Part shown: positions 1 through 64,000 of the stretch, piece after piece
How positions within the stretch are numbered: the first letter of the stretch is position 1
Layout: each line of letters opens with the position of its first letter
Assembly (NCBI RefSeq): GCF_020037015.1
Contig: NZ_JAIQDE010000009.1
Location: 186,001 to 250,000, forward strand
Reading direction: 5' to 3'
From: Corallococcus sp. AS-1-6
Lineage (GTDB): Bacteria; Myxococcota; Myxococcia; Myxococcales; Myxococcaceae
Length of the DNA stretch: 64,000 nucleotides
Notes under the pieces: model-generated
Database searches by the model: none
What the model was told of the DNA's origin: nothing
Seen by the model: the letters and a program-made list of their open reading frames with translations, nothing else
Translations under genes and position numbers: made by a program

Positions 1-1
1 C

Positions 2-1807
2 TACGACCGGGTGATGGTCTACCGCTTCCACGCGGACTTCCACGGCGAGGTCGTGGCGGAGAGCGTGCGGGGGGGCGTGGACTCCTTCCTGGGCCTGCAC
101 TACCCGGCGAGCGACATCCCCGCGCAGGCGCGCGCCCTCTACACGCGCAACCCCGTGCGCCTCGTCGCGGACGTGGACGCGCAGGTCGTGGGGCTGGTGC
201 CGCCGGTGCTGCCCGGCACCCTGCGCCCGTTGGACCTCTCCGGCGCCGCGCTCCGGAGCGTGTCGGAGGTCCACCTGGAGTACCTGCGCAACATGGGCGT
301 GGGCGCGTCCTTCAGCGTGTCGCTCCTGAAGGACGGGCAGCTCTGGGGGCTCATGGCCTGCCACCACCTGTCGCCCCGCGCGGTGTCCGCCGCGCGGCGG
401 CAGGCGTGCGAGGTGCTGGCGCGGCTGCTGTCGCTCCAGCTCTCCGCGGAGGAGCGGAGCCTGGAGTCCGCCGCCCAGGCGCGCCGCGCGTCGCTGCTCA
501 ACGCGCTGGTCGTCCCGAACCTGGGCGAGCGCAGCCCCGCGAAGGCGCTGGAGGCGCAGGCCCCGCTCCTGATGGAGCTCACGGGTTCGCACGGCGTGGC
601 GCTGATGCTGGGCGCGAGCGCGGGCTCGGCGGCGTCGCCCCTCTTGCTCGGCACCACGCCGTCCGCGGAGGAGGTGCGCGCCCTGGTGGCGTGGCTCGCG
701 GCGCGCGAGCTGCCGGATGACACCTTCCACGTGGACCGGCTGGGGGACGTGTACCCGCCGCTGGCCTCGCGCGCGGACGTGGCCGCGGGCCTGCTGGCGG
801 TGCGGCTGGACCCCGCCGTGCCGCACTTCGCGCTGTGGTTCCGCCCGGAGGTGGCGCGCACCGTGGCGTGGGCCGGCAACCCGAACAAGCCCGTGCGTGC
901 GGAGCCGGGCCATGCGCGGCTGCGCCCCCGCGCCTCCTTCGACGTGTGGCGCGAGGAGAGGAGGGGCGCCTCCACCCCGTGGTCCGCGCAGGACCTGGAG
1001 GCGGCGCGCGCGCTCCGGGGCGCGCTGGTGGGCGTGGTGCTGCGGCACGCGGAGGAGCTGGCCCGGCTGTCGCGGGAGCTGGCCCGCTCCAACGCGGAGC
1101 TGGACGCGTTCGGCGGCACCGTGGCGCACGACCTCAAGGAGCCCCTGCGCGGCATCCTCCAGTACAGCTCCTTCCTCCAGGAGGACTTCGGCCCCGCGCT
1201 GGGCGCGGACGGGCGCCAGCAACTGGAGGCCCTGGCGTGGCTGGCGAAGCGCACGCAGGAGCTGCTCGACAACCTCTTCGAGTACAGCCGCCTGGGCCGG
1301 CTGGAGCTGTCGTGGGAGCGGACGGATCAGCAGGCGCTGGTGGAGGACGTGCTCAAGACGCTGGGCGCGCGGCTGGAGGAGGGCAGGGTGGAGGTCCGCC
1401 TGCCCCGCCGGCTGCCCACGGTGGCGTGTGACGCCGTCCGCATCCGCCAGGTGTGGGCCAACCTCATCAGCAACGCGGCCAAGTACCAGACGGCCGAGCC
1501 TCGCTGGGTGGAGGTGGGCTTCGTGGGGCCCGGGGAAGCACGCCCGGAGGCGGCGCGGCACGTCGGCGCGTCCTACCTTTTCTACGTGAAGGACCCGGGC
1601 ATCGGCATCGCGCCGCAGTTCCACGAAGCCATCTTCGAGCTGTTCCGCCGCCTGCATCCCGCGCAGGCCTATGGCGGCGGCTCGGGGGCGGGGCTGGCCA
1701 TCGCGCGCCGGCTGGTGACGCTGCATGGCGGCGCGCTCTGGGTGGAGTCCGCGCCGGGGCGGGGCTCCACCTTCTATTTCACGCTGGGCGAGGGACCGCG
1801 TTCATGA
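2..1807 (+). CDS. Bacteriophytochrome sensor histidine kinase (5' end cut off by window)
   Basis: Red/far-red light-sensing histidine kinase. The frame is open from base 2, so the N-terminal PAS domain, with the Cys that normally binds biliverdin, lies outside the window. Visible are the chromophore-binding GAF domain (PASDIP at about nt 104-121, then the His pair in MACHH), a PHY-like domain with FDVWREE, and a HisKA domain. The phospho-acceptor His is in VAHDLKEPLRGI (codon 1127-1129). A HATPase_c domain follows with an N-box (NLISNAAKY) and G-boxes (DPGIGIA, GGGSGAGLAIARR). The kinase should pass phosphate to the coupled receiver downstream, whose ATG overlaps this stop (ATGA, 1804-1807). 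The family assignment is firm. The photocycle type cannot be told from this part. Confidence 0.93.
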   Translation, partial: YDRVMVYRFHADFHGEVVAESVRGGVDSFLGLHYPASDIPAQARALYTRNPVRLVADVDAQVVGLVPPVLPGTLRPLDLSGAALRSVSEVHLEYLRNMGVGASFSVSLLKDGQLWGLMACHHLSPRAVSAARRQACEVLARLLSLQLSAEERSLESAAQARRASLLNALVVPNLGERSPAKALEAQAPLLMELTGSHGVALMLGASAGSAASPLLLGTTPSAEEVRALVAWLAARELPDDTFHVDRLGDVYPPLASRADVAAGLLAVRLDPAVPHFALWFRPEVARTVAWAGNPNKPVRAEPGHARLRPRASFDVWREERRGASTPWSAQDLEAARALRGALVGVVLRHAEELARLSRELARSNAELDAFGGTVAHDLKEPLRGILQYSSFLQEDFGPALGADGRQQLEALAWLAKRTQELLDNLFEYSRLGRLELSWERTDQQALVEDVLKTLGARLEEGRVEVRLPRRLPTVACDAVRIRQVWANLISNAAKYQTAEPRWVEVGFVGPGEARPEAARHVGASYLFYVKDPGIGIAPQFHEAIFELFRRLHPAQAYGGGSGAGLAIARRLVTLHGGALWVESAPGRGSTFYFTLGEGPRS

Positions 1808-2241
1808 AGCCGCTGCTGCTGGTGGAGGACAGTGACCCGGACGCGGAGGCGCTGATGCGCATCGCGAAGCGGCTGCCCCTGCCCGTGCCGGTGGTGCGCG
1901 TGCGCGACGGCGAGGACGCCCTGGACTACCTCTTCCGGCGCGGGGCCCACGCGGAGGCGGAGCGCCCGGTGCTCATCCTGCTGGACCTGCACATGCCCGG
2001 CATCAGCGGGCGCGAGGTGCTCTCCACGCTGAAGGCGGATCCGGTCCTGCGCTCCATCCCCGTCATCATCTTCTCCTCCTCCGTGGAGTCGAGGGACGTG
2101 GACGGCGCCTACGCGGACGGCGCCAACAGCTACCTCTTCAAGCCGGAGGTCGGCCCCCAGCTCCAGGCCACCGCGGAGGCGCTCCACGCCTTCTGGTTCA
2201 AGGCCGCGCGCCTGCCCGAGCCCCAGGAGCCCGAGACATGA
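1804..2241 (+). CDS. Single-domain response regulator (Rcp1-like)
   Basis: A 145-residue receiver-only protein that starts inside the stop codon of the phytochrome kinase, so the two are probably translationally coupled. It has the acidic pocket (VEDSD near residue 8), the phospho-acceptor Asp61 in LLDLHMPG, the Thr/Ser switch region (IIFSSS) and a conserved Lys in LFKPE. There is no output domain. Stand-alone receivers beside bacteriophytochromes are the usual phosphate acceptors (Rcp1 type), so it is inferred to relay the light signal by protein contact or further phosphotransfer. Its stop overlaps the ATG of the next gene (2238-2241), making a three-gene coupled unit. Confidence 0.92.
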   Translation: MKPLLLVEDSDPDAEALMRIAKRLPLPVPVVRVRDGEDALDYLFRRGAHAEAERPVLILLDLHMPGISGREVLSTLKADPVLRSIPVIIFSSSVESRDVDGAYADGANSYLFKPEVGPQLQATAEALHAFWFKAARLPEPQEPET

Positions 2242-3428
2242 GCCTGCGCGTGCTGCTGGTGGATGACGGCATGGCGGACCGCCTCGCGGTCAGCCGCGCG
2301 CTGGCGAAGGACCCGGAGATGCGGTGGGAGGTGGTGCCGGTGTCCTCCGCGGAGGACGCGCTGGCGTACCTGTCCGCCAACGCGGTGGACGCGATGCTGC
2401 TCGACTACCACCTGCCCGGCATGAACGGCGTCACCCTGCTGCGCAGGCTCGCGGAGCTGGGCCTGCCCCGGGTGCCCGCCGTGGTGGTGCTCACCGGCAG
2501 CGGCAACGAGCGCGTGGCGGTGGAGGCCATGAAGGCCGGCGCCCAGGACTACCTGGTGAAGGAGGCCTTCAGCCCGGAGCGCCTGCGCCTCAGCCTGCGC
2601 GCCGCCGTGGACACGGTGCTGATGACGCGCGAGCTGGAGGAGCGCCGCCTGCGCGCCGAGCGCGCCGAGGCCGCCGCCCGCGAGGCGCTGGCCGTGCGCG
2701 ACGAGCTCTTCTCGCTGGCGACGCACGACCTCAAGGGCCCGCTTCAAATCATGACGCTCAACGCCCAGGTGCTGCGCCGGCAGATTCCCGCCGCCGCGAT
2801 GACGCCCTCGCTGGAGACGCGCCTGGGCCACATCGTGCGCGCGGCGCACCGCATGGGCGAGCTCATCGACCACTTCCTGGAGGTGACGCGCGGCCAGGAG
2901 CGCCCGCTCAAGCGCGAGCCCATGGACCTGCTGGCCATGGCGCGCGGCAAGGTGCGCGAGCTGGAGGCCAACGCGTCCCGCCACCACTTCGTCCTGGAGG
3001 TGCCGGAGGGGCGCGACTTCACCGGCGACTGGGACGCGCACGCCCTGGAGCGCGTGCTGGAGAACCTGATGGGCAACGCGGTGAAGTACAGCGCCGCGGG
3101 CTCCACCGTCACCGTCCACCTGACGGTGGAGGAGGAGCAGACGCAGCAGTTCGTGCTGCTCTCCGTGACGGACCAGGGCATCGGCATCCCGGCGGAGGAC
3201 CTGCCCTTCGTCTTCGAGCGCTTCCACCGCGGGCGCAACGTGTCCCGGGACGTGTCCGGCAGCGGCGTGGGCCTGGCCAGCGCGCGCCGCATGGTGGAGC
3301 TGCACGGCGGCACGCTCGCCGTGCGCAGCGTGGAGGGGCAGGGCTCCACCTTCACCGTGCGCCTGCCCCGGGGCATCGCCCTCTCCGCGGGGCCCGCGCA
3401 CGCCACGCCCGAGTACACCGCGCCGTAG
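2238..3428 (+). CDS. Hybrid response regulator-histidine kinase
   Basis: A 396-residue cytoplasmic protein with an N-terminal receiver (residues 1-125, phospho-acceptor Asp56 in LLDYHLPG, switch TGSGN, Lys in YLVKEA). An alpha-helical Glu/Arg/Ala-rich linker (about 126-155) leads to a HisKA domain (His163 in ATHDLKGPLQ). A HATPase_c domain follows (ENLMGNAVKYS; DQGIGIPAEDL; GSGVGLASARR). There is no membrane segment. The order receiver-then-kinase suggests the kinase is controlled by phosphorylation from an upstream sensor, plausibly the phytochrome encoded two genes earlier. It overlaps the preceding regulator by ATGA. The target of its kinase is unknown; no DNA-binding output gene follows. 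Confidence 0.92.
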   Translation: MSLRVLLVDDGMADRLAVSRALAKDPEMRWEVVPVSSAEDALAYLSANAVDAMLLDYHLPGMNGVTLLRRLAELGLPRVPAVVVLTGSGNERVAVEAMKAGAQDYLVKEAFSPERLRLSLRAAVDTVLMTRELEERRLRAERAEAAAREALAVRDELFSLATHDLKGPLQIMTLNAQVLRRQIPAAAMTPSLETRLGHIVRAAHRMGELIDHFLEVTRGQERPLKREPMDLLAMARGKVRELEANASRHHFVLEVPEGRDFTGDWDAHALERVLENLMGNAVKYSAAGSTVTVHLTVEEEQTQQFVLLSVTDQGIGIPAEDLPFVFERFHRGRNVSRDVSGSGVGLASARRMVELHGGTLAVRSVEGQGSTFTVRLPRGIALSAGPAHATPEYTAP

Positions 3429-3437
3429 CGCGGCGCC

Positions 3438-4007
3438 TCAGGACACCGCGGGCACGCCGCCGCGCAGCATGAAGAACACCACCACGCCCGTCACCGACAC
3501 GTAGAGCCAGATGGGCGCCAGCCACCGCGTCACCTTGCGGTGCCGGGCGAACTGCTGCCGCCAGGAGAAGTAGAAGGCCACCAGCGCCATGGGCAGCACC
3601 GGCATGGACAGCAGCACGTGGCTGGCCAGCAGCGTCAGGTACAGCCCGCGGAAGTCCCCCACGTAGCGCGTGTCCCCGTGCACGAAGTGGTAGGCGAGGT
3701 AGCCCACCAGGAACAGCGCGGACGCGATGAACGCGCTCACCATCAGGTTCTGGTGCGCCTTGCGCGCGCCGCGCTTGATGGCCACCCACCCGCCCAGCAG
3801 CAGCGCCGCCGCCGTCGCGTTGAGCCCCGCGTTCACCGCCGGCATGAAGCGCAGGTCCACGCCCATCCCCGCGCCTCCGCGCCGGATGAGCAGCAGCCAC
3901 GCCAGCAGCGCCAGCGCGCCGGCGGACACCACGCCGATCGCGATGAAGAAGGAGCGGTCGTTGGCGGACGGAGACGACGGGGAGACCCCGGAGGCGGCGT
4001 TGGACAT
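3438..4007 (-). CDS. DUF420 family membrane protein
   Basis: Integral membrane protein of 189 residues with about five hydrophobic segments. It has the DUF420 (YozB-like) features: FMPAVNAGLNATAA, a Lys/His loop (ARKAHQNLM), HFVHGDTRY and HVLLSMPVLPMALVAFYFSWR. DUF420 proteins are often found with cytochrome oxidase assembly genes, but their biochemical role is not settled. The chosen ATG at 4007 has a purine-rich ribosome site (AAGGGGGG) just upstream. An in-frame upstream ATG at 4043 would add 12 unlikely residues. It converges on the phytochrome operon (9-base gap) and diverges from the cytochrome-type gene at 4184. Confidence 0.85.
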   Translation of the reverse strand: MSNAASGVSPSSPSANDRSFFIAIGVVSAGALALLAWLLLIRRGGAGMGVDLRFMPAVNAGLNATAAALLLGGWVAIKRGARKAHQNLMVSAFIASALFLVGYLAYHFVHGDTRYVGDFRGLYLTLLASHVLLSMPVLPMALVAFYFSWRQQFARHRKVTRWLAPIWLYVSVTGVVVFFMLRGGVPAVS

Positions 4008-4183
4008 GCCCCCCTTGTGGCCCGCGTCAGGTCCCGCTTGCAACAGGCCCTCTCAGCCGCATCCCGCTGCTGCCTACATGTCGGTTGAATGGAATCGGTT
4101 AGCCCAACTGGATCTCAAACCGGAAATTCCTTCATACTTCGGTCCACTGCGTCACCCCCGACCCCCCCTCTCGGAGGTTCCCC
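4008..4183. promoter_or_regulatory. Divergent intergenic region
   Basis: This 176-base spacer separates the outward-reading genes starting at 4007 (minus) and 4184 (plus), so it should hold both promoters. The stretch 4070-4140 is clearly more AT-rich than its surroundings. I could not find a convincing -35/-10 pair or a GG-N10-GC sigma-54 element. A clear ribosome site (GGAGG, 4173-4177) lies before the GTG at 4184. Confidence 0.4.
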
Positions 4184-6166
4184 GTGTTCAGCGTGCGTTG
4201 CCTTGCCCCCCTGGCGAGCGCCGCCCTCCTGTTCGCCCTGCCCGCGGCCGCTGAAGAAGCGGTGTGCGCGCCCGTGGCGAAAGTTCCACTGGAGCGGCAT
4301 CTCAGACAGCTTTCTCTCGACTTGCTGGGACGCCCTCCGACCATGGAGGAGTACAAGGCGTTCCAGGCCAAGGGCTCCGTCACGGCGGAGGACGTCCGCG
4401 CGATGATGAAGGACGAGTCCTTCTACGCGCGGATGCGCAACTACCACCGCGCGCTGCTGCGCTCGAACATCAGCGGCAGCGTGCAGGGCAACGGCGACTA
4501 CCGCGTGTCCGGCACGCCGCTGAGCTTCGCGGGCAACAACTCCAACAGCCTGCGCGGCGGCCAGAGCCAGCGCTGCGACGGGGAGATTCTGCAGGACGCC
4601 TGCAAGGCGAACCCGCAGGACCCGCACCAGGACAACTCCACGGCCCCCGCCTGCCGCGACGCGCAGGGCATCCCGCTGCCGGTCAGCTACGACTACGACA
4701 CGAACTTCTACCAGTGCCGCCAGTTGGACGTGGCCTCCACGTCCCCGGAGCTGAAGTTCGCGGACTGCAACGCGCTGAAGGCCGACGCGACGTACGGCAA
4801 GTACGTGAACTTCTGTGACAACCGCTACCTGGCCTCCGCGGGCAAGTCCGTGGGCTACCTCTGCCTGCCGGACCCGAACAAGAACACCACCAACGTGCTG
4901 GTGGCGTCGCCGGCCACGGGCGTCATCACGGCCTGGGTGAACCCGGACCAGACCGCGAGCCTGAAGCGGCTGGACCGCTGCGGGTTCGACATCAAGAAGG
5001 ACGTCAACGGCAACCCGCTCCGGGACGGCGTCTGGGCGGCGCAGCGCGGCTGCGTGCAGCGCGACGGCTATGTCACCACCACGGTGCAGCCCTACTGGTC
5101 CACCACCACGGAGACCGTGAAGGTGTGCGCCGTGGAGGCGCAGGACCGCGCGGCGAACCCGTACACGGGCGAGTCCTGTGAGACGGCGCGCTTCAACGGC
5201 GACCGGAGCTGCGGCTGCGGCGACAAGATGCGCCGCTGCGAAATCACGGACGTGCACACCGCGCGCGTCGCCGCCTTCAACGAGGAGCCGCTCTACATCA
5301 CGGACTCCGTGGTGCGGAACGACGAGCCCTACTTCAACATCCTCACCACCCGCCGCTCCTTCGTGAACGGCACGCTGTCGGAGTTCTACCGGCAGCGCCA
5401 GGGCGCGGGCGTCTTCAGCATCAAGTCCCCGGCGGACGCGGCCACGCTGCCCGCCGTGACGTACGCGAACGCCACCCAGTGGAGCGAGTACGTGCGTGAC
5501 GGCACCCACTCCGGCGTGCTCACCACGCCCGCGTTCCTCTACCGCTTCCCCACGCAGCGCGCCCGCGTGAACGAGTTCTACGAGGCGTTCCTCTGCAAGC
5601 ACTTCGCCCCGGCCGCGGACGCGTCCCTGCCGCCCCCGGACGACGCCTGCAACCGCGAGAACAACCTGGCCAAGCGCTGCGGCTGCAACTACTGCCACGC
5701 CACCATCGAGCCCACGGGCGCGCACTGGGGCCGCTACGCGGAGCGCTCCGCGCTGTTCCTGTCCCCGGAGCAGTTCCCCCGCCTGGACGTGAAGTGCCGC
5801 GACTGCGCCCTCGCCGGGAACACCAACTGCGACGGCGAGTGCAGCCAGTACGTGATGCAGGCCTTCGACGGCGACGGCGCCAACTCGCTGGGCCTCTTGA
5901 AGACCTACCTCTACCGCAACGCGGACGAGGAGAAGAACATCGAGGGCGGCCCCCAGGCGCTGGTCAAGCGCATGATGGAGACGGGCGACCTGGAGCGCTG
6001 CACCGTCAAGCGCGTCTGGAACGAGTTCCTGGGCCGCGCGATGACGGCCGAGGAGCAGCGCCTGTACCTGCAGCGGCTCTCGCAGGACTTCGCCAAGAAC
6101 AACCACAGCCTCAAGGGCCTCATCGAGCAGGTGGTGATGTCCGACGCGTACCGGAGGATCGACTGA
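4184..6166 (+). CDS. Exported DUF1549-like protein with CxxCH haem motif
   Basis: A 660-residue exported protein. It has a signal peptide (residues 1-23, ending PAAAEE), then a short LSLDLLGRPPT segment like the DUF1549 region of planctomycete-type cytochrome proteins. A long Cys-rich middle (CGCGDKMRRC and others) precedes one c-type haem motif, CNYCH at Cys501-His505. The C-terminal helix-rich region (RVWNEFLGRAMTAEE, IEQVVMSDAYRR) resembles the DUF1585/1588 ends of the same superfamily. The GTG start is supported by GGAGG at 4173-4177. It leads a run of exported genes and its stop shares a base with the next ATG (TGATG). A surface or periplasmic redox role is inferred; the substrate is unknown. 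Confidence 0.75.
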   Translation: MFSVRCLAPLASAALLFALPAAAEEAVCAPVAKVPLERHLRQLSLDLLGRPPTMEEYKAFQAKGSVTAEDVRAMMKDESFYARMRNYHRALLRSNISGSVQGNGDYRVSGTPLSFAGNNSNSLRGGQSQRCDGEILQDACKANPQDPHQDNSTAPACRDAQGIPLPVSYDYDTNFYQCRQLDVASTSPELKFADCNALKADATYGKYVNFCDNRYLASAGKSVGYLCLPDPNKNTTNVLVASPATGVITAWVNPDQTASLKRLDRCGFDIKKDVNGNPLRDGVWAAQRGCVQRDGYVTTTVQPYWSTTTETVKVCAVEAQDRAANPYTGESCETARFNGDRSCGCGDKMRRCEITDVHTARVAAFNEEPLYITDSVVRNDEPYFNILTTRRSFVNGTLSEFYRQRQGAGVFSIKSPADAATLPAVTYANATQWSEYVRDGTHSGVLTTPAFLYRFPTQRARVNEFYEAFLCKHFAPAADASLPPPDDACNRENNLAKRCGCNYCHATIEPTGAHWGRYAERSALFLSPEQFPRLDVKCRDCALAGNTNCDGECSQYVMQAFDGDGANSLGLLKTYLYRNADEEKNIEGGPQALVKRMMETGDLERCTVKRVWNEFLGRAMTAEEQRLYLQRLSQDFAKNNHSLKGLIEQVVMSDAYRRID

Positions 6167-6837
6167 TGCGCCGCCTTCTGCTGACCGCGCTGCTCGCGCT
6201 CGCCACGGGCTGCACGCAGGGCTCCGTGGACGTCCCCGCCAAGCCCGTCCCGCTGGACGCCCAACTGGACCCCGTGCCCAACCCGCACGGGGACTCGGCC
6301 CCCATCGACCCGCTGCCGGACCCGGAGGCCCAGGGCGGCAGCGTGGGCCGCGCGCCCCGCCGCCTCACCGTCGCGCAGCTCAAGGAGTCCATCCGCGTCG
6401 CCGTGGGCATGGAGTGGGACGAGCTGGAGTCGCGCGCCCAGTCGCTGGGCCGCGCGGACTACGCGCTCGTCACCTCCGAGAACACGGAGCCCAACCTCGT
6501 CTTCGCCCGCTTCCTGGATGACGGCGCGCGCAAGGTCTGCATCGCCCAGGCGCAGAAGGACATCGCGCAGGCGGACGTGAGCCTGCGCACCCTGGGCCGC
6601 ACGCTGCCCTCGCCCATGAGCGACCTGACGAAGCTCACGGACGCGCAGGTGGACGAGACGCTCGTGTACCTCTCCACCCGGTTCTGGGGCGCGCCGCTCT
6701 CCGGTGAGGAGCTCACGCGCTACGCGACGTTCTTCCGCAAGGCCGCCGCCCGGGCCGAAACCCTCAAGAAGCGCGACCAGGCGCTGGCGGTGGTCTGCAT
6801 CGCCATGCTGACGGACTCGCGCTTCATCACCTACTGA
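6166..6837 (+). CDS. Lipoprotein, DUF1587/DUF1592-like
   Basis: A 223-residue predicted lipoprotein (lipobox LATGC within the first 20 residues), followed by a Pro/Asp-rich linker (about 25-60). The segment RAPRRLTVAQLKESIRVAVG recalls the RRLT-x-x-E start of DUF1587 domains, and the end (AVVCIAMLTDSRFITY) recalls their final LLxSxxF motif. It may be a shortened relative of the DUF1587/1592 proteins that accompany DUF1549 cytochromes. It has no haem motif of its own. Its ATG overlaps the stop of the upstream gene (TGATG at 6164-6168), so the two are coupled and probably work together. The family placement is by motif memory and is moderate. Confidence 0.65.
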   Translation: MRRLLLTALLALATGCTQGSVDVPAKPVPLDAQLDPVPNPHGDSAPIDPLPDPEAQGGSVGRAPRRLTVAQLKESIRVAVGMEWDELESRAQSLGRADYALVTSENTEPNLVFARFLDDGARKVCIAQAQKDIAQADVSLRTLGRTLPSPMSDLTKLTDAQVDETLVYLSTRFWGAPLSGEELTRYATFFRKAAARAETLKKRDQALAVVCIAMLTDSRFITY

Positions 6838-6854
6838 CCTTGACGGTGCCTGCG

Positions 6855-8273
6855 ATGAAGAAGACACGCCAAGACGACCTCTGCTGCCCCGAGCGCCGCA
6901 CCTTCCTCAAGGCCGGAGCCGGCTTCATGGGCTCCCTGCTGCTGGGCGGCATCCCCTTCAAGGCCGTGGCCCAGGCCACGAACCTGGCCCCGCCCGACCG
7001 CTGCTTCGTCTTCGTCTATTTCAGCGGAGGGTGGGACCAACTGCTCGCGTTCGACCCGCGCGACCCGGCGGTCTTCACCGCCGACCGCGTCTCCGAGACG
7101 CGCATCATGCCGGGCTACAGCCTGCTCACCGACGGGGCCTTCGCGCAGACCCCCGTCATCCCCAAGGAGCGGGCGGGGGCGGGCCCGTCCAACATCGCGT
7201 TCGGGCCGGCCATCGGCGACCCGCGCGTGGCCAACCTGTCGGACCACTACGACCTGATGACGGTGGTGCGCGGCATCAACATGAGCACGCTCACCCACGA
7301 GGTGGGCTACCGCTACTTCCTCACCGGGAAGATGCCCATCGGCAGCGCGGCGCGCGGCTCCTCCACCGCCACGGAGATCGTGGGCCAGATGAAGCCCACG
7401 GTGCCCATCCCGTCCATCGCCCAGGGCGTGGAGTCCTACAACGACCGCTACGGCGGCTACGCCAACGCGCTGCGCGTCAGCGGCCTGGCGGACCTGGTGC
7501 TCACGCTGGACCCGCCGGTGGCGTCGCGCCAGTTGGACAGCGAAATCGAGAAGAGCCTCATCGACCTCAACGGCCAGCCCATCACCTGCGAGGAGCAGGC
7601 GCTCACCGCGCGGGGCGTGGGCAGCGCCTATGAGAGCAGCCGCGGCCAGATGCAGACGGTGATGGAGAACAAGCTGTCGGACTCGTTCCGCTTCCAGTTG
7701 GCGGCCAACCAGTCCGTGCGCGACTTCTACGGGCTCAACAACCAGGCCTACCCGTACAACAGCGCCGCGGGCCGCGCCGCCATGGTGGCCACCGCCCTGA
7801 AGAAGGGCATCAGCCAGTGCGTGTCCATCAACCTGGCCGGCGGCCTGGACACCCACTTCGGCACGCAGCAGACGCACGCGACCAACCAGCGCGCGGGCTT
7901 CAACGCGCTGAACCTGCTGGTGACGGACCTGCGCTCCACCGCGCACCCGGGCGGCGGCAACTTCATGGACCACACCACCATCCTGGTGTTCAGCGAGTTC
8001 GCCCGCACGCCCACCATCAACGCCACGGGCGGCCGCGACCACCACCTGTCCAATAGCTGCCTGCTGATGGGCGCGGGAATCAAGCACAACCAGGTGGTGG
8101 GCCGCAGCGGTGACATCGGCATGTCGCCGGGCCTGGTGGACCTGCGCACGGGCGCCAACGACCCGAACGGCTCCAACATCTTCCCCGAGCACATCATCGC
8201 CACGGTGCTGGCCTCGGCGAAGCTGGACTACAGCATCACGCGGGTGGACCCGCTGCGGTTCATCCTTGCCTGA
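6855..8273 (+). CDS. Tat-exported DUF1501 protein
   Basis: A 472-residue DUF1501 protein with a twin-arginine signal (Arg14-Arg15 in RRTFLKAGAGF, then a hydrophobic stretch ending KAVAQ). Typical family blocks follow: FVYFSGGWDQL, GLDTHFGTQQTH, and VFSEFARTPTINATGGRDHH with its metal-ligand-like Asp/His residues. DUF1501 proteins belong to the alkaline phosphatase/sulfatase-like fold and are usually paired with DUF1549- or DUF1587-type cytochrome proteins, as here. Tat export means it folds, perhaps with metal, before export. The ATG at 6855 was preferred to an upstream TTG/GTG because the Tat motif then sits near the N-terminus. The substrate is unknown. Confidence 0.88.
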   Translation: MKKTRQDDLCCPERRTFLKAGAGFMGSLLLGGIPFKAVAQATNLAPPDRCFVFVYFSGGWDQLLAFDPRDPAVFTADRVSETRIMPGYSLLTDGAFAQTPVIPKERAGAGPSNIAFGPAIGDPRVANLSDHYDLMTVVRGINMSTLTHEVGYRYFLTGKMPIGSAARGSSTATEIVGQMKPTVPIPSIAQGVESYNDRYGGYANALRVSGLADLVLTLDPPVASRQLDSEIEKSLIDLNGQPITCEEQALTARGVGSAYESSRGQMQTVMENKLSDSFRFQLAANQSVRDFYGLNNQAYPYNSAAGRAAMVATALKKGISQCVSINLAGGLDTHFGTQQTHATNQRAGFNALNLLVTDLRSTAHPGGGNFMDHTTILVFSEFARTPTINATGGRDHHLSNSCLLMGAGIKHNQVVGRSGDIGMSPGLVDLRTGANDPNGSNIFPEHIIATVLASAKLDYSITRVDPLRFILA

Positions 8274-8279
8274 ACCTTG

Positions 8280-9842
8280 ATGAGCACTCCCCTCATGCGT
8301 CCCCGTCCGCGCCCCGGTTCCCCCGCCGTGGCGCGTTTCCTCCCCACCTCGCTCCTGCTGATGTCCGCGGTGCTGTCCGCCGCGTGCGGCGAGGACGCAC
8401 CGCCGGGCAGCGACCCGGCGAAGCCCGCGGTCTTCACGGCCACCCGGGTCTCCACGGCGCAGTCCCTGGCCGCGGTGCCCGGCTTCGCGGACCAGTCCGG
8501 CGGCGGCATCTTCGCCACCGCGACGGGCGAGGCCGTGCGCCTGCGGCTGGATGGCACCCAGGCCGCGCTCGCCGCCCACCCGCGGAACACGGCGGCGTTG
8601 GGCGCCGTGCGCGCCACCTTCCGCCTGGGGCCGCACAGCGCCCTGGTGGAGACGGACCGCGGCCTGTTCCTCGCGGACCAGGGCTGGCTCATCGAACCGC
8701 TGTGGCAGGAGGTGCTGGGCACCGGCATCGTCGCCACCGCGCAGACCGCGGACGGCGCCGCGTGGCTCGCCCACCCCAAGGGCCTGTTCCAGCTTCAGGG
8801 CGGCGTGCTCGCGTCGCTGAAGCTGTCCGGGCAGCCGCTCACCGGCATCACCGCCATGACGGCCGCGCCCGCGGAGGACGGCCTCGCGGGCCTGTGGTTC
8901 GCGCGCGAGGGCAAGCTGAACGTGGTGGTGGCGTCCGCGCCGGGCGTCTACCAGGTGCGCGGCACGGACGCGCCGCTCGCCGGAGGTGAGACGGTGCGCG
9001 CGCTCGCGGGGCTGGGCGCGGGCACGGGCGTGGCGGGGGAGGTCTGGGTGCTCACCAGCACCCGCCTCTTGCGCCGGAACACGGACGGCTGGAGCACGGT
9101 GTCGCTGCCGGCCCTGCCCGAGCAGCTCCTGGGCGCGGGGCGCTACCTCTGGGCGCGCGCCGGGGACCGGCTCTTCACCTACGACGCGGACGCGAAGGTC
9201 TGGGGCTCCGCGGAGGGGCTGCCGTCCGGCGCGGTGGTGCTGCTGGCCGCGGACGAGAGCGGCTGCGCGTGGGCGCGCGTGGGCGAGCAGTCGCTGGCCA
9301 TCAGCCAGACGCCGGCGCCGCGCGTGACGGGCATGCACCAGGGCATGTTGGTGGTGGAGGACGGGCTGGTGGTCCAGGCCCGCCTGCCGCCGGGCACCCC
9401 GCCGAAGAGCGTCCACTTCCAACTGGAGGGCCAGGAGGTCGAAGCCGCCGGGCCCGCGTTCAGCATGGGCGGCCTGGAGGCGGACGGCGAGACGCTCAAG
9501 GCGTTCTCCTTCTCCGCGCTGGCGCCGGGCGGCCACACGCTGAGCGTCGTGTCCCGCTTCGAGGACGGCTCGGAGGCGCGCCGGCAACTGCCCTTCGTCT
9601 ACCAGCCGCTCACCACGGTCCCCAGTTGGGCGCGGGACATCCGGCCCATCCACGAGGCCCGCTGCGCCAAGTGCCACACCACCAGCCCCGGCCGGCCGCT
9701 GAACACCTACGAGCTGTGGAAGTCCAACGCGCAGCTCATCAACGCGGCGGTGCGCGACCTGCGCATGCCCGCGGACGGGCCGTTGGATCAGCAGGGCCTG
9801 GCCCTCATCCAGCGCTGGGTGTCCTCCGGCGCGCTGCCCTGA
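8280..9842 (+). CDS. Lipoprotein with beta-propeller-like body and C-terminal cytochrome c-like domain
   Basis: A 520-residue protein with a lipobox (LSAAC, Cys near residue 37) after an Arg/Pro-rich N-terminus; ATG 8295 is an alternative start. Residues 45-340 form repeating short beta-strand patterns (LAVPGF..., FRLGPHSALVETDRGLFLAD, REGKLNVVVASAPGVYQV), suggesting a propeller. An Ig-like segment follows. The last 75 residues form a cytochrome c-like domain with Cys462-Ala-Lys-Cys465-His466 and a possible Met ligand in DLRMPADG. The gene follows DUF1501 after 6 bases and closes the coupled run. It is inferred to be a surface redox partner of the same system; no family name is certain. Confidence 0.7.
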   Translation: MSTPLMRPRPRPGSPAVARFLPTSLLLMSAVLSAACGEDAPPGSDPAKPAVFTATRVSTAQSLAAVPGFADQSGGGIFATATGEAVRLRLDGTQAALAAHPRNTAALGAVRATFRLGPHSALVETDRGLFLADQGWLIEPLWQEVLGTGIVATAQTADGAAWLAHPKGLFQLQGGVLASLKLSGQPLTGITAMTAAPAEDGLAGLWFAREGKLNVVVASAPGVYQVRGTDAPLAGGETVRALAGLGAGTGVAGEVWVLTSTRLLRRNTDGWSTVSLPALPEQLLGAGRYLWARAGDRLFTYDADAKVWGSAEGLPSGAVVLLAADESGCAWARVGEQSLAISQTPAPRVTGMHQGMLVVEDGLVVQARLPPGTPPKSVHFQLEGQEVEAAGPAFSMGGLEADGETLKAFSFSALAPGGHTLSVVSRFEDGSEARRQLPFVYQPLTTVPSWARDIRPIHEARCAKCHTTSPGRPLNTYELWKSNAQLINAAVRDLRMPADGPLDQQGLALIQRWVSSGALP

Positions 9843-9878
9843 AGTCCCTGCTCCCCGCCTGCTTCTTCGTCAGTGCAT

Positions 9879-9916
9879 GCGCCCGTCCTCCCTTCCTCCC
9901 GGAGGAGGACGGGCGC
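9879..9916. terminator. 13-bp perfect hairpin between lipoprotein genes
   Basis: Perfect inverted repeat: GCGCCCGTCCTCC (9879-9891) and its complement (9904-9916), separated by a 12-base loop. No T-run follows on either strand. It lies 37 bases after the stop at 9842 and 20 bases before the ATG at 9937. It may be a GC-type terminator or attenuator separating the cytochrome cluster from the FG-GAP lipoprotein. Confidence 0.55.
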
Positions 9917-9936
9917 CCCCCTCCGAGGCCCCCCCC

Positions 9937-12900
9937 ATGAAACGTCTCCTCCGCGCGACCCCCCTCGCCGCGCTGCTGACCCTGGCCTGTGACGGCGAGC
10001 TGAAGCCCGCCGAGCAGCTTCCCTACGTGGGCCCCTGTGATGGCCTGGTCCCGCTGACGCTGTCGGCGGAGCCCACGACGGTGCGCTCCGGCGACGTGAG
10101 CACGCTGACGGCCGGTGGCGGCAGCGGCCACTACTCCTTCCGCGCGGAGGCCGGCGGCTCCTCCGGCGACATGCGCGGCAACCGCTTCATCGCGGGCGGC
10201 ACGCCCGGCGAGGCCACGCTGACGGTGGTGGACGAGCAGTGCGGCGGCGCCACCAGCGTGCGGGTGAAGGTCATCTCCCGGTTCGGCGTCGCGCCCGCGC
10301 GCGCGATGCTGCGGCCGGGCACGTCCTTCCAGATCCTCATCGAAGGGCTGGTGGGCACGGCGACCTTCTCGCTCACCACCAACGGCTCCGGCGCCACGCT
10401 CACCGACACGGGCCTCTACACGGCGGGGCAGGTGGAGGCGCAGGACGTCATCACGGTGCGCGACACGAAGTCCGGCGACACGGAGTCGCTCCAGTACACC
10501 GTGAGCAAGGCCGCGAAGCTGGTGGGCGACCCGCAGTACCTGGGCGTGCCGTCGGGCTCGTCCGCGCCGCTGGGCACGGCGGGCGGCTCGGACCGCGTGA
10601 CGTGGACGAAGAAGTCCGGCCCCGGCTCCGTGGTGAACGGCCGCATCGTGGTGGAGGCGGGCGCCACCGGCACCGTCGTGCTGGAGGCGAAGGACGCCTT
10701 CACCGGCGACGTGGCCCCGGTGTCGGTGCGCGTGCTGGACGAGCTGACGCGGCCCCTGCTGGCGCACGGCAAGCTGTCGGACGTGGCCACGCTGGTGACC
10801 GCGGACCTCGACGGTGACGGCATCCAGGACCTGGCGGTGGGCCAGCGCGAGAGCGAGCTGTCGCGCCCCACGGGCGGCGCGGTGTTCATCTACAAGGGCA
10901 GCGCCTCCGGCCTGCCCGCGAAGCCCACCTGGGTGCTGACGGGCGAGACGGAGGGCGCGCTCTTCGGCGACATGCTGGCCGCGGGGGACCTGGACGGCGA
11001 CGGGGTCGCGGACCTGGCGGTGTCCTCGCCGGCCGCGGACGTCACCATCGGTGACTCGGGCGCGGTGTACCTCTACACGTTCAAGCCGGGCCAGGGGCCC
11101 GCGCTGCTGAGGCCCGCGCTCACGGGCCTGGGCCGCGGCGGGTTCGGCACGGGCATGGCCATCGCGGACGCGGACGGCGACGGGGACATGGACCTGTTCG
11201 TGGGCTCGCCCGGCGCGGACCTGTCCACCCTGTCCGGCATCAGCCGGCGCGGCGTCATCGACATCTTCCTCCTCACCAAGGGGCAGCCCGTCCCGGACCT
11301 GCCGGCGGTGCGCCTGGGCGGGCAGGACCTGAAGGCCAACGGCGCGTTCGACCTGAAGAGCAACACGGAGCTGGGCCGCGCGCTCGTGGTGGCGGACCTC
11401 AACGACGACGGCCGCCCGGACCTGGCGGCGCTGAACCGGCTGACCCGCTTCAACGCGGACGGCAGCACCAACGGGCAGCAGATGGCCGTGGCGCTGTACT
11501 TCGCGCGCGACACGGCGCCGCGCTACCGCTCCGTGCCGGACCAGTACGTGCTGGTGTCCAACACCGCCGTGGAGACGATGGCCAACGAGGGCACCTTCCG
11601 CCTGGGCGCCATCCCCGGTGAGGGCAACCGGCCCCCGTTCCTCCTGGTGATGGCGGACCGGGCGGACGCGCCGGACCTGCGCACGTCGGGCGGCGTGGCG
11701 GCGGCGCAGGACGCGGGCGGCGCGTACCTGTTCGACCTGCGGGGCGCCACGCTGGCGGCGGACCCGTCCATGGTGAACCCGTCCACGGTGCCGCTGGCGA
11801 ACGCCTATGCGCGCTTCTATGGCGACGCGCGCAGCATCACCGCGACCCGGAGCTGGGCGGTGATGGACGTGGACGGCACGCCAGGGCCGGAGCTGCTCCT
11901 GGGCGCGCCGTACGCGGCGGTGACGGCGGGCTCGGCGACGCTGGGCAACGCGGGCAAGGTGCTGGTGTTCCCGCTCACCGGCCTGGCGAAGGACACGGTG
12001 ATGAACAAGCCGCTCGCGGCGCTGGGCGGCGCGGCGAAGGCGGAGGTGCTGGGCGCGGGGCTGGCGGCGTGGAACCTGCCGTCCGGTCCGGTGCTGGCGG
12101 GCTTTTCCGGCCGCGCGACCACCGCGGCGGGGGCCTTCACCGGCCGCGTGGATGTCTTCTCCAAGGCCGGCGCGACCCTCGCGGAGTGGTCTCGCCGCGA
12201 GATGGACGTCACGGCGAAGGCCAGCGTGGAGCGCTTCGGTGAGACCGTGGCGGTCGCGCGCCTCAACGACAAGGTGGTGGCCCTGGTGGGCTCGCCGGGC
12301 TTCTCCGGCCCGGGCCCGAACAACGACGGCGCGGACATGACCGTGGGCCGCGCGTACACCTTCGACACCGCGGCGCCCGGGAAGGCCATCGTGTCGGGGG
12401 AGGGCGCCAGCTCGCCGTGGTACGGCGGCCGCAACGTGGGCGTGGACGTGGCGTTCACGGACTTCAACGGCGACGGCCGGCCGGACATGGTGGCCGGCGC
12501 CACGGGGCTCGTCATCCCGGCCACGAACTCCGCCGCGGCGGAGCGCGACCCCTACGTGGCCAACGCCTGCATGACCACGGCCACGCAGTCGCTGGGCGGG
12601 CTGCTGGTGTCGGTGGGGCAGGCGGACGGCACCTTCAAGCCGGCCTACCGCGTGTTCGCGCCGTCCGTGGTCACCGGCTGCGACGATGCCGCGGCGGCCC
12701 GGTGCAAGCGCACCAGCATCGGCCGCGGGGTGGTGGGCGGCTTCGACTTCAACGGCGACGGCAGGCAGGACCTGGGCGTGCTGAGGGACCGGGGCTTCGA
12801 GCTGTTCCTGGGCCGCGCGCCCGAGGACGCGTCGTTCGCGAAGATGACGCTGGCCTGCGACCCCCTCTACTCCTCCTTCTTCTCCGCCGCGACCGCCGGG

Positions 12901-13653
12901 CAGCAGACGTCCGCGCCCGCCGCGCTGGGCGACCTGAACGGGGACGGGTGCGATGAGGTGGCGTGGCGCTACAACGACAACACCCGCTCCGGCATCGTCA
13001 TCCTCTATGGCTACGACCTGGGCGGCACCCGGTGCGGTGGCCGCACGACGCCGTCCATGGTGCGCATCGCGGGCGACCCGGAGAAGGCCATCGCGCTGAT
13101 GAACCTGGGCGTGGCCACCACGCGCGCGGGGAGGTTCCTGGGGGACTCGCGCGACTTCATCGCGGTGACGGCCAACAACTACCTGTTCGAGGGCGTGAAC
13201 CAGCCCACGGTGCTGCTCTACGACGTCGCCGCCATCAACGCGAAGCGCCCGGCCTCCGGGGAGGCCGTGGTGGGCGCCATCAACGACGGGCTGACGCCCA
13301 TCCCCGTGACGTACCGCGCCCGCGCGGTGAGCTTCGGCACGTCGCTGGCGGGCGGCAGGGACCTCAACGGCGACGGCGTGCCGGACCTGTGGGTGGGCGC
13401 GCCCAACGCGTCGGTGGCCTCGGACGGCGACGGCGCGGCGTTCCTCTTCGCCGGTGGCGCGAAGTCCACCGGCGCGCTGGCGCCCTTCCTGCTGGTGGTG
13501 GGTGACGGCGCGGAGCGCTCCTACCTGGGCCAGTCCATCGCCGTGATCCCCGGGGCTGGGAGCTCGCCGCCGTCGGTCGTCATCGGCGCGCCCAGGAGCT
13601 ACCGCACCGGCACGCAGAACGGCACGGCGTACGCGCTGCCGCTGCCGTTCTGA
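9937..13653 (+). CDS. Large FG-GAP repeat (integrin alpha-like) lipoprotein
   Basis: A 1238-residue surface lipoprotein (LLTLACDGE lipobox, Cys near residue 19). Residues 30-270 look like Ig/big-type beta domains. From about residue 290 there is an FG-GAP/VCBS propeller with nine D-x-[DN]-x-D-G-type calcium motifs at about residues 290, 351, 411, 488, 645 (degenerate, DVDGTPGPE), 843, 938, 999 and 1143. Such proteins bind calcium and usually serve in adhesion or ligand binding at the cell surface. The ATG at 9937 follows a GAGG; the upstream in-frame codons lie in the hairpin region. It ends one base before the stop of the convergent EamA gene. The ligand is unknown. Confidence 0.85.
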   Translation: MKRLLRATPLAALLTLACDGELKPAEQLPYVGPCDGLVPLTLSAEPTTVRSGDVSTLTAGGGSGHYSFRAEAGGSSGDMRGNRFIAGGTPGEATLTVVDEQCGGATSVRVKVISRFGVAPARAMLRPGTSFQILIEGLVGTATFSLTTNGSGATLTDTGLYTAGQVEAQDVITVRDTKSGDTESLQYTVSKAAKLVGDPQYLGVPSGSSAPLGTAGGSDRVTWTKKSGPGSVVNGRIVVEAGATGTVVLEAKDAFTGDVAPVSVRVLDELTRPLLAHGKLSDVATLVTADLDGDGIQDLAVGQRESELSRPTGGAVFIYKGSASGLPAKPTWVLTGETEGALFGDMLAAGDLDGDGVADLAVSSPAADVTIGDSGAVYLYTFKPGQGPALLRPALTGLGRGGFGTGMAIADADGDGDMDLFVGSPGADLSTLSGISRRGVIDIFLLTKGQPVPDLPAVRLGGQDLKANGAFDLKSNTELGRALVVADLNDDGRPDLAALNRLTRFNADGSTNGQQMAVALYFARDTAPRYRSVPDQYVLVSNTAVETMANEGTFRLGAIPGEGNRPPFLLVMADRADAPDLRTSGGVAAAQDAGGAYLFDLRGATLAADPSMVNPSTVPLANAYARFYGDARSITATRSWAVMDVDGTPGPELLLGAPYAAVTAGSATLGNAGKVLVFPLTGLAKDTVMNKPLAALGGAAKAEVLGAGLAAWNLPSGPVLAGFSGRATTAAGAFTGRVDVFSKAGATLAEWSRREMDVTAKASVERFGETVAVARLNDKVVALVGSPGFSGPGPNNDGADMTVGRAYTFDTAAPGKAIVSGEGASSPWYGGRNVGVDVAFTDFNGDGRPDMVAGATGLVIPATNSAAAERDPYVANACMTTATQSLGGLLVSVGQADGTFKPAYRVFAPSVVTGCDDAAAARCKRTSIGRGVVGGFDFNGDGRQDLGVLRDRGFELFLGRAPEDASFAKMTLACDPLYSSFFSAATAGQQTSAPAALGDLNGDGCDEVAWRYNDNTRSGIVILYGYDLGGTRCGGRTTPSMVRIAGDPEKAIALMNLGVATTRAGRFLGDSRDFIAVTANNYLFEGVNQPTVLLYDVAAINAKRPASGEAVVGAINDGLTPIPVTYRARAVSFGTSLAGGRDLNGDGVPDLWVGAPNASVASDGDGAAFLFAGGAKSTGALAPFLLVVGDGAERSYLGQSIAVIPGAGSSPPSVVIGAPRSYRTGTQNGTAYALPLPF

Positions 13654-13654
13654 T

Positions 13655-14608
13655 TCACCCCGCGGGCGGGGCTTCCGGAGGCGCCTTCGCCTCCGGGGCC
13701 TCGTCGCGGTTGGCGAGCGCCGCCGCCGTGAGGATGAGCGCGCCGCCCGCGAGCAGCGACGGCGTGAGCGGCTCGCCCAGCAGCGCCACGCCCAGCGTCA
13801 CCGCCACCAGCGTGTCCAGGAGCGCCATGGCGCCCAGCGCCGCCAGCGAGATGCGCGGCAGGAGCCAGTACAGGCACTGGTAGGTGAGCACCGTCCCGCC
13901 GAGCGCCAGGTACAAGAGCGCGCCCATCGCCTTCGGCGTCCAGTGCGCCGGCTGGTTCCACTCCAGCATCGCGGACGCGGAGAGCAGCAGCGCCGCGCTG
14001 CTCAACGTCTGCACCAGCGTCAGCAGGTGCGGCGGCACGTGCGTCATGTGCCGGCGCACCAGCACGTTGGCCACCGCCACCACCGACGCCGCGAACAGCG
14101 TCATCGCGCAGCCCAGCACCACCTGCCCGGAGAGGCTGAGCGACACCAGCTCCTGGTGCTGGAGCGCCACCACGCCCGTCAGGCCCAGCGCCGCCGCGAA
14201 GAGCTTGCGCCCGGTGAGCTTCTGGTCCGGGAACACCACGCGCCCCACCAGCAGCAGCCACACGGGGAAGGTGGAGAAGAGCAGCGCGGACCAACTGGAG
14301 GGGATCCACTGCTGCGCCACGAAGAGCAGCCCGAAGGGCACCGCCAACTGGAGCACGCCCAGCCCCGCGATGCGCCACCCCACGCCGCCCCCCAGCGCCG
14401 TCCCGCGCGAGCGCGCGAAGGGCAACAGCGCCACCCCGGCCACGAGCATGCGCGTGCCCACGAAGCGCAGGGGCGGCAGGTCCTCCAGCCCCACCTTCAC
14501 GGCGGCCCACGTGGAGCCCCACAGGATGAAGCAGGTGGCGTAGGCGAGGGACACCTTCCACCGCGGCGCGGGCTTCGCGGCCGGGGGCACGACGGTCACG
14601 GACGACAT
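13655..14608 (-). CDS. EamA/DMT family transporter
   Basis: A 317-residue inner-membrane permease with about ten hydrophobic segments in two EamA repeats (roughly residues 20-150 and 165-300). It shows the typical family stretches FILWGSTWAAVKVG near the N-terminus, PSSWSALLFSTFPVWLLL, and LYWLLPRISLAALGAMALLDTLVAV in the second half. Drug/metabolite superfamily members export or import small metabolites such as amino acids. The substrate cannot be predicted. The C-terminus ends in a Pro/Ala-rich tail. It is convergent with the FG-GAP gene with a one-base gap, so both rely on terminators inside each other's coding sequence or read antisense. Confidence 0.9.
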   Translation of the reverse strand: MSSVTVVPPAAKPAPRWKVSLAYATCFILWGSTWAAVKVGLEDLPPLRFVGTRMLVAGVALLPFARSRGTALGGGVGWRIAGLGVLQLAVPFGLLFVAQQWIPSSWSALLFSTFPVWLLLVGRVVFPDQKLTGRKLFAAALGLTGVVALQHQELVSLSLSGQVVLGCAMTLFAASVVAVANVLVRRHMTHVPPHLLTLVQTLSSAALLLSASAMLEWNQPAHWTPKAMGALLYLALGGTVLTYQCLYWLLPRISLAALGAMALLDTLVAVTLGVALLGEPLTPSLLAGGALILTAAALANRDEAPEAKAPPEAPPAG

Positions 14609-14680
14609 GGCGGCGCGGCACTAGCACGCGCCGCCCCTTCGGGAAACATCCGTTCAGGGCGCGGCGCGTCAGCCGCACGC

Positions 14681-17230
14681 TCACACGTCTGGCAGCACCT
14701 GCTTCACCCGGAGCACGGGCGCGAACAGGTCCCCCACGGCGTCCAGGCGCTTCTTCAGCGTCTCCAGCCGGAAGCGCCGCGGGTCCAGGCGGCCGTTCAC
14801 CTCGCTCCAGTCGAGCGGCGCGGAGAAGGGCGCACCCTCCACGGCGCGCAGGGAGTAGGGCGCCACCACCGTCTTGCCGCGCGCGTTCTGCCCCGCGTCG
14901 ATGTAGAGCCGCCCGCCGCGCTCGCGGATGGAGCGCTCCGTGGTGGCGATGTCGCCCAGCTCCTCCTCCAGCTCCCGCGCCCGCGCGTCCGCGAAGGCCT
15001 GGGTGCGCGCGTAGGTGTGGCCCGGCGCCAGCGGCACCAGCACGTGCAGGCCGCGCTTGCCGGACGTCTTCGGGAAGGCCTTGAGCCCCAGCTCGTCCAG
15101 CCGCGCGTGCAGCAGGGTGGCCACCTTCACCACGTCCTTCCATTCGCCCTCGCCGGGGTCCAGGTCGAACACCACGAAGTCCGGCTGCGCCAGCCTTGGC
15201 GCGTGGGACAGCCACATGTGCAGCGTGAGCGCGGACTGGTTCGCGAGCCACAGGAGCGCGGACACATCCTTCACGTTCACGTGGCGCAGCGTCTTGCCCT
15301 CGTGGCGCACGCGCAGCGTGGGCACCCATGACGGGATGCCGGACAGCTCGTGCCGGAAGAAGCCCGGGGCCTGGATGCCCGCGGGCCACTGCTGGTGGGC
15401 CAGGGGCCGGTCCGCCAGCACGGGCAGCAGCAGCGGCGCCACCTGCTCGTAGTACGCGAACACGTCCGCCTTCGTCAGGCCGGACTCGGGGAACAGCACG
15501 CGCTCGCCGTGCGTGAGGGCCACCTCCGGCGCGCCCCGGGACTTCCCGCGCGGCGTCTTCAGGGCGGGCGCCTTCGCGGTGCGGGCGGCGGCCTGCGCCG
15601 GCGCGCGCCGCGAGCCCCGGCGTGCGGCGCCTTCGATGGGGGCGGGGCGTTCACGCACGACCTCCCGCGGCGCCTTGTCGCTGCGCAGGCCCTGGAACAC
15701 GGGGTGGCGCAGGCGGCCGTCCTTCGTCCATTCGGTGAAGTTCACCTGGGCCACGTACTTCGGCTTCACCCAGACGGTGTCCGTGTTCGCGGGCGCGTCC
15801 ACCGCGGCGGGCTCCTTCACGCGCGTGGCGTCCAGCAGCCAGCGCAGCTCGCGGCGGTCCTTCGACGTGTAGCCCGTGCCCACCTTGCCCACGTCGTGGA
15901 AGCCGTCCCTGCCCCGCACGCCCACGCGCAGCGCGCCAATCTCCGACCTCGCCCGCTCGTTCTTGATGGGCAGGTAGCCCAGGATGACGACCTCCTGGCC
16001 CGCGATGACCTTCAGCTTCAGCCAGTCCCCGGAGCGCGTGCCCGTGTAGGGCGAGTCCTTGCGCTTGGCGATGAGGCCCTCCCACCCCTTGCGCCGCGCC
16101 TCCAGCAGGGCGCGCGACAGCGGCAGGTCCACCTTCTCGGAGAGCTGCAACGGCGGCTCCACATGGGCCAGGAGTTTCTCCAGCCGCGCGCGGCGCTCCT
16201 CGTAGGGGAGCGCGCGCAGGTCCTCGCCGTCCAGCCACAGCAGGTCGAACACCATGAACCGCTGCTCGGCGCCTTCCTCCGTGTTCTGCAGGCTCTGGAA
16301 GCTCGAGCGGCCCTTCGCGTCCAGCGCGACGATCTCCCCGTCCACGGCGACGTCCTTCGCGGGCAGCTCGCGCAGCGCGGCGGTGAGCCGGGCGAAGCGG
16401 CTCGACAGGTCGTTGCCCCGGCGGCTCTGGAAGGCGAGCTTCCCGCGCGTGAGCGCGCACACGGCGCGGAAGCCGTCGTACTTCACCTCGTAGGCGTGCG
16501 TCTCGTCGTGCACCTCGTCGGACACGGCCAGCCGCGCCAGCATGGGCGGCCACACGCGCTCCAGCAGCTTCTCCGGCGTGGCTGGAGGACGGGCCGGCTT
16601 CCTCGCGACCTTGCGCACGGGCTTCTTGTTCCGCGGCACGCCGGGCTTGCGAGGCCCGCGCGTCTCCACCTGGCCGCTCTTCACGGACTCGGGGCGCTCC
16701 ACGGTGACGTCATGGCCGGCCCTGGCGTACTCATCCTTCGCCTTGAAGAAGAGCCACTGCGCCTTGCCGCCGCGCGGACGCGTGCGGATGAGGTGCCAGC
16801 GCCCCTGGAGCTTCGCGCCGTGCAGCACGACCTCCAGGTGCCCGCGCTTCAACTGTGCCTCGGCGTCTCCGGGAGGCACGACCTCGAAGGTGCCGGACTC
16901 CCAGAGCAGCGAATCCCCGCCGCCGTACTGCTCATCCGGGATGTGGCCCTCGAAGTCCGCGTAGGAGCGCGGGTGGTCCTCTGTCTGGACCGCCAGCCGC
17001 TTCACGGCCGGGTCATGGCTGGGGCCCTTGGGAATGGCCCAGCTCACCAGCACGCCGCCAATCTCCAGGCGCAGGTCGTAGTGCAGGCGCGTGGCGTCAT
17101 GCTTGTGGATGACGAAGACAGGCGCGCCCGACTTCGGGGCCCTCACGTCCGGCGACGGTTCGGGCGTGAGGTGGAAGTCGCGCTTCGTCCGGTAGCGGCG
17201 CAGCCGTCTCTGGGTGTCGGAGTTCTTCAC
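14681..17230 (-). CDS. ligD: DNA ligase D (PE-ligase-polymerase)
   Basis: A non-homologous end-joining enzyme of 849 residues with all three LigD domains in the order phosphoesterase-ligase-polymerase. The N-terminal PE domain (about 10-170) has VIHKHDATRLHYDLRLE. The ATP-dependent ligase (about 225-520) has the adenylated Lys250 in EVKYDGFR. A basic Ala/Arg linker leads to the primase-like polymerase (about 575-849) with THGERVLFPESGLTK and FDLDPGEG. It seals double-strand breaks with Ku, for which there is no gene in this window. The start is GTG 17230; GGAAG lies directly against it, which is unusually close. It is divergent from a ferritin-like gene. Confidence 0.96.
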   Translation of the reverse strand: MKNSDTQRRLRRYRTKRDFHLTPEPSPDVRAPKSGAPVFVIHKHDATRLHYDLRLEIGGVLVSWAIPKGPSHDPAVKRLAVQTEDHPRSYADFEGHIPDEQYGGGDSLLWESGTFEVVPPGDAEAQLKRGHLEVVLHGAKLQGRWHLIRTRPRGGKAQWLFFKAKDEYARAGHDVTVERPESVKSGQVETRGPRKPGVPRNKKPVRKVARKPARPPATPEKLLERVWPPMLARLAVSDEVHDETHAYEVKYDGFRAVCALTRGKLAFQSRRGNDLSSRFARLTAALRELPAKDVAVDGEIVALDAKGRSSFQSLQNTEEGAEQRFMVFDLLWLDGEDLRALPYEERRARLEKLLAHVEPPLQLSEKVDLPLSRALLEARRKGWEGLIAKRKDSPYTGTRSGDWLKLKVIAGQEVVILGYLPIKNERARSEIGALRVGVRGRDGFHDVGKVGTGYTSKDRRELRWLLDATRVKEPAAVDAPANTDTVWVKPKYVAQVNFTEWTKDGRLRHPVFQGLRSDKAPREVVRERPAPIEGAARRGSRRAPAQAAARTAKAPALKTPRGKSRGAPEVALTHGERVLFPESGLTKADVFAYYEQVAPLLLPVLADRPLAHQQWPAGIQAPGFFRHELSGIPSWVPTLRVRHEGKTLRHVNVKDVSALLWLANQSALTLHMWLSHAPRLAQPDFVVFDLDPGEGEWKDVVKVATLLHARLDELGLKAFPKTSGKRGLHVLVPLAPGHTYARTQAFADARARELEEELGDIATTERSIRERGGRLYIDAGQNARGKTVVAPYSLRAVEGAPFSAPLDWSEVNGRLDPRRFRLETLKKRLDAVGDLFAPVLRVKQVLPDV

Positions 17231-17481
17231 CTTCCAACGCTCTGCACAGGAAGGCGGGCGCGCAATTCCTCACATCGCCTGGGGGGCAGCCAGGAGGGCA
17301 GGCGCTCCGCGCGGACCCGGCGTCCGCGTCTTCGGCCACACGCGAGATGGGAAGGGAGGCCGTCCGCCTGCCCTGCGTGCGGTGGAGGGTTGGGGCCGGG
17401 GAGGGCGGTTGGAACCGGGAGGATGAATCCCCACATTGTTCGGGCCCGAGCACTCGCCGTACCCGGTTGAAGGAGGCACCC
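17231..17481. promoter_or_regulatory. Divergent region ligD / ferritin-like gene with nested inverted repeats
   Basis: This 251-base spacer should hold both promoters. It contains a perfect 10-bp inverted repeat, AGGGCAGGCG (17295-17304) with its complement at 17365-17374. Inside it is a perfect 7-bp hairpin, CGCGGAC (17310-17316) / GTCCGCG (17322-17328). No clear sigma-70 or sigma-54 motif was found. A strong ribosome site AGGAGG (17471-17476) precedes ATG 17482. Confidence 0.4.
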
Positions 17482-17967
17482 ATGGCAGACAAGTCCGAAG
17501 TGGATCGCCTGCACAGCCTGGCCCAGCTCGATGCCGACGCGGTGGGCGCGTATGACGTGGCCATCGCCCGCATCAGGCCCGCCCTGGTGCGCGAACGCCT
17601 CAACAGCTTCCGCGCGGACCACCTGCGCCACGTGCAGGACCTCAACACGCTCCTCCAGCACTTCGGCGGTGAGCCGGTGGCGCTGCGCCCGGACCTGAAG
17701 GGCTCCGCGATGAAGGGCCTGACGGCCATGACGGGGCTGATGGGGACGGAGGCCACGCTGTGGGCCATGCTGGGCAACGAGGAGCTGTTCGACCGGGCCT
17801 ATGAGCTGGCGCTCCAGTTCGAGTGGTCGCCGGAGGTGAAGGCCCTCATCCGGCAGCACCGCGAGGACGAGCGGCGCCACGGCACGTGGATCCGCGACGC
17901 GGTGCGCACCCGGCCCTGGGCGGACAGCCGTCTGCCCTTCCTGGGCATGGCGGAAATGGGCGCCTGA
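17482..17967 (+). CDS. Ferritin-like protein, DUF2383 type
   Basis: A 161-residue, mostly helical protein of the ferritin-like superfamily (DUF2383-like). Acidic/His residues recur along four predicted helices: LDADAVGAYDVAI, ADHLRHVQDLNTLL, NEELFDRAYELAL and HREDERRHGTWIRDAV. The pattern E/D...DH..H and HREDERRH is suited to a di-iron site, though the binding was not tested. AGGAGG at 17471-17476 supports ATG 17482. It is divergent from ligD. The next gene, hutF, starts 44 bases on and may be co-transcribed. Function beyond a possible stress or iron role is unknown. Confidence 0.75.
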   Translation: MADKSEVDRLHSLAQLDADAVGAYDVAIARIRPALVRERLNSFRADHLRHVQDLNTLLQHFGGEPVALRPDLKGSAMKGLTAMTGLMGTEATLWAMLGNEELFDRAYELALQFEWSPEVKALIRQHREDERRHGTWIRDAVRTRPWADSRLPFLGMAEMGA

Positions 17968-18011
17968 AGCGGCTACCGCGCGTCGCGGGGAACTGGCATA
18001 CGCTGCCGCGC

Positions 18012-19394
18012 GTGAGCGACATCACTGTCTACCAACCCGACTTCCTCTTCACGGAAGGGCGTTTCCACGAAGGCCGAGCGCTGGCGGTGGGCGCGGATGG
18101 CCGGGTCCTCGACGCGGTGCCCGAGGGCGCGCGCGTGGAGCGGCTCGCGGGGCGGGCGCTGTTGCCGGGGCTCGTCAACGGCCACTCGCACGCGTTCCAG
18201 CGGCTCATCCGCGGGCGCACCGAGTACGTGGCGTCCGCCGGAGGGCAGGACGACTTCTGGTCCTGGCGCGAGGCGATGTACCGCGCCGCGGAGGCGCTCA
18301 CGCCGGAGGAGATCCACGTCGCCTCCCGGCAGGTGTTCCTGGAGATGGTGCTCGCGGGCATCACCACGGTGGGCGAGTTCCACTACCTGCACCACCAGCC
18401 GGACGGCACGCCCTACGCGGACCGCAACGCGCTGGCGCACGCGGTCATCCGCGCGGCCACGGACGTGGGGCTGCGCATCTGCCTGCTGCGGGTGGGCTAC
18501 GCGCGCGCGGGCTTCAACGTGCAGGCGAACCCGCGCCAGCGCCGCTTCATCGACGCGGACGTGGACACGTTCCTGTCCACCACGCAGGCGCTGGCCCAGG
18601 CGGTGCGCGGCGACGCGCGGGTGAACGTGGGGCTCGCGCCGCACAGCGTGCGCGCGGTGTCGCGGGACTGGCTGACGCAGGTGGCCCGCGCCGCGCCCGC
18701 CGGCATGCCCATCCACATGCACGTGGCGGAGCAGCCGAAGGAGATCGAGGCGTGCCTCGCGGAGCACGGCCGCCGCCCGGTGGAGCTGGTGTCGGACGTG
18801 GGCCTGCTGGGGCCGCGCTTCACGGCGGTGCACGGCGTGCACCTGACGGAGGCCGAGGTGGCGCTGCTGGGCCGCGCGGAGGCCACGGTGTGCGCGTGCC
18901 CGTCCACGGAGCGCAACCTGGGTGACGGCATCGTGCCGGCGGACGCGCTGGTGAAGGCCGGGGCGCGCGTGAGCTTCGGCTCGGACAGCCAGACGGTGGT
19001 GGACCTGCTGGACGAGGCGCGGCAGTTGGAGCAGCACCTGCGGCTGGTGCGGCTGCGCCGCGCGGTGCTGGACCCGGGGACGGGGACCCTGGACGGGCTG
19101 GCGGCGCGGCTCTTCGACATGGCCACGGTGCAGGGCGCGCGAAGCCTGGGGATGGGCACGGGCACGCTGTCGCCGGGGGCCGCCGCGGACTTCTTCACGG
19201 TGGACGTGCACCACCCGTCGCTGGTGGGCGCGGGGACGGCGTCGCTCCTGCCGGGCATCGTCTTCGGCGCGGCGGGAGGCGCGGTGCGCGACGTGGCCGT
19301 GGCGGGCCGGCTCGTGGTCCGGGACGGCCGCCATCCGCTGATGGAGGAGAGCGGCAGGTCGTTCCAGCAGCTCGCCCGTCGCCTCTATCCATAG
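18012..19394 (+). CDS. hutF: Formimidoylglutamate deiminase
   Basis: A 460-residue amidohydrolase-superfamily enzyme that converts N-formimino-L-glutamate to N-formyl-glutamate and ammonia in the five-step histidine degradation route. Metal and active-site blocks are visible: LVNGHSHAFQR, the long RGRTEYVA...DDFWSWREAMY segment specific to HutF, MPIHMHVAEQ, FTAVHGVHL, and FGSDSQTVVDLLDEAR. Length and order match the family. GTG at 18012 puts the N-terminus just before the first strand; longer starts would read into the upstream gene. No other hut genes are in the window. Confidence 0.9.
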   Translation: MSDITVYQPDFLFTEGRFHEGRALAVGADGRVLDAVPEGARVERLAGRALLPGLVNGHSHAFQRLIRGRTEYVASAGGQDDFWSWREAMYRAAEALTPEEIHVASRQVFLEMVLAGITTVGEFHYLHHQPDGTPYADRNALAHAVIRAATDVGLRICLLRVGYARAGFNVQANPRQRRFIDADVDTFLSTTQALAQAVRGDARVNVGLAPHSVRAVSRDWLTQVARAAPAGMPIHMHVAEQPKEIEACLAEHGRRPVELVSDVGLLGPRFTAVHGVHLTEAEVALLGRAEATVCACPSTERNLGDGIVPADALVKAGARVSFGSDSQTVVDLLDEARQLEQHLRLVRLRRAVLDPGTGTLDGLAARLFDMATVQGARSLGMGTGTLSPGAAADFFTVDVHHPSLVGAGTASLLPGIVFGAAGGAVRDVAVAGRLVVRDGRHPLMEESGRSFQQLARRLYP

Positions 19395-19409
19395 GGTCGG
19401 GGACCCGGT

Positions 19410-19417
19410 TCGATATG
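19410..19417 (+). promoter_or_regulatory. Conserved upstream box of lipoprotein paralogue 1
   Basis: The octamer TCGATATG lies 48 bases before ATG 19458. The same octamer occurs at 20907-20914 upstream of the second paralogue, and flanking bases (CCAT about 20 bases earlier) are also partly shared. The duplication seems to have kept a promoter or operator. The role is unproven. Confidence 0.3.
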
Positions 19418-19457
19418 GAGGCGCCACCGGCCCGTTTGTGGGGGAAGGAGGATGTGG

Positions 19458-20882
19458 ATGCGTTCAGGAATCGGGTTGGCGCTGGTGATGCTGATGGGAC
19501 TGGCCGTGGGGGGCTGTGCCGGGCGGCAGGACCTGGAGACCCCGGACTACGAGGCCATCTACGACGTGCCCCTGGAGGAGATGTGGCCGTCGGTCCGTGA
19601 GTACTTCACGGCCGCGCGCCTGCCCTACCGGGAGGACCGGGGCAGCCTGGTGCTGGAGACCGAGTGGAAGCAGGAGTTCGGCGGCTCGAAGATCGCCGGC
19701 TACTGGCACCGCTACATGGTCATCGGCAAGCGGGAGACGCCCACGAAGAGCAAGCTGTGGATCATCCGCATCACCAAGTCGGTGAACAAGACGCTGTCGC
19801 GGCCCGGCAAGGAACTGGAGTGGGGCACTTCCCGAAGCCTTGGCAATGGCGCTGAAGATGTCTCGGACCTGAGCGTGGAGGACGACGCGGACCGGTTGAC
19901 CTTCCCCGTGGGCGAGAACGCCTTCTACATGGAGTCGGGGCAGGGCACGCGCGACCTGACCATGGAGTGGCGCGTGTTCCGGGGCGTCATGCCCAAGCTG
20001 GCGAAGAAGCAGGAAGTGCGCGCGGAGCAGGCGGTGGCGAAGGCGCCGGGCGCGAAGGAAGCCCCGGTGTTCACCGAGTGCGGCCAGTCCATCCTCGGGC
20101 TGAAGAAGCTGGCCAGGGCGGGCGGGGTGCTGCTGCTGGGGGAGCTGCACGGCACGCAGGAGGTGCCGCGCTTCATCGCGCAGTCGGTGTGCCAGTTGGT
20201 CACGGTGGGGATGCCGGTGACGGTGGGGCTGGAGCTGCCAGTGGAGAACGAGGAGCGCATCACCGCGTTCCTCCAGAGCCAGGGCGGTGAGGTGGACTGG
20301 CTCAAGCTGATGGAGGCCCCGTTCTGGCGCAGCCCGTACCCGGACGGCCGTGGCAGCGAGGCCGTGGCCAACATGCTGGAGCAACTGCGGCAGTTGCGAG
20401 CGCAGGGCCTGGACGTGGCGGTGTTCGTCTACGACCACCCGAAGCTGTCGGGGCAGCAGCGCGAGGACGCGCTGACGAAGACGGTGCTGGCGCAGGTGAA
20501 GTCGAAGCCGGAGCGCTTCCACCTGGTGGTGAGCGGCAACATCCACCCGCGCACGGCGAAGGGCCTGCCCTGGGACAAGCAGTACAAGCCGATGGGCTAC
20601 CTGCTGAAGGCGGAACTCGACGACGTCACGGCCCTCGACATGGCCTACGACAGCGGCACGGCGTGGATCTGCGCGGCGAACCCGCGGAGCAACAAGCTGG
20701 ACTGCGGTGTGAAGGAAGCGAAGGGGAAGGACAACGGAGACCGCGTCTTCGTCCACCGGTGGAACTCGGCCAACAGTGACGGCTACCACGGCGTGTTCTA
20801 CGTGGGACACGTGACGGCGTCCGAGCCCGCCGTCCTCAAGGGCCTGGGCAACCCGGACACGGTGTCCACGCCGAGCCCGTAG
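19458..20882 (+). CDS. Lipoprotein paralogue 1: BamC-like N-domain plus ChaN/TIKI/EreA-like domain
   Basis: A 474-residue lipoprotein (lipobox LAVGGC). The N-terminal part (about 30-180: YDVPLEEMWPSVREYF, LETEWKQEF) resembles BamC/NlpB-type domains, which share a short helix followed by a D..G.l..eW strand. The C-terminal part (about 195-474) has LLLGELHGTQ near residue 222, GLELPV, YDHP, SGNIHPRT and VFVHRW. These conserved Glu/His sites recall the haem-binding ChaN/TIKI and erythromycin-esterase-like families. ATG 19458 sits 6 bases from AAGGAGG; ATG 19452 touches that site. A diverged copy follows directly. The function is unknown: enzyme or haem binding are guesses from motifs. Confidence 0.6.
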   Translation: MRSGIGLALVMLMGLAVGGCAGRQDLETPDYEAIYDVPLEEMWPSVREYFTAARLPYREDRGSLVLETEWKQEFGGSKIAGYWHRYMVIGKRETPTKSKLWIIRITKSVNKTLSRPGKELEWGTSRSLGNGAEDVSDLSVEDDADRLTFPVGENAFYMESGQGTRDLTMEWRVFRGVMPKLAKKQEVRAEQAVAKAPGAKEAPVFTECGQSILGLKKLARAGGVLLLGELHGTQEVPRFIAQSVCQLVTVGMPVTVGLELPVENEERITAFLQSQGGEVDWLKLMEAPFWRSPYPDGRGSEAVANMLEQLRQLRAQGLDVAVFVYDHPKLSGQQREDALTKTVLAQVKSKPERFHLVVSGNIHPRTAKGLPWDKQYKPMGYLLKAELDDVTALDMAYDSGTAWICAANPRSNKLDCGVKEAKGKDNGDRVFVHRWNSANSDGYHGVFYVGHVTASEPAVLKGLGNPDTVSTPSP

Positions 20883-20939
20883 TCCATCGCAGCGGAAACG
20901 CGCGACTCGATATGCCCACCCGCCACGTCACATTCCTTC

Positions 20940-20955
20940 CGCGTCGCGTGACGCG
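20940..20955. repeat. Small hairpin before paralogue 2
   Basis: A perfect 6-bp stem (CGCGTC at 20940-20945, GACGCG at 20950-20955) with a GCGT loop. It lies 15 bases before the preferred ATG 20971 and touches the alternative ATG 20956. If transcribed it would sit in the 5' leader and could affect translation. Confidence 0.35.
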
Positions 20956-20970
20956 ATGGAGGCACTGCGA

Positions 20971-22503
20971 ATGCGCTTGATGCTGAACATGGGGTGGATG
21001 GTGTTGCTCCTGGCGGTGGGATGCGCCGCCCGACCGGTGGACTGGGACCTGATGGGCCGGGAGGCCATCTACGACCGGCCCCTGGAGGAGATCTGGCCCT
21101 CGGTGCGTCAGTATTTCGTGGACGCGAAGCTGACCTTCCGCGAGGCCCCGGGAAGCCCGGTGCTGCAGACGGAATGGAAGGAGGAGTTCGGTGGCTCGAA
21201 GGTCTCCGGCTACTGGCACTGCTACCTCGTGCTCGGCAAGCGGGAGACGCCCACGAAGAGCAAGCTGTGGATCATCCGTGTCACCCGCAGCGCGAACAAG
21301 ACGCTCTCCGCGCCCGGCAAGGAGCTGGAGTGGGGCGTGAGCCGCAACATGGGGCTCGACCTCCAGAACCGGTTGGAGGACCTGGGGGGCATCCAGCCCG
21401 CTCCGGGAGGCCCCGAAACACTGGAGGGTGGCTTCGCCCTCAGCGTGGAGGACGACGAGGACCGGTTCTCGATGCCGCGTGGAGAGAACGCCATCGTCGC
21501 GGAGTCCGCGCATGGCACGCGCGACCTCACCATGGAGTGGCGGGTGTTTCACGCCATCGCGCCACGTCTGGCGGCAAAGGACGGCGCCACTCCGCCCACT
21601 GCCGTGCAGCAGGTGGCGAAAGCGCCCGAAGCGAAGTCCGCGCCCGTGTTCACCGAGTGCGGCGCGCCCATCCTCGGCCTGAAGGCCCAGGCGAAGGCGG
21701 GCGGGGTGCTGCTGCTGGGCGAGCTGCACGGCACCCAGCAGGTGCCGCGCTTCATCGCGCAGGCCGCCTGCCAGCTCACCGCGGGGGGCCTGCCCGTGTC
21801 GGTGGGGCTGGAGCTGCCGGTGGACAACCAGATGCGAATCACCACGTTCCTCCAGAGCCAGGGCAGGGAGGAGGACTGGCTCAAGCTGATGGAGGCGCCG
21901 TTCTGGCGCAGCCCCTATCCGGATGGCCGGGGCAGCGAGGCCGTGGCCAACATGCTGGAGCAGTTGCGCCAACTGCGCGCACAGGGCCTGGACGTGGCGG
22001 TGTTCGTCTACGACCACCCGAAGCTCACGGGGCAGCCGCGCGAGCAGGCGCTGGCCGCCACGGTGTTGAAGGAGGTGGAGGCCGGCCCCACACGTTTCCA
22101 CCTGGTGGTGAGCGGGAACATCCATCCGCGCACGGCGAAGGGGCTGCCCTGGGACAAGCAGTACCAACCCATGGGGCGGCTCCTGTCCGAGCGGCTGAAG
22201 CACGTGGTGGCGTTGGACGTGGCGTACGACAGCGGCTCGGCGTGGATCTGCGCGCCGGATGCGCAGGGCCGCAAGCTGGACTGTGGCGTGAAGGAGGCGA
22301 AGGGGAAGGACAACGGCGACCGCTTCTTCGTGCACGTCTGGGACTCCCCCAACAAGGACGGCTACCACGGGGTCTTCTACGTAGGCCCGGTGACCGCGTC
22401 CGCGCCCGCCATCTCCAAGGGCCTGGGCCGGCCGGGCGCGGATGACAACTCCGTGTTCCCGCGGGCCCCGGACGCGGACGTGGTGGCCTCCTCGCGACGC
22501 TGA
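20971..22503 (+). CDS. Lipoprotein paralogue 2: BamC-like N-domain plus ChaN/TIKI/EreA-like domain
   Basis: A 510-residue lipoprotein (lipobox LLAVGC), a tandem duplicate of the gene at 19458. It has the same two-part layout and the same conserved sites (LLLGELHGTQ near residue 244, GLELPV, YDHP, SGNIHPRT, FFVHVW). A stretch of about 60 residues around WLKLMEAPFWRSPYPDGRG is nearly identical, while the N-terminal halves differ more. It has an insertion of roughly 25 residues after the BamC-like region and a C-terminal extension. GGAGG at 20959-20963 supports ATG 20971 rather than 20956. The duplication with unequal divergence suggests a shared catalytic or binding core with different partners. 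Function unknown. Confidence 0.6.
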   Translation: MRLMLNMGWMVLLLAVGCAARPVDWDLMGREAIYDRPLEEIWPSVRQYFVDAKLTFREAPGSPVLQTEWKEEFGGSKVSGYWHCYLVLGKRETPTKSKLWIIRVTRSANKTLSAPGKELEWGVSRNMGLDLQNRLEDLGGIQPAPGGPETLEGGFALSVEDDEDRFSMPRGENAIVAESAHGTRDLTMEWRVFHAIAPRLAAKDGATPPTAVQQVAKAPEAKSAPVFTECGAPILGLKAQAKAGGVLLLGELHGTQQVPRFIAQAACQLTAGGLPVSVGLELPVDNQMRITTFLQSQGREEDWLKLMEAPFWRSPYPDGRGSEAVANMLEQLRQLRAQGLDVAVFVYDHPKLTGQPREQALAATVLKEVEAGPTRFHLVVSGNIHPRTAKGLPWDKQYQPMGRLLSERLKHVVALDVAYDSGSAWICAPDAQGRKLDCGVKEAKGKDNGDRFFVHVWDSPNKDGYHGVFYVGPVTASAPAISKGLGRPGADDNSVFPRAPDADVVASSRR

Positions 22504-22570
22504 GGGCGCGGGCACACTGGCGTCGCGGCGCGGGCGGTGGCATGGAGGTGGCCTGACTGGAGGCCGTCCC

Positions 22571-23713
22571 ATGAGCGACACGCTGCCCGCGCTGCGGGCC
22601 ACCCTGGCCGACCTGGTGGCGCTGGACACCACGTCCTCGCGCCCCAACGCGCCCCTCATCGACTACGCCCAGGCGCGCCTGGAGGCCGCGGGCTTCACCG
22701 CCGAGCGCCAGCACTACACGGACGACGCGGGCGTGGCGAAGGTGAACCTCATCGCGCGCAAGGGCGACGCCGACCGCGCCGCGCTGGCCCTGGTGGGCCA
22801 CTCCGACTGCGTGCCCTACGACGCCGCCTGGACGGACGCGCTGCGCCTCACCGAGCGCGACGGCAAGCTGTACGGCCGCGGCGCCTGTGACACCAAGGGC
22901 TTCATCGCCTGCGCGCTGCACACCGCCACGCGCAAGGACCTGCCCGGGCTGGACGCGCCCCTGCTCGTCATCCTCACCGCGGATGAGGAGGTCGGCCTCG
23001 TGGGCGCGAAGAAGCTGGTGGCCGCCGGCCTGGGCCGCGCGAGGCACGCCATCGTCGGTGAGCCCACGCGCCTCATCCCCGTGCGCGCCAACAAGGGCTA
23101 CTGCCTGGCGGAGGTGGAGGTGCTGGGCAAGGAGGGGCACAGCGCGTACCCGGAGCTGGGCGCGTCCGCCATCTTCCGCGCCGGCCGCTTCCTGCACCGG
23201 CTGGAGGCGCTGGCGAACACCGTCCTGCGCGAGGACCGCGACGAGGGCTTCCAGCCGCCCTTCACCACCGTGAACGTGGGCCTCATCCAGGGCGGAAAGG
23301 CGAAGAACGTCCTGCCCGGCTCCTGCCGCTTCACCGTCGAATGGCGCCCCATCCCCGGTCAGGCCGCCGAGCGCGTCCCGGAGCTGATGGAGCACATCCG
23401 CCAGGAGCTCACCCGCGACGAGCCCGCCTACGAGGCGCGCATCAAGGTCCTGCGCATGGACCGCGGCGTCCACACGCGCGGCGACGCGGACGTGGTGCGC
23501 TTCCTGGAGCAGGTCAGCGGCAACGCGTCCGAGACGGTGTCCTTCGGCACGGAGGCCCCCCAGCTCACGGAGCTGGGCGCGGAGGCCGTGGTGTTCGGCC
23601 CCGGCGACATCCGCGTCGCGCACCAGACGGGCGAGTTCGTCCCCATGGAGGACCTGGTGCGCTGCGAGGCCGCGCTCACCCAGGCCGTCGCGCGCTTCTG
23701 CACGGGCGGCTGA
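22571..23713 (+). CDS. argE: ArgE-type N-acetylornithine deacetylase (M20 family)
   Basis: A 380-residue M20-family zinc amidohydrolase. Metal and catalytic blocks are His77-Ser-Asp79 in LVGHSDCVP, Asp107 in GRGACDTKGF, catalytic Glu139-Glu140 in TADEEVG, the EPT block (VGEPTRLIPV), and a C-terminal His in RVAHQTGEF. The dimerisation domain contains KEGHSAYPELG. Length and motifs fit acetylornithine deacetylase, which releases acetate in arginine synthesis. Succinyl-diaminopimelate desuccinylase or another acyl-amino-acid hydrolase is possible, since the family is hard to split by eye. The ATG at 22571 lies 67 bases after the lipoprotein stop. It is convergent with the DUF2652 gene. Confidence 0.83.
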   Translation: MSDTLPALRATLADLVALDTTSSRPNAPLIDYAQARLEAAGFTAERQHYTDDAGVAKVNLIARKGDADRAALALVGHSDCVPYDAAWTDALRLTERDGKLYGRGACDTKGFIACALHTATRKDLPGLDAPLLVILTADEEVGLVGAKKLVAAGLGRARHAIVGEPTRLIPVRANKGYCLAEVEVLGKEGHSAYPELGASAIFRAGRFLHRLEALANTVLREDRDEGFQPPFTTVNVGLIQGGKAKNVLPGSCRFTVEWRPIPGQAAERVPELMEHIRQELTRDEPAYEARIKVLRMDRGVHTRGDADVVRFLEQVSGNASETVSFGTEAPQLTELGAEAVVFGPGDIRVAHQTGEFVPMEDLVRCEAALTQAVARFCTGG

Positions 23714-23725
23714 GGGCGCGGCGCT

Positions 23726-24445
23726 TCAGGGCTTCTCGTCGACGATTTCGACGTTGCGGAAGCCCTGGCACGCCTCCTTGAGGCCGAGCACGTACTTCAG
23801 CGAGCGCAGCTCCAGGGTGAGCTTGTTCCACAGCTTGCGCAGCACGTTGGGGCGCGGCGCGGGCACGCTCGACACCAGCGTGCTCAGGTCGAGGTAGTGC
23901 GTCGGCGTGCGGCCCATGCCCTCGAAGTCGTGCTCCAGCCCCTGGCTGAGCTGGCGCAGCTCCGGCTCCAGGCGCTGGTGCACCGCGTCCGTCATCAGGA
24001 CGTACTCGGGCACGGGCACGTCGTTCTTCAGCATCCGGTGCACGAGGATGACGTCCACCCCCGCCAGCTCCGTGAGGTGCTTCACCTTCTGGAAGGCGAC
24101 CTCCCCGGCGTGGGCCACGAACTTGAGCGTCAGGTTGCCCACCTGCGTGCAGCCGTCGCACCTGCACATGCGGTCCAGGACCAACTGCTCCCGGCGCTCC
24201 AGGAAGGCACGGCGGATGGCCGCCACCTGCTTCGCGACCGGCGAGGCGTCGTCACCCACGGCGTAGAAGAAGGCCGCGTCGCCTTCCAGCTTCGCCAGCT
24301 TGAACCGGCCGGACGCATCGATGACGGCCTCCAGCAGTTGGGCCACCGTGTCCTGCGCGTGCGCGAGACCGAAGCGGTGCTGCCGCATGAAGCGGGTGTA
24401 GCCGCCGATGTCCGCGATGAGCAACAGCGCCTTCTCGATCGCCAT
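23726..24445 (-). CDS. DUF2652 protein, class III cyclase-like
   Basis: A 239-residue DUF2652 protein. Its start resembles a class III nucleotidyl cyclase: Asp12 in LLIADIGGYTRFM matches the first metal Asp, and Asp56 in KLEGDAAFFYA matches the second. A Cys cluster (Cys94, Cys96, Cys99) interrupts the usual domain. The rest includes FVAHAGEVAFQKV and a helical C-terminus. Residues that select the purine base in true cyclases could not be identified, so enzymatic activity is uncertain. It lies 38 bases upstream of the mfd stop region on the same strand, so it is downstream of mfd and may be co-transcribed. Confidence 0.72.
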   Translation of the reverse strand: MAIEKALLLIADIGGYTRFMRQHRFGLAHAQDTVAQLLEAVIDASGRFKLAKLEGDAAFFYAVGDDASPVAKQVAAIRRAFLERREQLVLDRMCRCDGCTQVGNLTLKFVAHAGEVAFQKVKHLTELAGVDVILVHRMLKNDVPVPEYVLMTDAVHQRLEPELRQLSQGLEHDFEGMGRTPTHYLDLSTLVSSVPAPRPNVLRKLWNKLTLELRSLKYVLGLKEACQGFRNVEIVDEKP

Positions 24446-24483
24446 TCGGCGGCCAGCCTAGCGGAAAGTCCCCGCCAGGTGCG

Positions 24484-27400
24484 TCAGTGCCGGGGCAGCG
24501 CGCAGGTGCCCACGTCGCGCAGCAGCTTGTGCGCCTCCGCCAGCAGGGCGTGCCCCTTCACCTCCGGGGGCACGCGGGCGATGAGCTTCATGTCCGGCGT
24601 CAGCCGGTAGAAGCCCTTGGAGCGCTGCACCAGCCCCGCCACCTTCGCGCCGTCCAGGAGCGCGTCGCCGCCCAGCGCCAGCGACAGCCGGCCCGGGCCC
24701 GCCTCCAGCGCGCGCAGCCGCAGCTCGCGCATGTCGATCTTCAAGAGCGTCACCTCGGAGAGGGCGTCCACCTCGTCGGGGGCCTCGCCGTAGCGGTCCA
24801 CCAGCTCCGCGCGCAGGTCCGTCACCTCGTCCGGGTGGCTGGCCTGGCTGAAGCGCTTGTAGAACACCAGCCGCTGGTGCACGTCCGCCACGTAGTCGTC
24901 GGGGATGAGCGCCGGCATGGGCAGGTTGATGTCCGGCTCCACGTGCACCTTGGGCGGCTGGCCCTGCAGCTCCGCCACCGCCTCCTCCATCAACTGCGCG
25001 TACAGGTCGAAGCCGATTTCAGCGATGGCGCCGGACTGCTTCTCGCCCAGCAGGTTGCCCGCGCCGCGGATCTCCAGGTCGTGGCTGGCGATGGAGAAGC
25101 CCGCGCCCAGCTCCGTGAAGTTCTGGAGCACCTCCAGGCGCCGCTGCGCGTCCTTCGTCACCGGACGGCGGGTGGGCACCAGCAGGTACGCGTACGCGCG
25201 CTCCTTGCTGCGGCCCACGCGCCCGCGCAACTGGTAGAGCTGCGCCAGACCGAACTGGTCCGCGCGGTTGACGATCATCGTGTTGGCGCTGGAGATGTCG
25301 ATGCCGCTCTCGATGATGCTGGTGCACAGGAGCACCTGGAACTTGTGCTCCGTGAACTGGAGCATCACCTTCTCCAACTGCCCCTCGGCCATCTGCCCGT
25401 GCGCCACGCCGATGGAGACGTTCGGCAGGAGCTTCTTCAGCTCCTGCTCCATGGACGGCAGGGACTCCACGCGGTTGTGCACGAAGAAGACCTGGCCACC
25501 GCGGGCAATCTCCCGCTCCACGGCCTCCTTGATGACGGCCTCGTCGTACTTCATCACGAAGGTGCGGATGGCCCGGCGGTCCTGCGGCGGCGTGGCGATG
25601 ATGCTCATGTCGCGCACGCCGGACATGCTCATGTGCAGCGTGCGGGGGATGGGCGTCGCCGTCAGCGTCAGCACGTCCACCTGCGTGCGCAGCCGCTTGA
25701 GCGCCTCCTTCTGCTTCACGCCGAAGCGCTGCTCCTCGTCCACCACCAGGAGCCCCAGGTCCTTGAAGGCCACCTCGCCCGCCAGCAGCTTGTGCGTGCC
25801 GATGACGATGTCGACCTTGCCCTCCTTCGCGCGGCGGAGGATGTCGCGGATCTCCGGCGGCTTGCGGATGCCGGAAATCACCTCCACCGTGACGGGGTAG
25901 TCCTTGAAGCGCTTCTTGAAGGAGTGGAAGTGCTGCTGCGCCAGCACCGTGGTGGGCACCAGCACCGCCACCTGCTTGCGGTCCAGCGTGGCCTTGAAGG
26001 CGGCGCGCATCGCCACCTCCGTCTTGCCGTAGCCCACGTCGCCGCAGACGAGCCGGTCCATCGGCTGCGCCTTCTGCATGTCGGACAGCACGTCCTCGAT
26101 GGCCTTCGCCTGGTCCGGCGTCTCCTCGAACTCGAAGTCCGCCTCGAACTGGGCGAAGTAGCGGTCCGGCGGCGCGAAGGCGTAGCCCGGGTGCGCCTTG
26201 CGCGCGGCGGCCATCTGCAACAGCTCCGCCGCCATCTTGAGCAACTGCTCCTTGACGCGCTTCTTCGTCTTCTCCCAGCTCGTCGTGCCCAGCTTGTCGA
26301 GCTGGACCTTCTCCGGGTCGCCGCCGGTGAACTTCTGGATGAGCCGCATGCGGCCCACCGGCAGATAGATTTTGTCCCGCCCCGCGTACTCCAGGACGAG
26401 GAAGTCCCCCGGCACGCCCTGCACCTCCATCTTCGTCAGGCCCGCGTAGCGCCCGATGCCGAAGTCGGTGTGGACGATGAGGTCGCCTTCCTTCAGGTCC
26501 TTGAAGCCCGCGGCGAACGCGTCCAGCTTCTTGCTGCGCTTGACGCGGCGGCGGGAGCGGACGCCGAAAATCTCCTCGTCCGCGAGCACCGCCAGCCGGC
26601 CTTCCGGGTCGAAGAAGCCGTGGCTCACCTCGCCGGTGAACAGGTGCGCCCAGACCGCCGGCTCGTAGAGCTTCGCCGGGTCCTGCAACGCCTCCGTGTG
26701 CACCTTCACCATCACGGAGCGGTCCAGCAGCAGCCGCTTGAGCCGGTCCGCCTGGCTGAGCGTGCCGCACGCCACCGCGCACGCCACGCCGGTGTCGCGC
26801 CAGCGCTGCAGCCGCTCCACCAGCGGGGTGAGCGCGCCCTCCTCACCGTGGTGCGCGAGGATGGCCTCGCGCAGGTCCTGCGTCGTGCCGAAGGTGAAGG
26901 CCACGGGCGCTCCGGACTGCGACAGCGACAGGCCTCCGCCCTCCACCACGCGCAGGGCCTCGAGTCCCGCCGCCACGCCCTCGCGCGTGAGGAAGTGGTG
27001 CTCCGGCGGATAGGTGAGGTCCTGGCGCGCGTCCGCCTCCTCCACGCCCTTGGCCAGCTCCGCCCACAGCTCCTCCTGCACGCGGTCCAGGCCCACCGGG
27101 TCGTCCAGGTAGACGACGGGCTCCTTCGCCCACGCGCGCAGGTAGTCGAACACGGAGGCCAGCCCGCCCTCGAAGAAGCCGGGCAGCAGCCCCTCCAGGC
27201 CGAAGCCGGGGAGCCCCTCGCGGAGCGCGTCCAGCCGCTCGCGCAGCTTGATGGTGGGCAGGTTGATGCGGTCCGCCACCGCGCGGGCGGCGGCCTCGGC
27301 GCGCGGGCGGGTGTCGTCGGTGAGCAGCAGCTCGCGCGCCGGCACCAGGTCCACGGACTTGAGCGCGTCCACGGTGCGCTGCGACTCCGGGTCGAAGACG

Positions 27401-28068
27401 CGGATGGACTCGATGGTGTCCCCGAAGAACTCCAGGCGCACCGGCCGCTCGTACAGCGGGCTGAAGACGTCCAGCAGGCCGCCGCGCACGCTGAAGGTGC
27501 CCTTGTCCTCCACCAGCGGGCTGTTCTGGTAGCCCATCAGCGCCAGCTTCCGCGCCAGCGAGTCGCGGTCGAAGTCCTGGCCCACCTCCACGCGCTGGGC
27601 CAGCCCCTCCATCACCCCCAGCGGCAGCACGCGGCGGTGCAGCGCGCGCAGGGACAGCACCAGCGCGGGGAACGGCGTGCCGCGCGCCAGGTGGAACAGC
27701 GCGCCCAGGCGCTCCGTGATGGGGCCCGCCTCCGGTGACAGCTCGTCGTAAGGGAGCACCTCGTCCGCGGGCAGCCGCAGCACGCGGGGCTCCAGCAGGC
27801 TGCCGGTGCCCCCCAGGAAGAAGGCCAGGTCGTGCGCGAGCGCGTCCGCCGCCTCTTCGTCCACGGCCACGCACACCAGGGGCGCGCGCAGCTCGCGGTG
27901 CAGGCGGGCGAGCAGGTGGCCGCGCGCCGCGCCCTTCACCCCCTGCGTCCGCGCGCGGTGCCCCGCGCGCAGGGAGGCGAGGAGCCGGGCGAAGGCATCA
28001 CCGGAGGAGGAGGGGGCGCCGCCGGGCCAGGACGTGCCGTCGGACTTCGGGGGAAGGGAGGTATCCAT
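24484..28068 (-). CDS. mfd: Transcription-repair coupling factor
   Basis: A 1194-residue Mfd that removes stalled RNA polymerase at DNA lesions and recruits UvrA. In order there are a UvrB-like N-terminal part (YDELSPEAGPITERLGAL), an RNA-polymerase-interacting CarD-like segment (LKEGDLIVHTDFGIGRYAGL), and a RecG-like translocase. The translocase has Walker A GDVGYGKTEVAMRAAF near residue 674, a DEEQ box (VVDEEQRFGV), TATPIPRTLHM, and motif VI (QLRGRVGRS). A C-terminal TRCF domain (VHVEPDINLPMPALIPDDYV) follows. Length is normal. The C-terminus is acidic/basic with no truncation. Confidence 0.98.
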   Translation of the reverse strand: MDTSLPPKSDGTSWPGGAPSSSGDAFARLLASLRAGHRARTQGVKGAARGHLLARLHRELRAPLVCVAVDEEAADALAHDLAFFLGGTGSLLEPRVLRLPADEVLPYDELSPEAGPITERLGALFHLARGTPFPALVLSLRALHRRVLPLGVMEGLAQRVEVGQDFDRDSLARKLALMGYQNSPLVEDKGTFSVRGGLLDVFSPLYERPVRLEFFGDTIESIRVFDPESQRTVDALKSVDLVPARELLLTDDTRPRAEAAARAVADRINLPTIKLRERLDALREGLPGFGLEGLLPGFFEGGLASVFDYLRAWAKEPVVYLDDPVGLDRVQEELWAELAKGVEEADARQDLTYPPEHHFLTREGVAAGLEALRVVEGGGLSLSQSGAPVAFTFGTTQDLREAILAHHGEEGALTPLVERLQRWRDTGVACAVACGTLSQADRLKRLLLDRSVMVKVHTEALQDPAKLYEPAVWAHLFTGEVSHGFFDPEGRLAVLADEEIFGVRSRRRVKRSKKLDAFAAGFKDLKEGDLIVHTDFGIGRYAGLTKMEVQGVPGDFLVLEYAGRDKIYLPVGRMRLIQKFTGGDPEKVQLDKLGTTSWEKTKKRVKEQLLKMAAELLQMAAARKAHPGYAFAPPDRYFAQFEADFEFEETPDQAKAIEDVLSDMQKAQPMDRLVCGDVGYGKTEVAMRAAFKATLDRKQVAVLVPTTVLAQQHFHSFKKRFKDYPVTVEVISGIRKPPEIRDILRRAKEGKVDIVIGTHKLLAGEVAFKDLGLLVVDEEQRFGVKQKEALKRLRTQVDVLTLTATPIPRTLHMSMSGVRDMSIIATPPQDRRAIRTFVMKYDEAVIKEAVEREIARGGQVFFVHNRVESLPSMEQELKKLLPNVSIGVAHGQMAEGQLEKVMLQFTEHKFQVLLCTSIIESGIDISSANTMIVNRADQFGLAQLYQLRGRVGRSKERAYAYLLVPTRRPVTKDAQRRLEVLQNFTELGAGFSIASHDLEIRGAGNLLGEKQSGAIAEIGFDLYAQLMEEAVAELQGQPPKVHVEPDINLPMPALIPDDYVADVHQRLVFYKRFSQASHPDEVTDLRAELVDRYGEAPDEVDALSEVTLLKIDMRELRLRALEAGPGRLSLALGGDALLDGAKVAGLVQRSKGFYRLTPDMKLIARVPPEVKGHALLAEAHKLLRDVGTCALPRH

Positions 28069-28094
28069 TCGGGGGCCCGTGTGGGGCCCTCGGC

Positions 28095-28123
28095 TAATTA
28101 GGGTGCGCCCTGTCCCAAATCAA
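28095..28123 (-). promoter_or_regulatory. Candidate sigma-70-like promoter of mfd
   Basis: On the minus strand, TTGATT (28118-28123) is followed after 17 bases by TAATTA (28095-28100). This is the AT-rich island in an otherwise GC-rich spacer, 27 bases before the mfd ATG (28068). The -35 matches the consensus at four bases; the -10 match is weak. Confidence 0.3.
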
Positions 28124-28188
28124 CGCTGGATGCGGACCCCTGTCGTGTCCAGGGACGCAGCGGGACGGCCGCCAGGCGGGGAGGCGCA

Positions 28189-28224
28189 CGCGCGCCCGGG
28201 ACATGGAAGGTCCCCGGGCGCGCG
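28189..28224 (-). terminator. 12-bp GC hairpin after the pilus operon
   Basis: Perfect inverted repeat CGCGCGCCCGGG (28189-28200) / CCCGGGCGCGCG (28213-28224) with a 12-base loop. It begins 10 bases after the stop of the last pilus gene (28235) on the minus strand. No U-run follows. Its position fits a terminator that keeps the pilus operon from running into mfd. Confidence 0.6.
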
Positions 28225-28234
28225 GCAGGCCCGC

Positions 28235-28924
28235 TCAGGGGGCCGCGCAGGCCGTCGCCAGCCGCACGTCCCTGCGGCTGGTGTCGGTGGTGGTGGCCGC
28301 CTGCGAGTCGCAGTCCATCACGCTGGACAGGCCCGTCAGCGGCTCCACCATCAGCACGCTCTTGGCGCGGTCGGAGGTGAAGCGGAACTGGATGGAGCTG
28401 TCCGTCGGGGCCGCCGCGGCGACCAGCTCGGGCTGGCCGAGCTGCCCCCGCATGCAGTCCATCCGGTTGAACACCGGCCGGCCGGAGCCCGGCAGGAAGC
28501 ACAGGTTGTTGATGTTGGAGGCGTCCATGGTGGGCGGGATGACGATGTCCGGCCCCGTCTCCGTGCAGCACGCGGGCGTGGTGCGGCACGTCCGGTTGAG
28601 GCAGGCGTTGCTGGGGCACTGGGCCGTGCTCCAGTCATCCGTGGCGGCGTCACCGCAGCGCAGCCGCTCCCAGCGGGCCACGGTGAACTGCTGACCGTTC
28701 GCCTGGGCGACGTCGTTCTCAACCACGATGCGCACCGGCTGGTTCGTGCTGATGGCCAACTGGCGCGCCCGCAGCGCCCCCGACCACAGCTCGCGCGTGG
28801 CCGCGCTCTCCTTCTGCCCGCCGATGCTCCCCTGCATTCCCGCGACCGCCAGGGTGATGCACACGGCCATCACCGCCAGGGCGGTCATCATCTCCAACAA
28901 CGTCATGCCACGCGTGGGCTTCAT
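28235..28924 (-). CDS. Minor pilin, FimU/GspH-like
   Basis: A 229-residue prepilin with the type IV signal RGMTLLEMM: cleavage after Gly6, Glu11 as Glu5 of the mature protein, then a hydrophobic helix (TALAVMAVCITLAVAG). The globular part is unusually Cys-rich (CRTTPACCTETG, CFLPG, CMRG, CDSQ), which suggests several disulfides. The segment following the helix (RELWSGALRARQLAISTNQPVRIV) matches the GspH/FimT/FimU pattern. Its ATG overlaps the stop of the PilW-like gene (ATGA, 28921-28924). It is the last gene of the pilus operon and should be part of the priming complex at the pilus tip. Confidence 0.85.
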   Translation of the reverse strand: MKPTRGMTLLEMMTALAVMAVCITLAVAGMQGSIGGQKESAATRELWSGALRARQLAISTNQPVRIVVENDVAQANGQQFTVARWERLRCGDAATDDWSTAQCPSNACLNRTCRTTPACCTETGPDIVIPPTMDASNINNLCFLPGSGRPVFNRMDCMRGQLGQPELVAAAAPTDSSIQFRFTSDRAKSVLMVEPLTGLSSVMDCDSQAATTTDTSRRDVRLATACAAP

Positions 28925-30216
28925 GGAGTCACCGGAGCTGACGGGTCCGCCGGCCGCTGCAGGCCCACCGTCATGTTGCGCGCCGCGACGCGGAAGGTGT
29001 AGCGCCGGCGCGTGTAGCCGTCCTTCGGCTGGCCCTCTTCATCCGTGCCCGTCATGTCCGCGTCCCGGTTGATGCGCCGCGTGCGGATGACCAGCGTCAC
29101 CTCCAGCTCGCGCACGCGCTGGCGCAGGCGCTTGATGACCTCCTTCTTCCGGTCCGCGGCCGGGTACGTCGCCAGGGCCGGGAGGGCGTTCCCGCTCTCG
29201 TTGAGGTCGTCCGTCTTGCAGGCGTCGAGGTTGTACTTCGCCTCGTCACACTCGGAGATGGCCGGGTGGGGAACGCCCGGGTTGCGGTGGTTGGTCTCGC
29301 CGGCGACGCTGGGGTACCACTCCAGCTCGTAGTACCGGTCGGGGTCGCCCTTGAGGGCCGGGTCGAAGTCCACGACGCCCTCGCGCACGCTCAGTTGCTC
29401 CACGTCGCGGCTCAACACGGACCAGGTCGGGGAGCCCGGCGCCAGGTACTCCAGCGTGGGGATGCCGCCCTTCCAGTTCACCCGGTAGGCCGCGCCGCTC
29501 AGCCGCAGCGCCAGCCAGTTCACGACGTCCGAGCCGGACTTGGGCGTCCAGATGGTGGAGGGCGAGCCGAAGTCCTCGCAGGTGGGGGACTCCGGCAGCG
29601 CCCCGTCGACCGTGATGGTGGAGGGGGTGGTCGCGCTGGGCGCGATGCCGGTGATCCGGACCGGGCACGCGGGCCGGTTGCCGCCGCTGACCATGATGGC
29701 GGAGGTCGGGCCGCTGGGGGTGACCATGGCCGCCGAGGCGTTCGGCTTGGCGCAGAACTCCGTCTTGGACTGGCGGACCTTCCCGGAGCCGCACGGCGCC
29801 AGGGTGACCATCCCGTTCGTGTCACCCCAGTAGAGCTGGAGGGCGTCCGACGCCGGGAAGCCCGCGGGCGGCGGCTCGAAGTCCGCGTCCGGGCCGAACG
29901 GCGTGTTCGCGCCCGTCTTCAGGTCCGGCTGGCGCCAGACCGTGATGGCCGAGCGCTCGTCGGTGACGCCGCCCACGAGGAAGGAGATGGGCGCGTTGCC
30001 CATGCCCGCTCCCGCACGGGTGATGTCCAGCGTCAGCATCTCCTTCACCGCGCGCCCGGTGACCTGCGCGGTCATCGTCTGTTCCTCGAAGATGGCGCGC
30101 TTCTGCATCTGGGCGCCCACCACCAGGCCGGTGGTGAGCACCATGACCCCCAGCGCGCTGGCGATCATCACTTCCAGGAGCGTGAAGCCCCGAACAGGGA
30201 ATCGAGCGTCTCTCAC
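28921..30216 (-). CDS. pilW: Minor pilin, PilW-like
   Basis: A 431-residue prepilin with GFTLLEVMIASALGVMVLTT after Gly10 (Glu15 is mature Glu5) and a large C-terminal beta-rich domain. The region TAQVTGRAVKEMLTLDITRAG agrees with PilW family helices (R..R.l..di..AG). GTG 30216 is inferred as the start because it overlaps the PilV stop (GTGA) and gives a leader of 10 residues. Longer starts lie inside pilV. It works with PilV, PilX, FimU and PilY1 in tip assembly of type IVa pili. It is larger than the well-studied PilW proteins because of an extended middle. Confidence 0.85.
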   Translation of the reverse strand: MRDARFPVRGFTLLEVMIASALGVMVLTTGLVVGAQMQKRAIFEEQTMTAQVTGRAVKEMLTLDITRAGAGMGNAPISFLVGGVTDERSAITVWRQPDLKTGANTPFGPDADFEPPPAGFPASDALQLYWGDTNGMVTLAPCGSGKVRQSKTEFCAKPNASAAMVTPSGPTSAIMVSGGNRPACPVRITGIAPSATTPSTITVDGALPESPTCEDFGSPSTIWTPKSGSDVVNWLALRLSGAAYRVNWKGGIPTLEYLAPGSPTWSVLSRDVEQLSVREGVVDFDPALKGDPDRYYELEWYPSVAGETNHRNPGVPHPAISECDEAKYNLDACKTDDLNESGNALPALATYPAADRKKEVIKRLRQRVRELEVTLVIRTRRINRDADMTGTDEEGQPKDGYTRRRYTFRVAARNMTVGLQRPADPSAPVTP

Positions 30217-30725
30217 GGTGCCATCCGGGTCTGCATGACGACCATCTGCCGGTCCTCGCGGATGCCCGGCTCGGTCCAACTGACGGACACGCGCACGTTC
30301 ACGAGCGTGCCCGCCGTGCCCGCCGCGAGGTTGCGGCTGAGGGACGGCTCACCCAGGCCGCTCCCGGCCTCCATCGTGCCGGGGACCGCCGGGTTGTCCA
30401 CGTCGACGTCCACCGTGTACTGGCGCGCCACGATCTTGGGGTCCGTGGGCGCCTCGTTCCGCAGCAAGCCATCCGCCGTCTGCCAGACGCTGAACGTCCG
30501 GTCCCTCACGGTGTCGCAGGTCGGCGAGCCCTGGCAGCCACGCTGGAGGATGTTCTCCAGCGTGCGCTCCGCGATGAGCTGCGCCTGGTTCGCGGTCAGC
30601 GTGCGGCGGTTGGAGCGGCTCGTCTGGCTCACCACGGTCATCGCCGCCGCGACTCCCAGCAGCATGACGGCCATGGTGGCCATGACTTCCAGCAGGGTGA
30701 CACCCCGTGATGCGCGCTGCTTCAT
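30213..30725 (-). CDS. pilV: Minor pilin, PilV-like
   Basis: A 170-residue prepilin with RGVTLLEVMATMAVMLLGVAA (cleavage after Gly8, Glu13 as mature Glu5), a helix with NRRTLTANQAQLIAERTLENIL typical of PilV, and a compact beta domain with one Cys pair (RGCQGSPTC). Its ATG overlaps the PilY1 stop (ATGA, 30722-30725), and its stop overlaps the GTG of the PilW-like gene. The tight coupling points to equal amounts of these tip components. No truncation. Confidence 0.88.
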   Translation of the reverse strand: MKQRASRGVTLLEVMATMAVMLLGVAAAMTVVSQTSRSNRRTLTANQAQLIAERTLENILQRGCQGSPTCDTVRDRTFSVWQTADGLLRNEAPTDPKIVARQYTVDVDVDNPAVPGTMEAGSGLGEPSLSRNLAAGTAGTLVNVRVSVSWTEPGIREDRQMVVMQTRMAP

Positions 30726-33700
30726 TGCGGCAGTCTCCCGTCGGGCAGCGGCTCCCAGAGCATGATCTGCGAGCGGGACGACCCGCTCGTGCCCGCCTTG
30801 TTGTTCCAGCTCTCCGGATCGCCCGTGACCTGCATCTCACCCGTGGCCGTGAGCACGAAGAGGTGCTCGTCGTGGACCACCGGCGAGGAGATGGCGTGGC
30901 CCGTCAGGGCCTTCGGGCCACCGCCCGTCAGCACGCCCGACGCCTGGCTGGCCGTGTACGCCTCGCCATGCGCGTCCGCGTCCAGGCTGCAGATGTCCGC
31001 CGCCGTGCCCACCGCGGTCGCGGCGTAGACGCTCTCCGCGCTCAGGGCCACGCCGCCCCACAGCTTCTGGCCCGGCGCCAGCTTCTGCACCCAGAGGGGC
31101 GTGAGCGGCGCGCACGGCTTGCTGCCCGAGGGGTCCGGGTCCTCGAACGCGAGCAGGTGGTACTGGTACGTGGGGTTGTTCGGATCCGGCTCGGGGTAGC
31201 CGTCCGTGTACTTGTCCGGGCTGTCGCTGGTGCCGAAGTAGAAGCGCACCGCCGGGCCCGAATCCTTGCTGACCACCTTCACGGCGATGTTGGAGTAGAG
31301 CTCCTGCAGGTCCAGCTCCGTCTGGTTCGCGTCCGGGCGGTTCTTCAGCGCGGAGGCCGCGTGGGCCACCATGCACTTCTTCACCTGTCCGCCCAGCTTC
31401 CTGCCGCTGGTGGCCACGTCCTTGAAGTTCACGCGCCAGACGCTGCCGGCCGTGGTGGGCACGTACATGACGTCATAGGAGCCGTCCTGGTCCAGGTCCA
31501 CCAGCGGCGTCTCCGCCGCGATGCCGGAGCCCTGCTCGAAGGTGAGGACGCCCGCGTACTTGCCGGCGGCCCCGCCGCCATACGTGAGCGGCTTGCCCGT
31601 CTTCATGTCGAGCAGGTAGACGGCGCCCGCGCGCAGGTCGCCCGGGTCGTAGTCCGTGCCCACCACCGCCACCCAGCGCCGGTCCTCCTCCGCCGAGGAG
31701 CCCCAGGAGATGCGCCCCAGGGCGGGCGAGTGCCGGGAGCCCGAGTTGTCCGGCATCAGCACGGTGTTGTCGGTCGCGATGGCGCTGGTGAAGGCGGACG
31801 CCACGTCGGTGTTCGCCAGGCTGAACTCCCACAGCGGCAGCGGGTACCAACTGTCGTTGGGGTTCGTGATGTCCATCGCGAACACCACCGGGCTGGCCTT
31901 GCCCGAGGCGGAGACGAGCACCGTCTTGGCGCCCCGCTTCTTCTGCGCCGTGGTCTCCGGCTTCCAGTTGTACTTGATGGTGGCGTCCCAGTTGTCGCGG
32001 TCGCCGAAGTCCATGTTGGCGATGCTGGGCGACGCGTCCATCTGCGGCTTGGGCAGCGTGCCCGAGCCGCGGAAGCGCACGTACTGGTTGCGGTACTGGC
32101 TCAGCAGCAGGTTGGGCATGTACGCGAACGACTCCTTGCCAGAGCCGTAGTCGCGCAGGGCCGGGCTCCCGTCGCTGGGGCAGGACGACGCGGCGAAGTA
32201 GCCACGGAACTGGCTGTTGCCCGGCGTGCAGGGGTCATCCACCTCGTTGCGGAAGGCGCCCGACTCGAAGGAGTGGAGCACGCCCGACATGGTGCCCACG
32301 AAGGCCCGGGTGCTGCGGGTCTTCAGGGGCTCCAGGAAGTTCGTGCGGAAGAGGTCGCGCTCGGCGGGCTTCGCGTTCTGGTACCAGGGGTCCGCGTACG
32401 GCGGCACGGCCAGCGCCACGGTGGAGATGTTGATGCCGCCGAAGGGCCAGGGCCGGAACTTGTTCGCGGCGAGCGCCGCGTTCGCGTCCTCGTAGCCATA
32501 CAGCCAGTCGATGAGGAACTGCCGGTCGCTGTAGGGCGACGTCGACGCGGCCACGGTGCAGACGCCGTCGTGGTTCAGGTCGTAGAGGTAGCGGCCGTCA
32601 ATCTCGCTGTACGTGTTGCACAGCGAGGCGGGCATCAGCGTGTTGCCCATGTCCGCGTGCTTGACGTCCAGGCGGTCCCCCGCGCTGTTCATCGTGTAGA
32701 GCTTGCGGTTGAGCGGGTTGGAGGCGGCCAGCGACAGCGCCATCACGCGCCCGGCCTCCCAGCGCAGCTTCGGCTCGGTCGCCTTGGGGTTCTCCGGGTT
32801 GTAGAGCGACTGCAGGTACAGCCGGCCACGGATGCCGTAGTCCTTGCCGCCGTCATACGCGCGGTTGCCGGGAGGCGGCAGGGTGCCCTCGGCGTTCCAG
32901 CCCGCGCCCCAGTTCTGGCCCGGCGTCTCGTTCACGCCCCAGACGGCGACGTTGCCGATGGTGCTGGGGCTGGAGCGCGCGTAGGCGCCCGAGCGCACCG
33001 CCTGGTAGCCGATGTCCACGTCGTCGATGATGGGACGGCACAGCTCGCTGGGGCTGCTGATGTCCACCTTCCAGCACAACTGCGAGCCGGTGAGCCCCAG
33101 CGCCAGGATGTCGACCTCCACCTCCTGGTCCGGGTACTGCTTGTTGTTGTCCAGCGGCACCGGGACCCACGTGGGGTTTTCGTTCTTCTGGTACTTGCCG
33201 GCCGCGTCCAGCACGCGGCAGTCCACGGCGATGGAATAGGTGATGGTGGGCTTCACGCCGCTCGCGGTGCAGGCGCCCGGGACCTCCTCCGTCCAGCACG
33301 GCGCCTTGGTGCAGCCGGCGTTGGGGCGGATGTTCGTGGGCGGGTTGCCGGGGGTCGCGTACGGGGCGACGTCGTCCTGGCGGCGGAAGCGGACCTTGGT
33401 GATGGTGAAGTTCGGGCCCAGCTTGTCGCCCGTGTCGCCCATGACGTCCGAGGTGATGGTGGTGGACTTGGCGCCACCGCCGTTCTCCTTGTTGATCATG
33501 AACACGATGTCGTTGAAGTCGCGGTCACCGCCGCCGTTGAGGTCCTCGAAGCCGAGGATCCACCGGAAGGGGTCCGTGGTCGGCGCGCCCACGATGACGT
33601 GGGGCATGTAGTTCATCCGGTCGATGGCGATCTGCGGGTTGCCGGGCTCCGTGCCGGGGCGCATGACGGTCACGCCCTCCTTCGGCATCTTCAGGTTCTT

Positions 33701-35026
33701 GTAGGCGGCCGTGTCCAGGCGGTCGAGCGTGTCCTGCTCCAGCCAGCCGCAGGCCTTCTTGCTGGTCCCCGCGATGGTGCAGGCCGTCGCGGACGCAGGC
33801 GAGGTGCAGCTCTCCTCGTAGCTGCAGCCGATGTTGCGCTCCGCCACCTTGTTGTCCGCGGGCGCCTTGAAGTTCTGGTCCAGGTTCCAGGTGGCCTTGG
33901 AGAAGAACACGGAGACGGTCGTCTGCAGGTGCAGCAGGCACTTGCCGTCCTCCGCGGGGTCGCCCGTGTAGGGCTTGCGCTTGAGGCAGGGGGCGACCGT
34001 GTCGTTGTCCGTGTTGTGGCGGGCGTCGTAGTAGACGACGGCGAAGAAGACGATCTCCTTGCCACCCTGGACCAGGCCCAGGTTCACCCGGCGGTCGCCG
34101 GTGTTGATCTGCTGGTAGTTGGTGTACTCGGGGTCGCCGACCGGGGGCGCGGGCAGCTTGATGCCGCGGAAGTCGTACTGGGAGACGTTGTAGTCCGGCA
34201 CGCCGTCGTAGGTGTCGGTGACGTCCGAGACAGGGCCGATGTTGCGGTGCACCGTCTTGTCGCTGTCGTCATCCACCAGCAGGAAGACCATGCGGCCGAG
34301 GCCCAGGTTGTTGTTCGCCGGGGCGGCCGGCTCCAGCAGGTTGGGGATGTACGGGAACAGGCCGTTGTCGCCGCCGGTGCCGTTGATCTCGTTGGTGCCG
34401 ACCCAGTCGTTCTCGATGTTGTAGAAGCTGGAGTCCGCGCGGACGGGGCGCGAGTCCGTCACGTCCGTCTTGTGGACGAAGGTCTTGGAGCAGTCGCCCT
34501 TCATCGCCAGGTCGGGCTCCATGTACTTCTTGCCGCCGGACGTGAAGGACCGGGTGCAGCGGCGCGTCTTGCCCACGTACTTGATGGGCAGGACGGTGTC
34601 GTCGTCCGGCGTCAGGTTGTAGATGGCCTCGTGCAGGTCGAGGATGCCGTTGTTGTTCTTGTCGACCAGCTCGCGGGTGACGGGATCCGCGTAGCCCCGG
34701 GCGACCACGTCATCCATGTACAGGTAGCCCAGCGAGTGCGACGCACCGGCGGACTCGTACACGTAGTCGATGGTGACCGTCTGGTCGAACGGGAAGGTGA
34801 TGTTCTCCGAGTCCAGCTTCTTGAGGTTGGTGTTGAGCTGGAGCCGGCCGTCGTCGCGCAGGATGATGGTGTTGTTGGCGACCGTGAGGCCGTTGGGGCC
34901 CAGCTTGAAGTCGCCCTGCTTGTCGTTGGCCAGGTCGTCCTGGCAGAGCTGCTGCGCGGTGGTCAGCGAGGGCGTCGCGACCGTCAGCACCAGCGCCGTG
35001 AGGGTTCGTTGAAAGAGCGTGCGCAT
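30722..35026 (-). CDS. pilY1: PilY1 pilus tip adhesin
   Basis: A 1434-residue exported PilY1 protein. It has a signal peptide (MRTLFQRTLTALVLTVATPS...TAQ), then an EF-hand-like loop near residues 120-131 (DKNNNGILDLHE). A DUF4114 segment (GFEDLNGGGDRDFNDIVF) lies at about 480. The C-terminal PilY1 beta-propeller has a calcium loop DLDQDGSYD near residue 1175. PilY1 sits at the pilus tip, primes assembly and binds surfaces in a calcium-dependent way. The start is ATG 35026, overlapping the cytochrome stop (TGATG); GTG 35029 is equally possible. It is larger than PilY1 of Pseudomonas, with the extra part in the N-terminal adhesive region. Confidence 0.93.
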   Translation of the reverse strand: MRTLFQRTLTALVLTVATPSLTTAQQLCQDDLANDKQGDFKLGPNGLTVANNTIILRDDGRLQLNTNLKKLDSENITFPFDQTVTIDYVYESAGASHSLGYLYMDDVVARGYADPVTRELVDKNNNGILDLHEAIYNLTPDDDTVLPIKYVGKTRRCTRSFTSGGKKYMEPDLAMKGDCSKTFVHKTDVTDSRPVRADSSFYNIENDWVGTNEINGTGGDNGLFPYIPNLLEPAAPANNNLGLGRMVFLLVDDDSDKTVHRNIGPVSDVTDTYDGVPDYNVSQYDFRGIKLPAPPVGDPEYTNYQQINTGDRRVNLGLVQGGKEIVFFAVVYYDARHNTDNDTVAPCLKRKPYTGDPAEDGKCLLHLQTTVSVFFSKATWNLDQNFKAPADNKVAERNIGCSYEESCTSPASATACTIAGTSKKACGWLEQDTLDRLDTAAYKNLKMPKEGVTVMRPGTEPGNPQIAIDRMNYMPHVIVGAPTTDPFRWILGFEDLNGGGDRDFNDIVFMINKENGGGAKSTTITSDVMGDTGDKLGPNFTITKVRFRRQDDVAPYATPGNPPTNIRPNAGCTKAPCWTEEVPGACTASGVKPTITYSIAVDCRVLDAAGKYQKNENPTWVPVPLDNNKQYPDQEVEVDILALGLTGSQLCWKVDISSPSELCRPIIDDVDIGYQAVRSGAYARSSPSTIGNVAVWGVNETPGQNWGAGWNAEGTLPPPGNRAYDGGKDYGIRGRLYLQSLYNPENPKATEPKLRWEAGRVMALSLAASNPLNRKLYTMNSAGDRLDVKHADMGNTLMPASLCNTYSEIDGRYLYDLNHDGVCTVAASTSPYSDRQFLIDWLYGYEDANAALAANKFRPWPFGGINISTVALAVPPYADPWYQNAKPAERDLFRTNFLEPLKTRSTRAFVGTMSGVLHSFESGAFRNEVDDPCTPGNSQFRGYFAASSCPSDGSPALRDYGSGKESFAYMPNLLLSQYRNQYVRFRGSGTLPKPQMDASPSIANMDFGDRDNWDATIKYNWKPETTAQKKRGAKTVLVSASGKASPVVFAMDITNPNDSWYPLPLWEFSLANTDVASAFTSAIATDNTVLMPDNSGSRHSPALGRISWGSSAEEDRRWVAVVGTDYDPGDLRAGAVYLLDMKTGKPLTYGGGAAGKYAGVLTFEQGSGIAAETPLVDLDQDGSYDVMYVPTTAGSVWRVNFKDVATSGRKLGGQVKKCMVAHAASALKNRPDANQTELDLQELYSNIAVKVVSKDSGPAVRFYFGTSDSPDKYTDGYPEPDPNNPTYQYHLLAFEDPDPSGSKPCAPLTPLWVQKLAPGQKLWGGVALSAESVYAATAVGTAADICSLDADAHGEAYTASQASGVLTGGGPKALTGHAISSPVVHDEHLFVLTATGEMQVTGDPESWNNKAGTSGSSRSQIMLWEPLPDGRLPQ

Positions 35027-35466
35027 CACTGCTTCCCCTGGGTCTTCGGCTGGGACTTCGCCTTCGCTTCCGCATCCGCCTTCTGGAGCGCCGCGGCCTG
35101 CTCCTCCATCTGCCGGCGCAGCCGCATCCGGCGCGTCGGCGGCGGAGCGACCACGACGGTGGACAGGTAGCTGGTGAGGCCGTCCAGCTCATCGCGGCTC
35201 AGCAGGCGCGTGTCACAGTTGGTCTTGGGGTTGATCCGGTGGGGGGACTCCACCCAGGTGCGGACCTCCGTCAGGCTCTTCTTGCGCAGCACCTGGTCCA
35301 TGTAGGGGCCGACCGGCTGGCGGACACCCAGCAGGCTCTTGGGCGTCTCCGTGGGCGTGCGGGCCTGGTGACATTGCGCGCAGGCCTTGTTGAAGGCCAC
35401 TTCGCCTCGTTCCTGGGCGCTGGCGAGCGCCGGGAGCAGGAGCAGCATGAGGGGCAGGCGTTTCAT
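35026..35466 (-). CDS. Small c-type cytochrome, TfcP-like, in pilus operon
   Basis: A 146-residue exported cytochrome c with a signal peptide (MKRLPLMLLLLPALASAQ), haem motif Cys29-Ala-Gln-Cys32-His33, and a long charged Ala/Lys-rich C-terminal tail (from about residue 106). From memory, Myxococcus xanthus TfcP is a cytochrome-like protein beside pilY1.1 that helps PilY1 bind calcium and has an altered haem motif. This protein matches in place and shape, but its CxxCH looks intact. It lies 24 bases after the PilX-like gene and overlaps pilY1, so co-expression is near certain. The orthology is inferred, not computed. Confidence 0.75.
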   Translation of the reverse strand: MKRLPLMLLLLPALASAQERGEVAFNKACAQCHQARTPTETPKSLLGVRQPVGPYMDQVLRKKSLTEVRTWVESPHRINPKTNCDTRLLSRDELDGLTSYLSTVVVAPPPTRRMRLRRQMEEQAAALQKADAEAKAKSQPKTQGKQ

Positions 35467-35490
35467 GAGGGCTCGTGGGGGAAAGCGAGG

Positions 35491-36204
35491 TCAGGGGTAC
35501 GGGTTGATCTTGATGGCGACACCTTCCCCGGCGGTGCTCTCGTCCGGGTTGTGGCCACCAGTCTGGTCCGAGCTGCAGTTGCGCTGCTGGCAGCCGGGCA
35601 TGAAGACGGAGTCGCCCTCCGCGTTGGTCACCAGCGCCTGGACCAGGGAGCGCGTCGGGCGGCCATTCGGCGTGGTCACCTCGCCCACGGCGAGGATCCA
35701 CAACTGGCCGTTGGAGTCCACGCTGTCCGAGTCGTCATCCACGTCGTCCCGGACGAAGACGCGGTAGCGCACGTTGCTCTGCTCCGGGAAGTCGACGCCC
35801 ACGGGGATCTCCGCGGGCCCCATGTTCGCCTTGAGCAGGGTGTAGTTGTTCCAGTTGCCCCCCCCCGTGCCGGGCAGCAGCTCGAACCAGGGGGGATTGG
35901 CGCCGGCGATGCCGGGGATGTCCGCGACCGGCGCGGCCCCACCCAGGGCGGTGGACAGCGTCAACTGGTTCATGCCGCTGTTCTTCGCCATCATCAGGCG
36001 CACCGCTTCGCGCCCCTCGGCCAGGCCCGCCTCGGCGGCGAAGAACGCCTGCTTCTGGCGGCGGGTGTCCGCCTGGGTGTCGGCCTCGCGGCCCACCACG
36101 CTGTAGCTGAGCATCACCGCCATCGTCACGACCGCGACCACGCCCAGCGCGAGCAGGAGCGTGAAGCCACGGGACTGACGGCGGGGAGTTGGGCGACGCA
36201 CCAT
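35491..36204 (-). CDS. pilX: Minor pilin, PilX-like
   Basis: A 237-residue prepilin with RGFTLLLALGVVAVVTMAVM: cleavage after Gly13, and the usual Glu5 is Leu18. This is the known trait of PilX/GspK-type pilins that cap the tip. A helix with DTRRQKQAFFAAEAGLAEGR, typical of PilX, follows. The C-terminal domain has an acidic run (RDDVDDDSDSVD) and CQQRNCSS. ATG 36204 was chosen over 36291 because the longer form would read through the promoter. GGAGC lies before it. It is the first gene of the operon and follows the sigma-54 element. Confidence 0.87.
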   Translation of the reverse strand: MVRRPTPRRQSRGFTLLLALGVVAVVTMAVMLSYSVVGREADTQADTRRQKQAFFAAEAGLAEGREAVRLMMAKNSGMNQLTLSTALGGAAPVADIPGIAGANPPWFELLPGTGGGNWNNYTLLKANMGPAEIPVGVDFPEQSNVRYRVFVRDDVDDDSDSVDSNGQLWILAVGEVTTPNGRPTRSLVQALVTNAEGDSVFMPGCQQRNCSSDQTGGHNPDESTAGEGVAIKINPYP

Positions 36205-36257
36205 CGGGGGCTCCTTCACGTACCCCTGGGGGGAGGTACGGCTTGGGTGCCCCTGAA

Positions 36258-36274
36258 CAGCAATCTTCGTGCCG
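36258..36274 (-). promoter_or_regulatory. Sigma-54 (RpoN) promoter of the pilX-pilY1 operon
   Basis: Minus-strand sequence CGGCACGAAGATTGCTG matches the sigma-54 consensus TGGCACG-N4-TTGCW at all but the first base. The GG (36273-36272) and GC (36261-36260) are exactly 10 bases apart. Transcription would start about 12 bases on (near 36248), leaving a leader of about 45 bases before ATG 36204. Sigma-54 with PilR-type activators controls pilus genes in myxobacteria and Pseudomonas. Confidence 0.75.
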
Positions 36275-36277
36275 GGA

Positions 36278-36363
36278 ATTCCGGCGCTCAACCCGCCGGA
36301 ATAAGGGATGTCCGTGATGCAGGGGGGTGCCGTCTGACGTCAGGCGGCTGCGCAAACTTTGCG
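36278..36363. promoter_or_regulatory. Dyads upstream of the sigma-54 promoter (possible activator sites)
   Basis: Three inverted repeats lie upstream of the -24 element. They are ATTCCGGCG (36278-36286) / CGCCGGAAT (36294-36302), the 10-base palindrome CTGACGTCAG (36334-36343), and CGCAAA-C-TTTGCG (36351-36363). Enhancer proteins for sigma-54 bind such dyads about 50-150 bases upstream. The last two fall in that range; the first abuts the promoter. Confidence 0.4.
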
Positions 36364-36395
36364 AGCCCCCTCATTCTTGCGAGGTTGCCCGGGTG

Positions 36396-36716
36396 TCAGC
36401 GCTGGCCGCCGCGCACGGCGGCGCGCAGGCGGAGCATGTCGTCCAGGACGCCGGGGTCCACCAGCTCCAGGGCGGCCTTCTGGGAGAGGGCGCGGGTCTG
36501 CCGGCGGTACTCCTCTTCGTCCTCCTCGCCGCCGCCCTTGCCGCCGTCGCTGCCGCCCTTGCCGCCGCCCTTGCCGTCGCCGCCCTTGGGCATCAGCGCC
36601 ACCGGCTGGGAGATGCCCGGCTCCAGGCGGGGGAAGGCGTTGGCGTCGGCGCGCACCGACGTGAAGAGGCTGACCATGGACAGGCAGAACACGATGGCGA
36701 CGGTGAGGGTCTTCAT
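36396..36716 (-). CDS. Small exported protein, Gly-rich and acidic
   Basis: A 106-residue protein with a signal peptide (MKTLTVAIVFCLSMVSLFTSVRA), a glycine/lysine-rich run (about residues 44-63), then an acidic run (EEDEEE, 64-69). A helical C-terminus (ALELVDPGVLDDMLRLRAAVR) follows. I do not recognise a family. The start at 36716 has GGGAG 6 bases ahead; ATG 36728 would add four residues. It follows a cytochrome gene by 59 bases on the same strand and precedes the pilus operon, which has its own promoter. It could be a cytochrome partner or a cell-envelope peptide. Confidence 0.6.
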   Translation of the reverse strand: MKTLTVAIVFCLSMVSLFTSVRADANAFPRLEPGISQPVALMPKGGDGKGGGKGGSDGGKGGGEEDEEEYRRQTRALSQKAALELVDPGVLDDMLRLRAAVRGGQR

Positions 36717-36775
36717 GGCGGCTCCCATTCTCCCAATCCCCACGACGCCCGGACGCGAAGGGTTATTCACGAGCG

Positions 36776-37105
36776 CTACTCCTTCGCCTTGAAGGTGCGG
36801 ATGTATCGCACCAGGGCGTCCATCTGCTCCGGGGTGAGCCGGTCCTTGTAGGCCTTCATCTTGGGGTTGTGGGACGAGCCGTTGGCGATGACCTCGCGCA
36901 GCTCGGCGTCCGACTCCGCCTTCTGCCAGGCGGCCCGGCTCATGTCGGGGATGGACTCCTTCTGGCCCATGCGCGTCTGGGCGCGGCCGTCCGGGCCGTG
37001 GCAGTTCTTGCAGCTCTTGTCCCAGAGGGCGGCGGCGTCCTCGGCGTGGGCGAGGGCTGGAGCGCACAGCAGGAGGGTGGACAGCAGGCACCACCGCGGG
37101 GTCAT
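36776..37105 (-). CDS. Small class I cytochrome c
   Basis: A 109-residue exported cytochrome c. It has a signal peptide (to about HAED), haem attachment Cys32-Lys-Asn-Cys35-His36, a likely axial Met84 in NPKMKAYKDRL, and a C-terminal helix (MDALVRYIRTF) that packs on the haem. This is a normal single-haem fold, acting as a periplasmic or outer-surface electron carrier. The ATG at 37105 has GGAG about 8 bases before it. It is upstream of the small Gly-rich protein and likely in the same transcript. Confidence 0.88.
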   Translation of the reverse strand: MTPRWCLLSTLLLCAPALAHAEDAAALWDKSCKNCHGPDGRAQTRMGQKESIPDMSRAAWQKAESDAELREVIANGSSHNPKMKAYKDRLTPEQMDALVRYIRTFKAKE

Positions 37106-37133
37106 GCACGGTCTCCAGGGGGAGGGGGACGCC

Positions 37134-37139
37134 AGTATA
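37134..37139 (-). promoter_or_regulatory. Candidate -10 box of the small cytochrome gene
   Basis: TATACT on the minus strand (five of six bases of the sigma-70 -10 consensus) lies 28 bases before ATG 37105. No good -35 is seen at 16-18 bases, so the call is weak. Confidence 0.3.
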
Positions 37140-37148
37140 GCCACGCGC

Positions 37149-38846
37149 TCAGGAACCGGCGCGGGGCCAGAAGGGCGCGGTGGGGCGGCCGGGGGGCTGG
37201 AGCCAGACGGACTCCAGGAAGCGCACCGCGTTCTGATCCGCGCGGTCGTTCCGGGTGAACACCGCCTGCGCGCTCGTCATCACCGCCAGCGTCGCGAGCC
37301 CCGCCACCCAGGCGGCGGGCGCGGGCGCGCGGGCGGAGGCGTCCCGGCCCAGCGCGACGAAGACGCAGGCCGCCACGGCGGCGAGCGCCGCGAGCAGCAC
37401 CGCGCCCGCGAGGGACGTGGGCAGGCCCAGGAAGGCGAGCAGGTTGGGCGGGTGGTAGCCGTCCAGGAGGAGCGGCCGGGCCAGCGCGAGCACGGGGGTG
37501 GAGACGTCGTCGGGGATGTAGTTGACGAAGGTGGCCAGGCCCGTGACGAGCACGGACGCCGCGCACAGCATGGCCGCGACGCCGGACAGCACCGGCCTGC
37601 CGGCGCCGCGCAGCCGCTCCAGCACCAGCCCCGCGGGCAGCAGCAGGAAGGGCACCAGCCCCGTGAGGTGCCGGGGCCCGGTGGTCCAGCCCCACGAGTC
37701 GTAGGTGAACGACGAGGTGAAGTACGTGTAGCCGGCGAGCGTGGCCGCGGACATCCAGAAGAGGGCGCGTGCCTCCGGGGACGTCCTGCCCAGGCGCTTG
37801 AGCAGCGCGAGCCCGGGCAGCGCGAGCAGCAGGAACGGCGACAGGGTGAAGAGGCCCCGCAGCGGGGAGAAGAACGACAGCGTGAAGGCGCGCGGATCCG
37901 GCGTGCGGATGCCCAGGAAGCCGCCCAGGTGCCACGGCTGGTAGGCCGCGTCGTTGAGGTGCTTGTAGCCCGTCTCCAGCGGGTGCCCGAACGTGGCCTG
38001 GTGGTAGAGCCCCAGCGCCACGATGAAGGGCAGCGCGCCCAGCACGGCGAGCCCCGTGGCCCGGCCCAGCTTCTTCAGCCGCGCGGCCCAGGGCGCTGGC
38101 ACGCTCAGCACGGTGAGGATGGCGTAGAGGATGAGGCCCAGCACGCCGAGCGCGCCGGTGTACTCGGCGGCGACGGTGGCGCCCGCGCACGCGCCGGCCA
38201 CGGCGTAGCCTCGCTCGCGCCACTCGCCGCGCGACAGCTTCCAGAGCGCGTAGAAGCCCGCGAAGAGCAGCACCGCCGTCGTCTGGTGGCTCATGAAGAG
38301 CAGCGAGTAGCTGAACGCGAGCGAGCCCAGCGCGTACGTCACCGTGACGCCGTCCGCGACGACGGGCGACAGGAACGCGCGGAGGAAGCGGCGCACCAGC
38401 CACAGGAGCCCCAGCGTGGGCAGCACCGTGAGGAAGAGGCGGCTGAAGAAGACGAGCGGCACCTCCGGCACGGCGTAGCGGTGGCCGCCGCCCAGGGCTC
38501 GCAGGCCCGCGTACACGGGCACCGCGGCGAAGGAGAGCAGCGGCGCCTTGGACGGGTAGTAGCGCCCGTCCATCACGGACAGGTCGCCCACCGGGCCGTA
38601 GTCGCGCAGGGCGCGGTTGATCTCCAGCGTCCCGTCCTCCACCAGGGCGCGCGTCTGCCACAGCCGGCACAGCTCGTTGGGCGAGCGCAGGCCCGGGTGG
38701 TACGGGAAGAGGACCACGTAGAGCGCCGCGACCGTGGCCCACACCGCCCGGGGCAGTCCCGTGGCGCGGGGCGCGGGCGCCACGGTGGGGGGCGCCGGGG
38801 CCGCGTCGGGGGGCGGCGGGGAGGTGGGGTGGGGTTCGGCGCTCAC
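37149..38846 (-). CDS. Multi-pass membrane protein, GT-C glycosyltransferase-like
   Basis: A 565-residue protein with a Pro-rich N-terminus and about 11-12 membrane segments. The first periplasmic loop (LRSPNELCRLWQTRALVEDGTLEINRAL) and GRYYPSKAPLLSFAAVP are typical of GT-C type mannosyl/arabinosyl transferases (PMT/ArnT-like), which use lipid-linked sugars. The usual DxD/DE pair is not clear: NELC is the closest match. It starts at GTG 38846. It is downstream of the GT2-methyltransferase fusion (7-base gap), so the two likely form one unit. A role in adding sugars to lipid, protein or polysaccharide is inferred. Confidence 0.7.
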   Translation of the reverse strand: MSAEPHPTSPPPPDAAPAPPTVAPAPRATGLPRAVWATVAALYVVLFPYHPGLRSPNELCRLWQTRALVEDGTLEINRALRDYGPVGDLSVMDGRYYPSKAPLLSFAAVPVYAGLRALGGGHRYAVPEVPLVFFSRLFLTVLPTLGLLWLVRRFLRAFLSPVVADGVTVTYALGSLAFSYSLLFMSHQTTAVLLFAGFYALWKLSRGEWRERGYAVAGACAGATVAAEYTGALGVLGLILYAILTVLSVPAPWAARLKKLGRATGLAVLGALPFIVALGLYHQATFGHPLETGYKHLNDAAYQPWHLGGFLGIRTPDPRAFTLSFFSPLRGLFTLSPFLLLALPGLALLKRLGRTSPEARALFWMSAATLAGYTYFTSSFTYDSWGWTTGPRHLTGLVPFLLLPAGLVLERLRGAGRPVLSGVAAMLCAASVLVTGLATFVNYIPDDVSTPVLALARPLLLDGYHPPNLLAFLGLPTSLAGAVLLAALAAVAACVFVALGRDASARAPAPAAWVAGLATLAVMTSAQAVFTRNDRADQNAVRFLESVWLQPPGRPTAPFWPRAGS

Positions 38847-38853
38847 GCGGGCA

Positions 38854-40185
38854 TCAGACGGCGCGGGCGACGGCGAACAGGCTCATGCCCACGGGCAGCC
38901 GCACCTGTTGCTCGGCCTGGGCGAGCAGGGGCGCCAGCGCGTCGTAGAGCTTGAGCTGGAGCTTGGGCACCGCGCGGCGGCGCAGGAGGCGGCTGTTGAC
39001 GAACCAGCCCGGCAGGCCCACCAGGTTCATCCACTCCAGCGTGTCCACGCGGAAGCCGTTCTCCTGCAGCACCGCGCGCAGGGTGTCCGGCGTGTAGCGG
39101 CGGTAGTGGCCCACGGCCTCGTCGATGGCGCCGAACAACTGCGGCAGCGCCGGCACGAGGATGAGCACGCGGCCGTCCGGCTGGAGGATTTGACGGAAGC
39201 GGCGCACCGCGGACGCGTCGTCCGGGATGTGCTCCAGCACGTTGGACAGCACGATGGTGTCCAGGTTCTCCGCCTTCAGCGACTCCCAGTCCGCGAGCGC
39301 CACGTCGGACAGGTAGGGGCGCACGTGGGGCTTGCCGCGGAAGAGGTTCTTCAGGCGGTCCACGTAGAAGCGCTCCACCTCCAGCGCGACCAGGTGCTCC
39401 GCGCCGGCCTCCAGCTCGCGGGTGATGGTGCCGATGCCGGCGCCAATCTCCAGCACGCGCCGGCCCATGTGCTCGCGGAAGCGGCGGCCCAGCCACTGGT
39501 TGTAGTGGGTGGCGCCGTCCATGCGCTCCAGGGTGGAGTAGCCCTCGTGCTGGTTGTCCGCGTCGTCGCGCACGGTGGCGTAGCGCACCAGCGTGCGCAG
39601 GCGGGCCAGGTGCGCGGAGGCCGGGCGGCGCGGCACGGCCTGCAGCGGCGGCAGGGCCACCTCCGTGAGGCGGAAGAGCTGCGCGGCCAGCTTCACCACC
39701 AGCTCCGCGTCCACCGCGTCGTCGTCGCTGGTGAGCTGGATGGAGCGCAGCGCCTCCGTGCGGAAGGCGCGCAGGCCGGTGAGCGGATCCGTCAGCGCCA
39801 CGTCGGTGACGAAGCGGGTGATGCCGCCCAGCGCGCGCTCGGCCACCATCTCCGGGGACATGCCGGGGCGCCGGCCGAAGACGCCGTCCGCGGTGTCGTC
39901 CCGCAGGGGCTGCACCAGGGCGTCGTAGGTGTCGGGCGAGTAGGCGGCGTCCGGATCCTGGAGCACCGTGTGGGCGCCGGTGACGTGGGGGAGCGCGGCG
40001 CGGATGGCCGCCCCCTTGCCACCCTGGGCGGCGAGGACGTGGACGTTGGGACCGGGCGTGACGTCCACCGGCCCTTCACCCGCGAGCACGACCTGGGCCT
40101 GGCCGGACAGCGCATGGGCGAACCGGGCGGCCGCGGCGGAGGTTGCGGGGTTGAAGGGCAGGACGACGGAAAGCGCAGGAACCAT
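38854..40185 (-). CDS. GT2 glycosyltransferase-SAM methyltransferase fusion
   Basis: A 443-residue cytoplasmic fusion. The N-terminal half (1-205) is a GT2 domain of dolichyl-phosphate-mannose-synthase type: AAQGGKGAAIRAAL, the DPD metal motif in LQDPDAAYS, and TDPLTGLRAFR. Its first strand-loop region is short. The C-terminal half (about 225-443) is a class I methyltransferase with the SAM glycine loop VLEIGAGIGTIT near residue 242, then LSNVLEHIPDD. It could transfer a sugar to a lipid phosphate and methylate the product. The start is ATG 40185; GTG 40197 has a better ribosome site (GGAGG) and is possible. It is divergent from wzc. Confidence 0.8.
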   Translation of the reverse strand: MVPALSVVLPFNPATSAAAARFAHALSGQAQVVLAGEGPVDVTPGPNVHVLAAQGGKGAAIRAALPHVTGAHTVLQDPDAAYSPDTYDALVQPLRDDTADGVFGRRPGMSPEMVAERALGGITRFVTDVALTDPLTGLRAFRTEALRSIQLTSDDDAVDAELVVKLAAQLFRLTEVALPPLQAVPRRPASAHLARLRTLVRYATVRDDADNQHEGYSTLERMDGATHYNQWLGRRFREHMGRRVLEIGAGIGTITRELEAGAEHLVALEVERFYVDRLKNLFRGKPHVRPYLSDVALADWESLKAENLDTIVLSNVLEHIPDDASAVRRFRQILQPDGRVLILVPALPQLFGAIDEAVGHYRRYTPDTLRAVLQENGFRVDTLEWMNLVGLPGWFVNSRLLRRRAVPKLQLKLYDALAPLLAQAEQQVRLPVGMSLFAVARAV

Positions 40186-40404
40186 TGCGCCGCTCACTAC
40201 CACAGGACCCTCCAGGGTGCGCGTTCGCGGACCGGAGCGGATGGATGGGGGGCATCCAGGCGGCGTCGGTTGGATGGACAACCCGCCCGGCCCGTTGCAC
40301 GCTCCGGGCGTTATTCCCCCAGCGCGATGTGGGTGCAGGTCGGGTCCGGACGACTTCGGGCCGGTGGAGACCGCCCGCGGCAGCCACTTCCGGAGAGACG
40401 CGAC
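40186..40404. promoter_or_regulatory. Divergent region GT2-MT / wzc
   Basis: This 219-base spacer holds the promoters for two outward units. I saw no convincing sigma-54 or sigma-70 pair. CGGAGAG (40391-40397) is the ribosome site for GTG 40405. Confidence 0.35.
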
Positions 40405-42597
40405 GTGGAAGGAACGGTGTTGGACCCGGCCGGTGGGGCGCCCGGCGCGACGTCCGCGAGCGTGCTGCACCGGCTGCGAGGCGTGTGGCGCCGGCGGTGG
40501 GTGATGCTCGGGGTGGCGTTGGGGGTCACCGCGCTCACGGCGGCGTGGACGCTGCGGCAGCCGCGCATCTACGCGGCCAGCACGTCGCTCATCATCGACG
40601 TCACCGCGCCGCGCATCCTCGACGGCGAGGTGAAGGAGGTGATGGGGGAGGAGCGCAGCAACTACTGGTTCAACAAGGAGTACTACGCCACGCAGAGTGA
40701 GATCATCACCTCGCGCGCGGTGGCCAGCCGCGTGGTGGACCGGCTGGGGCTTTCGAAGGACGCGTCCTTCCTGGGCCTGCCGGCGAACCAGGACCCGGCG
40801 GAGCGCGCGAAGGCGCTGGAGGACGCGGACGCGGTGGGGCTGCTGCGCTCGCGCATCCAGGTGGTGCCCGGCAAGGACTCGCGGGTGATGAACATTGGCG
40901 TGGAGGACGTGGACCCCGCGAGAGCGGCGCTGCTCTCCAACGAGGTGGCCGCCGCGTACATGGCGGAGAACCTGGCGCTGAAGCTGCGCACCACGGAGGA
41001 GGCGCGCGCGTGGCTGGAGGGGCGCCTGGATGAGCTGGGCCGCCAGTCCAAGGCCGGCGAGATGGCCGTCTACGACCTGAAGAAGGACGCGGACATGCTG
41101 TCCACGTCGCTGGAGTCGCGGCTGTCCATCGTCAGCGAGCGGATCAACTCATACAACCTGAAGCTCACCGAGGTGCGCACGCGCATCGCGGCGCAGCAGG
41201 CGCGCGTGGACGCCATCCACCGGCTGCGCAAGGACGCGGGCAACGACGAGACGTGGGCGGAGGCGGTGCCCGGCGCGAAGGACGGGCCCATCCAAGATCT
41301 CAAATCGCGCTACGGCGAACAGAAGGCCGCGTGCGCGGAGCTGACCGAGCGCTACCTGCCGGAGCACCCGAAGCTCCTGGAGTGCAACCGCAAGCTGGAG
41401 GTCGTGCGCGCGGACCTGCTCAAGAGCCTGACCAACGTGGTGCGCTCGGCGGAGACGCAGTTGGCGGAGGCGCAGGGCGAGGAGAAGAACCTCAACAAGC
41501 TCCTGGACGAGACCAAGGCCGAGGCCTTCCAGGTGAACAAGAAGGCCATCGAGTACGGGCGGCTGCAGCGCGAGTCGGACAACAACCAGCGGCTCTATGA
41601 GCTGGTGCTCAAGCGGCTGAAGGACATCGAGCTGTCGGGCCTCCTGCGCACCAGCAACGTGCGCGTGCTGGACCCCGCGCGGCCGGAGCTCCTGCCGGTG
41701 CGGCCGCACACGCGGCGCAACCTGCTGGTGGGCTGGGTGATGGGGCTCTTGCTGGGACTGGGCGTGGCGCTGTTCCTGGAGATGCTGGAGAACAGCGTCA
41801 CGTCGCAGGCGGACGTGGAGGACGTGCTGGGCCTGGCGTTCCTGGGCGTGGTGCCGCGCATGGAGGCCACGAAGGCGCCGGGCGACCGCGACCTGTACGT
41901 GCACCGCGCGCCGCGCTCGGCGGTGGCGGAGTGCTGCCGCGCGGTGCGCACCAACCTCCTGTTCATGTCGCCGGATCATCCCTGCAAGACGCTGGTGGTG
42001 ACGTCCAGCGGCCCGCAGGAGGGCAAGTCCACCACGTGCATCAACCTGGGCGTGGCCATGGCCCAGAGCGGCAACCGCGTGCTGCTGCTGGACACGGACA
42101 TGCGCCGGCCCCGGCTGCACCGCGCGTTCGGCGTGCCCAACGACCTGGGCATCAGCTCGCTGGTGGTGGGCGAGGGCTCGCTGGACAAGGCGGTGAAGAG
42201 CACGGAGGTGCCCAACCTCTTCGTGCTGCCGTGTGGCCCGCTGCCGCCGAACCCCGCGGAGCTGTTGCACACGCGCGCCTTCAAGGAGCTGTTGCGCGCG
42301 GCGGGGGAGAAGTTCGACCGCATCATCCTGGACAGCCCGCCGCTCAACGCCGTCGTGGACGCGGCGGTGCTGGCCACGCAGGCGGACGGCGTGGTGATGG
42401 TGCTCAAGGCGGGCCGGACGGACCGCGGGGCCGCGAAGCGCGCGCTGCGCTCGCTGGCGGACGTGCAGGCGCGGATGTTCGGCGCCATCCTCAACGACGT
42501 GGACCTGCGGCAGCCGCGCTACGGCGACACGTACCTGGGCTACCAGGGCTATGGCCCGACGCAGGACGAGCCCAAGGGCGGGGTGGCGCCGTCGTGA
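40405..42597 (+). CDS. Wzc-type polysaccharide co-polymerase / tyrosine autokinase
   Basis: A 730-residue inner-membrane protein joining a Wzz chain-length domain and a bacterial tyrosine kinase. The first TM is at about 28-48. A long periplasmic coiled-coil region (about 190-420) leads to a second TM at about 433-455. The cytoplasmic kinase has Walker A GPQEGKSTT near residue 535, Walker A' LLLDTDMRRP near 560, and Walker B RIILDSPP near 640. A C-terminal Tyr cluster (YGDTYLGYQGYG, four Tyr) serves for trans-autophosphorylation. It sets chain length and couples Wzy polymerisation to export. GTG 40405 follows GGAGAG. Its stop overlaps the next GTG (GTGA). Confidence 0.93.
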   Translation: MEGTVLDPAGGAPGATSASVLHRLRGVWRRRWVMLGVALGVTALTAAWTLRQPRIYAASTSLIIDVTAPRILDGEVKEVMGEERSNYWFNKEYYATQSEIITSRAVASRVVDRLGLSKDASFLGLPANQDPAERAKALEDADAVGLLRSRIQVVPGKDSRVMNIGVEDVDPARAALLSNEVAAAYMAENLALKLRTTEEARAWLEGRLDELGRQSKAGEMAVYDLKKDADMLSTSLESRLSIVSERINSYNLKLTEVRTRIAAQQARVDAIHRLRKDAGNDETWAEAVPGAKDGPIQDLKSRYGEQKAACAELTERYLPEHPKLLECNRKLEVVRADLLKSLTNVVRSAETQLAEAQGEEKNLNKLLDETKAEAFQVNKKAIEYGRLQRESDNNQRLYELVLKRLKDIELSGLLRTSNVRVLDPARPELLPVRPHTRRNLLVGWVMGLLLGLGVALFLEMLENSVTSQADVEDVLGLAFLGVVPRMEATKAPGDRDLYVHRAPRSAVAECCRAVRTNLLFMSPDHPCKTLVVTSSGPQEGKSTTCINLGVAMAQSGNRVLLLDTDMRRPRLHRAFGVPNDLGISSLVVGEGSLDKAVKSTEVPNLFVLPCGPLPPNPAELLHTRAFKELLRAAGEKFDRIILDSPPLNAVVDAAVLATQADGVVMVLKAGRTDRGAAKRALRSLADVQARMFGAILNDVDLRQPRYGDTYLGYQGYGPTQDEPKGGVAPS

Positions 42598-43838
42598 AGG
42601 GCGCGGGCCTGCGGGTGCTGCACCTGGGGAAGTTCTACCCTCCGGCCTCCGGCGGCATGGAGGCGCACGTGCGCACGCTGGCGCGAGCGCAGGCCGCGCT
42701 GGGCGCGCAGGTGGAGGTGCTGTGCGCGAACCACTCCGTGGACGGCACCGGGACGAGCCACGAGTTCCATGGGCGCAGCCCCACGCGTGAGGAGTGGGAT
42801 GGGCCCGTGCGCGTGGTGCGCCTGGGGCGGCTCGCGTCCGTGGCGCGCATGGACGTGATGCCGTCGCTGCCGTTCGTGCTCAGGCGGGCGCTGGCGCGGG
42901 GCGTGGACGTGGTGCACCTGCACGTGCCCAACCCGAGCATGGTGCTGGCGCTGGACGCGGTGCCGCGACTGCCCGCGGTGGTGGTGACGCACCAGAGCGA
43001 CATCATCCGGCAGAAGGTCGCGGGCGCGCTGTTCCGTCCCTTCGAGTGGATGCTGTATTCGCGCGCGGCGCGGCTGCTGGCCACGAGTGACGCGTACGTG
43101 CGCGGCTCGTCGCTGCTGTCGACGTTCAAGTCGAAGGTGCGGGTGTTGCCGCTGGGCATCGAGCTGGAGTCGTACCTGCGGCCTCCTTCCGCGGAGGCGC
43201 GCGAGGCCCAGGCGCGCTGGACGGCGGAGGCCGCGGGTGGGCCGCTGTGGCTGATGGTGGGGCGGCTCGTCTACTACAAGGGGTTGTTCACGGCGCTGGA
43301 GGCGCTGGTGCACGCGCCGGGGCGGCTGGTCATCGTGGGAGAGGGGCCGCTGGCGGAGGAGGGCCGCGCGCGGGCGAAGGCGCTGGGCATCGAGGACCGG
43401 GTGACGTGGGCGGGCTACCTGTCGCCGGAGGCGCTGACGGGCGCGTACCGGGCCGCGACGGCCCTGTGGTTCCCGAGCAACGCGCGCAGCGAGGCGTATG
43501 GCCTGTCGCAGGTGGAGGCGCTGGCGAGTGGGTTGCCCGTGCTCAACACCGCGGTGCCGGACTCGGGCGTGGCGTGGGTGAGCCTGCACGAGCGCACCGG
43601 GCTCACGGTGCCCGTGGGAGATGCGCGGGCGCTGGCGGCGGCGGCGCGCCGGTTGGTGGAGGAGCCGGGCCTGCGGGAGCGGCTGTCCCGCGGGGCGCAG
43701 GAGCGCGCGCGGGCGGAGTTCGGCCATGACGTGATGGCGTCGCGCAGCCTGGATTTGTACGCGGAGGCGCTCGGACGGCAGCCGGTGGCGGAGGAGCGGA
43801 GCGATGCCTCCGTCCGGCACGTCGCGGGCGGGCGCTGA
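42594..43838 (+). CDS. GT4-family glycosyltransferase
   Basis: A 414-residue GT-B enzyme of family GT4. The N-terminal acceptor domain begins VLHLGKFYPPASGGMEAHVR, and DVVHLHVPNP is typical of cytoplasmic sugar transferases. The C-terminal nucleotide-sugar domain has MVGRLVYYKG and the EX7E motif (SEAYGLSQVEALASGLPV). It adds one sugar to a lipid-linked repeat unit on the cytoplasmic face; the sugar cannot be predicted. The start GTG overlaps the wzc stop. Confidence 0.9.
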   Translation: MKGAGLRVLHLGKFYPPASGGMEAHVRTLARAQAALGAQVEVLCANHSVDGTGTSHEFHGRSPTREEWDGPVRVVRLGRLASVARMDVMPSLPFVLRRALARGVDVVHLHVPNPSMVLALDAVPRLPAVVVTHQSDIIRQKVAGALFRPFEWMLYSRAARLLATSDAYVRGSSLLSTFKSKVRVLPLGIELESYLRPPSAEAREAQARWTAEAAGGPLWLMVGRLVYYKGLFTALEALVHAPGRLVIVGEGPLAEEGRARAKALGIEDRVTWAGYLSPEALTGAYRAATALWFPSNARSEAYGLSQVEALASGLPVLNTAVPDSGVAWVSLHERTGLTVPVGDARALAAAARRLVEEPGLRERLSRGAQERARAEFGHDVMASRSLDLYAEALGRQPVAEERSDASVRHVAGGR

Positions 43839-45039
43839 AGGTCCGCGCATGCACGGGTCGCGCGCATCTCATCGTGAGGAACTCGTGGTGGGTGGAGGAG
43901 GCTCCGCGCATACGCTTCGCGTGTTGCATGTCTCCAGCGGCAACCTCTACGGCGGCGTCGAGACACTGCTGCGCACGCTGGCGCTCACGAGCGCGGACCG
44001 GGCAGGCGGCGCGGTGCATGCGTTCGCGCTCTGCTTCGAGGGACGCATCGCCGAGGAGCTTCGCGCGGCGGGCGCGCCGCTGACGCTGCTGGGACCGGCG
44101 AAGGTGAGCCGGCCGTGGCGGGTCTGGGAGGCTCGGCGCTCGTTGATGGCGCTGCTTCAGCGGGAGGCGTTCGACGCGGTGGTGTGTCACGCGGCGTGGC
44201 CTCAAGCCCTCTTCGGGCCGGTGGTTCGCACGGCCGGGGTTCCGCTGATCTTCTTCCAGCACGATGCCCTGTCGGGTTCGCACTGGGTGGAGCGGTGGGC
44301 CCGCGTCACGTCGCCGGACCTGGCTCTGTGCAACAGCCGCTACACCGCGAGCACGCTTCCGAGCGTGTACCCGCGCACGCCCTGGAGCGTGCTCCATCCG
44401 CCGGTTCGGGACGGTGGCCCGGGCCTCATGGCTTCCGAGCGCACTTCGCTCCGGGGCGAGCTGGGCGCGGACTCGACGGATGTCGTCATCGTCCATGCCA
44501 GCCGCATGCAGGAGTGGAAGGGACAGCGGCTGCTGCTCGAAGCGCTGGGCCGGCTGCGCCAGGTGCCTCGGTGGAAGGCATGGTTCGCGGGCGGTGCGCA
44601 GCGCCCGGAGGAGACCGCCTATGAAGCGGGCTTGAAGGCCCAGTCTCAGGCCCTGGGGCTTGGGGACCGCGTGCGGTTCCTGGGACAGCGCTCGGATGTT
44701 CCCCGGCTGCTTCGCGCGGCGGAGGTGCACTGTCAGCCCAACACCGGGCCGGAGCCGTTTGGCCTGGCGTTCGTGGAGGCGCTCTACGCCGGGCTTCCCG
44801 TGGTCACCACCGCGCTGGGCGGACCGCTGGAGATCGTCGATGCGTCCTGTGGCGTGCTCGTGCCTCCCAGGCCGGAGGCCCTGGCCCAGGCGCTGCGCGG
44901 GCTCATCGAAGACGAAGCGGCTCGACGGACACTGGGCCTCGGTGGCCCGGCTCGCGCGAAGACGCTGAGCGCGCCGGAGGCCTTCCTGTCGGCGCTGGAG
45001 GACGCGGTGCGCTCCGTGGCCCGGGAGCCCGTCTCATGA
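43804..45039 (+). CDS. GT4-family glycosyltransferase
   Basis: A 411-residue GT4 enzyme with VLHVSSGNLYGGVETLLRTL near residue 39, the acceptor-domain segment VPLIFFQHDALSGSH, and ASRMQEWKGQRLLLEA. The EX7E motif is PEPFGLAFVEALYAGLPV. The start ATG 43804 overlaps the previous gene by 35 bases and has GGAG ahead. ATG 43849 or a later GTG is possible because the first 35 residues look unstructured. Third-position GC appears a little lower than in wzc, which may mean later acquisition. Its stop overlaps the next ATG (ATGA). Confidence 0.87.
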   Translation: MPPSGTSRAGAEGPRMHGSRASHREELVVGGGGSAHTLRVLHVSSGNLYGGVETLLRTLALTSADRAGGAVHAFALCFEGRIAEELRAAGAPLTLLGPAKVSRPWRVWEARRSLMALLQREAFDAVVCHAAWPQALFGPVVRTAGVPLIFFQHDALSGSHWVERWARVTSPDLALCNSRYTASTLPSVYPRTPWSVLHPPVRDGGPGLMASERTSLRGELGADSTDVVIVHASRMQEWKGQRLLLEALGRLRQVPRWKAWFAGGAQRPEETAYEAGLKAQSQALGLGDRVRFLGQRSDVPRLLRAAEVHCQPNTGPEPFGLAFVEALYAGLPVVTTALGGPLEIVDASCGVLVPPRPEALAQALRGLIEDEAARRTLGLGGPARAKTLSAPEAFLSALEDAVRSVAREPVS

Positions 45040-46484
45040 GTGGCGCCAGTCCTCGGCCCCAGCTCCGCGGCCCCGGTGTGCTGCATCGGCGGTACGTGCG
45101 GCGCGCGCCGGAGCCCGCGACGACGCAGGCCGTGCCGGCTCCGGCTCCCGCGTCTCCGGGGCTGCTCGGTTCGGGCCGCGTGGTGGTGGCGTTCATCGCG
45201 CTGCTCTTTGTCTGCCAGCTCGCGCTGCTGGTGGAGGCGCTGGCGCCCGCGCGCGTGGTGTTCCGCATCCTGTCGTTCGGCACCAGCCTGGCCCTGCTGG
45301 TGCTGGTGAAGGGCCCGCGCCTCAAGCACCCGGCGATGCCCTTCCTGCTCGCCTCCGCGGGGCTCACCGCGCTGAACTTCTTCCACCCCGGCACCAACAC
45401 CCCGCTGGCGGCGGCCGCGCAACTGGGCATCCAGATCTCCGTGTTCGCGCCCCTCTTCTGGGCGAGCCGCCTGCGCATCGACGCGAAGATGTTCGGACGC
45501 GTCGTCCTGCTCCTCTTCCTGTTCAACATGGCGAGCGCCACGCTGGGCATCCTGCAGGTGATCTTCCCCGGACGCTTCCAGCCCGCCCTGTCCGCCATGG
45601 TCGAAAGCCAGGGCGAGGGCTACGTGCGCAGCCTCCAGTTCGAGACCGCGAGCGGCGCGCGCGTGTTCCGCCCCATGGGGCTGACGGACGTCCCGGGCGG
45701 AGCCGCCACCGGCGCCTTCTATTCCGTGCTGCTGGGCGGCGCGTTCCTGCTCAGCCGCCAGGGCCTGTCCCGCAAGGTGCTGGGCGCGGCGGGCATCGGC
45801 ATCGGGCTCATCTGCCTCTACCTGGGGCAGGTGCGCGTCGCGGCCGTGACGCTGGTTGTCTGCATGGCGGCCATGGGGCTGGTGCTCACCGTGAGCGGCC
45901 GGTGGGTGCGGCTGGTGACGCTGGCCTCGGTCGTGGGCGGCTTCGCGGTGGTGGCCTTCGGCTGGGCCGTCGCGGTCGGCGGCGACGCGGTGCTCTCTCG
46001 CTGGAGCACGCTCACGGCCTCCGACCCGTCGCAGGTGTATCAATCCAACCGGGGCCGCTTCCTCGACGAGACCTTCGACCAGGTGCTCCCGGAGTTCCCC
46101 CTGGGCGCGGGCCTGGGCCGCTACGGCATGGCCAACGCCTACTTCGGCGACAACCTGGACCGCGAGAGCCCTCCGCTGTGGGCCGAGATCCAGTGGACGG
46201 CGTGGGCCTACGACGGTGGATGGCTGGGGCTCGTCTGCTATCCGCTCGCGCTGCTGGCGACGTTGGGGTGGGGCTTCCAGGTGGCGCGGCGCCGCGATGA
46301 CTCGGCGGGCGAGTTCTGGCTCTGGGGCAGCCTCCTCTTCGCGTATGACCTGGGCGCGATCGCGCAGACCTTCAGCTACCAGTTCTTCATGAGCCAGATG
46401 GGCATGGAGTTCTGGCTGCTCAACGCGGCCTTCTTCAGCGCGTACTGGAACCGGAATGCGGCCCTACACCCTCATCGCCGGTGA
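45036..46484 (+). CDS. O-antigen polymerase/ligase-like membrane protein (Wzy-like)
   Basis: A 482-residue integral membrane protein with about ten TM helices and a Pro/Arg-rich cytoplasmic N-terminus (1-45). The large periplasmic loop (about 310-380, YQSNRGRFLDETFDQVLPEFPLGAGLGRYG) and the preceding VRVAAVTLVV region resemble Wzy/WaaL family proteins, which join repeat units at the periplasmic face. Its position between glycosyltransferase genes supports a polymerase role. A second Wzy/WaaL-like gene occurs at 61981, so one of them could be a ligase. Starts within the stop of the upstream GT (ATGA). Confidence 0.75.
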   Translation: MSGASPRPQLRGPGVLHRRYVRRAPEPATTQAVPAPAPASPGLLGSGRVVVAFIALLFVCQLALLVEALAPARVVFRILSFGTSLALLVLVKGPRLKHPAMPFLLASAGLTALNFFHPGTNTPLAAAAQLGIQISVFAPLFWASRLRIDAKMFGRVVLLLFLFNMASATLGILQVIFPGRFQPALSAMVESQGEGYVRSLQFETASGARVFRPMGLTDVPGGAATGAFYSVLLGGAFLLSRQGLSRKVLGAAGIGIGLICLYLGQVRVAAVTLVVCMAAMGLVLTVSGRWVRLVTLASVVGGFAVVAFGWAVAVGGDAVLSRWSTLTASDPSQVYQSNRGRFLDETFDQVLPEFPLGAGLGRYGMANAYFGDNLDRESPPLWAEIQWTAWAYDGGWLGLVCYPLALLATLGWGFQVARRRDDSAGEFWLWGSLLFAYDLGAIAQTFSYQFFMSQMGMEFWLLNAAFFSAYWNRNAALHPHRR

Positions 46485-47589
46485 CTTCGTCTCCACCGGC
46501 GGCATGGACCGCGCGAACCTCGCGCTGGCGGACTGGCTCGCGCGTCAGGGTGGGCCCGTGCGGCTGGTGGCGCACCGGGTGGAGGATTCACTCCTGCGCT
46601 ACCCCAACGTGCACTTCGTCCGCGTGCCCAAGCCCGCGAACGCGTACCTGCTGGGCGAGCCGTTGCTCGACGCCGTGGGGCGCTTCTGGGCCGCGCGCAC
46701 GCTGGCGGAAGGTGGCCAGGTGGTGGCCAACGGTGGCAACTGCGTGGTGCCCGCCGCCAACTGGGTCCATTACGTCCACGCCGCGCACGCGCCCGAGCCC
46801 GGCGGCGGTCCGCTGCGCAGGCTGAAGGGCCACGTGAGCCACCGGATGCACCTGCTCGGCGAGCAACGTGCGCTGCGCCGGGCGCGGATCATCCTGGCGA
46901 ACTCGGAGCGCACGCGGCAGGACCTGCTGGCCGCCAGCGGCGTGGAGGCGTCCCGCGTCCACGTCGTGTACCTGGGCGGAGACCCCGCGCGCTTCCCGTC
47001 CACGACCCCCGTGCTTCGCCGTGAGGCGCGTGCGTCCCTGGGCTGGCCCCAGGAGCGGCGGGTGGCGCTGTTCGTGGGTGCGCTGGGAGACCGGCGCAAG
47101 GGCTTCGACACGCTCTTCCACGCGTGGGCGCGGCTTTGCGCCCGACGCGAGTGGGACGTGGACCTGTGCGTGGTGGGGACGGGCGTGCAACGCGAAGCAT
47201 GGGAGCACGCGGCGCGGGAGCAGGGCCTGGGCGAGCGGATCCGCTTCCTGGGCTTCCGCGACGACGTGCCCCGCCTGCTGGCCGCCGCGGACCTGCTGGT
47301 GTCCCCCACGCGCTACGAGTCCTATGGCCTGGGCGTGCACGAAGCGCTGTGCGTGGGCATCCCCGCGCTGGTGAGCCGCTCGGCGGGCGTGGCGGAGCGC
47401 TTCCCGTCCTCGCTTCAGGGGCTGCTGCTGGATGACCCCGAGGACTCGGGCGAGCTGGTGCGGCGCCTGGAGGAGTGGCGGTCGCGGGGCGGGGACTGGA
47501 TGCCCGCCGTGGCCGCGCTGTCGTCGGAGCTGCGGGCCTGGACGTGGGACGCGATGGCGGCGGCGGTGGTGGCCCGGCTGGAGGCGTGA
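46456..47589 (+). CDS. GT4-family glycosyltransferase
   Basis: A 377-residue GT4 enzyme starting IAGDFVSTGGMDRANLALA. It has NSERTRQDLLAASGV, the donor-domain start FVGALGDRRKGFDTL, and the EX7E block YESYGLGVHEALCVGIPAL. The ATG at 46456 lies 29 bases inside the wzy-like gene, implying coupled translation. It is the last gene of the rightward run and converges with the next GT gene after 4 bases. Confidence 0.9.
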   Translation: MRPYTLIAGDFVSTGGMDRANLALADWLARQGGPVRLVAHRVEDSLLRYPNVHFVRVPKPANAYLLGEPLLDAVGRFWAARTLAEGGQVVANGGNCVVPAANWVHYVHAAHAPEPGGGPLRRLKGHVSHRMHLLGEQRALRRARIILANSERTRQDLLAASGVEASRVHVVYLGGDPARFPSTTPVLRREARASLGWPQERRVALFVGALGDRRKGFDTLFHAWARLCARREWDVDLCVVGTGVQREAWEHAAREQGLGERIRFLGFRDDVPRLLAAADLLVSPTRYESYGLGVHEALCVGIPALVSRSAGVAERFPSSLQGLLLDDPEDSGELVRRLEEWRSRGGDWMPAVAALSSELRAWTWDAMAAAVVARLEA

Positions 47590-47593
47590 GGCT

Positions 47594-48745
47594 TCAGGCT
47601 CGGCGCTCGAGCACCTGCTCGAAGAAGTCGAGGTGCGCCTTCGCGACCACCGGCCAGGCGAAGCGGGACACGGCTCGCTCGCGGCCTCGCGCGGACAGCT
47701 CCTGACGCTGGGCGGGGCTCTCCAGCAGCTCCTCGAGCGCGGTGACCCACGCGCCGCCGTACGCCTCCGGCAGGATGCGCCCGGCATCGCCCACGGTGTG
47801 CGGAATCTCTCCGGAGTCGCTGGCGAACACGGGCACGCCACACGCGAAGGCCTCCGCGAGCATGCGGCCGAACTGCTCCTTCCACGCGGGCGTCGTCTGG
47901 CTGGGCGCGCAGAGCACGTCCATGGCGTTGAGCGCGCGGGGCACCTCCGCGTGCTTCACGCCGGTGACGACGCGCACGCGGTCTCCGTGGCGCGCGGCCC
48001 AGGCGCGCAGGTCCGCCTCCAGGGGGCCTCCGCCGACGAAGAGGGCTCGCCAGGGCGTGCGCAGCGTGTTGAGCGCCTCCATCAGGAGCCGCAGGCCCTT
48101 CTCCGGCACGAAGCGGCCCAGGTAGCCCACCACGGGCGGCCCTTCGGACGTCCAGCCCAGGCGCTCGCGGAAGTCGCGGCCCGCCTCCGGATCCGGACGG
48201 AAGTGCTCCACGTCCACGCCCACGGGGATGAAGCGCGAGGGGCGCTGCTCATAGCCGGGCCGGGCGAGCAGGTTGTCGTGCACCGTCTGACCCCAGGCGA
48301 TCCACCCCGCGGCCCGGCGCACGACGAAGCGCTCGGCCTGCGCGAAGGGCGGGGGATAGCGCTTGGCCAGGTTCTGGAACGTGCAGAAGACGAGCGGCAC
48401 CTGACGGGGCGTCAGGAGCGCCACCTCCAGGCCGGAGAAGACGTAGGGCTCCTCCCACAGGTGCACCAGATCCACGCCCCGCGACAAATGGGCGCGCAGC
48501 TCCGGCCCGTAGACGAAGCCGTGCAGTGAGCGGCTGAAGTACGCGGGCACGCCCTCCAGGTTCACGGCCTCGTGGGGGTCACGCTGGAGCACCAGCGGGC
48601 CCAGGTCCCCGTGGAAGGACTTCGGCGCCACGGCGGTGACGTCCCAGCGGCCGGCGCCCACGCGGGCCATCTCGTTGGCCAGCCGCCGGTTGAGGGTGAC
48701 GACGTAGGAGTGCGAGACGGTGACGAGCTTCCGGGGACGCATCAT
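47594..48745 (-). CDS. GT4-family glycosyltransferase
   Basis: A 383-residue GT4 enzyme. The acceptor domain begins LVTVSHSYVVTLNRRLANEM, with GVDLVHLWEEPYVFSGLE. The donor domain starts VVGYLGRFVPEKGLRLL and carries EX7E in KEQFGRMLAEAFACGVPV. It is last in a leftward run: its ATG overlaps the stop of the upstream GT gene (ATGA, 48742-48745). ATG 48742 gives one residue less. It should extend a lipid-linked oligosaccharide; donor unknown. Confidence 0.9.
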   Translation of the reverse strand: MMRPRKLVTVSHSYVVTLNRRLANEMARVGAGRWDVTAVAPKSFHGDLGPLVLQRDPHEAVNLEGVPAYFSRSLHGFVYGPELRAHLSRGVDLVHLWEEPYVFSGLEVALLTPRQVPLVFCTFQNLAKRYPPPFAQAERFVVRRAAGWIAWGQTVHDNLLARPGYEQRPSRFIPVGVDVEHFRPDPEAGRDFRERLGWTSEGPPVVGYLGRFVPEKGLRLLMEALNTLRTPWRALFVGGGPLEADLRAWAARHGDRVRVVTGVKHAEVPRALNAMDVLCAPSQTTPAWKEQFGRMLAEAFACGVPVFASDSGEIPHTVGDAGRILPEAYGGAWVTALEELLESPAQRQELSARGRERAVSRFAWPVVAKAHLDFFEQVLERRA

Positions 48746-49977
48746 GAGTGCCCTCGCGCGGGAACGAGGCTCCGGTACACGGCGAGGATGTCCCGGGCGT
48801 AGCGCTCGCGGGAGAAGCGGCGCACGGCGGTGTGGCGGGCCGCGCGGGCCAGGGTGTCGCGCAAGGCTTCGTCCTCCAGCAGCCGGCGCAGTGCCGCCGC
48901 GAGCGTGGTCGCGTCGCCGGGTTCGATGGCCAGCACGTCCTCGCCATCCCGCAGCGCTTCGGCCGCGCCGCTCGACTTGGAGATGACGGCCGCCCGGCCG
49001 CAGGCGAGCGCCTCCGCGATGGTGAGGCCGAACGGTTCGCGGCGGGTGCTCGCGTGCACGAAGACGTCCAGGGCCCGGTAGACGCGCTCGGGCTCGGGCT
49101 GGAAGGGCACGAAGCCCACGCGGTCCATGAGGCCGTGGCGCTCCACCTGTCCGCGCAGCTCCGCGTCGGTGAACTGCGAGCCGGCCGTGCGGTAGAGCGG
49201 CGCGCCCACGACGTAGAAGCGCACGGGCAGGGCCGGCGCCTGACGCGTCAACAGGGCCGCGGCCTCCAGGAAGACGTCGTGTCCCTTCCAGCGCGCGTAC
49301 GTGGCCACGAGCCCCACGCGCAGCGTGCCCGGAGGCGCGGGAGGCAGTCCGGCCAGCGCATCCAGGTGCGCGCCGTCACCGGCGGCAGGGGAGAACCGCT
49401 CCACGTCCACGCCATTGGGAACGACGTGCACGGGCACCTTCCCGAGCACCGTCCGCGCGTCATCGCCCACGGCCTGCGAGTTCGCGATGGCGGCCGAGGC
49501 CAGCGGATGCAGCCCGGAGAGCGCGCGGCGCACGAGCGGACGCTCGCCGAGGAAGTCGTGCACGTGCCACACGCGCGGAATTGGCAATCCGAGGGTGGCC
49601 GCGCTCAGCAGGTGGGTCTTGATGCCATTGGAGTGCAGCAGGTCCGGCGCCGCGTCACGCACCGCGCGCCGCAGGTCGAGGCCGTAGCGGGTCAGCAGCA
49701 GGGGCGTGGGGGCAAGCTCCCGCGCGAAGCGGAGGAGCCCCGCGCGGCCCTGCTCCCGCAGGCCGCTGTCCCCGAGCGCGGAGAGGCGGTCGGGCAGGGC
49801 GAGCACCCGGGCCTCCACTCCGAGACCTCGGGCCGTCTCCACGAGCGGCCCGTCCGTGCCCGCGATGAGGTGCAGCGACAGGCCGGGCTCCAGCGTGCGC
49901 AGGCACGCGAGGAGATCCACGAGTGCGCGCTCGGCACCGCCCAGGATTCCCACGGGGTTGAGGAACAGGATCCGCAC
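48742..49977 (-). CDS. GT4-family glycosyltransferase
   Basis: A 411-residue GT4 enzyme with LFLNPVGILGGAERALVDLL at the N-terminus, LLHSNGIKTHLLSAA, and WHVHDFLGERPLV. The donor-domain start is VGLVATYARWKGHDVFLEAA and the EX7E block is REPFGLTIAEALACG. It follows the upstream GT gene by 15 bases. GT4 enzymes of this start (GGAER) often make branched or capsular glycans, but the sugar is not predictable. Confidence 0.9.
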   Translation of the reverse strand: MRILFLNPVGILGGAERALVDLLACLRTLEPGLSLHLIAGTDGPLVETARGLGVEARVLALPDRLSALGDSGLREQGRAGLLRFARELAPTPLLLTRYGLDLRRAVRDAAPDLLHSNGIKTHLLSAATLGLPIPRVWHVHDFLGERPLVRRALSGLHPLASAAIANSQAVGDDARTVLGKVPVHVVPNGVDVERFSPAAGDGAHLDALAGLPPAPPGTLRVGLVATYARWKGHDVFLEAAALLTRQAPALPVRFYVVGAPLYRTAGSQFTDAELRGQVERHGLMDRVGFVPFQPEPERVYRALDVFVHASTRREPFGLTIAEALACGRAAVISKSSGAAEALRDGEDVLAIEPGDATTLAAALRRLLEDEALRDTLARAARHTAVRRFSRERYARDILAVYRSLVPARGHS

Positions 49978-49992
49978 GCGGACGCGACCGAA

Positions 49993-51144
49993 TCAGACCC
50001 GACCGGGGCGGTCAAGGCGATGCAGATACGCGTCCAGCACGGTTCGCGCGTGGGCGCTCCACGTGAAGCGTGCGGCCCGTGAACGCCGCGTCTCCGCGGA
50101 TGGCGCGGGCACGCGGCCCGTGAGCAGGGCATCCACCGTCTCCGCCCACGCGGCCACGTCGCCCACCGGGCAGTACGTGCAGGCGTCGGCGCCCACCTCG
50201 CGCAGCACCGGCAGGTCGCTGGCCACCACGGGGACACCACACGCCAGGGCTTCGATGACGGGCAGGCCGAAGCCCTCCGCGTCGCTGGGCACCAGCACCG
50301 CGCGGGCGCGCCGGTACAGGCCCGCGAGCGTGGCCCGCTCCTGCCGGGGTGGTTGCAGCAGCGCGTCCTTCAAGCCGAGCCGCGCCACCTGTGCCTGCTG
50401 GGCCGTGTCCAACTCGCCGCCCTGCTGCACTAGCATCAGGTCCGGATACCGGGCTCGCAGCGCCGCGAAGGTGTCGAAGAGCACGTCCAGGCGCTTGCGG
50501 CGGATGGCGCTGCCCACGTGCAGCAGGTACGGCCGGCCCTTCAGCGGCGCGAGCACCGCATCGCTGGCGTCTCCATGTTGGGGTTCGAGCCGGTACTCCG
50601 GCGAGACTCCGTAGGGCGCCCACACCAGTCGTTCAGGGGGAACCACGCCGTGCGCGAGCAGTTCGTCACGGACCTGCTGCGTGCTGTGGAAGACGATGGC
50701 CGCGCGCTCCAGTCCCTTGAGCGTGGCCCGCGCCATCAGCCGGAACCACGTGGGGCGCGGTTCGAGGTGGGGCTCCACGACGGACCGGAACGCATCCAGG
50801 TCATGGCAGAAGACACCGGTGCGCTCCGCGGGCAGCGCGTGCACGAGCTGCGCGTAGGTGTGGTCCACGACGTGGAATGCATCGGGGCCCATGCGCTCAC
50901 GCAGCAATCGCGCGGGATAGAGGCCGAAGCGGGTGAGCAGCCGGTCCGCGTTGAAGGCGGCCTTGCGGCTGCCCACGCGGGGCAGGGCGCGCACGGCGTG
51001 GGGAATGGACGGCCGCACGCGGGTGACGGCGACCTCGGCGGGGAACGCCGCCAGTCCGTCCACGAGGGCCTCGCCCACCAGGTCCATGCTGGGCCAGCCC
51101 TCTTCGCGCGGATCCATCAGGACCTTCAACCGCAAGGTGCTCAC
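49993..51144 (-). CDS. GT4-family glycosyltransferase
   Basis: A 383-residue GT4 enzyme. It has LKVLMDPREEGWPSMDLVGE at the N-terminus, DAFHVVDHTYAQLVH and GVFCHDLDAF in the acceptor domain, LLHVGSAIRRKRLDVLFD opening the donor domain, and EX7E in AEGFGLPVIEALACGVPV. GTG 51144 is preferred because GGAGG lies 9 bases before it and the fold begins right after. A longer reading to 51210 overlaps a small upstream frame. It is part of the leftward GT run. Confidence 0.88.
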   Translation of the reverse strand: MSTLRLKVLMDPREEGWPSMDLVGEALVDGLAAFPAEVAVTRVRPSIPHAVRALPRVGSRKAAFNADRLLTRFGLYPARLLRERMGPDAFHVVDHTYAQLVHALPAERTGVFCHDLDAFRSVVEPHLEPRPTWFRLMARATLKGLERAAIVFHSTQQVRDELLAHGVVPPERLVWAPYGVSPEYRLEPQHGDASDAVLAPLKGRPYLLHVGSAIRRKRLDVLFDTFAALRARYPDLMLVQQGGELDTAQQAQVARLGLKDALLQPPRQERATLAGLYRRARAVLVPSDAEGFGLPVIEALACGVPVVASDLPVLREVGADACTYCPVGDVAAWAETVDALLTGRVPAPSAETRRSRAARFTWSAHARTVLDAYLHRLDRPGRV

Positions 51145-51161
51145 CTGCTCATCGCCTCCGG

Positions 51162-51263
51162 TCAGGGGATGCCGCGCTTGATGCGCATCTCGTGCTCGCC
51201 CACGATCCACTCCAGCGCCCGCGAGGCTTCATCGCTCACGGTGCCCACCCAGCGATGTGTCAC
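51162..51263 (-). CDS. Possible 33-residue coupled small protein
   Basis: A short frame starting GTG at 51263, overlapping the stop of the GT gene at 51260 (GAGTGA), and ending at TGA 51162-51164, 17 bases before GTG 51144. The peptide contains SDEASRALEWIVGEHEMRIK, an amphipathic, charged helix-like stretch. GGGAG lies 9 bases ahead of the start; an internal GTG at about 51236 is a second option. The frame fills almost all of the 115-base space between two coupled GT genes. It may be a real small protein or the remnant of a lost gene. No family recognised. Confidence 0.35.
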   Translation of the reverse strand: MTHRWVGTVSDEASRALEWIVGEHEMRIKRGIP

Positions 51264-52402
51264 TCATGGGTGCTCCCGGTGCGACGCAGCAGGTGCGCCA
51301 CCGTGTGCTCCAGCGCGAAGTGCTCACGGTACACTCGCGCCGCGCGCTCACCCAGGGCCTGACGTTCATCGCTGTGCGCCCACAAGTGCTCCGCGAGCGC
51401 CAGCAGCGCGGTGGGGGACGCATCGTCCGCGAGCGCCACCGGCCGCAGCTCCCGCCACAGCGGTTCGCTCAGGTGTCCGAGGTTCGTGATGATGGGCAGG
51501 CCCAGCCCCAGGCCTCCCATCGCGCTGCTGCGCCGGGCGCTGACGCCATCGGGGTAGGGCTGCACCAGCAGCTCCGCCGCGCGCAGGTGCGCGGCCACGG
51601 CCTCCGGTGCCAGTCCATCCCTCGCATGGAGCCTGCGAGCCAGCGCGGGATGCTTCCGTCCCAGCGACTCGCTCCAGGCCTGACTGCCCCGGCCCAGCAG
51701 CAGCGCCTGCCGCCGCTCATCCCGCTGCAACAACGGCACGAGCACGGCCTCCAGCGGGCCCGCGATGGCTCCGCCATACGTCCCGAAGTGCGCCACCGTG
51801 GGGCCACTGCCCAACGCATCCCGCACCGCGCTCACGGCCTCCTCCGGCACGTCGAGGGGCAGGGGACTGGGAATGGGACACCAGCGGGCCTGGGAGCGCA
51901 GGGGCTCCGGCAGGTGCTCCGCCCAGGTGGGGATGGAGACGTAGGCGCGCTCCGCTCCAAGCGCCAGCGTGCGCAGCATCACCCGCGTGACTCCCGCGAG
52001 CACCTGATGCTTCCACGGCGCGCCCGGACTCCACGGGTACACCGCCTCATGGAGGAACAGCTCGCGTTCGTCCCGCCGCCTCGCCGCGAACCAGGCGCAG
52101 AGCGGCACGTTCATCGCCTTCATGCCGAACGCGTGCGGCACGTACAGGAGCAACAGCCTTCGGGGCCCGGGCGTCGCGTCCAGTTCACGCGTCAGGCGCA
52201 CCAGCCCCGGCGGCGTGAAGAGGCCGGGCCACCGGTGCACGGTCACGCCCTGATCATCCGTGACGCCGTCGGGCCCAGGCGTCCAGACATGCACCGTCTC
52301 CCCCGCCTTCAAGAGCGCGTGGGCGATGCTCCGGGTGTGGTCGGAGACGCCGCCGGGGGCCGGCGGATACTCCCCCGTCATCAGATGCCACGCGCGGCTC
52401 AC
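51260..52402 (-). CDS. GT4-like glycosyltransferase with altered donor motif
   Basis: A 380-residue GT-B protein starting WHLMTGEYPPAPGGVSDHTR, a common GT4 opening. It has LLLYVPHAFGMKAMN and the donor-side segment VAHFGTYGGAIAGPLEAVLV. The usual EX7E motif is not conserved: the matching place reads SARRSSAMGGLGLGLPIITN, lacking the first Glu. It may use another residue or bind a sugar without turning over. GTG 52402 overlaps the wzx stop (GTGA). It is followed by the possible small frame at 51162-51263. Confidence 0.78.
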   Translation of the reverse strand: MSRAWHLMTGEYPPAPGGVSDHTRSIAHALLKAGETVHVWTPGPDGVTDDQGVTVHRWPGLFTPPGLVRLTRELDATPGPRRLLLLYVPHAFGMKAMNVPLCAWFAARRRDERELFLHEAVYPWSPGAPWKHQVLAGVTRVMLRTLALGAERAYVSIPTWAEHLPEPLRSQARWCPIPSPLPLDVPEEAVSAVRDALGSGPTVAHFGTYGGAIAGPLEAVLVPLLQRDERRQALLLGRGSQAWSESLGRKHPALARRLHARDGLAPEAVAAHLRAAELLVQPYPDGVSARRSSAMGGLGLGLPIITNLGHLSEPLWRELRPVALADDASPTALLALAEHLWAHSDERQALGERAARVYREHFALEHTVAHLLRRTGSTHE

Positions 52403-53919
52403 GGCGGCGCCCGCCTCGCGCGCAGGTGCTGGACCAGGGCGCGCAGCTCTCCCAGCAACGACAGGCCTCGCCGCGTGGCCTCACGCGCGAGCACCAGCGC
52501 CGTCAAGAGCCCCGCCGCCACCAGCGCCTGCACCAGCAGCCCGTCCTCCCCCATCGCCAGCCGAGAACAGCCCACCGCGAGCGCCAGCAGCGCGCCCACC
52601 GTGAGGAAGGGCTCCATGACCTCGAACTCGAGCCGCGACAGGTGCGGGTTGCGGCGGGACACCAGCCGCGCCGTGAACCACAGCTCCGTCAGCGTCACCG
52701 CCGTCGCGCTCACCCCGACGCCCACGATGCCCCAGTGCATCACCGCCAGCACTCCCAGGCCGAAGCGCAGCAGGCTCCCGGTGATGGCCACGTACATCCG
52801 CTCCCTCGCGTGACCGCTGGCGTTCTGCTGCGAGTTCAGCAGGCCCTGCACCGCCAGCATCGACGCCTCGAGGGTGAACCACTGCACCAGCGTGGACGCG
52901 AGGCTCCAGCGCGCGCCGAACACCACCGGGATGAAGGGCGGCAGCGCGATGACCCCGAAGGGGATGGCCAGACACAGGACCGCGCTCACGCGCCGGATGG
53001 ACGTGCGCAGGTAGTCCGCCAGCGCGGCCGAGTCCTCCTGCATGCGGCTGTACGCCGGATACGCGACGCGGGTGAGGACGCTGCTCACGGCCAGCGGCAC
53101 GGAGGCCAGCGCCGTCGCCCAGTTCACCAGGCCCACCCCGTCCTTGCCTTCCATGCGCCCCACCACCAGCGGAATCCACCCCTGGAGCGCCGCGGGGATG
53201 ATGCTCGTGAGCTGGAACCAGATGCCGAAGGACAACAGCCGCTTGACGATGTCCCACCGGAACGTGCCCTGGGGCCGCCAGCCCGCCGCCGCCCAGAACA
53301 GCACCATGCCCACCGCGCCCCGCACCAGCCCGCCGCCGATGAGCGACCACGCCCCGAAGTGCAGCGAGGCCAGCAGGATGCTGCCCGCCGTCTGCGCCAC
53401 GCTCTCGATGAGCTCGATGCGCGCGAGCGTCGGGAAGCGCAGTTGGCGCTCCAGCATCATGATGGGGATGACGCGCAGCGAGTGGAAGAACAGGCCAATC
53501 GCCATCGTGCCCACCATGGCCGCGCCCGAAGGCCCCAGCTCGTAGGTGCTCGACAGCCACGGCGCGAGCAGCACGATGGCGCCCACGATGAAGACGGTGA
53601 ACGCCTGGTGGCTCCAGAAGGCGGAGGTGATTTCATCCTGCGTGGGTTCGTGCTGCTGGCGCACCAGCGAGGCGCTGAGCCCCAGGTCCCCCAGGAACGC
53701 GCCCATCGCGGACGTGAAGGCGACGATGGCGAACACGCCATAGTCCCCGGGGAACAGCAGCCGCGACAGGGTGAGCGAGCTCACCACGCGCAAACCCAGC
53801 GAGCCGACCGTCCGCAGGAGCAGGGCGATGATGGAGCGCTGCGCGCGGACCTTCACGTCCGCCATGCCCAGGGGCGGAGCGTCAGCGGCGTCCGGCGCGG
53901 GAGTGGAACGGCTGCTCAT
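52399..53919 (-). CDS. Wzx-type lipid-linked oligosaccharide flippase
   Basis: A 506-residue membrane protein of the MOP/MATE-like polysaccharide transporter group with about 13-14 TM helices. It begins with a short Pro/Ala-rich cytoplasmic tail, then KVRAQRSIIALLLRTVGSLGLRVVSSL. The region LLFPGDYGVFAIVAF is typical for Wzx. It flips undecaprenyl-linked repeat units across the inner membrane for Wzy. ATG 53919 was chosen over longer readings, which pass through the divergent spacer. Its stop overlaps the next GTG. It is the first gene of a leftward run. Confidence 0.9.
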   Translation of the reverse strand: MSSRSTPAPDAADAPPLGMADVKVRAQRSIIALLLRTVGSLGLRVVSSLTLSRLLFPGDYGVFAIVAFTSAMGAFLGDLGLSASLVRQQHEPTQDEITSAFWSHQAFTVFIVGAIVLLAPWLSSTYELGPSGAAMVGTMAIGLFFHSLRVIPIMMLERQLRFPTLARIELIESVAQTAGSILLASLHFGAWSLIGGGLVRGAVGMVLFWAAAGWRPQGTFRWDIVKRLLSFGIWFQLTSIIPAALQGWIPLVVGRMEGKDGVGLVNWATALASVPLAVSSVLTRVAYPAYSRMQEDSAALADYLRTSIRRVSAVLCLAIPFGVIALPPFIPVVFGARWSLASTLVQWFTLEASMLAVQGLLNSQQNASGHARERMYVAITGSLLRFGLGVLAVMHWGIVGVGVSATAVTLTELWFTARLVSRRNPHLSRLEFEVMEPFLTVGALLALAVGCSRLAMGEDGLLVQALVAAGLLTALVLAREATRRGLSLLGELRALVQHLRARRAPP

Positions 53920-54160
53920 GGGGGAAACGGGGCGCTCCACGAAAAGAACTCCCGGCAGCCTATATGCGCCCGCGCATCCGGCGAACAGGGACGCGGAACC
54001 CGGGGGCGCCCCACCCTTCGACGGGAAGGGCCCGCATGCAGCCCCGGGGGGCGGGCGGGCGGACACGGGCGTGCCTGCCATGGTGGTCCTGGCCGCGCCC
54101 CGCGCTGCGCAGATTGTGCGGCGAGCGGCCGCCGGGTGCCGCGAATCACAGGGGCACCAC
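53920..54160. promoter_or_regulatory. Divergent region wzx / ROK kinase
   Basis: This 241-base spacer should hold both promoters. A weak AT island (CCTATATG, 53959-53966) could be a -10 (TATAGG on the minus strand) 40 bases before the wzx ATG, but no matching -35 was found. Nothing else was recognised. Confidence 0.3.
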
Positions 54161-55189
54161 ATGGCCGACGCGTCAGCGAAGAACGGGCACCGCGCGGGGA
54201 ACGGGGCGCGCAACGACAGGGCCCGCATCTGGGGAGGCATCGACCTGGGCGGCACGAAGATCGAGGCAGTCATCGTGGACGCGCGCGGCGACGTGCTGGG
54301 CCGGGCCCGCCACACGACCCCCGCGACCGGCGGCCCGGGCGAGGTGGTGAAGGAGCTCTACGGCACGCTGGGGGAGGCCGCGCAGGCCGTGGGCATCGAG
54401 CCCGCGAAGCTCGCGGGCGTGGGCGTGGGCGTGCCCGGGGCGGTGGACGCGAACCGCGGCACGCTCTCCCACACGAGCAACGTGGCGGGCGGCTGGGACG
54501 CGCCGTATCCCCTGGCGGCGGACCTGGGCGACCTCATGGGCGGCGGCAAGGTGGTGCTGGGCAACGACGTCCAGGTGGCCGTCGCGGCCGAGTACAAGCT
54601 GGGCGCGGGCCGCGACCACCGCTCCGTGCTGGGCGTGTGGTGGGGCACGGGCGTGGGCGGGGGCCTGGTGCTCAACGGCGTGCCGTGGCGCGGGCAGGGC
54701 TCCGCCGGTGAGATTGGCCACATGGTGGTGAAGCCCAACGGCGCACGCTGCGGCTGCGGCCGGCGCGGCTGCCTGGAGGCCTACGCGGGGCGCGCGTCCA
54801 TGGAGCGCAAGGCGCGCGCGGCGGTGAGGAAGGGGGAGAAGACCCTGCTCTTCGACATCATGCGCGACAAGAAGCGCACGCGCCTGTCCAGCAGCGTCTG
54901 GGCGAGCGCGCTGAAGCAGAAGGATCCGCTGGCGACGCGGCTCATCGAGCGGGCCATCGACATGCTGGGCGCGGCCATCGCCTCCGTCATCAACCTGCTG
55001 GACCTGGAGGCCGTCGTCATCGGAGGCGGGCTGGGGTCCCGCCTGGGCCCCATCTACATGGGCCACCTCCAGGACGCCATGCACCCGCACCTGTTCATCA
55101 CGGAGCGCAAGCCCGTGATGCGCATCGCGGAGCTGGGCGACCTGTCCGGCGCCATCGGCGCGGCGCTGCTCGCGGGCCCGCGCATGTGA
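54161..55189 (+). CDS. ROK family sugar kinase (glucokinase-like)
   Basis: A 342-residue ROK kinase. A basic, flexible N-terminus (1-22) leads to the ATP-binding GGIDLGGTKIEA (Asp28), catalytic Asp136 in LGNDVQV, and a zinc site: His187 in GEIGHMVV with Cys197, Cys199 and Cys204 in CGCGRRGCLEAY. ALAAS-type ends give VIGGGLGSRLG. ROK proteins with this zinc site phosphorylate glucose, N-acetylglucosamine or similar sugars; here it may supply the sugar-phosphate pool for the polysaccharide. No DNA-binding domain, so it is a kinase rather than a repressor. Preceded by a spacer divergent from wzx. Confidence 0.9.
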   Translation: MADASAKNGHRAGNGARNDRARIWGGIDLGGTKIEAVIVDARGDVLGRARHTTPATGGPGEVVKELYGTLGEAAQAVGIEPAKLAGVGVGVPGAVDANRGTLSHTSNVAGGWDAPYPLAADLGDLMGGGKVVLGNDVQVAVAAEYKLGAGRDHRSVLGVWWGTGVGGGLVLNGVPWRGQGSAGEIGHMVVKPNGARCGCGRRGCLEAYAGRASMERKARAAVRKGEKTLLFDIMRDKKRTRLSSSVWASALKQKDPLATRLIERAIDMLGAAIASVINLLDLEAVVIGGGLGSRLGPIYMGHLQDAMHPHLFITERKPVMRIAELGDLSGAIGAALLAGPRM

Positions 55190-55244
55190 GGCCTGGAGGG
55201 CGCACCTGGCCCGACATCGCCGCCCGTACCAGCGAGGAGGCAGG

Positions 55245-55308
55245 CGCATCGTGACGCACCTGCGACGCCAGGACGTTGACGCGCTGCTTCGGTGGCCGTC
55301 ACGATGCG
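55245..55308. repeat. 12-bp perfect dyad before the WecA-like gene
   Basis: CGCATCGTGACG (55245-55256) and its exact complement (55297-55308) are separated by 40 bases and end 18 bases before ATG 55327. It may be an operator dyad or the stem of a 5'-leader structure. No T-run follows. Confidence 0.5.
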
Positions 55309-55326
55309 GGTGGACGCTCCTCTCGC

Positions 55327-56814
55327 ATGGTCACCTTCTTCGTCGCCTTCCTCGTGTCGCTCCTCGTGGCGCTCGTGCTCACGTGGCGCGTGCGTGAGCG
55401 TGCGCTGGCGTGGGGCTGGTTGGACCAGGTGAGCTCCAGCCGCAAGGTGCACGTGCGGCCCATCCCGCGGCTGGGCGGCATCGGCATCGTGGGCGGCTTC
55501 TTCGCGCCGCTGTGCGCGCTGTTCCTCGTGGACTCGGGCGTGGGGGACCAGTTCGTCTCGCAGACGTCGCTCATCATCGGCCTCTTCGTGGGCGGCGCCA
55601 TCATCGCGGGGCTGGGCTTCTACGACGACCTCAAGGGCGCGGGCGCGAAGCTGAAGTTCTCCGTGCAGTTCGCGGTGGCGCTGGGCCTGTACGCGCTGGG
55701 CTTCCGGATTGAAGTGCTGGCCAACCCCTTCGGCGCGGAGCTGACGCTGGGGCTGTTGAGCCTGCCCCTGACGGTGCTGTGGGTGGTGGGCGTCATCAAC
55801 GCGCTCAACCTCATCGACGGGTTGGACGGGCTGGCGGGCGGCGTCGCGTTCTTCGGCGTGGGCACCCACTTCCTGCTCGCGCTGATGCGCGGGGACGTGC
55901 TGCTGTGCCTGCTGATGGTGTCGCTCGCGGGCGCCATCCTCGGGTTCCTGGTGTTCAACTTCAACCCGGCCTCCATCTTCATGGGGGACACGGGCAGCAT
56001 GTTCCTGGGCTTCGTGCTCGCGGCGGTGTCCATCAAGACGTCGTCGAAGAGCGGCACCGCGGTGGCGCTGCTCGTGCCGGTGATGGCGCTGGGGCTGCCC
56101 ATCATGGACACGCTGCTGGCCATGGTGCGCCGCTCGCTTTTGGGCAGACCCATGTTCAGCGCGGACAAGGAGCACATCCACCACCGGCTGATGAGCCGCC
56201 TGCTGTTGTCCCACCGCACCACCGTGCTGGTGCTCTACGCGCTGTGCACGCTGTTCATGGTCACCGCGCTGGCGCTCCACTTCGCCAACAGCCTCCAGAG
56301 CGCGCTGCTGCTCAGCGGCGTCGGCGTGGTCATCATGGTGCTGATGCGCAAGCTGGGCTACCTGGACGTGCGCCACATGGGCGCCGTCCACCAGACGCGC
56401 CACCGCAACCTGGAGCTGCGCTCGCTGATTCGCTCCGTCACCGCCTCGGTGCGCGCGGCCGGCTCGTTCCAGGAGCTGTGGAGCGCGGTCCGTCCGCTGG
56501 CCCAGGGGCTGAACCTGTCCGCGCTGGAGCTGCGCCTGCGCCGCCCGCACGAGGACGTGAACGCGGGCGTCGTCTTCGAGTCGCAGCACCCGGACGCGGG
56601 CGGCTCGGCCGCGCTGGAGGTGCGCCTGGACGTGAAGGAGGAGGACGCCCTGCTGGGCGCGCTGCGCCTGGTGTGGCGCGACGGCCGGGCCGCCATCGAC
56701 CGGGACGAGGAGCTGGCGCTGGAGGTGGTCGCGGACGCGGTGGCCGAGCGCGTGGGGCAGTTGGTGGCGCTGGAGGCCGCGGAGCCCGAGCGCATCATCG
56801 CGCTGCGGCGGTGA
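55327..56814 (+). CDS. WecA/MraY-like sugar-1-phosphate transferase with extra C-terminal domain
   Basis: A 495-residue protein. Residues 1-355 are a polyprenyl-phosphate N-acetylhexosamine-1-phosphate transferase with about 11 TM helices and the family blocks GLDGLAGG (about 167), FMGDTGSMFLG (about 219) and HIHHRL (about 283). It would start the repeat unit on undecaprenyl phosphate. Residues about 370-495 form a soluble domain with helix-strand pattern (ELWSAVRPLAQGLNLSALELRL, LGALRLVW, LALEVVADAVAERVGQ) that looks GAF-like and is not part of WecA. It could sense a ligand or bind a regulator. The ATG at 55327 follows the 12-bp dyad. Its stop lies 4 bases before the next ATG. Confidence 0.85.
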   Translation: MVTFFVAFLVSLLVALVLTWRVRERALAWGWLDQVSSSRKVHVRPIPRLGGIGIVGGFFAPLCALFLVDSGVGDQFVSQTSLIIGLFVGGAIIAGLGFYDDLKGAGAKLKFSVQFAVALGLYALGFRIEVLANPFGAELTLGLLSLPLTVLWVVGVINALNLIDGLDGLAGGVAFFGVGTHFLLALMRGDVLLCLLMVSLAGAILGFLVFNFNPASIFMGDTGSMFLGFVLAAVSIKTSSKSGTAVALLVPVMALGLPIMDTLLAMVRRSLLGRPMFSADKEHIHHRLMSRLLLSHRTTVLVLYALCTLFMVTALALHFANSLQSALLLSGVGVVIMVLMRKLGYLDVRHMGAVHQTRHRNLELRSLIRSVTASVRAAGSFQELWSAVRPLAQGLNLSALELRLRRPHEDVNAGVVFESQHPDAGGSAALEVRLDVKEEDALLGALRLVWRDGRAAIDRDEELALEVVADAVAERVGQLVALEAAEPERIIALRR

Positions 56815-56818
56815 GCCC

Positions 56819-57895
56819 ATGAGCGACTCCCCGGCCCTGCTGACGCTGCTCCAGGCCTGGCCCGAGGTGCCGGACGCCCCCGGGCCCTCGAATGAAGGTG
56901 ACTGTGACGCGCTGGTGAAGGCCGCCGTGCGCCACGGCCTGGCGGGCTTCGTCGAGCACGCGCTCGTGAAGGCGGACTGGACGCTGACCCCGGACGCCGG
57001 GGCGCTGCTCACCCGCGAGGCCCGGCTGAGCGCGGCGCGGGGCATGCGCGTGCGGTCGCTCCTGACGCGGAGCCTGACGGCGCTGGCGGCGCTGGGCCTG
57101 ACGCCGGTGCTGCTCAAGGGCTACGGGCTGGCGCGCAGGCTCTACCCGGAGCCGCTCCAGCGCGCGACGAACGACGTGGACCTGCTGGTGCCGCGCGCCC
57201 GGGTGCTGTGCGCCGTGCACGCGCTGGAGGGCATGGGGCTCACCACCCAGGCCGGCGACGTGGACCGGGACGACGCGCACCACGTGGAGCTCACCGGACC
57301 GGACGGCCTGGTGGAGCTGCACTACCGCGCGCTCACGGGCTACGGCCTGGCGCTGGAGGGCGACGCCATGGTGGCGCGCGCGGTGGACGCGACGCTGGAC
57401 GGGCACCCCGTGCGCTACCTGTGCCCGGAGGACGAGGCCGTGTACCTGTCCCTGCACGCGAGCAACCACCTGCTGCAGCGGCTGGCCTGGCTGTTCGACC
57501 TGAAGCTGCTGGCGCGGGCGCACCCCCGGCTCGACTGGGACCGGGTGGTGACGCGCGCGCGGCGCACGGAGCTGCCCCACCTGGTCTGGTACGCGTGGGA
57601 CGCCGCGCACCGGCTGCTGGGCGCGCCCGTGCCCCCCTGGGTGCTCAAGGCGCTCGCACCGCCCCGGTGGCAGCGCGAGCTGGCGACGCGGCTGTTCTCC
57701 GGGCCCCGGCTGGTGGGCGCGGCGCTGGCGGGGAACAAGCCGGCGTGGGTCGCCGCGAAGCTGGCCCTGGCGCCCCGGGCCCGGCCCATGGTGCGGTACG
57801 CGCTGCGGCGGCTGCGCGGCGCCCGCCCCCCTCCCGCCACGGGCGCGGAGCCAGGGGCGCCACGGCCCGTCCGCTCGCCCGCTGGAAGACGGTGA
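56819..57895 (+). CDS. Nucleotidyltransferase-fold protein (PF14907-like)
   Basis: A 358-residue protein with the uncharacterised nucleotidyltransferase pattern: helical N-domain, LLKGYGLARRLYP near residue 97, then the metal Asp pair Asp119 and Asp121 in NDVDLLV. DAHHVELTGPDGLVELHY follows, and a helical C-domain with a Pro/Arg-rich tail. Such proteins are found in capsule and spore-coat gene groups of myxobacteria and other bacteria; their substrate is unknown. It lies 4 bases after the WecA-like gene and 39 bases before a second, related protein. Confidence 0.78.
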   Translation: MSDSPALLTLLQAWPEVPDAPGPSNEGDCDALVKAAVRHGLAGFVEHALVKADWTLTPDAGALLTREARLSAARGMRVRSLLTRSLTALAALGLTPVLLKGYGLARRLYPEPLQRATNDVDLLVPRARVLCAVHALEGMGLTTQAGDVDRDDAHHVELTGPDGLVELHYRALTGYGLALEGDAMVARAVDATLDGHPVRYLCPEDEAVYLSLHASNHLLQRLAWLFDLKLLARAHPRLDWDRVVTRARRTELPHLVWYAWDAAHRLLGAPVPPWVLKALAPPRWQRELATRLFSGPRLVGAALAGNKPAWVAAKLALAPRARPMVRYALRRLRGARPPPATGAEPGAPRPVRSPAGRR

Positions 57896-57934
57896 TTGCG
57901 GCGGGCGGGCCCGGCCCATTAAAGGTGCCGCACC

Positions 57935-58906
57935 ATGGCGCCCAGCCTCCTCGACATGTTCCGGGTCCTGTCCTCCTTCGAGCCCCCGCGCGGCAAGCTG
58001 CGGGGCGCGCCGTGGGAGGCGTACGTCGACTGGGCCATCTCCCAGGGCCTGGCGCCGCTGGCGGCGTACAACCTGGAGTACCGGATGGGCGGGGGCGACG
58101 CGCCCGAGTGGGCCCGCGACCGGATGATGTCCATCTACACCGGCTCCGTGAACGACAACGTCATGAAGCTGGTCCACTTCAAGCGCATCGTGGATCAACT
58201 GGAGGGCCGCAAGATTCTCCTCCTGGGCGGCGCGGCCTTCGCGGAGGCGCTCTACCCGCACGTGGGCTTCCGGCCCGTGCTGGACATCCAGGTGCTGGTG
58301 CGCCGCATGGACGTGGACGGCTTCGCCGGCTACCTGTCCAACCACGAGTTCGTCCCGGAGCCGGACACGGGGAACACCGGCGCCGCGCGCGTCGTGTCCG
58401 ACGGCCGCACCCCCATCCACATCTACGCGGACGTGCTGGGCGCGAACCGACGTGAGCAGTTGGCCGGCATCTTCGAGCGCGCCCGACCCATGAAGGTCTA
58501 CGGGCAGTCCGTCTTCCGCCCGGAGCTGGAGGACGCGCTGCTGCTCACCGCGCTGGACCAGGCCCACCACGGGTATGACGTGCCGTGGCTGTCGTTCGTG
58601 GACCTGCGCGAGCTCATCACCGGCGCCACCTGGATGGGCGGCGTGTACTCGCGCCCGCTGGAGGTGCCCGTGCTGCTCTCGCGCGCGGAGGCGTTCGGCC
58701 TGGAGCGCGCCCTCTACACGTCGCTGGCCATCGTGGCGCGGCTGTTCCCGGAGGCGGAAGCCCAGGCGACCGCCGCGTTCCCGCCGCTGCGCCGCGCGAC
58801 CCGTGAGCTGCTGGACCGGGGCGTGGTGGGTCCGGTGAGCACCCCCGGACGTTCCTCCGCCCTGCGGGGTGTGGATCGACTGCGACGTCTCCTCACGGGG
58901 CGATAA
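57935..58906 (+). CDS. Nucleotidyltransferase-fold protein with degenerate active site
   Basis: A 323-residue protein with the same layout as the preceding gene: ILLLGGAAFAEALYP near residue 94, then VLDIQVLV. Here Asp117 is kept, but the second metal-binding Asp is replaced by Gln119, so nucleotidyl transfer may be lost or altered. The rest (helical, with DALLLTALDQAHHGYDVPW) keeps a His-rich site. It may act as a partner of the active homologue or bind nucleotides as a sensor. Its gene follows 39 bases after the homologue and precedes ugd by 105 bases. Confidence 0.72.
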   Translation: MAPSLLDMFRVLSSFEPPRGKLRGAPWEAYVDWAISQGLAPLAAYNLEYRMGGGDAPEWARDRMMSIYTGSVNDNVMKLVHFKRIVDQLEGRKILLLGGAAFAEALYPHVGFRPVLDIQVLVRRMDVDGFAGYLSNHEFVPEPDTGNTGAARVVSDGRTPIHIYADVLGANRREQLAGIFERARPMKVYGQSVFRPELEDALLLTALDQAHHGYDVPWLSFVDLRELITGATWMGGVYSRPLEVPVLLSRAEAFGLERALYTSLAIVARLFPEAEAQATAAFPPLRRATRELLDRGVVGPVSTPGRSSALRGVDRLRRLLTGR

Positions 58907-59011
58907 GGCTGTCTGGTCGCTCGGCGGTCCTTCGTGCCCGGGCTTTCTTTCAGTGCTCCGGTCGGCGTATGAGTTCATGACGCCACCTGTCGAAACCAGG
59001 ACACTCAAAGA

Positions 59012-60310
59012 ATGCGCATTGCCATTATCGGATCGGGTTACGTCGGACTCGTCGCGGGCACCTGCTTCGCGGACTCGGGCAACGACGTCGCGTGCGTGGA
59101 CATCGACGAGCGGAAGATCCGCATGCTCCAGGATGGACAGGTCCCCATCTACGAGCCGGGTCTGGAGGAGCTCATCAAGAAGAACGTGAAGGAGAAGCGC
59201 CTCACGTTCACCACGAACCTGGCCGAAGGCGTGCAGAACGCCCAGGCCGTGTTCATCGCCGTGGGCACCCCGGAAGGGGAGAGCGGCGAGGCGGATCTCC
59301 AGTACGTGCTCGCGGCGGCGCAGGCGGTGGGCCGCGCGATGAAGCAGTACACGGTGGTGGTGGACAAGAGCACCGTGCCGGTGGGCACCGCGGACAAGGT
59401 GCGCGAGGCCATCGCGAAGGTGACGGACGTGGAGTTCGACGTCGTCTCCAACCCGGAGTTCCTCAAGGAAGGCGCCGCGCTGGACGACTTCTTCAAGCCG
59501 GACCGCGTCGTCATTGGCGCGGACACGGAGCGCGCCCGGACCATCATGGGGGAGCTGTACGCGCCGTTCGTGCGCACGGAGAACCCCATCCTGTTCATGG
59601 ACACGCGCTCCGCGGAGCTGACGAAGTACGCGGCCAACGCGATGCTCGCGACGCGCATCTCCTTCATGAACGACATCTCCGCGCTCTGCGAGAAGGTGGG
59701 CGCGGACGTGGACTTCGTGCGCAAGGGCCTGGGCGCGGACAAGCGCATCGGCTACCCGTTCCTCTTCCCCGGCGTGGGCTACGGCGGCTCCTGCTTCCCC
59801 AAGGACGTGAAGGCGCTGGTGACGACGGCGCGTGAGTACGGCCTGGAGCTGGACCTGCTGCGCGCGGTGGAGCGCACCAACGAGCGGCAGAAGAAGCTGC
59901 TCGTGAACAAGGCCGTGAAGCACTACGGGTCGCTGGAGGGCAAGAAGTTCGGCGTCTGGGGCCTGGCGTTCAAGCCGAAGACGGACGACATGCGCGAGGC
60001 GCCCTCCATCGAGGTCATCGAGGGGCTCATCGGCAAGGGCGCGTCGGTGATCGCGCACGACCCGGTGGCCTCGCACGCGGCGAAGCGCGTCTTCGGCGAC
60101 CGCATCCGCTACGCGGAGCTGCCGTACGACGCGCTGGAGGGCGTGGACGGCCTGTTCGTGGTGACGGAGTGGAACGAGTTCCGCCACCCGGACTTCGCGC
60201 GCATGAAGTCCCTGATGAAGACGCCGGTCGTCTTCGACGGCCGCAACATCTTCCAGCCCGCGCGCATGCGTGAGCAGGGCTTCACCTACTTCGGCATCGG
60301 TCGCAAGTAG
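59012..60310 (+). CDS. ugd: UDP-glucose 6-dehydrogenase
   Basis: A 432-residue NAD-dependent enzyme making UDP-glucuronate from UDP-glucose. The N-terminal Rossmann motif is GSGYVGLVAG at residues 8-17, with YEPGLEELI. NPEFLKEG and the substrate-binding loop follow. Catalytic Cys261 is in YGGSCFPKD, and a C-terminal Rossmann-like domain (VWGLAFKPKTDDMREAPS) closes the protein. UDP-glucuronate would be a precursor for acidic sugars in the polysaccharide. Ribosome site is weak (AAAGA). Its stop is directly followed by the acyltransferase ATG, so they are co-transcribed. Confidence 0.97.
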   Translation: MRIAIIGSGYVGLVAGTCFADSGNDVACVDIDERKIRMLQDGQVPIYEPGLEELIKKNVKEKRLTFTTNLAEGVQNAQAVFIAVGTPEGESGEADLQYVLAAAQAVGRAMKQYTVVVDKSTVPVGTADKVREAIAKVTDVEFDVVSNPEFLKEGAALDDFFKPDRVVIGADTERARTIMGELYAPFVRTENPILFMDTRSAELTKYAANAMLATRISFMNDISALCEKVGADVDFVRKGLGADKRIGYPFLFPGVGYGGSCFPKDVKALVTTAREYGLELDLLRAVERTNERQKKLLVNKAVKHYGSLEGKKFGVWGLAFKPKTDDMREAPSIEVIEGLIGKGASVIAHDPVASHAAKRVFGDRIRYAELPYDALEGVDGLFVVTEWNEFRHPDFARMKSLMKTPVVFDGRNIFQPARMREQGFTYFGIGRK

Positions 60311-61498
60311 ATGAAGCAGCAGTCCGGAGGCTCGCTGGACGCACTGACGGGGCTGCGCTTCCTGGCGGCCCTGCACGTCGTGTTGTTCCACTTCGGCACC
60401 CCGTGTCTCCAGGGTGTGGCGCCGGAGTGGATGGTGCAGGTGGTGGCCTCCGGCTATGCGTCCGTGGGGGTCTTCTTCCTCCTGTCCGGCTTCGTGCTCG
60501 CGTACAACTACGTGGACGCGGCCGGCGGGATGCAGACCCCGCCCCGGGCCTTCTGGAGCGCGCGGGTGGCGCGCGTCTACCCGGTGTTCCTCCTGATGTT
60601 CCTCTTGTCGGCGGTGCCCACGGCGCAGGGCTCGCTGGCGGCGAACACCGTGCCGGTGGCCGCGGCGAAGCTGACCACGGCGGGGCTCACCACGCTGCTG
60701 CTGCTCCAGTCATGGGTGCCGAAGCTGGCGCTGTACTGGAACCCGCCGTCCTGGTCCGTGTCGGTGGAGGCGTTCTTCTACGCGGTGTTCCCCGCGCTGG
60801 CCCGGAGGCTGGAGCGCTTCCGGGGCGCGCGCATGACGGCGGCGCTGGTGGGTGTGTGGCTGTTGGGGCTGCTGCCGCCGGTGCTCTACCTGGTGTTGAT
60901 GCCGGACGGGCCGGGCCCGTTGAACGCGGCGTCCGGCGGCATGTGGCTGGCGGTGGTGAAGTTGAACCCGCTGGCGCGCCTGCCGGAGTTCCTGCTGGGC
61001 GTGCTGCTGGGGCTCGTCTTCGTGCGGGAGCGGGCGGCGGCGGCGTCCCGGCGCTCCGGCGCGGTGATGGCGCTGGCGGGCGCGGCGCTGCTGGTGGCGG
61101 GCTTCTCACAGGGCGCGTGGATTCCGTACCCGCTGATGCACAACGCGCTGCTGGCGCCCGCGTCGGCGCTGCTGGTGTACGGGCTGGCGCGAGGCGGCGG
61201 GCCGCTGGGGCAGGTGCTGGCGCGGCCGTGGCTGGTGCACCTGGGCGGGGCCAGCTACGCGCTGTACCTGCTGCAGTACCCCGTCAGCGAGCTGGTGCAC
61301 TGGCTGGAGCGGTTCGTGGACCTGTCGTCGCCCACGCGCTTCCTGGCGGTGCTGCTGGTGTTGCTGGTGCCCGCGTCGGTGGCGGTGCACCGGTGGGTGG
61401 AGACGCCGTGGCGCACGCGGGTGCGGCGAGGGCTCCAGACGTGGGTGGATGGCACGCCCGCGCGGCCGGCTCCGGCGCCCGTGGTGCCGGGCACCTGA
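60311..61498 (+). CDS. Acyltransferase family 3 (OafA/YrhL-like)
   Basis: A 395-residue inner-membrane acyltransferase with about ten TM helices. Family blocks are LTGLRFLAALHVVLFHFG near the N-terminus (catalytic-type His), ASVGVFFLLSGFVLAYNY, and SWSVSVEAFFYAVFP. Members transfer acetyl or other acyl groups from the cytoplasm to sugars facing the periplasm. A role in decorating the polysaccharide is inferred from position. The ATG follows directly on the ugd stop. It is convergent with a small lipoprotein gene (19-base gap). Confidence 0.9.
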   Translation: MKQQSGGSLDALTGLRFLAALHVVLFHFGTPCLQGVAPEWMVQVVASGYASVGVFFLLSGFVLAYNYVDAAGGMQTPPRAFWSARVARVYPVFLLMFLLSAVPTAQGSLAANTVPVAAAKLTTAGLTTLLLLQSWVPKLALYWNPPSWSVSVEAFFYAVFPALARRLERFRGARMTAALVGVWLLGLLPPVLYLVLMPDGPGPLNAASGGMWLAVVKLNPLARLPEFLLGVLLGLVFVRERAAAASRRSGAVMALAGAALLVAGFSQGAWIPYPLMHNALLAPASALLVYGLARGGGPLGQVLARPWLVHLGGASYALYLLQYPVSELVHWLERFVDLSSPTRFLAVLLVLLVPASVAVHRWVETPWRTRVRRGLQTWVDGTPARPAPAPVVPGT

Positions 61499-61517
61499 GC
61501 TTCGCGGCAGCGCGCCT

Positions 61518-61793
61518 TCAGCGGGCGAGGCCGCAGGCCTTCTTGCCCTCTTCGGTCTCGATGGCGCGGCAGTCGCAGCCGTCGAGCCTCGCCTCGCAGA
61601 CCATCTCGTCCTCGGCGGTGGGCTCCACGCGGCCTTCCTCGTCGGCGGCGCGCTGCTGGCAGGCCTGCTTCTCCACCGAGTTCAGGGCGCACTCGCAGAG
61701 CTTCTCGGACAACTCGCGGCAAGCGCTCTTGCACGCGGTGAGTCCGGAGAGGGAGGCGCAGAGGACGGCGGCGGTGAGCAGGAAGCGACGCAT
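61518..61793 (-). CDS. Small Cys-rich lipoprotein
   Basis: A 91-residue predicted lipoprotein with lipobox LSGLTAC and about ten Cys in the full sequence (CKSAC, CECAL, CQQR, CEARLDGCDC, CGLAR). The mature part is acidic. The Cys spacing suggests several disulfides in the periplasm or outer surface. I do not recognise a family. ATG 61793 was chosen because the longer form has no hydrophobic lead. It stands alone on the minus strand between the acyltransferase and the second Wzy-like gene, which it diverges from. Confidence 0.7.
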   Translation of the reverse strand: MRRFLLTAAVLCASLSGLTACKSACRELSEKLCECALNSVEKQACQQRAADEEGRVEPTAEDEMVCEARLDGCDCRAIETEEGKKACGLAR

Positions 61794-61980
61794 GGGGTCG
61801 GGGGAAGATGCCAGATGGTTCCCCGGATGCAAGCGGTGTCCCGGGCGGCCCGTTCATTCGCGGGCCCCCGCCCTGGAGGCAGGCCGCGCCAGGGGAGGAG
61901 GCGTCCAGGCGCCGCGTCCGCTGGCCGGGGGGACACGCCCCGGAGGTCCGCGAGGAGCGTGACATACTCCCGCGCCGCGC
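61794..61980. promoter_or_regulatory. Divergent region Cys-rich lipoprotein / Wzy-like gene
   Basis: A 187-base spacer that should hold both promoters. A short 6-bp hairpin (CCGGGG 61925-61930 / CCCCGG 61938-61943) is the only structure seen. No promoter motif was convincing. Confidence 0.3.
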
Positions 61981-64000
61981 ATGGCTCCTGGCTCCCACCG
62001 CGTCTCCCGGTACACCGTCTACGCGGAGGCCGCGCTCGCGGCGCTCGTGGTGCTGGGCCCGGTGGCGCTCGGCGGCGCCGCGCGCTGGGTGTCCTGGCCG
62101 CTGGGCGTGCTGTCCGGGGCCGCGGCGGTGCTGGCCTTCGTGGGCGCCCGGCGGCAGGGAGAGACCCCTCGCGTGCCGCTCCTCGCCGCGCCGCTGGTGG
62201 GCGCGGTGCTGCTGTGCGCGTTGCAGCTCGTGCCGCTGCCCCCCGGGCTGCTCGCATGGGTGAGCCCGGAGGCCGCGGCGCTGCGCGAGGACGTGCTCGT
62301 CCCGCTGGGGCTCACGGGTTGGCGGCCGGTGTCGCTGGAGCCTTCCGCCACCTGGCGGGAGCTGGCGAAGCACGCGGCCTACCTCCTCACGTTCGTCGCG
62401 GCGGTGCAGGTGTGCCGTGCTCGCGCGTCGCGGCAGCGGCTGCTCGCGGTGCTGGCGTTCACGGGCGCGGCGGTGGCGGCGGTGGGGCTGGGGCATGCGC
62501 TGTTCGGCGTGGAGGCGCTGTTCGGGCTGCGGGCGTACGTGCACGCGCGTCCGCCCCTGGTGACGCCGTTCGGGAACCCCAACCACCTGGCGGGCTTCCT
62601 GGGGCTGTGCGCGACGGTGGCGGTGGGGCTCGCGCTGTCGAAGCAGCCGCGGTCGCGCGCGTGGCCCTTCGCGATGGCGGCGCTCGTCTCCGGCGCGGGC
62701 GTGCTGCTGTCGCTGTCTCGCGCGGGCATCGTGTTCTTCGTCTTCGGGCAGGTGCTGCTCGCCGCGTGGCTGGTGAAGCAGCGTCGCGAGGCGCGCACCC
62801 CCGCCAGGCCCGCGTGGGGCAAGGGCGCGGCGGTGCTGCTGGGGCTGCTGGCGACGCTGTCCGTGGGCGCGTACCTGGCGGCGGATCAACTGTGGGCGGA
62901 GGCGCGCACCGTGGACGGCGTGGAGTCCCTGCGCCGCGGCAAGATGGAGCCCTGGCCGATGATGGCCCGCGCGGCCCGCGCGTTCCCGGTGCTGGGCATG
63001 GGGCGCGGCGCGTTCGAAACCGCCTTCCCGCGCTTCCAGACCGAGCCCAACCCCAACACCTTCACGCACCCGGAGAACGCGGTGCTGCAGGTGGCGGCGG
63101 AGTGGGGCGTGCCGGGACTGCTGCTGCTCGGGCTGGCCCTCTGGGCCTTCGTGAAGCGCGTGCGGCGCGAGGACCACGGGCCCGTGGAGCTGGCGGCGCT
63201 GTCCGGCGTGGCGGCGCTGGCGTTGCACAACCTCTTCGACTTCAGCCTGGAGCTGCCCGCGTGCGCGGTGGCGGTGGTGGTGGCGCTGGGCGCGGTGGCC
63301 CGGCCCCGTGAGGCCGAGCGCATGGCCGCGCGCCGCACGAAGACGGGCACGCTGCCCGTCAGGCCCGCGCTGGCGCTGGCGGCGGGGCTCACGGTCGTGA
63401 CGCTCGTCGCGCTCGTGCCGGGACGGCGGAGGATGGCGGACGCGGAGGCGCTGCTGGCGGAGCGCGTGGCGGCGCGGGCGCCGGGCGCGGAGGTGCGAGC
63501 GCTGGGACTCCAGCTCATCGACGCGCACCCGGCGGACTACCTGCTGTACCGGCTGATGGCGATGGCCTCCGTGTCGGATGGCGCGGAAGGCGCGAAGGAC
63601 GCGCTGGGCTTCGTCAATCACACGCTGTACCTGCGCCCCCTGGACGCGCCCGCGCACCGCGTGGCCGCCAGGGCCCTGCTGCACCTGGGCCGGCGCGAGC
63701 AGGCCTTCCTGGAGTACCGGCTCGCGCACGATGCCGGGGACACGCGCGTGCTCATCAGCGAGGCGATGCCCCGGGCCCGCACGGTCGAGGAGCTGAAGAC
63801 CCTCACGCCCGAAGCGCCCGGGCAGGTGGTGGAGCTGGCGGAGGCGCTGCTCGCCGGGCCGTCGCGTCGCGCGCTGGGGCTCGAATGGCTCGTCTGGGCG
63901 CGTGAGCACTTCGAGGGCCGGCCCGAAGCCACCGCGCTGTGGATGCAGGAGGCGCGCGGACGGCTGGCCCAGGGAGAGCTCCCCGCGGCGGAGGCGGCCT
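61981..64000 (+). CDS. O-antigen ligase/polymerase-like membrane protein (3' end cut by window)
   Basis: At least 673 residues; the frame is open to the last base. The N-terminal 420 residues have about ten TM helices with the Wzy_C family signature TPFGNPNHLAGFLGL near residue 199 and LLSLSRAGIVFF near 240. A periplasmic loop (PVLGMGRGAFETAFPRFQTE) and HPENAVLQVAAEWGVPGLLLL follow. After the last TM, residues from about 475 form a helical, TPR-like tail (ALGFVNHTLYLRPLDAPAHR). It joins or ligates glycan chains in the periplasm. It is the second Wzy/WaaL-like gene of the locus, so one may be polymerase and the other ligase. Confidence 0.87.
   Translation, partial: MAPGSHRVSRYTVYAEAALAALVVLGPVALGGAARWVSWPLGVLSGAAAVLAFVGARRQGETPRVPLLAAPLVGAVLLCALQLVPLPPGLLAWVSPEAAALREDVLVPLGLTGWRPVSLEPSATWRELAKHAAYLLTFVAAVQVCRARASRQRLLAVLAFTGAAVAAVGLGHALFGVEALFGLRAYVHARPPLVTPFGNPNHLAGFLGLCATVAVGLALSKQPRSRAWPFAMAALVSGAGVLLSLSRAGIVFFVFGQVLLAAWLVKQRREARTPARPAWGKGAAVLLGLLATLSVGAYLAADQLWAEARTVDGVESLRRGKMEPWPMMARAARAFPVLGMGRGAFETAFPRFQTEPNPNTFTHPENAVLQVAAEWGVPGLLLLGLALWAFVKRVRREDHGPVELAALSGVAALALHNLFDFSLELPACAVAVVVALGAVARPREAERMAARRTKTGTLPVRPALALAAGLTVVTLVALVPGRRRMADAEALLAERVAARAPGAEVRALGLQLIDAHPADYLLYRLMAMASVSDGAEGAKDALGFVNHTLYLRPLDAPAHRVAARALLHLGRREQAFLEYRLAHDAGDTRVLISEAMPRARTVEELKTLTPEAPGQVVELAEALLAGPSRRALGLEWLVWAREHFEGRPEATALWMQEARGRLAQGELPAAEAA

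Follow-up and report, generated by a model that had tools for sequence, protein, structure and literature searches.

Tandem Corallococcus lipoproteins join a BamC-type helix-grip domain to a TIKI/Ere/ChaN-superfamily domain

Results

The window, a stretch of 64,000 nucleotides from Corallococcus sp. AS-1-6, carries two adjacent genes on the plus strand, A (19458..20882) and B (20971..22503), whose products join a homologue of the first helix-grip domain of BamC to a C-terminal domain of the TIKI/Ere/ChaN superfamily. We consider it fairly probable, on the sequences and models, that A and B are ester or amide hydrolases anchored in the outer membrane and equipped with an adaptor domain, and that paralogues of theirs have been retained as pseudoenzymes.

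Gene A encodes 474 residues from the ATG at 19458 and its tandem paralogue B encodes 510 residues from the ATG at 20971. Alternative plus-strand starts at 19452 and 20956 would give 476 and 515 residues, respectively; the residue numbers of A count from 19452. The starts at 19458 and 20971 were chosen because they have the better-spaced GGAGG (AGGAGG for A), the spacing being judged by eye. An earlier note on this DNA had described two adjacent plus-strand lipoproteins, and the open reading frames, with a signal peptide and a lipobox in the sequence of each, agree. Counted in the longer reading frames, the lipobox cysteines are C22 of A (LAVGGCAG, 19515..19517, plus strand) and C23 of B (LLAVGCAA, 21022..21024, plus strand), each followed by alanine at +2. 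A lysine at this position has been reported in inner-membrane lipoproteins of M. xanthus (PMC3222651). The lipobox of A lacks it, and a lipobox was called in 59 of the 66 family rows with E261 and 32 of the 46 rows with S261, none of them with lysine at +2.

The two proteins are 69% identical over 479 columns (BLASTP E 0.0), the C-terminal halves being 77% and the N-terminal halves 66% identical (121/183). The ratio dN/dS is below 1 in both the N-terminal (dN 0.305, dS 0.536) and the C-terminal halves (dN 0.159, dS 0.395) and, together with the BLASTP result, this indicates that the likeness is not due to chance. Within the C-domains, the most similar window of 60 residues has 58 identical positions, much as the earlier note had put it, and identity is unbroken over at most 51 residues. 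The same note had held that the N-terminal halves differ, suggesting a single core joined to two partners in the envelope. The conserved core stands for A and B; the two partners are not supported, since they were argued from differing N-terminal halves, yet these halves are alike. The idea that different N-terminal halves serve different partners was rejected on the same ground. Recent gene conversion was also considered as the source of the near-identical block and is not favoured, because the DNA of the identical run in A is closer to the C. interemptor orthologue (96.1%) than to B (91.5%), and A and B pair with separate C. interemptor genes in the tree. The comparison of the run covers A, as the C. 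interemptor orthologue of B does not have the identical run.

The C-terminal domain of A (20061..20837, plus strand, about residues 204-462) gave an AlphaFold2 model with pLDDT 82.3 and pTM 0.79. The closest solved folds by VIA-align were BcR135 (2qgm, Z 20.3) and EreC (6xcq, Z 19.6), followed by HopBA1 (Z 12.7), 6a7h, which is titled only 'Bacterial protein toxins' (Z 12.2), ChaN (2g5g, Z 11.7) and RRSP (5w6l, Z 10.5). The likeness to the erythromycin-esterase family and BcR135 (6xcq, 2qgm and 3b55) extends, at Z about 20, over 233-245 residues; however, identity is 15-16%, and A and B differ in being lipoproteins and in their fused helix-grip domain. These comparisons point to a TIKI/Ere/ChaN-superfamily domain.

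A C-domain profile built from 23 of the 51 listed active rows, hand-picked for spread, matched EreC with a whole-sequence E of 6.7e-4. In this alignment E231, H233, E261, R337 and H365 of A correspond to EreC E47, H50, E78, R261 and position 289, with a construct offset of 20 common to all five in the EreC numbering. Position 289 is histidine in EreC, but asparagine in the mutant crystal. The pieces of the alignment are individually weak, with i-Evalues of 80 for the piece holding E, H and E and 0.3 for that holding R and H, so the register of the five residues also rests on the fold and the matching spacing. All five catalytic-type residues of A lie on the plus strand, E231 (20142) and H233 (20148) in GELHGT (20139..20156), E261 (20232) in GLELP (20226..20240), R337 at 20460..20462 and H365 (20544) in GNIHPRT (20535..20555). 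In B, the glutamate and histidine of GELHGT are E256 and H258 (21721..21729, plus strand), and E286, R362 and H390 align to A without gaps. Both proteins thus contain the 2His/2Glu motif, E-H-E with a final histidine, and R337 supplies the conserved basic residue near the last histidine; the roles of residues of this type in EreC and TIKI-type enzymes have been described (PMC7979712, PMC6254334). RRSP, a TIKI-superfamily endopeptidase, likewise has two histidines, two glutamates and an arginine at similar spacing (PMC6254334), with E-x-H, the second glutamate 30 residues after the first and the arginine 28-29 residues before the last histidine, although its accessory domains and setting are different.

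Among Pfam families, PF04187, that of ChaN, comes nearest by sequence, and 68 of 80 members of the present family match it with E no higher than 1 (best 1.2e-13). A (16.0 bits) and B (21.2 bits) fall below its cut-off of 27.7; a paralogue in the same genome, at C7, passes it at 39.5 when two pieces are joined, and, separately from these, one protein encoded in the genome matches PF04187 clearly (E 2.6e-51). Neither A nor B matched the erythromycin-esterase family PF05139 at E 10 or below, and 5 of the 80 members did so weakly (best E 3.8e-4).

The distribution of the putative active site was examined in a wider set. There were 174 open reading frames with a C-domain match, 171 after removal of three short matches, and 112 rows after loci L001, L002 and L008-L037, many of which repeat other rows, were left out. 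One of these rows, L061, ends at a contig edge and was entered as C-only, since its N-terminal half would fall beyond the contig end; residue counts therefore refer to 111 complete C-domains. The structure alignment comprised A, B and 78 of the 107 other rows (79 chosen under 88% identity, with L061 left out). As the genome searches scored the best 12, 16 or 17 candidates per genome, presence and copy numbers are lower bounds, and one search for family copies used a single peptide pattern and missed copies.

The Glu-His-Glu set is kept in 65 of the 111 complete C-domains, while in the other 46 both H233 and E261 are missing, with no intermediates. These degenerate rows form one branch of the tree. 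R337 and H365 are present in all 112 rows. The strictly kept glutamate and histidine sites claimed earlier are indeed found in both A and B (GELHGT, GLELP, YDHP and GNIHPRT), but not across the family. The tyrosine of YDHP is phenylalanine or isoleucine in many rows and is thus not a conserved ligand. The degenerate sister clade is also represented in the genome of A and B, and intact and degenerate copies occur together in at least 21 of 32 strains or records among the fetched rows. Median dN/dS was 0.28-0.39 in both clades and both halves, for pairs that are 80-99% identical as proteins and have a dS of 0.05-1.2; the degenerate clade is under purifying selection. C-domains also stand alone, and in all 11 of these, Cyclobacteriaceae and Lysobacterales rows included, the five catalytic residues are complete. 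The number of C-domain matches per genome ranges, even within the family, from 0 to at least 12 when the best 12 candidates per genome were scored.

The possibility was considered that the C-domain binds haem or another ligand in the manner of ChaN, its pocket taking up a cofactor and passing it on with no catalysis, and the degenerate clade serving other ligands. The rank of PF04187 (Cofac_haem_bdg) as nearest Pfam family and the fold match to 2g5g, which aligns only with the C-terminal half (model residues 189-432), are consistent with this. However, BcR135 and EreC resemble the C-domain far more in fold, none of the catalytic five, the arginine among them, is missing from the active clade or the stand-alone C-domains, the genome has its separate PF04187 protein, and the variable YDHP tyrosine is not conserved as a ligand. 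We regard ligand binding of this kind as unlikely. Conserved residues alone are no proof of catalysis, as the superfamily also contains ChaN, which the title of 2g5g describes as haem-binding.

The genes lie in a conserved hutF-argE-mfd locus that carries at least two copies of the family. Upstream are a gene for a DUF2383/COQ7-ferritin-like protein (17479..17967, plus strand, start assumed) and hutF, encoding formimidoylglutamate deiminase (18030..19394, plus strand, TIGR02022 over cut-off, start assumed). Downstream is an argE-type acetylornithine deacetylase gene (22571..23713, plus strand, TIGR01892 over cut-off), and the locus has a conserved boundary at mfd (24484..28068, minus strand). 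The DUF2383-like gene, hutF, A, B and argE all point the same way, and about 57-88 bases separate each from the next, the figure varying with the start codons chosen. Seventeen loci have family copies next to hutF, and two further loci, cut by contig ends, have them next to argE and mfd; loci with the conserved neighbours were found in Corallococcus, Myxococcus, Pyxidicoccus, Citreicoccus and one record titled Comamonas.

This arrangement, with Ere among the closest solved folds, could mean that the locus is a functional operon and that A and B are its catabolic or self-protection enzymes, hydrolysing external peptides, amides or, like Ere, ester antibiotics. HutF and ArgE are cytosolic amino-acid enzymes, however, so the lipoproteins may be mere neighbours. 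Moreover, copies stand on either side of hutF, differing by species, the Archangium and degenerate-clade loci have no hutF-, argE- or mfd-type neighbours, and a promoter and terminator scan, which is little informative for this genus, found nothing. Such a role seems quite improbable.

The N-terminal half of A contains the BamC-like helix-grip domain (19551..19994, plus strand, about residues 34-181) and is a homologue of the first helix-grip domain of BamC. When an N-domain profile was searched against PDB sequences, all 11 matches at E up to 10 were BamC, also named lipoprotein 34 (E 0.0017-0.0057). With signal peptides removed, hhalign gave 96.8% for the N-domain against the first helix-grip domain of BamC and only 9.3% against the second; the best of 100 column shuffles gave 0.2 and the unrelated C-domain profile, a control, 0.0. 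In Foldseek, BamC took ranks 1 to 14, the best E being 1.0e-3 and none at E <= 0.001. VIA-align gave BamC a Z of 8.2, tied with an unrelated Francisella protein, 2mu4 (Z 8.0), and less than 1 above that of AMPK/KA1 domains (7.4), for an N-domain model of moderate quality (pLDDT 73.4, pTM 0.60).

The BamC family of Pfam, PF06804, is reached at E up to 1 by 15 of 80 family members (best 0.0061); no protein of the genome of A and B exceeds its cut-off (best E 0.925, in another gene), nor did PF06804 appear in any of the three genomes of L102, L103 and L056. The helix-grip domain was also found freestanding, in small lipoproteins, by a search that covered Myxococcota; one such lipoprotein is encoded in the genome of A and B (C11:188634-189194). 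Among the matches listed, 5 of 7 freestanding N-domains matched BamC by HMMER at E 0.15-0.8, and when compared with Pfam they matched none of its families convincingly (PF06804 for 2 of 31, best E 0.19). A and B resemble BamC in being lipoproteins with its first helix-grip domain. Unlike BamC, they are below the PF06804 cut-off and have no second helix-grip domain, the TIKI-type domain filling the remainder. They also have no N-terminal lasso, for which A has no room, as only about 11 residues separate its lipid-bearing cysteine from the domain.

Least likely of the alternatives is that A and B are BAM accessory factors, the helix-grip domain docking near BamA/BamD as in BamC and the C-domain acting as a passive or quality-control module in outer-membrane protein assembly: the homology, the absence of a PF06804 protein over cut-off in this genome and the contacts of BamC helix-grip domains with POTRA-2 given in a 2026 review (PMC13067283) are in its favour, but the same review has BamC gripping BamD mainly by the lasso that A and B lack, they have no second helix-grip domain either, their genes adjoin hutF and argE, and the copy number is unlike that of a fixed complex subunit.

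Profile, profile-profile and fold comparisons thus support the pairing of a BamC-like region with a ChaN/TIKI/EreA-like domain that had been read from the sequence; the opposite outcome, an N-terminal half unlike BamC and a C-terminal half from an unrelated enzyme family, did not occur. Neither A nor B exceeds the cut-off of any family in Pfam or NCBIfam. NCBIfam gave no match to A or B, and no NCBIfam family was common to more than 2 of 80 members. No description of the pairing was found in the titles and abstract openings of open-licence literature among the matches listed. As a separate observation, many unnamed lipoproteins are reported in the M. xanthus vesicle proteome (PMC4158809).

Discussion

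The reading that we prefer is that A and B are lipid-anchored hydrolases. They would most likely be held in the outer membrane, facing the periplasm, with the helix-grip domain, placed directly after the anchor, as an adaptor for some envelope protein or ligand, and the TIKI/Ere-type domain hydrolysing ester or amide bonds. By the mechanism proposed for EreC, E231 would orient H233, and H233, E261 and H365 would hold and activate a water molecule that attacks the carbonyl, while R337 would stabilise the charged intermediate. The sister clade may stem from an old duplication, H233 and E261 having been lost from it and R337, H365 and the helix-grip domain kept. Its members are probably binding-only pseudoenzymes, tuning or competing with the active copies. 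PMT, another member of the TIKI superfamily described as having no 2His/2Glu motif (PMC6254334), offers a parallel, and the two losses were presumably independent.

BamC has been called the most mysterious BAM lipoprotein, and the accounts in PMC13067283 and PMC3359395 describe it as absent from delta-proteobacteria or confined to beta- and gamma-proteobacteria. A BamC-related domain in Myxococcota would be an exception to this reported range. A Myxococcota homologue, present both in small lipoproteins and fused to a putative enzyme, provides a separate context for finding out what the helix-grip domain binds. Moreover, 65 intact and 46 dead active sites in one family provide a natural contrast in which pseudoenzyme function is testable.

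A more far-reaching conjecture, which we hold to be very unlikely, is that myxobacteria have a family of BamC-related adaptors, some freestanding and others fused, through which a TIKI-type hydrolase is recruited to the machinery that assembles outer-membrane proteins. Intact copies would then be envelope quality-control or precursor-processing hydrolases, and the dead clade would set their activity by holding substrates or by filling docking sites. If this were true, the BamC helix-grip domain would predate the beta- and gamma-proteobacteria or extend beyond them.

Tandem lipoproteins beside hutF

Gene A (19458-20882, forward strand, lipobox LAVGGC) and gene B (20971-22503, forward strand, lipobox LLAVGC) encode two lipoproteins flanked by hutF and an argE-type gene. 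Their coordinates and motifs were correct in an earlier note, which also held that the N-terminal halves differ. This was wrong, as these halves are 66% identical; the value is 77% for the C-terminal halves and 69% overall, and the best 60-residue block has 58 identical positions. The host genome is 9.5 Mb and the closest named relatives of the genes are from Corallococcus.

At least two or three copies of the family adjoin hutF in 17 loci, and a DUF2383-like gene, argE and mfd are also present where the locus extends far enough. Two more loci, cut by contig ends, hold two copies with argE and mfd. The copies are arranged differently around hutF in Corallococcus and Myxococcus. The HutF and ArgE assignments are confident. 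Within the window, a DUF2652 protein (23729-24445, reverse strand, E 2.4e-40) is encoded between the argE-type gene and mfd, and a three-domain LigD (phosphoesterase, ATP-dependent ligase and primase-polymerase; 14681-17230, reverse strand) upstream of the locus.

The N-terminal half is related to BamC

None of six single N-half sequences matched Pfam. PF06804 matched 15 of the 80 full-length members, at best with E 0.0061, and was on its own never decisive. When a 70-row N-domain profile was searched against the PDB with E up to 10, all 11 matches were BamC (E 0.0017-0.0057). Profile-profile comparison with 31 BamC sequences gave 97.8%, and 96.8% when the N-domain without signal peptides was aligned with the first helix-grip domain of BamC. 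The best of 100 column shuffles scored 0.2, a reversed alignment 0.1 and an unrelated profile 0.0; on the same scale, the two helix-grip domains of BamC reach 81% against each other.

With the N-domain model, BamC occupied Foldseek ranks 1-14, none clearly past E 0.001 (best 1.0e-3). VIA-align also placed BamC at the top (Z 8.2), tied with the Francisella protein 2mu4 (8.0; Flpp3 entries score 7.9 and 7.4); AMPK/KA1 domains come next at 7.4. Given this best Foldseek value and the tie, the fold evidence is modest by itself and the sequence profiles bear the claim.

The lasso and the second helix-grip domain of BamC are missing; the proteins are therefore BamC-related, not BamC. One survey reports BamC from none of 41 delta-proteobacterial genomes (PMC3359395), and a 2026 review restricts it to beta/gamma-proteobacteria (PMC13067283). 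The helix-grip N-domain scores too low for the Pfam BamC cut-off, a possible reason why such surveys did not pick it up.

The C-terminal half and its putative catalytic residues

PF04187 was found in 68 of 80 members (best E 1.2e-13), with A and B under its cut-off. The model of A (pLDDT 82.3, pTM 0.79) resembled BcR135 (Z 20.3), EreC (19.6), HopBA1 (12.7), ChaN (11.7), PMT (10.5) and RRSP (10.5 for 5w6l; 12.2 for 6a7h, the title of which reads only 'Bacterial protein toxins'). A profile of 23 rows with the intact triad E231-H233-E261 (gene A numbering from the ATG at 19452) matched EreC with E 6.7e-4. E231, H233, E261, R337 and H365 align, in two individually weak pieces (i-Evalues 80 and 0.3), with EreC residues for which catalytic roles are described in PMC7979712. 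According to PMC6254334, RRSP, a TIKI endopeptidase, has the same residue set with nearly the same spacing. The C-half is a putative hydrolase domain. Four cysteines, invariant at 407 and 418 and near-invariant at 210 and 247, would fit an extracytoplasmic protein. Elsewhere, the host genome encodes a separate, clear ChaN-type PF04187 protein (contig C44, 20988-21593, E 2.6e-51), and a 534-aa open frame at C54:143178 is a further PF04187 match.

Intact and degenerate copies

Of 111 complete C-domains, 65 have E-H-E as the triad and the other 46 have [DE]-[LM]-S; no intermediates occurred. R337 and H365 were retained in all 112 rows. All 46 dead copies, from Archangium, Hyalangium, Corallococcus, Myxococcus, Pyxidicoccus and Citreicoccus, lie on one side of one branch (100/96). 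The tree is unrooted; the dead clade is read as a single old loss followed by long retention because stand-alone C-domains from other lineages carry E-H-E. Among the rows fetched, intact and dead copies occur together in at least 21 of 32 strains or records, including the host. The median dN/dS of the C-domain was 0.279 for intact (261 pairs) and 0.329 for dead copies (75 pairs), and that of the N-domain 0.329 (49 pairs) and 0.393 (54 pairs), respectively. On these values, the dead copies are not genes in decay.

Family members and distribution

A protein search of the host genome identified seven places: A, B, two further fusions (contigs C8 and C9), a lipoprotein with the C-domain only (C7) and two small lipoproteins with the N-domain only (C11 and C15). 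Each half is thus found alone. The freestanding BamC-like lipoproteins (G000:C11:188634-189194, L006/L141; G000:C15:65170-65658, L007) have about 175-190 residues, relatives in many Myxococcaceae genomes and no convincing Pfam family. Such proteins are homologous to the fused N-domain (99.8%); against BamC they are weak by HMMER (E 0.15 or worse) and reach 93.3% by hhalign.

The C-domain profile was detected in at least 71 of 195 Myxococcota genomes (64 of 149 of good quality; 18 of 90 genera). Each positive genome had between 1 and at least 12 matches among the best 12 candidates scored; one genome (G122) carries five family copies inside about 9 kb. The N-domain profile was detected in at least 70 of 193 genomes. 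A freestanding N-domain query, counting fusions, matched in at least 74 of 193, six of them outside the host's family (E 1e-8 to 3e-4). A scan of named genomes gave at least 67 loci, 60 of them in records whose titles name Myxococcaceae or Archangiaceae genera. The other seven comprise two from a Comamonas-titled record and five C-domain loci without the N-domain (Cyclobacteriaceae, two Lysobacterales, Deltaproteobacteria and a Myxococcales MAG). Around one Lysobacterales genome, scored for the C-domain only, 16 of 101 genomes were positive. All fusions found are from Myxococcota, which the N-domain search covered, or from the Comamonas-titled record.

That record (Comamonas sp. KCTC 72670; L056 and L075) looks mislabelled. 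Its genome is 9.0 Mb, and the L056 genes group with Myxococcus in the tree and keep the Myxococcus gene order. A relative in a Myxococcales MAG (L100:7932-9065) is a different fusion of the same C-domain, with a DUF4440/SnoaL-like domain after it (PF14534, E 1.3e-9).

Implications

With no Lys at +2, A and B would be placed in the outer membrane; PMC3222651 gives +2 Lys in 8 of 12 M. xanthus inner-membrane lipoproteins. The helix-grip domain may serve as an adaptor, and the dead copies may be regulatory. No description of the BamC-like and TIKI/Ere/ChaN pairing was found among the open-licence papers listed in literature searches. The family is judged to join two known superfamilies in a new way, and its split between active and dead copies is informative.
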